From the IMG/VR virus record IMGVR_UViG_3300045996_002769, positions 1 through 25,778 of that record: a DNA stretch of 25,778 nt. One strand, 5' to 3'. Below, in pieces: positions 1 through 25,778 of this stretch (positions within the stretch are counted from its first letter, which is position 1; each line of letters begins with the position of its first letter). A program made the translations under genes and the position numbers. The notes below the pieces were generated by a model. That model had not been told where the DNA came from. It was given only the letters and a program-made list of their open reading frames with translations, and did no database searches. Source of the DNA: a virus.

Positions 1-279
1 ACCACCACCATCGCGGCCACTGACGTGGCGCAGCGACTCGTGCCGGACGCGGCCATCACCAACAAGCGGATAACGGGGTGCCTGGTGCGAGCCTGCAAGG
101 TTGCAGCCACCGGGAACACGGCCGACGCCCGCGTCGGGGCCAGCTCCGACGACGAGGACATACAGCACCTGGTCGCGGCAGACGATCGTCGCGGTTTTAT
201 CATACCGCACGATCAGTCAGGTGAGCTCTACGTTATCGGTACCATCAACGACGTTATCGGCTGGGTGTTGTACAACTAA
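1..279 (+). CDS. Unknown phage protein, 5' end outside the window
   Basis: The frame is open from base 1 to a TAA stop at 277-279, giving at least 92 residues. A GTG at 25 could be a start, but the frame is open upstream and no ribosome binding site precedes it, so this is more likely the end of a longer gene. The visible part ends in a beta-rich stretch (GELYVIGTINDVIGWVLYN) and has no motif I recognise. It lies upstream of the beta-helix gene and the head-tail connector, where capsid, decoration or fibre genes are usual, so a virion protein is plausible but unproven. Base composition is less GC-rich than the genes after 2111. Confidence 0.5.
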   Translation, partial: TTTIAATDVAQRLVPDAAITNKRITGCLVRACKVAATGNTADARVGASSDDEDIQHLVAADDRRGFIIPHDQSGELYVIGTINDVIGWVLYN

Positions 280-326
280 ACCTTGTTCCACTAATACCGC
301 GGTGGCGACGCAGTAAGGACCATTTC

Positions 327-2111
327 ATGTCAACCCTATACTTTGGATCGATTGGTAACGCGCAGGGAGACGGCTCTCGGGCTAACCCATGGGACGTCGC
401 GACCGCCATCGCCGCCTTTACCAACGGTAATACTTACCTCTGCATCGACACGGTCAGTAGTGGCACCCGCGCCCAGCTCTCCCAGGTCATGACGATCCCC
501 AGCGACGTGATCGTGGGATCGGCTGGCGGCTACCTCGATCGAGCCTGCTACCAGCTCAGCATCATCGTCGCCGCAAATCAGTTCACGAAGACGGCCGGCC
601 GCACCAACGTCTACGAAACAACCTCCGCGTTCCGCGAACCAGGCAACAACAACTCCTGTTCCGTGATACGGGACAACTCACGCGCGCTCACGCACGTCAC
701 CGGCACCTACTCAGCAGACGCCGTCGCGACTGTTGACTCAACCCCCGGTTCGTTCTGGACCGGTCCCACGTCTGCTGGTGACGCAACCGTCATCACGCTG
801 ATTCATCCGATCGACAGCACCGATCCCCGCTCCGATGGAAAAGAATACGACCGCTCCCAGCTTTTCGGCACCACGCAATCCGATACCAACGCCATAGTCA
901 TTCAGTCCGGAGGCATCCTCCAAGATTCCAACTGTTACGGCGTGATGTGGCGAACCCCCGCGGGCAGCAGCACCACCGGCGTCAACGGCTACATGGTGAT
1001 GAACGGCGGCGGCTCGATCGTGCGACGTTGCTTCTTTGAGACCGGCGACAAGCACGTCGTCGGCAACATCAACGGCGCGACCGACGACATCACGATCATT
1101 GAGGACGTGCAGGCCGAGCAGTGCAGCCCTTACGCCGCTGGCGCCGGATCCGCAACGACGTTCGTCGCCTACGACGACAACGCCGCCCGCACCGGACGCA
1201 TCGTAATTTTTCGCCGCTGCCGCACCAATAAAAACCTCGGCCTCATCGGATCGGCGGTTGGCACAACTAATATGTCGCAGCCCGCCATCTTTTCGCACAA
1301 CGCCGGCTCGGGGACGCAGTTCAAATCGATGCTGGTCGACGCCTGCTACTTCCCCGGCCAGTCCGTGACGCCCGACGCCCCGGTCACCAATCCGATGGTT
1401 ATCCGCCGCACGCGGTTCGGATCGTGCGGCACGCTGAACGCGGGTCGCAAGTGCTTCATCGACATGTGCTACATGGACGTCTCCACGCCGCAGAACAACG
1501 GCGGCACCTACTACATCACGCGGACGGTCATCGCCAACACCATCCCCGCCAACGCCAACGGCACCTTCGTTTTCGACCATTGCTCCCTGGACCTGGCGCC
1601 CTTCGGCGCACCCTTCACGTCGATCAGCCGGAACGGCACCATCTCTGTCACCGTCAAGAACAGCATCATTAAGGCCCAATCATTGCTAGTGAACAACCTC
1701 GCCGCTGCCACCGACACCTTTGTCAGCACCAACAATCACTGGATCGGCGCCGCCCACCCCAACAACCTTTGCGTCCACACGGCCAGCGGCTACTCGGTGA
1801 ACGGCTACTGCACCCTCGCTCAGATGGTCACCAATGGATTCGACACCGGGTCCACCACCGCCGCCAGCTTCACCTGGGAATCGGATTATCGATTGCCCAC
1901 GCCCACAACGCAGCGATCGATCGAAGGTGTCGACATCGGCGCTTTCCCCTACGGTGATGCTCCATCACCAGCGGTCAACGGCGTACTTACCGGGCGTCGC
2001 TATGGTTCCGGTAACGCGGATGAGGGCATAGTAGACGTAGACGCCATTGAGACTGCTGCCACGCTGGTTGGGTCTACCAAAGGCCGCGGCTCCCTGCACC
2101 TGCACCTCTGA
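327..2111 (+). CDS. Right-handed beta-helix surface protein (spike/fibre or decoration candidate)
   Basis: A 594-residue protein starting at ATG 327 with TAAGGA about 8 bases upstream. The N-terminus (GDGSRANPWDVATAI) resembles the opening of pectate-lyase-like beta-helix proteins. The body is rich in Asn, Gly, Thr and short beta strands with repeated 'xxIVRRCxF', 'VIRRTRFGSC', 'VFDHCSLDL' turns, typical of stacked helix rungs. Near residue 540 there is VDIGAF, a motif common at the end of such helices. No signal peptide or membrane segment is seen. In phages such folds serve in tail spikes, polysaccharide-degrading enzymes and capsid decorations. Its place upstream of the connector genes, away from the tail tip, makes decoration or a displaced receptor-binding protein both possible. 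It is less GC-rich and uses more A/T-ending codons than its downstream neighbours, suggesting separate ancestry. Confidence 0.8.
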   Translation: MSTLYFGSIGNAQGDGSRANPWDVATAIAAFTNGNTYLCIDTVSSGTRAQLSQVMTIPSDVIVGSAGGYLDRACYQLSIIVAANQFTKTAGRTNVYETTSAFREPGNNNSCSVIRDNSRALTHVTGTYSADAVATVDSTPGSFWTGPTSAGDATVITLIHPIDSTDPRSDGKEYDRSQLFGTTQSDTNAIVIQSGGILQDSNCYGVMWRTPAGSSTTGVNGYMVMNGGGSIVRRCFFETGDKHVVGNINGATDDITIIEDVQAEQCSPYAAGAGSATTFVAYDDNAARTGRIVIFRRCRTNKNLGLIGSAVGTTNMSQPAIFSHNAGSGTQFKSMLVDACYFPGQSVTPDAPVTNPMVIRRTRFGSCGTLNAGRKCFIDMCYMDVSTPQNNGGTYYITRTVIANTIPANANGTFVFDHCSLDLAPFGAPFTSISRNGTISVTVKNSIIKAQSLLVNNLAAATDTFVSTNNHWIGAAHPNNLCVHTASGYSVNGYCTLAQMVTNGFDTGSTTAASFTWESDYRLPTPTTQRSIEGVDIGAFPYGDAPSPAVNGVLTGRRYGSGNADEGIVDVDAIETAATLVGSTKGRGSLHLHL

Positions 2112-2124
2112 CACGGACGGGCAC

Positions 2125-2754
2125 ATGCCACAGTACACAGCGACACCCCTGCTCGCGGACGCCGCGCGCGTCAAGCGGCTCCTGGCCGCCCATGGCGCGT
2201 TCAGCGACGAGCTCATCGCCGACCAGCTAGCGGCCGCCAGCAACATGGCCCGCAACTGGTGCAACCGCCAGTTCAGCTCCGCGACGTACACCGACGAGGC
2301 GTACGACGGGGACGGCGAGAACGAGCTGATGCTCAACGAGTTCCCCGTGACGGCCCTGACCTCCGTCCGCGCCCTCGACGAGTCGGCCGACGAGGTCGCG
2401 CTGGTCGTGGCGGACGACGTGATCATGACCGCGCGCGACGCGCAGATGGGCCGGATACGGATCAACCCGCGGTCGACCACCGCCCTGTTCCGCCGCTTCC
2501 CCCAGGGGGAGGCCAACGTGCTGGTGACGTACACCGCGGGCTTCGCCGAGATACCCGACGCCGTCCAGGAGGGAGTCGCGCTCTGGGCGGCCGACCTGTG
2601 CCTGCAGCTCAAGCGAGACCCCTCCGTGGCGTCGGAGACCCTGGGCAAGCACTCCTACACGAACCGCACCGCGTCGGGCTCGTCGTTCTCCGGGCGCGCC
2701 GAGCCGCCCGACAACGTCAAGCTCGCACTCGGCTACTACAGGAACCCACTATGA
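2125..2754 (+). CDS. Head-tail connector / adaptor protein (HK97 gp6-like)
   Basis: A 209-residue protein. I chose ATG 2125 over an upstream in-frame TTG at 2047, which would overlap the beta-helix gene by 65 bases. The helical N-terminus (ADAARVKRLLAAHGAFSDELIADQLAAAS...) is followed by a beta region containing LNEFPVTALTSVRA, then VLVTYTAGFAEIPDAVQEGVALWAADL. The pattern 'L..FPVtsv.sV' followed by 'v.Y.aGf..iP..v..a...la' is the hallmark of the phage gp6-like connector family. These proteins form a ring under the portal and bridge it to the head-closure protein. The stop overlaps the next start by 4 bases (ATGA), implying translational coupling. Confidence rests on motif pattern and gene order. 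Confidence 0.82.
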   Translation: MPQYTATPLLADAARVKRLLAAHGAFSDELIADQLAAASNMARNWCNRQFSSATYTDEAYDGDGENELMLNEFPVTALTSVRALDESADEVALVVADDVIMTARDAQMGRIRINPRSTTALFRRFPQGEANVLVTYTAGFAEIPDAVQEGVALWAADLCLQLKRDPSVASETLGKHSYTNRTASGSSFSGRAEPPDNVKLALGYYRNPL

Positions 2755-3104
2755 GCGTGGCCGCGCTGCTGAACATCAAGTGCGACGTCTACCGCCGGGT
2801 CGGCGAGCGGACCCCGACCGGCGGCGTGGCGAGGACCCTCGTGCTGGAGCGGCTGGACGTGCCGACCCGCATGGAGGAGATCACCAACGGGTGGTCGGTG
2901 AACCTCGGTGCGCGGCGCGTCAAGGGGACCCACACGTTCTACTTCACGTCCGACCCCGGGCTGGAGTCGATCAAGTCGTCGCTCGTCTACAATGGCGACC
3001 AGTACCAGGTGCTCACGTCCGAGAACGTGGCCAACATGGGCCGGCACTGGGAGGTCCGCGTGACGCACGTCGGCGGCATAGAGGAGGACGGCCTGGAGCC
3101 GTAG
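2751..3104 (+). CDS. Head closure / head-tail joining protein
   Basis: A 117-residue beta-rich protein starting at ATG 2751, overlapping the connector stop. Its size, the N-terminal 'CDVYRR...TPTGGVARTLV', the central conserved-looking 'TFYFTSDPGLESIKSSLVYNG' region (a predicted barrel) and the 'YQVLTSENVANMGRHWEVRVTHV' ending match the SPP1 gp16 / HK97 gp7-type head-closure family. In that family the protein typically corrects units, names a reference frame and ends in a barrel strand. It should sit between the connector ring and the tail completion protein. The assignment relies mostly on order (connector, closure, completion, terminator) plus fold-like features. It has 4 bases between its stop and the next start. 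Confidence 0.7.
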   Translation: MSVAALLNIKCDVYRRVGERTPTGGVARTLVLERLDVPTRMEEITNGWSVNLGARRVKGTHTFYFTSDPGLESIKSSLVYNGDQYQVLTSENVANMGRHWEVRVTHVGGIEEDGLEP

Positions 3105-3108
3105 GACC

Positions 3109-3300
3109 ATGGAGGACTCCGTCAAGATAACGTGGCGCGGCGACCAGGCCAGGCGCGTCGTGCTGAAGCACGCCAACAACCGCATCTCCGCCGCCGGCGT
3201 CCACCTGAGGAACGCCATCCGGCAGAACATCTCGACGCCGTCCAAGTCGGCCAAGGGGTCGAAGCTCGGGAAGGCGATCACCGAGGCCAAGAAGGGGTAG
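3109..3300 (+). CDS. N-terminal part of a split tail-completion protein (HK97 gp10-like)
   Basis: A 63-residue basic protein (VKITWRGDQARRVVLKHANNR, then ISAAGVHLRNAIRQNIS). It looks like the first helix of the HK97 gp10 / tail-completion family, which usually opens with 'hxhxWhGdxhxxxhxxAxxxAhxxxGxxhxxxhrxxhs' and then continues to a proline/glycine loop and 'DTGxLRxSI'. Here the frame stops with TAG at 3298-3300, and the continuation is found in the next gene, one base further on and in another frame. Either the family's single protein is encoded as two chains, or the two are joined by a recoding event. A short stand-alone DNA-binding protein cannot be excluded. Confidence 0.55.
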   Translation: MEDSVKITWRGDQARRVVLKHANNRISAAGVHLRNAIRQNISTPSKSAKGSKLGKAITEAKKG

Positions 3301-3301
3301 C

Positions 3302-3673
3302 ATGGCAGCGAAGCACGACAGCTCCGGCAGGACCAAGGCCGCGCGCGTGACGGCCGCCAAGGCGGAGCACGGCCGAGCGATCAAGCGCGACGCGTCGAAG
3401 CTGGCCGAGCGGGCCAAGGCGCGCGGCGGCAAGTACCACCACCGGTCGAAGCCCGGCGAGTACCCGCACAAGGACAGCGGCCACCTCCGGCGGAACATCG
3501 CCATGGAGGAGGACCTCAAGGAGGACGGCAAGAACTCGACCGTCCGCGTCGGCACGAACGTGCCGTACGGCAAGGAGCTGGAGTTCAGGATGCGCCGGTC
3601 GTTCGTCCGCCGCACGCTGCTGGAGCAGCGGTCGACGCTGAACAGGATCATCACCACCGGGAAGGCAGTCTGA
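3302..3673 (+). CDS. C-terminal part of the tail-completion / neck protein (HK97 gp10-like)
   Basis: A 123-residue protein starting at ATG 3302 with AAGGGG just upstream, overlapping the end of the previous gene. The first 45 residues are a lysine/arginine/alanine-rich stretch unlike the family. The rest carries 'SKPGEYPHKDSGHLRRNI' and 'VRVGTNVPYGKELEF' and ends 'RRSFVRRTLLEQRSTLNRII'. This is the standard gp10-like order: PGxxPxxDTGxLRxSI, then VGTNxxYaxxhExGt, then RPFhxPAh. Such proteins complete the neck and accept the tail. The stop TGA at 3671-3673 overlaps the next ATG by one base. The gene start and the basic leader are the odd parts. Confidence 0.72.
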   Translation: MAAKHDSSGRTKAARVTAAKAEHGRAIKRDASKLAERAKARGGKYHHRSKPGEYPHKDSGHLRRNIAMEEDLKEDGKNSTVRVGTNVPYGKELEFRMRRSFVRRTLLEQRSTLNRIITTGKAV

Positions 3674-4074
3674 TGGAAGACGTGACGCAGCTGCTCGAGG
3701 CCGTGGTCAGCAGGGCCAGCACGGACAAGACCCTTGCAGCCCTCGCGCGCAACGGCCTGTTCCACGGCTCGGCCGACGACAACGCCCAGCCCCCGTTCAT
3801 GACCTACGAGATGGTCGGGGCGGCGGGCCAGGAGAACACCGGGAGCGACCGGCCCCTGACCGTGGAGCTGCAGTTCACGGCCCACTGCAAGACGGACACC
3901 CAGGCCCTGGCGGCGGCGAAGGCCCTGCGCAAGGCGTACCACAACAAGCCCCTCTCCGCGGTCGACGGGGTGGAGTTCGTCGAACTGACGAGCAGGGTCA
4001 TCGACCAGGACCCAGACGACCTCACGTGGCTCGCGATCGTGGCGTTCACGATCCACTGCAGCGAAGAGGACTGA
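3673..4074 (+). CDS. Tail terminator protein (DUF3168 / gpU-like)
   Basis: A 133-residue protein coupled to the gene before it (TGATG). An N-terminal helix (MEDVTQLLEAVVSRASTDKTLAAL) precedes 'PPFMTYEMVG', a beta strand 'LTVELQFTAHCKTDTQALAAAKALRKAY', and the C-terminal strands 'VEFVELTSRVIDQDPDDLTWLAIVAFTIH'. The order helix, 'P.hty..', 'h.h.ha.....a..l...h', then a closing strand pair fits the tail terminator / DUF3168 family that caps the tail tube and binds the neck. Its place between the completion protein and the tail tube gene agrees. Confidence 0.72.
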   Translation: MEDVTQLLEAVVSRASTDKTLAALARNGLFHGSADDNAQPPFMTYEMVGAAGQENTGSDRPLTVELQFTAHCKTDTQALAAAKALRKAYHNKPLSAVDGVEFVELTSRVIDQDPDDLTWLAIVAFTIHCSEED

Positions 4075-4097
4075 GAGACAACCCAAGGAGACGCAAG

Positions 4098-4508
4098 ATG
4101 GCATTCCGGCACGGCAAGAACGGCAACGCTACGGTGGGAGCGGGACCCACCACCCTCAAGATCACGGGCTGGTCGGCGGACGACCAGAACGACCTGGCCG
4201 ACTCGTCGAACACGACGGGCGGCGGGTTCAAGGAGTACACCGCAGGCCTCGACGGCTGCGACTGGTCGATCGACGCCCAGGTCGAGACGACCAAGGTGCC
4301 GTACGACGCGACCGGCGGCGCGCTCGTCCCCGGCACCGAGCTGACCAACCTCAAGCTCTACGTCGGCGCGCCGACCGCGACGCCCAACTTCCACTTCCCC
4401 GTGGCGATCGTGGAGAAGTGCTCCATCAAGTCGGTCGTCAACGGCGTGATCACGTACACGGTCACCGGCAAGAACCAGGGCACGTTCACGCGCCCGGCCA
4501 CGGCCTAG
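4098..4508 (+). CDS. Major tail tube protein
   Basis: A 136-residue protein starting at ATG 4098 with AAGGAG 8 bases upstream, a strong site as expected for an abundant structural protein. It is Gly/Thr/Asn-rich and nearly all predicted beta (LKITGWSADDQND, CDWSIDAQVETTKVPYDA, FHFPVAIVEKCSIKSVVNGVITYTVTGKNQG). This matches the small tail tube fold of siphoviruses (about 130-200 residues). It precedes the chaperone pair and the tape measure, its usual position. An inverted repeat follows its stop, which could set the dose relative to downstream genes. Confidence 0.72.
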   Translation: MAFRHGKNGNATVGAGPTTLKITGWSADDQNDLADSSNTTGGGFKEYTAGLDGCDWSIDAQVETTKVPYDATGGALVPGTELTNLKLYVGAPTATPNFHFPVAIVEKCSIKSVVNGVITYTVTGKNQGTFTRPATA

Positions 4509-4524
4509 TCAACCAGCGGGCGGG

Positions 4525-4548
4525 CTCAGTCGCGGACGGGCGACTGGG
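4525..4548 (+). terminator. Stem-loop after the tail tube gene
   Basis: CAGTCGC (4527-4533) and GCGACTG (4540-4546) form a perfect 7-bp stem with a 6-base loop, extended by a C-G and a U-G pair. There is no U tract, so it is more likely an mRNA-stabilising or attenuating hairpin than a full terminator. It sits between the tail tube and chaperone genes, where phages often lower expression. Confidence 0.4.
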
Positions 4549-4587
4549 TCCACCACCCGCGCAACCAGAGCACAGGAGCGCAGCCAC

Positions 4588-5136
4588 ATGACGGACGCAC
4601 TACAGGCGGACCACACCCAGCACATCTCGCGAGTCGGGGTCTACGAGCACACGCCGCTGGACGCCGACGGCAACCCGAAGCGCGGGGACCTCGGCCAGCC
4701 AGTGACGGAGACCATCCAGCTCTCCAAGATCGACCTCAGCCTGCTCACGCAGCTCGAGGACTTCCTGCGGAGCGAGGCCCTCAACTCGACGTACCCGGTC
4801 CTCCAGGGGAAGCCGGACCACGTGCAGCGAATGATGATCGACTCGGCCATGGCCCTGGGCGACCGGCGGCGCATCGGCACCGCGGAGTTCGACCGGGCGG
4901 TCCAGTCGCTCAGCGGCATGACCTACCTGCTGTACCTCTCGATGCTGGCGAAGCAGCCGGCCACCACGCCCGAGACGGCGCGGCGCATCTTCTCCGAGGC
5001 CAACGCGCTCGGGGCCGAGAAGCTGACGGAGCTCACCACGCGGCTGTTCGCCGTGACGGGGTTCAACACCGGAGCCCCAAAAGGCGACGCCGGCCAGGAG
5101 CTGAAGCTGACGAAGCGGACGAAGGCCGGCCGATAG
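4588..5136 (+). CDS. Tail assembly chaperone, short form (gpG-like)
   Basis: A 182-residue mostly helical protein starting at ATG 4588 (CAGGAG upstream). It has the size and position of lambda gpG-type chaperones, between tail tube and tape measure genes. 'LSLLTQLEDFLRSEALNSTYPVLQ', 'MIDSAMALGDRRRIGTAEFDRAVQSL' and 'YLLYLSMLAKQPATTPETARRI' are amphipathic helices. The last 17 codons lie beyond a slippery heptamer (5076-5082), so a fraction of ribosomes should bypass this stop and make a longer gpGT-like product. The chaperone coats the tape measure protein and recruits tube subunits during tail assembly. Confidence 0.85.
   Translation: MTDALQADHTQHISRVGVYEHTPLDADGNPKRGDLGQPVTETIQLSKIDLSLLTQLEDFLRSEALNSTYPVLQGKPDHVQRMMIDSAMALGDRRRIGTAEFDRAVQSLSGMTYLLYLSMLAKQPATTPETARRIFSEANALGAEKLTELTTRLFAVTGFNTGAPKGDAGQELKLTKRTKAGR
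5076..5130 (+). promoter_or_regulatory. Programmed -1 ribosomal frameshift signal
   Basis: The heptamer C CCA AAA (5076-5082) is in the X XXY YYZ register of the chaperone frame, so both tRNAs can re-pair at CCC and AAA after a -1 slip. Six bases downstream, GCCGGCC (5089-5095) can pair with GGCCGGC (5124-5130) as a 7-bp all-GC stem over a 28-base loop, a plausible stimulatory structure. The -1 frame is open from before 5043 through 5321. This is the classic arrangement for tail chaperone genes. Confidence 0.85.
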
Positions 5137-5324
5137 AGTTCCGCGGGATATACCGCGCCCTCTTCAGGGAGCACGGCATACTCCCGGACCAGGTCGACCG
5201 ACTGACGCTGTCACAGCTGGCCCTCATCCTGACCGGCGAGGACGACGACGCCATCTCCCCCGAGGACGCCATGGAGATGGTGCGAGAGTGGCAAGAGAAG
5301 CAAGAGGCGGCGAAGCGCACGTAG
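5082..5324 (+). CDS. Tail assembly chaperone, frameshift extension (gpT-like part of gpGT)
   Basis: This is read in the -1 frame from the slip site, adding 80 residues to 165 from the short form for a 245-residue fusion. It has no good start of its own. The extension begins with a basic/acidic linker (RRRRPGAEADEADEGRP) and then 'EFRGIYRALFREHGILPDQVDRLTLSQLALIL', close to the gpT-type pattern of an aromatic-rich helix, a '(G/W)..p.evd.lTl.e' turn and another helix. It ends in a charged helix and a TAG at 5322-5324. The T part is thought to bind tail tube subunits while the G part binds the tape measure. The tape measure gene starts 9 bases later. Confidence 0.82.
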   Translation, partial: RRRRPGAEADEADEGRPIEFRGIYRALFREHGILPDQVDRLTLSQLALILTGEDDDAISPEDAMEMVREWQEKQEAAKRT

Positions 5325-5333
5325 CGAGGCACC

Positions 5334-7286
5334 ATGGGATTCCAGATCGCAGAGCTGTTCGTGGACATCACGGTCCGCGGGGCGTCCTTCAACAAGGGCA
5401 TCAAGGACGTCAAGTCCGGGATAGAGTCCCTCCGCCCCGCGTTCAACTGGCTGCGGGCGACCTCGCTCGCCGTGCTGGCCGGGCTCGGCGGCGCGGCCGC
5501 GTACGCGGTCAAGAACTACGCCGACCAGGAGGACGCGCTGCGGAAGCTCAAGGCGAGCCTGATCGCCACGGGCCAATACAGCGAGCAGGCCTTCGGCGAC
5601 CTTGAGCGGTTCGCGTCCAGCATCCAGGACGTCACCACCGTCAGCGACGACGAGATGGCGAACCTGCTCGCCCGGATGGTCCAGCTCGGCGCGCGGGTCG
5701 AGGACCTCCAGTCGCTCGGCCGGATGGGCATCGGGCTCGGCGAGATGCTGTTCGGGGGCGACGCGGCCCAGGGCATCGAGGCCATCACGCTGGCCCAGCA
5801 GGGGAACTTCCGCGCGCTGCAGCGGCTCGTGCCCGAGATCAAGAACGCGGCGAACGACCAGGAGCGGTGGCAGATCGTCATGCGCAAGGCGCGCGAGGGC
5901 CTGACACTGGCGGAGGAGCGGTCCAACTCGTTCAGCGGCGCGCTCGCGCGGCTGCGCAACCACGTCGGCGACGCCGCGGAGGCGTTCGGCCAGCGGCTCG
6001 CGCCCTACCTCCGGACCGCCTCCGACTTCATCATGCGCTGCACCAGGTTCGTGCGAGGCCTGAGCGACTCGCAGGCGGACCTCGTGATTAAGATCGCCGC
6101 CGTCACGGCCGGCGTAGCCGCGGCCCTCGTGGTCCTGCCCGCACTGGTCAGCGTGCTCGGCGCGGTCATGACCGTGGCCGGCGGGGTCGGGACGGTGCTG
6201 GTCGGCCTGGGCAAGGTGCTCATCGCGGTCGTGACCGGCCCACTTGCAGGCTTCGTCGCTGGGCTCGTGCTCGCCGCGACCGGGCTCGCGCTCTTCCTGG
6301 GCAGCGGGGACACGGTCTTCGGCCGGATCGCCGACGGGTTCCAGGGGCTGCTCGACATCGCGGACGTGTTCCTCGGGTCCTGGGAGACGCTCTGGGCCCT
6401 GGTCGACACCATCATCACGACCACCGCCGCCAACATGCTCATCGGCTGGGAGCACGTCAAGCACTTCTTCGAGACCTTCGCGAACTGGTTCCCCACCGTC
6501 ATGCACACGGCGTTCCTGCTGGTGCTGGACACGGTCTTCGACTGGGCCTTCGCCGTGGAGGAGACCATCAAGGGCGCGTTCGGCAACGCCATCCACTGGG
6601 TCATAGAGAAGGTCCTGGACCTGGAGGACTGGCTGACCTCCTTCTCGGGGGAGGAGAGCCACACGGGCGACCTGCGCGCGGAGAACACCAGGCAGCGCGA
6701 CGCCTTCGTACAGGAGGTCCGCGACCGCAAGCAGCGCGTCAAGGACGAGATGGACAAGGAGTTCTCCAAGGTCGGCACGGGCGTCGTGGCGGAGCAGGGC
6801 AAGATCGACTCCGCGAAGAACAAGCGCATCGCGGAGATCAAGAAGCAGCAGCAGGACGAGGAGGCCCGCATCCTCAAGGGGCTGGTCGGCCGGCCCACCC
6901 TGGGCGGCAACCTGCGCGGCATGATCGAGGGCCTCAAGAAGTCCACCGGCGTGGCCGACTTCATGAAGAAGTTCGAGGAGCTCAAGAAGCAGTTCGAGGG
7001 CATCAAGGCCGACCCGAACAAGTTCAACCCGATGGACAAGCTCAGCTCCAACAAGGGGCCCAGCTTCCGCGGCGAGGGCTCCGACGGCAAGCTCAACTTC
7101 ACCTCGCTCGAGGACACCTTCAAGAAGCAGCTCGCCATCCAGCTGCTCGGCGAGGACATGACCAAGCAGGGCAAGGCGGAGGAGGCGGAGCGGCGTCACA
7201 AGGAGTCGCAGAAGAAGCGCGAGGACATGGTCGATAGGCTCAACAAGATCGTCGAGAACACGGCCCTAGGCGGAGCGATGGTGTAA
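5334..7286 (+). CDS. Tail length tape measure protein
   Basis: 650 residues from ATG 5334. The N-terminus (IAELFVDITVRGASFNKGIKDVKSGIESL) is the usual tape measure opening. A first hydrophobic stretch follows at about 42-60, then a helical region with 'EDALRKLKASLIATGQYSEQAF', typical of TP901-type tape measures. A long hydrophobic segment lies at about 245-325 (LVIKIAAVTAGVAAALVVLPALVSVLGAV...LVLAATGLALFLG), and the C-terminal third is a charged coiled coil with many Lys/Glu. By the usual 0.15 nm per residue it implies a tail close to 97 nm. Its position directly after the chaperone pair confirms the call. No lysozyme or peptidase domain was seen. Confidence 0.92.
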   Translation: MGFQIAELFVDITVRGASFNKGIKDVKSGIESLRPAFNWLRATSLAVLAGLGGAAAYAVKNYADQEDALRKLKASLIATGQYSEQAFGDLERFASSIQDVTTVSDDEMANLLARMVQLGARVEDLQSLGRMGIGLGEMLFGGDAAQGIEAITLAQQGNFRALQRLVPEIKNAANDQERWQIVMRKAREGLTLAEERSNSFSGALARLRNHVGDAAEAFGQRLAPYLRTASDFIMRCTRFVRGLSDSQADLVIKIAAVTAGVAAALVVLPALVSVLGAVMTVAGGVGTVLVGLGKVLIAVVTGPLAGFVAGLVLAATGLALFLGSGDTVFGRIADGFQGLLDIADVFLGSWETLWALVDTIITTTAANMLIGWEHVKHFFETFANWFPTVMHTAFLLVLDTVFDWAFAVEETIKGAFGNAIHWVIEKVLDLEDWLTSFSGEESHTGDLRAENTRQRDAFVQEVRDRKQRVKDEMDKEFSKVGTGVVAEQGKIDSAKNKRIAEIKKQQQDEEARILKGLVGRPTLGGNLRGMIEGLKKSTGVADFMKKFEELKKQFEGIKADPNKFNPMDKLSSNKGPSFRGEGSDGKLNFTSLEDTFKKQLAIQLLGEDMTKQGKAEEAERRHKESQKKREDMVDRLNKIVENTALGGAMV

Positions 7287-7287
7287 C

Positions 7288-8094
7288 ATGCCGAACTACC
7301 TGACCTACAAGGGCATCAACTACCTCGAGCTGACGGACGGCTCTGGCCGGATGCGCAGCGACGGGAAGGCCCAGCGGTCCCTCAAGTGCCTGTGGGCCGA
7401 CCGCATCAAGCTGCTCATGCTGCTCCGCGGGTTCCAGGTCATGAGCGGCGGCACGTACACCGTGATCCCGCCGGCCCTCCACCCGAGCGGCCTGCCGATG
7501 TACGCGACCGACGTAGGCATCAGCCCCCTAGGCCGGCCGACCGGCGAGGACGCGTGGGAGTACGCGAAGCTCGACGTCCAGTACACGTCCGCGACCCCGT
7601 CCTCCGACGAGGGGGCGGTCGAGGTGGAGGACGAGGACCTCGACCTGTCCGCGGAGATGGTCGACCTGGGGAAGGACGGCTGGTCGTTCGGCGACACGCA
7701 CGACGACGCGAACGTCAAGGTGGACAAGCCGATCCAGAAAATCGTGCCGATGCTCACCTACACGGTGACCCAGTACCACCGCGCCACGCTCCCCCTTGCA
7801 GCCATGCGCGGGCTGCTCGGGAAGCTGAACAACGCGGCGTGGAAGGGCGCGCCGGCCAACTACGTGATGTACTGCGGCGGCCGCGCGCAGCGGAAGACCG
7901 TGGCCCTGGCCGGCAACACCACCGTGCTGGACTGGACGATCTCGCACAAGTTCATGGTCGGGAACCGCGACCTCCTCAAGGAGTGGAAGCCGTCAGGGAC
8001 CGGGGCCGGGTCGTTCCAGAAGATCGTCAGCACCAACGGCACCTACAAGTTCGAGCTCGGCGACTTCAGCACCCTGGGGATCAAGACGACATGA
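7288..8094 (+). CDS. Tail-tip protein, possibly distal tail protein
   Basis: A 268-residue protein starting one base after the tape measure stop (TAACATG). The position directly after the tape measure is the usual place of the distal tail (Dit-like) protein. The sequence is beta-rich ('GGTYTVIPPALHPSGLPMYATDVGI', 'MLTYTVTQYHRATLPLAAMRGLLGKLNN', 'TTVLDWTISHKFMVG'), with an acidic stretch (VEVEDEDLDLSAEMVDLG). I do not recognise a family motif. Its stop overlaps the next start by 4 bases (ATGA), so it and the next gene are probably made in coupled amounts. Role is inferred from order only. Confidence 0.65.
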   Translation: MPNYLTYKGINYLELTDGSGRMRSDGKAQRSLKCLWADRIKLLMLLRGFQVMSGGTYTVIPPALHPSGLPMYATDVGISPLGRPTGEDAWEYAKLDVQYTSATPSSDEGAVEVEDEDLDLSAEMVDLGKDGWSFGDTHDDANVKVDKPIQKIVPMLTYTVTQYHRATLPLAAMRGLLGKLNNAAWKGAPANYVMYCGGRAQRKTVALAGNTTVLDWTISHKFMVGNRDLLKEWKPSGTGAGSFQKIVSTNGTYKFELGDFSTLGIKTT

Positions 8095-8954
8095 AGATCG
8101 GACCCTTCATCGCAGGCCAGCGCGTCGTGGCCGAGTGGCTGCAGTGGATGCTCGAGCAGGTCATCGAGCTCACGAACATCACCGGCACCGCGCCCGTCCG
8201 CGTCGAGAAGACGCCGGGCGGGTACGCGGTCTCGCTGTCCTCCGACTTCGGCATCCGCACGGGCCGCATCAAGAGCATCAACTACGACGACGGGGACCCC
8301 AAGGCCTGCCTCGTCGTCGAGCCGAACTACCCGAACTTCGACACGACCACCGGCCGCCCGAAGCTGTACGAGCTATCCGGGTGGGAGACCGACCCGGTCC
8401 CCGACGACGAGGGCTCGAGCAGCCCGAACCACGTGCTCGTTTACGTGGACGGCTGCCCGTACGAGCTGGCCGGCGTCTACTTCGCGCCCGGCCAGAGGAT
8501 CAAGTATTGGACCAGCAACGGGAACGGGAAGTACGTCACGATCCTGGAGGACGACTCCTTCTGGGCGGAGATCACGCCGGACCCGGCCGGGCCGGCGAAC
8601 AAGTCCAAGTGGAAGTACAAGTTCAAGGCCAGCAGCCGCTCGGACATACCGTTCACCGGGACGCTGCACGACGGCGCGGACGACCCGCCGTTCATCGCGT
8701 ACCTCGACCCCGACGACGCGCCGTGGGAGGGCGAGTGCTACAACATCGGCGAGCTGACCAACCGCGCAGTCGGCACAGTCCTCGACCCGGGCATAATCGG
8801 CATGAGCATCAACAGCGACGGCACCGTCGAGTCCTCCGCCTGCGTGCTCAAGCAGCTCGGCCGCCACTTCAACAAGGTCTACCGCTTCTGGAACGCGGCC
8901 GAGAACAAGTACATCTACTACTTCGGCGCGGTCCCCAACTCGGCTGGTGAGTGA
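8091..8954 (+). CDS. Unknown minor tail protein
   Basis: 287 residues from ATG 8091, coupled to the previous gene. A short N-terminal helix (GQRVVAEWLQWMLEQVIELTNI) is followed by an all-beta body: 'VLVYVDGCPYELAGVYFAPGQRIKYWTSNGNGKYVTILEDDSFWAEI' has the look of an OB or Ig-like barrel, and the C-terminus ends 'KVYRFWNAAENKYIYYFGAV'. There is no catalytic motif, signal peptide or membrane segment. Similar two-part proteins (helix, then small barrels) occur at siphovirus tail tips, but I cannot name a family. It lies between the presumed distal tail protein and the Cys-rich protein. Confidence 0.6.
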   Translation: MKIGPFIAGQRVVAEWLQWMLEQVIELTNITGTAPVRVEKTPGGYAVSLSSDFGIRTGRIKSINYDDGDPKACLVVEPNYPNFDTTTGRPKLYELSGWETDPVPDDEGSSSPNHVLVYVDGCPYELAGVYFAPGQRIKYWTSNGNGKYVTILEDDSFWAEITPDPAGPANKSKWKYKFKASSRSDIPFTGTLHDGADDPPFIAYLDPDDAPWEGECYNIGELTNRAVGTVLDPGIIGMSINSDGTVESSACVLKQLGRHFNKVYRFWNAAENKYIYYFGAVPNSAGE

Positions 8955-10129
8955 TGCCTGTCAACGGATGCTGCTGCCCCACAGGAGGCGGGGACTGCGG
9001 GTGCTGGACCGCGTGGTGCACGGGGTGGGTCTGCTCCGAGGGCGGCGGGTCGTGGAGCGAGCCCGCGCTGGTCGACGGGCCCGTGTGCCTGAGCGACGCC
9101 GACGCGCTGCTGGCCGGGTGGATCATAACAAACGGGTGGGTAGACGCACCAAACGGGAAGTGCGGGGTCACGGGGTCGCCGACCGCCTGCAACAAGTACC
9201 TGGTACGCAAGGAGCCCGGCTGCACGTGCGGCGCGGGGTGCACCCAGGGCGCGACGCCGCCGCCGCCGGCCCTGCTGTCCGCGTCCCAGTCCGCCATCTG
9301 CTGCGACGAGTGCCTCTGCTGGTACGAGTACGAGGTGACCCACGACTGCGGCGACAGCGAGGAGGACGAGGAGTGGGGGGAGGTCACCGAGACCGACCGC
9401 AGCGGCTTCTGCCGGACGGACGCCGCGGCCGCGGCCCTGGACCCGCCCATGACGGAGCACGACTGGGAGGTCGACCCGGAGAACCCTTGCAGGTTCACCA
9501 AGGTGGTCAAGAGCGGGTCGTCCACGTGCACCTCCGCGCCGGAGCTCGAGGAGGAGGACCGGCCCGAGCCGCCGGAGGAGGACTGCTGCACCCCGTGCGA
9601 GTGCCCCATCACGCCGGCCTCCGGCGAGGGCGAGGAGTACCCGACCTCCGGGGCCGACCCGACGTTCTGGCCGCGCGACGGGTTCAACGAGGTCTACTTC
9701 ATGGACTTCGACTACGAGGTCCTGGTCTACGACGCGTCCGACCCGACATGCGCGGGCGCGCCGATCGGCACCCTGACCGGACACGCGCGAAAGCCGATGA
9801 TCCACTTCCCCGACACGGAGGAGGCGTGCGAGTGGTTCGACGACCTCGTCGTGTCCCCGACCATAGTGACCGGCGAGACGGCGAGCGGCGATACCACCGG
9901 CCTGGACGGCCACATGTTCCTGGACTGCCGCCTGTTCCTGGACACAGAGGCGTGCGAGTGGCTGTGGCAGTGGAACATCTTCAACGACTTCGGCCTCCGC
10001 GTGACGGCCAAGGACGTGCGGACCCACAAGCCGACCGGGGCGTACGCCGACTCGACCGTGACGTGCGACGTGATCGGTACCGACCCACGGCGGTTCACCG
10101 TTAACCTCACCAACCTGGTGCTCTCGTGA
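8954..10129 (+). CDS. Cysteine-rich putative virion protein
   Basis: 391 residues from ATG 8954 (TGATG overlap; GTG 8951 is an alternative). I count about 30 cysteines, close to 8 percent. They occur in clusters at the N-terminus (NGCCC, DCGCW, WCTGWVC), middle (GCTCGAGC, ICCDECLCW, EDCCTPCECP) and C-terminus (twice EACEW). The spacing is irregular, not a simple zinc-finger repeat, which suggests disulfides or several metal sites. An acidic linker (residues 200-215) divides two regions. The C-terminal half is beta-rich (YFMDFDYEVLVYDASDP), and the repeated 'TEEACEWFDDL' and 'DTEACEWLWQW' hint at an internal duplication. It belongs by order to the tail-tip group; function unknown. Confidence 0.6.
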   Translation: MPVNGCCCPTGGGDCGCWTAWCTGWVCSEGGGSWSEPALVDGPVCLSDADALLAGWIITNGWVDAPNGKCGVTGSPTACNKYLVRKEPGCTCGAGCTQGATPPPPALLSASQSAICCDECLCWYEYEVTHDCGDSEEDEEWGEVTETDRSGFCRTDAAAAALDPPMTEHDWEVDPENPCRFTKVVKSGSSTCTSAPELEEEDRPEPPEEDCCTPCECPITPASGEGEEYPTSGADPTFWPRDGFNEVYFMDFDYEVLVYDASDPTCAGAPIGTLTGHARKPMIHFPDTEEACEWFDDLVVSPTIVTGETASGDTTGLDGHMFLDCRLFLDTEACEWLWQWNIFNDFGLRVTAKDVRTHKPTGAYADSTVTCDVIGTDPRRFTVNLTNLVLS

Positions 10130-10515
10130 AGACCTGCGAACACTACCAGCCAGACGGGCACGGCGGCGTGCGCTGCCAGAAGTTCCGCTACCAGTGCTCG
10201 ATGCAGTCGTGCGCCGGCTGCCCGAGCAACACGGCCGCGGGCTGCTGGCCAACCCACGTGACCGTCAACGGCAAGCGGACCCCGCGCCCGAAGCGCGAGA
10301 AGCCGGAGATCGAGCTGCTCGTCGAGCGGCACTGCGACGACCCGCTGCTCGGCGACCGCATCGAGGAGTGGGCGAGGCGCGTCGGCGCGGACCGAGCGGC
10401 CGCGGAGTGGGAGGCGTGGACCGGCGTGCCGTGCGGGTGCGGCTGGCGCAAGCGCGTGATCAACCGGCTGCACGAGACCTGGCGCGCGGTACGGGCCCGC
10501 GTGTCTGCAACCTGA
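10126..10515 (+). CDS. Small Cys-rich protein, probable zinc-binding
   Basis: 129 residues starting with GTG 10126, overlapping the previous stop by 4 bases (GTGA). The N-terminal half has 'CEHYQ...VRCQKFRYQCSMQSCAGCP...GCW', a run of Cys with CxxxxC and CxxC spacings that could bind zinc. The C-terminal 'EWEAWTGVPCGCGWRKRVINRLHETW' recalls a short 'G..CGCg.Rk..lN.lh' motif seen in small phage proteins, where a Cys pair precedes a helix. It closes the structural operon; after it comes the 450-base noncoding region. Role unknown; a tail-tip adaptor or a regulatory zinc protein are both possible. Confidence 0.55.
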   Translation: MKTCEHYQPDGHGGVRCQKFRYQCSMQSCAGCPSNTAAGCWPTHVTVNGKRTPRPKREKPEIELLVERHCDDPLLGDRIEEWARRVGADRAAAEWEAWTGVPCGCGWRKRVINRLHETWRAVRARVSAT

Positions 10516-10840
10516 GCCCACACTACGTACGAGATTCGCCCCGCTCGCTCGCCCTCCCGCTCTGCTGGAAACACGCTCGAATCTAAAACGCGCATCTGAA
10601 CGCCTTTTGGGTATACCATACCTCTACCACTACCCCACCAAAAACCCGGAGAAGTAAGTACCTTATATAGGGGTGTCGATATGAGCGAGGCTCTGCGATC
10701 GCAGCAGGGCAGGAGCTTAGGTCGGCGGGGCGAAACCTGTACGTAGTGTGGAAACCCACTTGCAGCACCCCGCCGCCGCGGAGACGTCAGCCGCGACGTC
10801 GAGAGGGCGAAGCGAAACGTCGAGCGAGTCGAGCGCGGAA

Positions 10841-10868
10841 GGCCCCGGGAAAATTATTCGCCCGGGCC
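10841..10868 (+). other. Stem-loop abutting the replication promoter
   Basis: GGCCCCGGG (10841-10849) pairs with CCCGGGCC (10861-10868) as an 8-bp stem with one bulged C. The 11-base A/T-rich loop is AAAATTATTCG. It ends two bases before the -35 box. It could stop transcription from the structural genes, though without a clear U tract, or act as an operator cruciform. Confidence 0.45.
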
Positions 10869-10869
10869 G

Positions 10870-10898
10870 TTTACAACGGCGCAGTTTTACGCTATGAT
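10870..10898 (+). promoter_or_regulatory. Sigma70-type promoter for the replication genes
   Basis: TTTACA (10870-10875) and TATGAT (10893-10898) are separated by exactly 17 bases, each one or two mismatches from the consensus boxes. The start point would be near 10905, leaving a leader of about 60 bases before ATG 10968. It is the best promoter-like sequence I found in this GC-rich window. Confidence 0.7.
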
Positions 10899-10967
10899 CT
10901 TAGACGAGCTACGAAGAGGGCCCCAGCCCGGGACCCCGCTCCGAAAGTACACGAAAGGAACCAGGTC

Positions 10968-13004
10968 ATGAGCAACACCGTCGAGGTCAACAACCAGATC
11001 GCGACCATCGCCCGCGGCATCCTCCAGCCGCTGTGCGAGGAGACCGCCAAGGTGCTCGAGCCGATCAAGCTCGAGGCCGACGACCGCCTCCACATCTCCC
11101 TCAACAACACGGCCAAGTCTTTCCTCGTCAAGGCCTACCGCGAGCACCACTCGCCGGACGGCCAGCTCGAGATGCTCATGAGCAGCGGCGCGGCCCGCCA
11201 CTGGTCGCAACGCGTCCCCGAGTGCGTCAAGATCGACGACTTCGGCAGCGAGTGGCAGATGGCCGCCACCGACATCACCGCCCTCATCATCAACGCGCTG
11301 TGGCCCGAGTCGCAGCTGGTCTTCGAGGGCGAGGCCCGCACCGTCTACGACTTCCTCCTCCTCCGCTTCATGCAGCAGACCATCTCCTCGCAGCAGCGCG
11401 CCATCTACGACCTCAACGGCAGCGAGCCCGAGCTGCCCGACGACTGGTTCGACCACTCGGAGAAGCCGCTCGCGCCGTACCAGCGCGTCGGCTCCCTCAC
11501 GACCATCGGCCTCGACGGCTCGGGCCTGTTCATGGAGCAGGGCACGGGCAAGACGCCGACGCAGATCAGCCGCATCATGTACGAGGCCGCGCAGATGCGG
11601 CGGAGAGACCCCAACTCGATGATGCGCGTGCTGATCGTCGCGCCGAAGAACGTCCGCCGCAACTGGCGCAACGAGGTCTACGCCTTCGCCACCCTCCCCG
11701 GCAAGGTCACCATCCTGAAGGGCACGCAGCTCGACCGCGTCAAGCTGCTCGTCGAGGCGATGCAGCCCGACCCCGAGTGCCTCTACTCCATCGTCATCTG
11801 CTCCTACGAGGCGGTCGACCGATCGTGGGACGCCATCGAGGTCGTCGGTGAGAACGGCGGCTGGGACCTCGGCGTGCTCGACGAGTCGCACTTCGTGAAG
11901 AACCCCTACTGCAAGCGGCAGCAGACTTTCTTCAAGCTGCGCGACCTCTGCCGCATGCGCTCCTGCATGACGGGGACGCCGGTCACCAACACGCTGCTCG
12001 ACCTCTACGGGCAGTTCGAGTTCATGGGTGAGGGGCTGTCCGGGTTCCAGTCGTGGAAGAAGTTCCGCTCCTTCTACGCGAAGTACGAGCGCGACGCGAT
12101 CACCGGCCGCGACGAGTTCATGGGCTACAAGAACCTCCCCTTCTTGCAGGAGCGTCTCGCCCGCCTCTCGTTCATGATCAGCAAGAAGAAGGCCCTGCCC
12201 GACCTGCCGCCGAAGAACTACGACACCCTCGAGGTGTCCATGACGCGGCTGCAGGCGAAGTACTACAAGGACCTCTGCAAGCAGCTCGCCCTCGAGATCG
12301 GCGAGGACCTCGACTCCCCGGACGTCAAGAAGATCAACATCAACTGCATCCTCACCAAGCTGCTGCGGCTCGCGCAGATCACCAGCGGCTTCGTGTCGTG
12401 GGACGCGAACGTCGACGACGAGGGCGAGGTCCTCGCGCCGAAGCGCATTGAGTTCCTCCCCGAGAACCCGAAGCTCGAGGCCCTGATGGAGATCATCAAG
12501 ACCTCGTCGCCGAAGTCGAAGCTTCAGGTGTGGACCTGCTTCCGCCCGGACATCCAGCAGATCAGCGCGCGGCTGACCAAGGAGGGGGTCAAGCACGTCG
12601 TGTTCTACGGGTCGACGAGCGACAAGGTGCGCGAGCAGGCCGAGCACGACTTCAACAACGACCCGGACACGAAGGTCTTCGTCGGCAACCCGGCCGCCGG
12701 TGGCGTGGGCCTCAACCTCCGCGGCTACAACCCGGACGCGCCGGTCGACCACGGCATGAACTGCGACCACGTGATCTACCTCGCGCAGAACTGGTCGATG
12801 GTCGGGCGCGCGCAGAGCGAGGACCGCGCCCACCGCCGCGGCACCCGGGTGCCGGTCCAGTACACGACGGTCTTCGTGCCGGACTCGATCGACGAGGAGA
12901 TCTTCAACCGCGTCAACGAGAAGATCCAGGCGGCGATGAGCATCCAGGACGTCAAGAACATCATGAAGCGCGTGCTCGAGACCCTGCCCATGGCGGACGA
13001 CTGA
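10968..13004 (+). CDS. SNF2-family DEAD/H-box helicase/translocase
   Basis: 678 residues from ATG 10968, with AAAGGA about 8 bases upstream; an earlier in-frame GTG at 10746 lies before the promoter and is rejected. Motifs in order: Walker A MEQGTGKT (189-196), LIVAPKNVRRNW, DESH (305-308), TGTPVTN (335-341), 'KLQVWTCFRPDIQQI', then GGVGLNL (578-584) and QSEDRAHRRG (616-625). This order is that of SNF2-type superfamily 2 ATPases, which move along duplex DNA to remodel proteins or branched DNA. The first 160 residues show no known domain. Phages often carry such a protein next to their polymerase genes, where it probably serves replication or recombination. It is the first gene behind the promoter. 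Confidence 0.9.
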   Translation: MSNTVEVNNQIATIARGILQPLCEETAKVLEPIKLEADDRLHISLNNTAKSFLVKAYREHHSPDGQLEMLMSSGAARHWSQRVPECVKIDDFGSEWQMAATDITALIINALWPESQLVFEGEARTVYDFLLLRFMQQTISSQQRAIYDLNGSEPELPDDWFDHSEKPLAPYQRVGSLTTIGLDGSGLFMEQGTGKTPTQISRIMYEAAQMRRRDPNSMMRVLIVAPKNVRRNWRNEVYAFATLPGKVTILKGTQLDRVKLLVEAMQPDPECLYSIVICSYEAVDRSWDAIEVVGENGGWDLGVLDESHFVKNPYCKRQQTFFKLRDLCRMRSCMTGTPVTNTLLDLYGQFEFMGEGLSGFQSWKKFRSFYAKYERDAITGRDEFMGYKNLPFLQERLARLSFMISKKKALPDLPPKNYDTLEVSMTRLQAKYYKDLCKQLALEIGEDLDSPDVKKININCILTKLLRLAQITSGFVSWDANVDDEGEVLAPKRIEFLPENPKLEALMEIIKTSSPKSKLQVWTCFRPDIQQISARLTKEGVKHVVFYGSTSDKVREQAEHDFNNDPDTKVFVGNPAAGGVGLNLRGYNPDAPVDHGMNCDHVIYLAQNWSMVGRAQSEDRAHRRGTRVPVQYTTVFVPDSIDEEIFNRVNEKIQAAMSIQDVKNIMKRVLETLPMADD

Positions 13005-13016
13005 GCGAGGCGACGA

Positions 13017-13044
13017 GGGCCGCGGCTGGTACCAGCCGCGGCCC
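13017..13044 (+). terminator. Perfect 28-bp palindrome after the helicase gene
   Basis: GGGCCGCGGCTG (13017-13028) is followed by GTAC and then its exact complement CAGCCGCGGCCC (13033-13044), starting 12 bases after the helicase stop. In RNA it forms a 12-bp stem with a GUAC tetraloop; there is no U tract. It probably protects the 3' end of the helicase message or limits read-through. A protein-binding palindrome is also possible. Confidence 0.5.
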
Positions 13045-13075
13045 GCCCAGTAGGACAGCACACAGGAGAGCACAC

Positions 13076-13423
13076 ATGTCAGCACGCGTCTTCATCGTAG
13101 AGAGCCCGCGCCCGACCATCGACGTCACCTCGGCCCAGCGGTTCGGGGAGCTGGTCCCAATCTTCGGCCCGGGCTCGAGGCGCGCGAGCGTCTTCCAGCC
13201 GGCCGAGTACGCGGCGGACGTCCTTGCAGCCCTCGCGGACCTGCAGTACGACCCGAAGGTCGACTACTTCATCATGACCGGCGCGCTGCTGCCGACGGCC
13301 GTCGCGCTGGCCGCGATCGCCGAGCGGCACCGCGAGGTGCGCCTGCTCATGTTCAGCTCGCACGAGTCCGTATACGTCTGCCGCCCGTACGTCGTGGACC
13401 GAGCGGTCCCAGCGGCGCGGTAG
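13076..13423 (+). CDS. Unknown small phage protein
   Basis: 115 residues starting at ATG 13076, with CAGGAG 8 bases upstream. It reads as an alpha/beta protein: a strand (ARVFIVESP), a helix (AAFADVLAALADLQ-type stretch at about 46-58), 'VDYFIMTGALLPTAVALAAIAERH' and a strand 'VRLLMFSSHE' with 'VYVCRPYVV'. The alternation of strand and helix suggests a small Rossmann-like or nucleotide-binding fold, but no P-loop or catalytic motif is present. It lies between the helicase and another unknown gene. Confidence 0.7.
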   Translation: MSARVFIVESPRPTIDVTSAQRFGELVPIFGPGSRRASVFQPAEYAADVLAALADLQYDPKVDYFIMTGALLPTAVALAAIAERHREVRLLMFSSHESVYVCRPYVVDRAVPAAR

Positions 13424-13520
13424 ACCAGACACGGTCGCGGAGGGTACGGCTGAGAAGCCAGGAGCGCCCCGCCCGGGAGACAGACCCGGACGCGACCACC
13501 ACCCCGAAAGGAGACAGCAC

Positions 13521-14192
13521 GTGGCAAGACCAGGAGCCAGGGCGTCGGACATGACGCCAGCCCAGCGCAAGGAGCTCAGCCGACCGGACGCGCCGGACCG
13601 GCCGAGCGAGCCGCAGTACCGCGAGCCCCTCGAGTCGATGGTCAACCTCCTCGAGAAGTTCAAGCGGGCGCACGCGGCCGTGCTGCTCCGCCTCCGCGAG
13701 GTGCGGCCGACCCTGATCAGCGGCTCGGTCGACAACCCCACCATCGTCGACGTCTGCTGGACCCTCGAGCAGATGAGCGAGCTGTGCGAGGACCTCCGCA
13801 AGGAGTGCGACGAGGTGAGCGAGACCGCTGGCCACGTAGTCTGCCTCAGCCACACGGTGGCTCAGGTGGCGAACCCGCTGCTCGGCGACAAGATCAAGGG
13901 CCAGCTCGCTGTGGGCACGCCCGACGTGTCGATGCAGCCGAAGCTGCCGAAGAAGCACGAGCCCAACGAAGACAAGGAGGCACCCAAGGTCCTGACGCAG
14001 GACTACCGCAACCTCGCGCACGACCTCGGCGTGACGGACGAGGCCCTCGATAACGAGCTGTTCCACATCCACTGGCCCCGCCTCTGCGACTACGTCACGC
14101 GCCTGGTGCAGGCCGGGCGGCCGCTGCCGCGCGGGATCGACCCAGCCAGCCTCAAGGCCAAGCACGTCCTCCGCATCCGCACGAAGAGGTGA
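13521..14192 (+). CDS. Unknown helical phage protein
   Basis: 223 residues starting with GTG 13521. The start is fixed by the strong AAAGGAG 8 bases before it, in the leader CGAAAGGAGACAGCAC shared with other genes here. The N-terminus is basic and disordered (RPGARASDMTPAQRKELSRPDAP). The middle is a long amphipathic helix pair (LLEKFKRAHAAVLLRLREV, WTLEQMSELCEDLRKECDEVSETAG), followed by a charged linker (PKLPKKHEPNEDKEAPKV) and a helical C-terminus. I do not recognise a family. The two-helix core could mediate oligomerisation. It is in the replication operon. Confidence 0.7.
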   Translation: MARPGARASDMTPAQRKELSRPDAPDRPSEPQYREPLESMVNLLEKFKRAHAAVLLRLREVRPTLISGSVDNPTIVDVCWTLEQMSELCEDLRKECDEVSETAGHVVCLSHTVAQVANPLLGDKIKGQLAVGTPDVSMQPKLPKKHEPNEDKEAPKVLTQDYRNLAHDLGVTDEALDNELFHIHWPRLCDYVTRLVQAGRPLPRGIDPASLKAKHVLRIRTKR

Positions 14193-14195
14193 CCC

Positions 14196-14339
14196 ATGAT
14201 CCACTGGACCGTAGACAACGACGGGGTTGCCTGGATAAGCCGTCGCAAAGCGGACGAGTACGCGACCCATGACTATCAGTGCTCGTGCATGCTCTGCGCC
14301 GTATTCTTCTACGCGAGCCCGACCGTGTACGAGTGGTAA
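14196..14339 (+). CDS. 47-residue unknown protein with a CSCMLC motif
   Basis: A short gene from ATG 14196 to TAA 14339, three bases after the previous stop, with GAGGTG just upstream (overlapping that stop). The product is MIHWTVDNDGVAWISRRK... and contains 'YQCSCMLCAVFFYASPTVYEW', three cysteines in CxCxxC spacing. Codon use is mixed and less GC-rich than the neighbours, so it may be recently acquired or may not be translated. The 133 bases after it (14340-14472) hold no gene that I can support. Confidence 0.5.
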   Translation: MIHWTVDNDGVAWISRRKADEYATHDYQCSCMLCAVFFYASPTVYEW

Positions 14340-14472
14340 AGCTGCTGCAAGAAGGGAGGTGACCGCCCCAGCCCGGTGACCCACGAATGACTCCAGAGAC
14401 CTAAGACGAGTGACGAGAAGCCAGACGCGCGTCCGGCCCGCCACCCGAGCACACCGAACCAAGGAGACCGTC

Positions 14473-15327
14473 ATGGCCAAGGCCGGACCGTCCACAGACA
14501 TCAAGAAGGTGACCCCGACCTCCAACAGCCTCGCGCTGCCGGAGTACCTCCGCAACGAGAAGGTCGAGGGCATAGCCGTCCTCAAGCAGTACGTGATCAT
14601 CCCGCGGCTGAAGATCATACAGAAGACCGCGGACCCGAAGTTTCGTGAGAAGTTCAGCACCGGCTCCGTGTGCGTGGTGCCCACGCTGGATCAGGTCGTC
14701 CTGAACGTCGTCGACGCGCGCGGTAACCCCGCGGCGCAGGGGCCGACGTTCGAGTTCGTGCCGCTGTTCTTCTTCCCGTCCTGGGCGACGCTGAACGACT
14801 TCAAGCTCAAGGGCAGCGAGCCCACGTTCCTGGACTTCACGCTGGACGAGAACCACCCGCTCGTGCAGAAGTGCCGCAACCGCGCGCTCCGCGAGGAGAA
14901 CCACCCGACCCAGGCCGGGATGAAGGTGCGGAACATCGAGATGCTCAACTTCGTCGTGCTCCTCCGCGGCGTCGAGGCCGTGGCCGCCGACCAGCCGGTC
15001 GTCATGACCTTCGCCAAGGGCGAGTACATGAAGGGCCACGACTTCGCGGCCGCGATCAAGAAGTCGCAGGCCTCCATCTACGCCCGCCGGTGGCTGGCGC
15101 GGCCGACCCACCGCCCGGGGACGGGCAAGGGCGACTGGTACGGCTTCGACGTCTACCCGCCCGAGGGCAACCCCTTCGTGTCACAGGAGGAGTACACCCA
15201 GCTGAAGGGCGTGTACGGCGAGCTGAGCGACCAGCACATGAAGAAGGGCTTCAAGCCCGACACCTCCGACGAGGAGCTCGGCGGCGAGCCGGCCGAGACG
15301 CCGGGCGGGGGTGACACCCAGTACTGA
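14473..15327 (+). CDS. Unknown replication-associated protein, possible ssDNA-binding type
   Basis: 284 residues from ATG 14473, with AAGGAG upstream. It opens with 'YVIIPRLKIIQKTADPKF', a pattern 'h.PRlkhhQ..sp' that recurs in phage proteins encoded next to helicases and polymerases, some annotated as single-stranded DNA-binding. The middle is beta-rich (VCVVPTLDQVVLNVVDARG, FEFVPLFFFPSW), with aromatic residues that could stack on bases. The C-terminus is acidic and disordered (DTSDEELGGEPAETPGGG), as in many SSBs, where an acidic tail recruits partners. The SSB idea is inference from neighbourhood and composition; no family is proven. Confidence 0.6.
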   Translation: MAKAGPSTDIKKVTPTSNSLALPEYLRNEKVEGIAVLKQYVIIPRLKIIQKTADPKFREKFSTGSVCVVPTLDQVVLNVVDARGNPAAQGPTFEFVPLFFFPSWATLNDFKLKGSEPTFLDFTLDENHPLVQKCRNRALREENHPTQAGMKVRNIEMLNFVVLLRGVEAVAADQPVVMTFAKGEYMKGHDFAAAIKKSQASIYARRWLARPTHRPGTGKGDWYGFDVYPPEGNPFVSQEEYTQLKGVYGELSDQHMKKGFKPDTSDEELGGEPAETPGGGDTQY

Positions 15328-15344
15328 CCCGCAACGTTCTGGTC

Positions 15345-15416
15345 TCGGAGGTAGCTCAGCGGTAGAGCTTCGGTGCCACCCACCGACGGTCGCGGGTTCG
15401 AGTCCCGCCCTCCGCA
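15345..15416 (+). tRNA. tRNA-like gene with an abnormal anticodon arm (nominal Val CAC)
   Basis: A cloverleaf of 72 bases. The acceptor is TCGGAGG/CCTCCGC (6 of 7 pairs, with a U1-C72 mismatch). Then come U8 A9, a D arm GCTC-AGCGGTA-GAGC, an anticodon stem TCGGT/ACCGA, variable CGGTC, and a perfect T arm GCGGG-TTCGAGT-CCCGC with discriminator A. No CCA is encoded. The 7-base anticodon loop is GCCACCC: position 33 is C instead of the near-universal U, and position 37 is C instead of a purine. Read in register the anticodon is CAC (Val). G32 and C38 could also pair, shrinking the loop. It may be a decayed or repurposed tRNA. It sits between two replication genes. Confidence 0.7.
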
Positions 15417-15425
15417 TTTAGTCGT
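15413..15425 (+). repeat. 13-bp direct repeat, copy 1, at the tRNA 3' end
   Basis: CGCATTTAGTCGT covers the last bases of the tRNA and the following leader. The same 13 bases occur at 23590-23602, about 8.2 kb downstream, and GAAG follows at equal distance in both. The two copies bracket the primase-to-polymerase block. Confidence 0.5.
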
Positions 15426-15453
15426 CAAGGAAGATGTTGCAGGGAAGGTGACC

Positions 15454-18348
15454 ATGGAGATGCAGCTCACAGCCATCAGCGTGCTCGCGGAGCTCGAGCG
15501 CATCGGCTGGCAGTTCGAGCCGGCCGGCGGGGACGAGCTCCGGGTGTGCTGCCCGGCGCACCAGGAGAAGAGGCCGTCCTGCGCGGTCAACGTCGTCAAG
15601 CGGATGTGGAAGTGCCAGTCCGCCGGCTGCGGCCGGTCCGGGGACATAGTGACGTTCGTGGCCCTGGCCCTGAGCCAGGCCAGCGGGACCGTGATCACGC
15701 GCGGCACCGTCTGGGCGGACATGGTCGAGCGGTACGGAATCAGCACCGACAAGACCGTGGACATGGGCGTGATCGAGAGGAACCACGATGCGATATGGGC
15801 GTGCCCGATCCTGCAGGAGCTCTACGACCGAGGCCTCAGCGACGACACCATCCGCGAGCGGCGGCTCGGCTTCGACCGCGGCCGCATCCAGATCCCCGTC
15901 TTCAACCAGGCCGGCCAGGTCGTCAACGTGCGGCAGTACCTCCCCGGCGCGCCGGGCCCTCAGAAGATGCGCAACCTCCGCGGCCACGGCTCTCCTCGCC
16001 TCTACCCGCTGGACCAGCTGCGCTTCGACCAGGTGGTGGTCACGGGCGGCGAGTGCAAGGCCCTCGTGCTCGCCCAGCACCTCAACGCCCACGGGGTCGG
16101 CTCGGTCTGCCTCACCGCCGGCGAGGGCGAGGGGTGGACGGACGACACGCTCAACAAGCTCAGGGGCAAGCGGGTCTACTCGTGCTTCGACGTCGACGTC
16201 GGCGGCCGCAAGGCGTCCGGGTCGTTCTGCGCCCAGGTCAACTCCCGCGCCGGCTGGGTCGGCGACGTCGTCCTCGACCTCGACGCGGAGCGGTTCCCCA
16301 AGGGCGACCCCAACGACTACTTCGGCGTGCTCAAGCGCACGGCCGACGACTTCCTCCGCCTCCTCGCGGACACCGCGAAGTGGGAGCCGCCGGTCGAGCG
16401 CGCCGAGCCCGACGCCCCGGCCACCCGAGTGCACCTATCCCAGGCGGCCAGCTCCCGGAACGCTTCTCGACGTATCAGCCTGAGGGCGACCGTCGCGGCG
16501 ATGGACACCACGCCCTACCTCGTCCCGAAGTCGATCCGCTGCACCTGCACGCGGGACCAGCAGCAGTGCGCCCAGTGCCCGATCTACGCCCAGCAGCCCG
16601 ACGAGAACGGCGCGGTCACCCGCGAGATCGGAGCGGAGTCGCCGGCCCTGTTGCAGATGATCGCGACCACGCGCAAGGGGCAGAAGCAGTCCATCACGGA
16701 GGGCCTGCGCATGCCGGCCTGCAAGGTGGTCCACTTCAAGGTGACCGAGTTCTACAACGTCGAGGACGTGCGCCTGTCGCCACAGCTCGAGATGAGCAGC
16801 CGCGCCGCGGACCACGTCGTGCAGCCGTGCATGTACGTCGGCCAGGGCCTCGAGACCAACTCGTCCTACGACCTCGAGGGCCGGGTCTTCCCTCACCCCG
16901 AGACGCAGCAAGCCGTGCTGCTCGCCAGCCGCGCCACCCCGGCCGAGGACGCGCTCGCGTCGTACAAGCCGGACGCCGACCAGCTCGACGCGCTCGGCGC
17001 GTTCCAGCCGGACGAGTGGACGCTCGAGTCGCTGACAGCCCGTCTCGGGTCCATCTACGTGGACCTCGCCGCGAACGTGACCAACATCTACCAGAGGCCG
17101 GACCTCCACCTGGCCTTCGACCTCGCCTACCACTCGGTGCTCCTGTTCAACTTCGACGGCCGCCAGACCAAGGGCTGGGTCGAGGTGCTCATCGCGGGCG
17201 ACAGCTCGCAGGGGAAGTCCGAGACCCTAATCCGACTCATGGGGCACTACGGCCTGGGCGAGCGCGTCGACTGCAAGAACGCCACCGTGGCCGGCCTGCT
17301 CGGCGGGCTCCAGCCGATGGGCAACCGGTGGATGGTGAGCTGGGGCGTGATACCGCAGCACGACAAGCGGTTCGTCGCGCTCGAGGAGCTGAAGGGCGCG
17401 ACCACCGAGGTGATCGGGAAGCTGACCGACATGCGGTCCTCCGGCGTGGCGGAGCTGCCGAAGATCGAGAAGCGGCGGGCCCACGCCCGCACGCGACTCG
17501 CGGCCGTCAGCAACCCACGCGGCGACCGCCCGCTCAAGCGGTACAACTTCGGGATCGAGGCCATCGTCGAGCTGATCGGCGGGCTCGAGGACATACGCCG
17601 CTTCGACTTCTGCTACCTGGTCGCCGGCTCGCAGGTCGACGCGACCGAGATCAACCGGCTCCAGCGCGACCGGCCGGCCGTGCCCAAGACGTACACGCCG
17701 GAGCTCTGCCGCCGGCTGGTGCTCTGGGCCTGGACCAGGACCGAGCCGCAGGTGACCTTCGAGCCGGACGCCTCCGACGCGATCCTCGCCGCGGCCATCC
17801 AGATGTGCGCCGAGTTCACGGAGATCGTGCCGATCGTGGACCGCGGGTCCATGCGCTACAAGCTGGCCCGCCTCTCGATCGCCCTGGCCTGCCGGACGTT
17901 CTCGTGCCTGGACGACGACCAGGAGGTGGTGGTCGTCCGCCGGTGCCACGTCGAGTACGTGGTCGAGTTCCTGCGGCGGACCTACTCCGACCCGGTGTTC
18001 GGCTACAAGGACTACTCGGACGCGGTCAAGATGGCCGAGGCCGTGGTGGACCCGGGCCTGGTCAAGCGGAAGATCCTGGAGACGCCGTTCCCCAAGGACT
18101 TCGTCGAGCAGATGATCCACCGCAACGAGATCGAGCCGCGGGACATCGGCGACTGGTGCGGCTGGGACCGCGGCGACGCGATCAACCTCCTCTCGTTCCT
18201 GGTGCGCAAGCACGCGCTCCAGCGGGACGGGCGGAGCTACCGGAAGACGTCAAGCTTCATCGACCTCTTGAAGGAGCTGCGCGGCTCCAAGGAGATGAAG
18301 GAGATGGAAAGGCCCGACTACATCGAGGAGTCGGGTAACCAGTACTAA
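15454..18348 (+). CDS. Primase fused to MCM-like AAA+ helicase
   Basis: 964 residues from ATG 15454, with AAGGTG upstream; an in-frame start at 15373 would lie inside the tRNA. A CHC2-type zinc finger has C33-P-A-H36 and C54-x4-C59. A TOPRIM fold has VVVTGGECKA with Glu200 and FDVDVG with Asp246 and Asp248, as in DnaG primases. Then comes a CTCTRDQQQCAQC cluster (a CxC...CxxC zinc site), like the one in MCM N-terminal domains. The AAA+ part has Walker A GDSSQGKS (582-589), FVALEE (Glu644, Glu645) in place of a usual hhhhDE Walker B, and AVSNPRGD (sensor 1, 685-692). The Walker A spacing, SNP motif and order resemble MCM-type ATPases rather than DnaB. The enzyme would unwind and prime the phage fork. 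Confidence 0.85.
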   Translation: MEMQLTAISVLAELERIGWQFEPAGGDELRVCCPAHQEKRPSCAVNVVKRMWKCQSAGCGRSGDIVTFVALALSQASGTVITRGTVWADMVERYGISTDKTVDMGVIERNHDAIWACPILQELYDRGLSDDTIRERRLGFDRGRIQIPVFNQAGQVVNVRQYLPGAPGPQKMRNLRGHGSPRLYPLDQLRFDQVVVTGGECKALVLAQHLNAHGVGSVCLTAGEGEGWTDDTLNKLRGKRVYSCFDVDVGGRKASGSFCAQVNSRAGWVGDVVLDLDAERFPKGDPNDYFGVLKRTADDFLRLLADTAKWEPPVERAEPDAPATRVHLSQAASSRNASRRISLRATVAAMDTTPYLVPKSIRCTCTRDQQQCAQCPIYAQQPDENGAVTREIGAESPALLQMIATTRKGQKQSITEGLRMPACKVVHFKVTEFYNVEDVRLSPQLEMSSRAADHVVQPCMYVGQGLETNSSYDLEGRVFPHPETQQAVLLASRATPAEDALASYKPDADQLDALGAFQPDEWTLESLTARLGSIYVDLAANVTNIYQRPDLHLAFDLAYHSVLLFNFDGRQTKGWVEVLIAGDSSQGKSETLIRLMGHYGLGERVDCKNATVAGLLGGLQPMGNRWMVSWGVIPQHDKRFVALEELKGATTEVIGKLTDMRSSGVAELPKIEKRRAHARTRLAAVSNPRGDRPLKRYNFGIEAIVELIGGLEDIRRFDFCYLVAGSQVDATEINRLQRDRPAVPKTYTPELCRRLVLWAWTRTEPQVTFEPDASDAILAAAIQMCAEFTEIVPIVDRGSMRYKLARLSIALACRTFSCLDDDQEVVVVRRCHVEYVVEFLRRTYSDPVFGYKDYSDAVKMAEAVVDPGLVKRKILETPFPKDFVEQMIHRNEIEPRDIGDWCGWDRGDAINLLSFLVRKHALQRDGRSYRKTSSFIDLLKELRGSKEMKEMERPDYIEESGNQY

Positions 18349-18360
18349 AGGAGACAGCAC

Positions 18361-19128
18361 ATGCGTGACAAGAACCTGGCACTCACGAGGGCGATGGACG
18401 CGGTCCGCGCCTTCCACACCAAGAACGGCTTCACCGTCGGGCGGCCGCTGATCCAGCCGGTCGCGGACCCGCTCTCCGAGGGCGGGGCGTCGGACCGGAT
18501 CAAGGGCCTCTCCGGCTGGCTCGCCACGCAGGCGGAGACCATGGAGTCCGGGTGCCACGTGCCCGGCACGTTCGACGACCGCGTGCTGCGGACGCACCTG
18601 ATGCTCGAGGAGCTGGGAGAGTCCTTGCAGGCCCTGGCCGCGCGCGACGAGCGTCTGCTGTTCGACGGCCTGGTCGACCTGCTCTACGTACTGGTCGGCA
18701 CCGCGGTGGCGTACGACCTCCCGCTGGCCGAGGGCTTCGAGGAGGTCCACGCGTCGAACATGACCAAGTCCCGGCAGAACACGGGCAAGGGGCGGATGTG
18801 CAAGACGGTCCAGACGGACGGCGACGTGCGCATCCGCGACAAGGGGCCGAACTACGTGCCGCCCGACCTCGAGCGCGTGCTACGCGAGTACCGCGCCCGG
18901 ACCCTGCTCGAGGCGACGGAGGTGGAGCGCAACGCCGACGCGGCCGCGTCCATGACCGTGGCCATGCGCTGCCTCCGCTGCGAGCGCGTGATCAAGGACC
19001 TGGCCCACCTCGGGGACGTGCCGATCGGGACCGAGGTCTGCACCTGCCGGACCCCAGTGACCCACCCCCACCAGATCGAGCCCAGGAGAGAACCGGGCTC
19101 CGTGGCGGAGCCCGGACCGACCAAGTGA
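18361..19128 (+). CDS. MazG-type nucleotide pyrophosphohydrolase
   Basis: 255 residues from ATG 18361, behind the strong leader AAAGGAGACAGCAC. The all-alpha NTP pyrophosphohydrolase core is at about 75-145: LEELGE (82-87, ExxE metal ligands) and FDGLVDLLYVLVGTAVAY (101-118; D102, D106), followed by 'EGFEEVHASNMTKSR', the usual ending of this phage family. These enzymes cleave NTPs or dNTPs to NMP and PPi. The last 100 residues are extra: a helix and a Cys region (MRCLRCERV, VCTCRT) that could bind zinc. A T4-like dCTPase role, clearing dCTP so that a modified form is used instead, is inferred from the neighbouring enzymes only. Confidence 0.82.
   Translation: MRDKNLALTRAMDAVRAFHTKNGFTVGRPLIQPVADPLSEGGASDRIKGLSGWLATQAETMESGCHVPGTFDDRVLRTHLMLEELGESLQALAARDERLLFDGLVDLLYVLVGTAVAYDLPLAEGFEEVHASNMTKSRQNTGKGRMCKTVQTDGDVRIRDKGPNYVPPDLERVLREYRARTLLEATEVERNADAAASMTVAMRCLRCERVIKDLAHLGDVPIGTEVCTCRTPVTHPHQIEPRREPGSVAEPGPTK
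19093..19115 (+). other. Hairpin inside the end of the MazG-like gene
   Basis: CCGGGCTCCG (19093-19102) and CGGAGCCCGG (19106-19115) form a perfect 10-bp stem with a 3-base loop, within the last codons of the gene (encoding EPGSVAEPG). It is followed 17 bases later by another stem-loop. Confidence 0.5.
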
Positions 19129-19132
19129 CTTC

Positions 19133-19169
19133 TGGCCCAGGCCGCGCCCGAAAACGCGCGCCTGGGCCA
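19133..19169 (+). terminator. Stem-loop between the MazG-like gene and the TS-family gene
   Basis: TGGCCCAGG (19133-19141) pairs with CCTGGGCCA (19161-19169) and is extended by four more pairs with one bulge (C42-G60, GCG/CGC). A GAAAA-containing loop is followed by CTTT. It starts 4 bases after the stop and is the most terminator-like structure in the window, though with only three U. Confidence 0.5.
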
Positions 19170-19242
19170 CTTTACCGAACAGACACCTAACAAGAAGGGA
19201 AGCAAGGGAATGACGACGACATCGGTGCAACTAGGAGGCCAC

Positions 19243-20346
19243 ATGCACCAGGCCTCGGCCTCGCACGTCGCCGCGTGCGTCGACGACCTCTGGGTCGAGA
19301 CGGCGCGGGACGTGCTCAAGTGGGGCCGCCAGATCGAGAGCCGCGACGGGGACTGCAAGGAGCTCCTCAACGTGTGCCTCACGCTGACGGACCCCGGGCG
19401 GAACGTGGTGACCAACCGCGTCCGCCGCTTCAACGCTACGTACTGCTCGGCCGAGCTGCTGTGGTACCTCTCCGGGCGGCGGACGGTGGAGATGCTCCTC
19501 CCGCTCGCGCCGCACTACAACCGGTTCACGAACGTGATCCACGCGGAGCAGGTCGCCTACGGGGCGTACGGCCACCGCTGGATGCAGAACCGGTCGGTCC
19601 GCCTCTCGCTCGCCGAGCTGGGCCGCCGCATGACGTGGCCGAGCGACCAGCTCAACCTCGCGGTCCGGCTGCTCAAGGACAAGCCGCTCAGCCGCCAGGC
19701 GGTGGTCACGACGTGGGAGGCGACGGACCTGGTCCACGCCGTGGCCGGCGGGATGAACGACCTGCCGTGCCAGATAGGCTTCCAGCTCCTGCTCCGCGAC
19801 GGGCGGCTCCACATGACGGTCTCCCAGCGCAGCAACGACCTGTGGCTCGGCTTCCCCTGCGACGTGTACATGGCGACCTCGATCCAGCACCTCCTGGCCC
19901 AGGAGCTCGGGGCCGGCGTGGGGACGTACCAGCACAACGTCGGGTCCATGCACGTGTACGACCGGTTCCGCGACCGCATGGTCCAGGCCATCGACGAGCA
20001 CGACCGGCTCGTGTCCATTCCGCGCACGCTGCTGACGCACGACTACCTGCTGACGCACGACTACGCGCTCGATCGATCTTGCAGCCTCGGCTCCGCCGTC
20101 GCCCGCGCGCTGGAGGCGGAGGCAAGCCTCCGCACCGGCCAGTGGTCCTGGGCGCAGGTCCAGGACTGGATGCTCGGGATGGGCGCGACCGCCGACGTCG
20201 GCGACCTGGTCCGCGACTCGGTCGTGCTGCTCGCGTCGCACTACGTGGCCCAGTCCCCGGACGGACCGCTCGAGGGCATCCGCGAGTGGGCCATGTCCGC
20301 GCTCGCCTCGCCCCTGCTGAAGGGGGTGCACCTTGCTGATCGTTGA
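19243..20346 (+). CDS. Thymidylate synthase family enzyme, predicted dCMP hydroxymethylase/methylase
   Basis: 367 residues from ATG 19243, preceded by AGGAGG; ATG 19210 would add 11 residues. Motifs include 'ELLWYLSG', 'GAYGHRW', the catalytic Cys176 in LPCQIGFQ, QRSND (Arg196, Asp199), GFPCDV and H237-x-Y239. From Cys176 onward the spacing matches E. coli ThyA without gaps: Arg +20, Asp +23, Asp207 +31, His +61, Tyr +63. At +31 ThyA has Asn177, which reads the uracil ring; here it is Asp207, as in T4 dCMP hydroxymethylase. The E. coli Trp80 site is Phe, by my alignment. So dCMP is the likely substrate and a 5-substituted dCMP the product; hydroxymethyl versus methyl cannot be decided. About 100 extra C-terminal residues are unusual. 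Confidence 0.85.
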   Translation: MHQASASHVAACVDDLWVETARDVLKWGRQIESRDGDCKELLNVCLTLTDPGRNVVTNRVRRFNATYCSAELLWYLSGRRTVEMLLPLAPHYNRFTNVIHAEQVAYGAYGHRWMQNRSVRLSLAELGRRMTWPSDQLNLAVRLLKDKPLSRQAVVTTWEATDLVHAVAGGMNDLPCQIGFQLLLRDGRLHMTVSQRSNDLWLGFPCDVYMATSIQHLLAQELGAGVGTYQHNVGSMHVYDRFRDRMVQAIDEHDRLVSIPRTLLTHDYLLTHDYALDRSCSLGSAVARALEAEASLRTGQWSWAQVQDWMLGMGATADVGDLVRDSVVLLASHYVAQSPDGPLEGIREWAMSALASPLLKGVHLADR

Positions 20347-20965
20347 GGGACCCGACGGCGTCGGCAAGACGACGCTCTGCCGGGCACTGCTCAAGCGGTT
20401 CCACGAGAACCACAAGCGGTACTCGGCCTTCCCCGTGATCTACCACCACTTCAGCCGGCCGCCGTCGTGCTGGCACTTCCCGCGCTCCTACCTGCCCTAC
20501 GTCACGCGCCACACCGTCTGCGACCGCTTCCACCTGTCGGAGATGTGCTACGCCCTGGTGCGGCCGGGCGGCGCGGACCCGTTCACGGAGAACATGGTCC
20601 GGCTGCTCGAGGCGCACCTGATGCTGGCCGGCTCCTACACGGTGCTGCTGACGGCGAGCGAGGAGTTCCTCCGCTGGCAGTGGTCGCGCAAGGGCGACAA
20701 GCAGGAGATGTACGACGTCGAGCAGGTGGTCCAGGTCAACCGCCTGTACGAGAACCTGCAGGAGCGGCACCCCGAGGCGCGGGTCGACTTCCACTTCCGG
20801 CTGGACGCGTGCAGGGAGGACTCGTTCCTCTCCCTGCGCGAGGACGTTATGGACGACATACTCATGGCGTGGTCGAGCAGGCTCGCGTACATATTCACAC
20901 ACACGGGAGACTTCTATGGAACGGTCCAGAGAGAAGTTGAAGCGGTTCGTCCAGTTCTGCGATAG
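20333..20965 (+). CDS. Deoxynucleoside monophosphate kinase (thymidylate kinase-like)
   Basis: 210 residues. The TTG start at 20333 overlaps the previous gene by 14 bases and follows a purine-rich GGGGGTG site. The P-loop GPDGVGKTT (6-14) at the very N-terminus is the thymidylate kinase type. 'VCDRFHLSEMCYALV' holds the DR(F/Y) motif that follows the Walker A domain in TMP kinases. 'LLTASEEFLRWQWSRKGDKQEMYDVEQVVQVNRLYENL' corresponds to the lid and a C-terminal helix. It should phosphorylate a dNMP to a dNDP. Next to a predicted dCMP-modifying enzyme it could serve the modified nucleotide, as T4 gene 1 does; that link is inference. The gene runs 50 bases into the next one. Confidence 0.82.
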   Translation: MLIVEGPDGVGKTTLCRALLKRFHENHKRYSAFPVIYHHFSRPPSCWHFPRSYLPYVTRHTVCDRFHLSEMCYALVRPGGADPFTENMVRLLEAHLMLAGSYTVLLTASEEFLRWQWSRKGDKQEMYDVEQVVQVNRLYENLQERHPEARVDFHFRLDACREDSFLSLREDVMDDILMAWSSRLAYIFTHTGDFYGTVQREVEAVRPVLR

Positions 20966-21416
20966 CCTCGCGGAGCTGTCGACCTGCAAGAAGCGGCAGG
21001 TGGCGTGCGTGACCTTCGACCCGTGGTTCCGCGGGGTCGGCGCGGTCGGCTACAACGGGCCGCCGGTCGGTGCGAGCAACGGGTCGTGCCCCGGACGCGA
21101 GGAGCAGGACCAGTTCGACCGGTGCGGGTGCGTCCACGCCGAGGTCAACGCCCTGGTGCGGATGCGGCCCGGCCCGGCCAACATCATGTACGTCACGGCC
21201 GCCCCTTGCAGGCACTGCGCCGGGGTGATCGTCAACAGCGGCCTGATCAAGGTCGTGCTGTGGCGGGACTTCTCGAAGAACGGCGAGGGCCTGGTCGTGC
21301 TCAACGCCGCCGACGTCCTGCAGTACCAGGTGGACGACATGTTCGACGAGAGGACCATGGCCGGCGTGCGCTTCCACACGATGCTGCTGGTCGCGAAAGG
21401 AGACAAGGGATGCTGA
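20916..21416 (+). CDS. dCMP deaminase (deoxycytidylate deaminase family)
   Basis: 166 residues from ATG 20916, with GGGAG upstream, overlapping the kinase by 50 bases. The zinc deaminase signature is complete: CVHAEVN (His74, Glu76) and APCRHCAG (Cys98, Cys101). 'YNGPPVGASNGSC' before it is the usual substrate loop of dCMP deaminases. The enzyme turns dCMP into dUMP, the thymidylate precursor. It competes for dCMP with the predicted cytosine-modifying enzyme upstream, so the pair may set the balance between T and modified C. The stop overlaps the next start. Confidence 0.9.
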   Translation: MERSREKLKRFVQFCDSLAELSTCKKRQVACVTFDPWFRGVGAVGYNGPPVGASNGSCPGREEQDQFDRCGCVHAEVNALVRMRPGPANIMYVTAAPCRHCAGVIVNSGLIKVVLWRDFSKNGEGLVVLNAADVLQYQVDDMFDERTMAGVRFHTMLLVAKGDKGC

Positions 21417-23530
21417 CGTTCAAGAACGGCGGACTGATGGCCGCGACGGCGGCCGATCTGCCCGAGGCCGCGCGCGGCGCGAGGGAGCTCTTCCTCGACG
21501 TCGAGACCATGCCCGGGGACGGCGACCCGCACCGCTGGGGGAACCGCCCCTACGCGGGCGACCGCATCTGCGGCTTCGCCCTGACCTGGGACGACGAGCC
21601 TAGGTCCTTCTACGTGCCGATCCGCCACCAGTCCGGGGCCAACGTGCCGCTGGAGGCCGGGCTCGCGTACCTCCGCGACGTGGTCGGCAGCTGCAAGAAC
21701 TGGGTCAACCCCAACGTGAAGTTCGACGCCCACTTCGCGGCGGTCGACGGCGCGCTGTTCACCGGCCGCCTGACCGACGTCCAGGTCGAGGCGAAGATGA
21801 TCGACTCCGACCGCCTGATGAAGGGCGGCTACGGCCTGGACGTGCTCGCGCGGGACATCTGCGAGCGCGACATCCGGGACAAGGAGCAGGCCATCACGGT
21901 CTACCTCGAGCAGTTCAAGCGCGGCAACAAGAAGTGCAAGGACTACTCCCTGGTCCCGAGCGACCGGATGGGGGAGTACGGGTGCGAGGACGTGATCTCC
22001 AGCCGGCTCGTGCACCGCGCCCTGGTGCGGCGCAGGCCCGAGACGATCGCCCGCATCTGGGAGGTGGAGAACCTCCTGACCCCGGTGCTGTGGGACATGG
22101 AGCGCGTCGGCCTGCGGGTCGACCCGACCACCCTCGAGATCAAGCAGCTCAGCATCATGGTGGAGCTGGCCGCCCTGGAGGAGGAGCTGCACCGCGAGAC
22201 GGGCATGGCGGTGGTGCCGTCCAACCCGGGCCACTGCTACGAGCTGCTCGTCAACAGGTACGGCCTGCCAGTCCTGGCCTGGACGGACGACGAGGAGAAC
22301 GACGACAGCGGCAACCCCAGCTTCGACTCGGACGCCATCACGAGCTACCTCTCCCACCCGCTCGTCGCGACCGACCCGAAGCTCACGCGGATCATCCGCC
22401 TCATCCAGCGGTACCGCGACCAGAACACGCTGCTTAACTTCTTCGTGAAGCCGTACCTGCGGAAGCACGTCAACGGCGTGCTGAGGCCGACCTACAACCA
22501 GATCGTGCGGACCGGCCGCCTGAGCAGCAAGGACCCCAACTCGCAGCAGCTCTCGCTCGAGGCCAAGGAGCTGATCATCCCGGAGGAGGGCCACGCGTTC
22601 CTCTCCGCCGACTACTCGCAGATCGAGTTCCGCATCATCTGCCACTACATGAACGACCCCGCCGCGGTCCAGGCGTACAACGAGAACCCGGACACGGACT
22701 TCCACACGTTCGTCGCCAAGATGTGCGAGATCGACCGCGACCCCGCGAAGAACGTGAACTTCTGCATGGGCTTCGGCGGCGGCAAGGACCGCGTCGTGTC
22801 GATGCTCAAGGGGAACATGCAGCTGGTCGGCTCGCTCGGCGACGTGGCCGCGCGCTGCGTCGACCGCGGCTGGCTGGACAACGACTTCCGCGTGTTCCTC
22901 GGCGAGGTCTCGCGCCGCGACCCCGCGAAGTACAGCGACCTGGTCTACGCCTCGCGGCAGCTGCTCGGCGCGAACGTCGTCGACAACTCCCACCGCAAGA
23001 CGATCTTCGACCTGCTCTGCCAGCGGCGAGGCGAGGAGGTCTACGCGCGGTACCACTCCACGTTCCCCGGCCTCAAGCGCGAGACGAAGGCCGCCTACCT
23101 GGCCTGCAAGGCGAGGGGCTTCGCGCAGACCGTGATGCGGCGGATGCGCCACATGCCGGAGAAGGCCGCCTGGCGCGCGTTCAACTCGGCGACCCAGGGC
23201 TCGGCCGCCGACACGATCAAGGAGCGCACCATCGCGATCGCCCCGAGGTACAACGCGGCGGTAAGACATGCAGGTATCGACATACGCGCGCAGGTCCACG
23301 ACGAGGAGCTGTTCCACGGGCCGACCGAGGTGATGAGCGACCCCGCGACGGCGCACGCGCTGGTCGCGGTGCTCGAGGACACGGAGTTCCGCTTCCGCGT
23401 CCCCATCCGCAGCAGCGCGGCGTGGAGCGACCGGACGTGGGCCGACACCAAGCGGAACAAGGTCAAGATCGAGCGGGGCACCGCGGCCTGCGGACGCTTC
23501 ATGCCGGATAAAACGAAAATTGTCGCGTGA
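21410..23530 (+). CDS. Family A DNA polymerase with 3'-5' exonuclease
   Basis: 706 residues. ATG 21410 is chosen from the strong GAAAGGAGAC site. Exonuclease motifs: FLDVET (Asp30, Glu32), NVKFDAHF and YGCEDV. Polymerase motifs: A is LSADYSQIEFRI (Asp401); B is R-DPAK(447)-NVNF(451)-CMGFG; C is QVHDEEL (Asp631, Glu632). Both catalytic Asp are present, so it should be active. In motif B the usual NFGxxYG reads NFCMGFG: Gly763 and Tyr766 (E. coli numbering) are Cys and Phe, while Phe762 is kept. There is no 5' nuclease domain, as is common in phages. A region after motif B (470-545) is longer than in bacterial Pol I. It is the likely replicative polymerase. Confidence 0.93.
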   Translation: MLTFKNGGLMAATAADLPEAARGARELFLDVETMPGDGDPHRWGNRPYAGDRICGFALTWDDEPRSFYVPIRHQSGANVPLEAGLAYLRDVVGSCKNWVNPNVKFDAHFAAVDGALFTGRLTDVQVEAKMIDSDRLMKGGYGLDVLARDICERDIRDKEQAITVYLEQFKRGNKKCKDYSLVPSDRMGEYGCEDVISSRLVHRALVRRRPETIARIWEVENLLTPVLWDMERVGLRVDPTTLEIKQLSIMVELAALEEELHRETGMAVVPSNPGHCYELLVNRYGLPVLAWTDDEENDDSGNPSFDSDAITSYLSHPLVATDPKLTRIIRLIQRYRDQNTLLNFFVKPYLRKHVNGVLRPTYNQIVRTGRLSSKDPNSQQLSLEAKELIIPEEGHAFLSADYSQIEFRIICHYMNDPAAVQAYNENPDTDFHTFVAKMCEIDRDPAKNVNFCMGFGGGKDRVVSMLKGNMQLVGSLGDVAARCVDRGWLDNDFRVFLGEVSRRDPAKYSDLVYASRQLLGANVVDNSHRKTIFDLLCQRRGEEVYARYHSTFPGLKRETKAAYLACKARGFAQTVMRRMRHMPEKAAWRAFNSATQGSAADTIKERTIAIAPRYNAAVRHAGIDIRAQVHDEELFHGPTEVMSDPATAHALVAVLEDTEFRFRVPIRSSAAWSDRTWADTKRNKVKIERGTAACGRFMPDKTKIVA

Positions 23531-23537
23531 CGTAAGT

Positions 23538-23552
23538 CCTTGCGGGGCAAGG
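23538..23552 (+). terminator. Short hairpin after the polymerase gene
   Basis: CCTTGC and GCAAGG form a perfect 6-bp stem with a GGG loop, starting 8 bases after the polymerase stop. It is weak and has no U tract, but together with the 134-base gap it marks the end of the enzyme operon. The gap also holds copy 2 of the 13-bp repeat. Confidence 0.35.
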
Positions 23553-23589
23553 GCCTGGGTCAGAACCAGAAACAAAACGCGCGGTGGAG

Positions 23590-23602
23590 CGCATTTAGTC
23601 GT
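23590..23602 (+). repeat. 13-bp direct repeat, copy 2
   Basis: CGCATTTAGTCGT, identical to 15413-15425. Here it lies in the untranslated gap between the polymerase and the small-gene run, about 60 bases before the next start codon. Confidence 0.5.
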
Positions 23603-23664
23603 GTACGAAGGGCCGAGAGGTCGTCATACTACATCTCAGTTGATTGATTCGAAAGGAAACAAGC

Positions 23665-23889
23665 ATGGCTAAGACCGCAAGACCGATCGTGAAGGGACAA
23701 CAAGTGTGGTTCAAGTCGGAGTGGCAGAACCCCGGCGAGGAGAACAAGGTGTTCGTCGCGATGGACGACGAGCTAGGTGCTAAGAATCAACTCGGCCAGC
23801 CGATCGAACGTAAGACGATCCGCGTGCTTGAGAAGTGTGACCTCGCCTTCCAACCGTGGAACCACGTCGAATTGTACATGATTGACTGA
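23665..23889 (+). CDS. Unknown 74-residue protein
   Basis: It starts at ATG 23665 with GAAAGGAA 8 bases upstream; an in-frame TTG at 23644 is rejected because it lies before that site. The product (MAKTARPIVKGQQVWFKSEW...) reads as a small beta barrel: 'VKGQQVWFKSEW', 'NKVFVAMDDELG', 'RKTIRVLEKCDLAF' and 'WNHVELYMID', perhaps SH3-like, but no family is recognised. It is less GC-rich than neighbouring genes. Its TGA stop is followed without a gap by a probable decayed hammerhead ribozyme. Confidence 0.7.
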   Translation: MAKTARPIVKGQQVWFKSEWQNPGEENKVFVAMDDELGAKNQLGQPIERKTIRVLEKCDLAFQPWNHVELYMID

Positions 23890-23921
23890 GGTCGAAACCG
23901 CGTCGAGTACGCCTGAGAACC
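23890..23921 (+). ncRNA. Probable decayed type II hammerhead ribozyme
   Basis: Directly after the upstream stop codon come GGTC then GAAAC, where the intact copies have GGCC GAAAC. A hairpin GCGT-CGAGT-ACGC, like stem I with its loop, is followed directly by CTGAGAACC, like the CTGANGA core with one base lost. Stem III and the GUC cleavage site are missing, so it should not cut. Confidence 0.5.
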
Positions 23922-23941
23922 CTAACCCAAAGGAGACCGCC

Positions 23942-24100
23942 ATGAGGACCCTCGACTACCGCACGCCCCCGCGCACCGTACCTGTGTGGGTCGTCGCGCT
24001 GCTCGCCGCTGGGCTGGCCGCCGCCTTCGCGGGACTGATGGCCCTCGAGTACCTCCGCGGCCTCTGGGCCCACGGGTACGGTCTGACCGACGCGCTCTGA
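23942..24100 (+). CDS. Small single-pass membrane protein
   Basis: 52 residues from ATG 23942, with AAAGGAG upstream. A basic N-terminus (MRTLDYRTPPRT) is followed by one hydrophobic span of about 22 residues (VPVWVVALLAAGLAAAFAGLMAL) and a short C-terminus. The positive N-terminus predicts N-in topology. Small one-span proteins of this kind include holins and spanin parts, but no lysis gene is near, so I leave the role open. The ribozyme at 24102 begins one base after its stop. Confidence 0.7.
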   Translation: MRTLDYRTPPRTVPVWVVALLAAGLAAAFAGLMALEYLRGLWAHGYGLTDAL

Positions 24101-24101
24101 A

Positions 24102-24154
24102 GGCCGAAACCGCCGAGACGGCGGTCCGCGTGTGAGTCACGCGCTGACGAGGCC
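24102..24154 (+). ncRNA. Type II hammerhead ribozyme, copy 1
   Basis: Order 5' to 3': stem II strand GGCC (24102-24105); GAAA (24106-24109); stem III ACCGCCG/CGGCGGT closed by AGA, ending in the G-U of the cleavage triplet GUC; C17 at 24126; stem I CGCGTG/CACGCG with loop TGAGT; core CTGACGA (24144-24150); stem II strand GGCC (24151-24154). All core bases of the hammerhead consensus are present, and the open helix is stem II. Cleavage is predicted between 24126 and 24127. The ribozyme begins one base after the stop codon of the membrane protein. Confidence 0.9.
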
Positions 24155-24183
24155 AGTAGCCGCGAACGAAAGGACACATGCAC

Positions 24184-24555
24184 ATGACCACGAACAACGC
24201 CATCCCGACGACCACCCTCCCGACCGCCGAGCCGATGGTGCGCTTCGGCCGCACGACCCTCACCGTCGAGCAGGCCAAGGCCCGCCTCGCGGATCTCGAG
24301 GGCCTAGAGAAGCGGCTCGCGATGCGCGGCATACGCCCTACGCCCACCGAGCAGATCGAGGCCGCCTCGCTGCGGACCGCCCTCACCCGCCTCCTCGACC
24401 GGAACCGCAGCCTCCCCAACGTGACCGCCGCCGACGTCGACACGATCCTCGCGTCCCTCGCCCTCATGGCGTGGGGCGCGGACAGCCACCCCGAGGTGCG
24501 CCACGCTGCGCAGCAGCTCTTCAACCGCGTGCAGACCGAGACCACCGACGTCTGA
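24184..24555 (+). CDS. Unknown helical protein
   Basis: 123 residues. ATG 24184 gives 9 bases to the AAAGGA site; ATG 24178 (adding Met-His) leaves only 3. After a Thr-rich leader it has 'VRFGRTTLTVEQAKARLADLEGLEKRLAMRG', a helical hairpin, then 'IEAASLRTALTRLLDRNRSL' and 'VDTILASLALMAWG'. No family is recognised; helix pairs of this sort often make dimers. Its TGA stop is followed without a gap by ribozyme copy 2. Confidence 0.7.
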   Translation: MTTNNAIPTTTLPTAEPMVRFGRTTLTVEQAKARLADLEGLEKRLAMRGIRPTPTEQIEAASLRTALTRLLDRNRSLPNVTAADVDTILASLALMAWGADSHPEVRHAAQQLFNRVQTETTDV

Positions 24556-24609
24556 GGCCGAAACCGCGGGCGACCGCGGTCCGGGCGTGACTCGCCCGCT
24601 GACGAGGCC
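24556..24609 (+). ncRNA. Type II hammerhead ribozyme, copy 2
   Basis: Stem II strand GGCC (24556-24559), GAAA (24560-24563), stem III ACCGCGG/CCGCGGT with a GCGA (GNRA) tetraloop, GUC with C17 at 24581, stem I CGGGCG/CGCCCG with loop TGACT, core CTGACGA (24599-24605), GGCC (24606-24609). Compared with copy 1, both stems change on both strands so that pairing is kept, while the core and stem II do not change. It starts immediately after the upstream stop codon. Predicted cleavage lies between 24581 and 24582. Confidence 0.92.
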
Positions 24610-24643
24610 AGACCGACCTCACATCTCGAAAGGAGACAGTACC

Positions 24644-24952
24644 ATGCGCAAGGTGTCACAGTCCAACCAGCGGCGGCTCGACGGGCTCGCCAAGGCCCGC
24701 GAGGTCCTCGCCCGCCAGCGCGCCGCCGCCCAGCCAGGGGTCGCGTCGTCGTTCGAGCGGGCCGTCCGGGGCGGCAGCGGGGTCGGGGGCGCACCACCGT
24801 CCGGGGACCGACTGACCACGCGGGTCGCCGGAGTCCGTGAGGACGTCCGCAAGCTCCTGGTCTCCGCGATCCAGGAGAACAAGTGGTCGGAGTCCCACCA
24901 GCTGCTCAACGCGCTGGAGAGCCTGAGCCACGCCTTCGGTAGCAGCGAGTAG
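24644..24952 (+). CDS. Unknown small basic protein
   Basis: 102 residues from ATG 24644, behind the leader CGAAAGGAGACAGTACC, the same as at other genes here. The N-terminal half is strongly basic and helical (QSNQRRLDGLAKAREVLARQRAAA), then a glycine-rich linker (RGGSGVGGAPPSGD) and a C-terminal helix pair (VREDVRKLLVSAIQENKWSESHQLLNALESL). A nucleic acid binding role is possible from the charge, but no family is recognised. The TAG stop shares its G with the first base of ribozyme copy 3. Confidence 0.7.
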   Translation: MRKVSQSNQRRLDGLAKAREVLARQRAAAQPGVASSFERAVRGGSGVGGAPPSGDRLTTRVAGVREDVRKLLVSAIQENKWSESHQLLNALESLSHAFGSSE

Positions 24953-25022
24953 GCCGAAACGGCGGCGGGACCCTTGCAGCCTCCCGCCGCCGTCAGCGCG
25001 TACGACGCGCTCTGATGAGGCC
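24952..25022 (+). ncRNA. Type II hammerhead ribozyme, copy 3, with a long stem III
   Basis: Stem II strand GGCC (24952-24955), GAAA (24956-24959). Stem III is 12 bp, ACGGCGGCGGGA/TCCCGCCGCCGT, with the 11-base loop CCCTTGCAGCC. GUC follows with C17 at 24994, then stem I AGCGCGT/ACGCGCT with loop ACG, the canonical core CTGATGA (25012-25018) and GGCC (25019-25022). The core is a perfect match to the consensus. The loop carries the CTTGCAG word repeated elsewhere in the window. Predicted cleavage lies between 24994 and 24995. Confidence 0.93.
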
Positions 25023-25031
25023 AGGACGAGC

Positions 25032-25070
25032 CCCGACGAAAGTAGACAGCACCCGACGAAAGGACACACG
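25032..25070 (+). repeat. Tandem 20-base leader duplication
   Basis: CCCGACGAAAG occurs at 25032 and 25052, each followed by a purine-rich site (TAGACAGCA and GACACACGC). Only the second gives a good Shine-Dalgarno (AAAGGA) at the correct distance from ATG 25072; the first copy has T in place of G. Confidence 0.6.
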
Positions 25071-25071
25071 C

Positions 25072-25778
25072 ATGGCACCCACGAGCGACGACTCCAAGGA
25101 GCGCATCCTGCGCAGGATCAGGAAGCTGGTGAAGTTCGCCAACGACGGCGCGGCCAGCGAGGCCGAGGTGGAGAGCTACATGGCGTCCGCCCGCCGCCTG
25201 ATGGACGAGCACAACGTGGAGGAGCACGAGGCCCTGGCCAGCGACGACGACTCGGCGCGGCAGACGGCCTACGACTCGATCCGCGACGAGGTCGCCGCGG
25301 AGGCCGCGCGCGAGTTCTACCGCTGGGAGTACTCCGTCGCCGCGTGCGCCGGGTACGTCTGCGACTGCGGGGTCTACTGGCGCAAGACCAGGACCGTCCC
25401 CGGCGTGTTCCAGGGCAAGGAGGAGACGCACTTCTACGGGCTGCCGACCGACGTCGCGGTCTGCAAGGAGTTCTTCATGGAGCTGCGCGCGTCGCTGCGC
25501 GTGCTCGCGCGGGTCCGGTACGGCAAGGGCTGGACGACCCAGCACCGCCACTACTGCGAGGGCTTCGCGGCGCGCATCCAGCACCGCGCCCGGGCGTACA
25601 AGGACCAGGTCGGCCAGCGCACGGCCGGGACCGCGATCATCCTCGCGAAGGACACGCTGCTGCGCCGCTACGCCGCGGACAAGCTCGGGATCAACGGCAC
25701 GAAGCGGGTCGGCGCGGGACAGCGGCAGTCGAGCGCGAAGAGCCAGGGCTGGAGCGACGGGGGGAACTACGACCTAGG
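25072..25778 (+). CDS. DUF2786-like protein, 3' end outside the window
   Basis: It starts at ATG 25072 with AAAGGA 9 bases upstream and stays open to the last base (235 codons seen). The N-terminus 'SKERILRRIRKLVKFAND...EAEVESYMASARRLMDEHNVEEHE' matches the DUF2786 pattern: 'il.ri.kLl.lA....neaE...A...a..Lm..h.i'. The middle has Cys and aromatic residues (ACAGYVCDCGVYWRK) and 'HFYGLPTDVAVCKEFFMEL', typical of the second domain that follows DUF2786. The family is common in phages and bacteria and its role is not established. It follows ribozyme copy 3 in the same run of small genes. Confidence 0.78.
   Translation, partial: MAPTSDDSKERILRRIRKLVKFANDGAASEAEVESYMASARRLMDEHNVEEHEALASDDDSARQTAYDSIRDEVAAEAAREFYRWEYSVAACAGYVCDCGVYWRKTRTVPGVFQGKEETHFYGLPTDVAVCKEFFMELRASLRVLARVRYGKGWTTQHRHYCEGFAARIQHRARAYKDQVGQRTAGTAIILAKDTLLRRYAADKLGINGTKRVGAGQRQSSAKSQGWSDGGNYDL

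Follow-up and report, generated by a model that had tools for sequence, protein, structure and literature searches.

Three complete type II hammerhead ribozymes lie in successive intergenic gaps of the window analysed here, an entire virus record of 25,778 bases, with one ribozyme per gap and each at the stop codon that ends the preceding gene. The motifs, their placement, the comparison with hammerheads of types I and III and the recurrence of the arrangement in relatives were all established by computation. On these patterns we lean towards a reading in which the ribozymes would cut the phage transcript between genes and the feature under selection is most likely the 3' end given to the upstream message.

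The features of the region are as follows, where R1 is a covariance model trained on 40 further type II hammerheads, with the window copies left out.

21005-23530, plus strand, DNA polymerase A (PHROG 17, E 9.5e-75)
23665-23889, plus strand, 74-aa open reading frame (ORF) upstream of the possible relic, without PHROG match
23889-23938, plus strand, possible hammerhead relic (R1 12.2 bits)
23942-24100, plus strand, 52-aa ORF ending at hammerhead 1, with a weak match to PHROG 27643 (unknown function, E 5e-4)
24101-24154, plus strand, type II hammerhead 1 (R1 60.2 bits, E 1.3e-15; RF02276 32.4 bits)
24178-24555, plus strand, 125-aa ORF between hammerheads 1 and 2, without PHROG match
24555-24609, plus strand, type II hammerhead 2 (R1 58.4 bits, E 4.6e-15; not listed by RF02276)
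24644-24952, plus strand, 102-aa ORF between hammerheads 2 and 3, without significant PHROG match
24951-25022, plus strand, type II hammerhead 3 (R1 53.7 bits, E 1.2e-13; RF02276 26.9 bits)
25072-25778, running past the window end, plus strand, PHROG 421 gene (unknown function, E 5e-27), 3' of hammerhead 3

An earlier sequence-only reading had located three complete hammerheads in these gaps, each beginning between one base inside and one base after the upstream stop, and both points hold for all three. The stop TGA before hammerhead 1 occupies 24098-24100 and the first G of the motif follows after a spacing of 1 nt; the conserved A is 24101, and the stem II strand GGCC (24102-24105) pairs with 24151-24154 and is followed by GAAAC. 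Its stem III is ACCGCCG/CGGCGGT, its stem I CGCGTG/CACGCG and its core CTGACGA, with the predicted cut after C24126. The conserved A of hammerhead 2 (24555) is the final base of the upstream stop TGA (24553-24555), with the first G of the motif directly 3'; here stem III is ACCGCGG/CCGCGGT, stem I CGGGCG/CGCCCG and the core CTGACGA, and the cut is predicted after C24581. The upstream stop TAG (24950-24952) supplies hammerhead 3 with its conserved A (24951) and its first stem II base (G24952), the G being common to stop and motif. Stem III is 12 bp long (ACGGCGGCGGGA), stem I is AGCGCGT/ACGCGCT, the core is CTGATGA and the predicted cut falls after C24994. All three have GGCC/GGCC as stem II. 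The cut positions, the fixed core and the compensated differences in stems I and III had thus been read correctly. The assignment to type II rests on an intact GAAA, UH at the cut and CUGANGA in 3/3 motifs, on loop-closed stems I and III and on an open stem II. They also form a cluster, as coding-strand motifs occupy three consecutive gaps around individual genes and a fourth is found in L291, a record that covers more of this virus (46,924 bases; identical across the 12,729 bases compared).

A chance origin of the window motifs is excluded by the core count against shuffled sequence and by shuffled loops almost never forming stems. The window has exactly three occurrences of the ordered core GAAAC...GTC...CTGANGA, at 24106, 24560 and 24956, against a shuffle mean of 0.12, and at least three occurrences were seen in 0 of 100 dinucleotide shuffles of the window. 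When the variable segments were shuffled, stems as long as those observed arose in 0, 3 and 0 of 20,000 trials for hammerheads 1, 2 and 3, respectively. R1 matched all three (E = 1e-13 to 1e-15). In the scan with the Rfam type II model RF02276, which the sequence-only reading had suggested, copies 1 and 3 were found with scores under the gathering score of 37, and copy 2 was not listed. Among the 40 copies behind R1, both sides vary in 14 of 16 pairs and the covariation score is 0.608 as opposed to 0.125 after shuffling, these rows having been preselected for stems. A pattern blind to the stems is therefore the fairer test, and with it both stems were present in 80% of matches compared with 0.27% when shuffled. 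The published type II consensus expects a pseudoknot between loop I and the 3' tail (Perreault et al. 2011, PMC3088659); none was evident by eye in the window hammerheads. The A preceding stem II (99% conserved in the set with GGCC stem II) and the U opening loop I are near-invariant, and these two bases could pair.

The gap before hammerhead 1 holds the sequence A-GGTC-GAAAC at the upstream stop TGA (23889-23938), in which an intact stem I and the CTGANGA core are absent. The match is weak and was made post hoc (E 0.37 over 75 kb, or 3e-4 when only the 66-base gap is searched), and the sequence is at most a relic, predicted to be inactive.

Type II hammerheads, including clusters around single prophage genes, were described by Perreault et al. 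2011 (PMC3088659), where the idea of gene-length mRNAs from clustered hammerheads was already put forward and cleavage was shown for three clusters in vitro and for one in E. coli. A 2017 review (PMC6155905) repeats the cluster pattern and leaves the role of prokaryotic hammerheads as an open question. As clusters, idea and cleavage were all published in 2011, the window array is another case of a known kind, and the earlier contrast between a novel serial array and known single hammerheads was overstated. The window motifs resemble those of RF02276 and Perreault et al. in their permuted topology with stem II open, full core, GUC triplet and position in phage gaps. They differ in that stem II has 4 bp and is preceded by an invariant A, loop I opens with U, a 4-bp loop I/3'-tail pseudoknot is not seen by eye, and the scores lie under the gathering cut-off. 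The clusters in Agrobacterium, Azorhizobium and Clostridium scindens (PMC3088659, Fig. 3) likewise have several hammerheads around single small genes on the gene strand; cleavage was shown there, whereas in the window array it is predicted only.

L291 bears a 195-base repeat at both ends, with one mismatch, and on account of this repeat is probably a complete genome, either circularly closing or terminally redundant. Its fourth hammerhead, at base 1586 (G001:1586), lies at a stop TAA whose final A is the conserved A. Further copies, which the sequence-only reading had proposed looking for in the genome and its relatives, were thus found in the former, and also in the latter: relatives with a DNA polymerase 36-49% identical carry one to six hammerheads downstream of the polymerase gene, and such hammerheads occur in 12 of the 26 relatives in the polymerase tree. 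Each of the 19 matches in the locus scan lay 3' of the polymerase gene and on its strand, and the highest counts were six (L588) and five (L292). No homologue of the window's small genes was detectable in the relatives' loci except for the PHROG 421 gene, in L555, which also has hammerheads. Together, the relatives' arrays and the small genes without homologues there indicate that the hammerhead arrangement recurs downstream of the polymerase while the neighbouring genes change. Several contigs carry 7 to 11 copies among the matches listed, which suggests that hammerhead arrays are common.

Three accounts of this distribution were rejected. A single gain in the polymerase tree does not fit, as presence is scattered, with 8 changes, and is not clustered beyond shuffles; recent tandem duplication does not fit, as the copies in several arrays are no more alike than strangers; and no particular partner gene family was apparent, the flanking proteins being diverse and mostly of unknown function. 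Average copy likeness is 0.18 within a locus versus -0.05 between loci. A near-identity search among annotated phages gave no match to the window, and the named polymerase relatives MW202657 and YuA have no convincing hammerheads. No sigma-70-like promoters were found around the array, and terminator-like sites near it are on the opposite strand only. Genes for a nucleotide pyrophosphohydrolase, a thymidylate synthase-like enzyme and a dCMP deaminase adjoin the polymerase (18361-21416), and the virus is perhaps a modified-pyrimidine phage, compare the dUMP hydroxymethylase annotation in YuA. Beyond the window, in the last ~600 bases of L315, the gap that follows the PHROG 421 gene is without a hammerhead and has a long hairpin close 3' of the stop (GGGCCCTGCTCG...CGAGCAGGGCCC) without a T-run. 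In the bacterial genome of Singulisphaera sp. GP187 seven hammerheads lie within a 5-kb stretch (L286; G013:C5:5233112-5238215), a likely prophage, and at least six lie on several short contigs of the Micromonosporaceae MAG Dino_bin41 (L258, L267, L271, L289), possibly phage contigs.

Placement was compared across about 400 phage hammerheads, with counts taken among the matches listed (~120 per scan); the stem-based descriptor gave no matches in reversed sequence. The upstream genes are open frames and not annotation, and distances were measured to where these frames end. Among the matches listed, type II motifs start within -6 to +3 of the upstream stop in 191 of 264 cases, or 135 of 188 when one is kept per upstream-protein cluster, compared with 4.2% of random positions; about 28% of type II copies are away from the stop by this test. 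The fraction is 88/113 for GGCC stem II, 48/98 for other stem II and 17/32 in bacterial genomes. With a simple gene caller the median type II spacer is 1 nt to the stop versus 26 nt to the next start. The A before stem II is often the A of the stop codon, and TAG, which can supply the first base of stem II with its G, is the stop in 58 of 156 anchored cases versus 679 of 2783 background frames. This placement rule for phage hammerheads looks new, being absent from the open-licence literature searched. The words "stop codon" do not occur in Perreault et al. 2011 (PMC3088659), nor does that paper describe a rule of stop, hairpin and cut or the type III spacer hairpin presented below. In Mycobacterium obuense (PMC4524478) a putative class II hammerhead is reported right at a gene's 3' end, and the following gene likewise ends with a class III; the placement is as in the window, but it is a single anecdote in a genome paper, without a general rule.

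Hammerheads of types I, II and III have a common core and a different open stem, and so leave different remnants on the two products. Among the matches listed, type I motifs likewise start at the upstream stop or within it, while type III motifs, sought with only three stem III sequences, are at the stop in 7 of 67 cases. The median start relative to the stop is -22 for type III (a setback of about 22-23 nt), -2 for type II and +1 for type I (p about 1e-14). The cut lies at a median of 31 nt past the stop in type II, 28 nt in type III and 46 nt in type I, the type II and III distances being similar without being equal (p 0.05 at an ORF cut-off of 60, 0.03 at one of 100). The upstream product of type III would have no hairpin of its own, since the cut leaves a single stem III strand upstream. 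The type III spacer itself folds, at z -2.0 versus -0.21 after other stops in the same loci (23-29 loci, p = 8e-9), and 78% of these spacers have a folding z below -1 versus 20% after the other stops. Type I motifs showed no added hairpin on the downstream product (folding z -0.14). Given that types I and II abut the stop and type III has its spacer hairpin, the cut is typically preceded by a stop codon and a hairpin, and most simply read, selection may be maintaining a hairpin at this point between the stop and the cut. The sequence-only reading had proposed a hairpin on both new ends; the comparison of types is consistent with the upstream 3' hairpin, whereas a selected 5' hairpin is not supported, as type I downstream products show no compensating hairpin. 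A separate hairpin without a T-run can be seen between stop and hammerhead in type III loci L641, L717, L605 and L663, and the spacer-hairpin copies in L641 differ from each other with compensation.

From these patterns we infer that the window hammerheads would cleave in the phage, that they would protect messages from exonucleases to the phage's benefit, and that this may be their selected function. Type II hammerheads would act in cis on a polycistronic phage transcript: RNA polymerase would read through, and each ribozyme would fold and then cut soon after emerging. The upstream message would end with the stop, a hairpin (stem III in the window), one overhanging base and a 2',3'-cyclic phosphate, and the downstream message would begin with a 5'-OH. 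A hairpin-capped end should resist 3'-to-5' exonucleases, and through this resistant end each small gene could obtain a short capped message of its own, with no need for an intrinsic terminator or for RNA polymerase to stop. The broader proposal, that all three permutations are 3'-end-forming devices in phages, in which the order stop, hairpin, cut is kept, types I and II using their own stem and type III having acquired one, is offered more tentatively, at a little under even chances.

Alternatively, cutting may serve to divide the operon into gene-length units, with the downstream message and its 5'-OH and leader under selection, for example for resistance to 5'-end-sensing RNases or for defined translation start regions. 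We consider this rather unlikely. Gene-length processing was proposed by Perreault et al. 2011 (PMC3088659), and the cutting chemistry gives every downstream message a 5'-OH. Moreover, counter to a pure 3'-end role, the first hammerhead in L292 and in L588 stands ahead of the first gene, with no ORF upstream of it. Against it, type I downstream products, which lack a 5' hairpin of their own, have not acquired one, and the motifs are anchored to the upstream stop rather than to the downstream start. In the two leaders (L292:10352-10460 and L588:8466-8570) the bases 5' of the hammerhead (CTATCTCTCCTA and AATCTCCTA, respectively) are complementary to the ribosome-binding site 3' of it (TAGGAGATAG and TAGGAGATT), and cutting could free that site. 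Flank-to-flank pairing as a general regulator was rejected (mean z -0.01 over 247 motifs), these two leader hammerheads being the exception.

A terminating ribosome covers about nine bases past the stop codon, which in the window are GGCCGAAAC. It could thereby hold the ribozyme open and couple cutting to translation, as would suit the position of type I and II motifs, which start at the stop or within it; for 20 of the 86 type I motifs among the matches listed, the upstream stop is the UGA of the catalytic core. Such gating is improbable, however, as type III motifs are set back beyond reach with a hairpin there instead, and gating does not predict a spacer hairpin. We hold it equally doubtful that contact with the stop is meaningless, short gaps merely pressing the motif between the stop and the next ribosome-binding site. 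Gaps without hammerheads are likewise short (median 11 nt), but anchoring stays in roomy gaps, where 64% of motifs abut the stop against 20% under uniform placement (simulation maximum 34% in 2000 runs); abutment of type II motifs is three times commoner than uniform placement allows. Type III motifs, moreover, are not pressed against the stop, and on their setback and hairpin both compaction alone and gating alone were dropped. Circular messages, formed from between-cut fragments by reverse ligation or host RtcB, are very improbable: the 5'-OH and cyclic phosphate ends fit by chemistry and GGCC stem II halves occur in all three window copies, but stem II varies between copies in some arrays (e.g. 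L063, L116), and circular or spliced products were sought by Perreault et al. 2011 (PMC3088659) and none found. Gating, compaction and circle formation are thus all weaker fits than 3'-end formation.

The three permutations amount to a natural experiment, in which an identical cut leaves different remnants upstream and downstream. Should the type III spacer hairpin be borne out, it would show which remnant is selected and would reduce the question to a simple reporter assay. In that case, too, many phages would end messages by ribozyme instead of by terminator. If the broader proposal on all three permutations is right, it would explain the purpose of prokaryotic hammerheads as far as phages are concerned.
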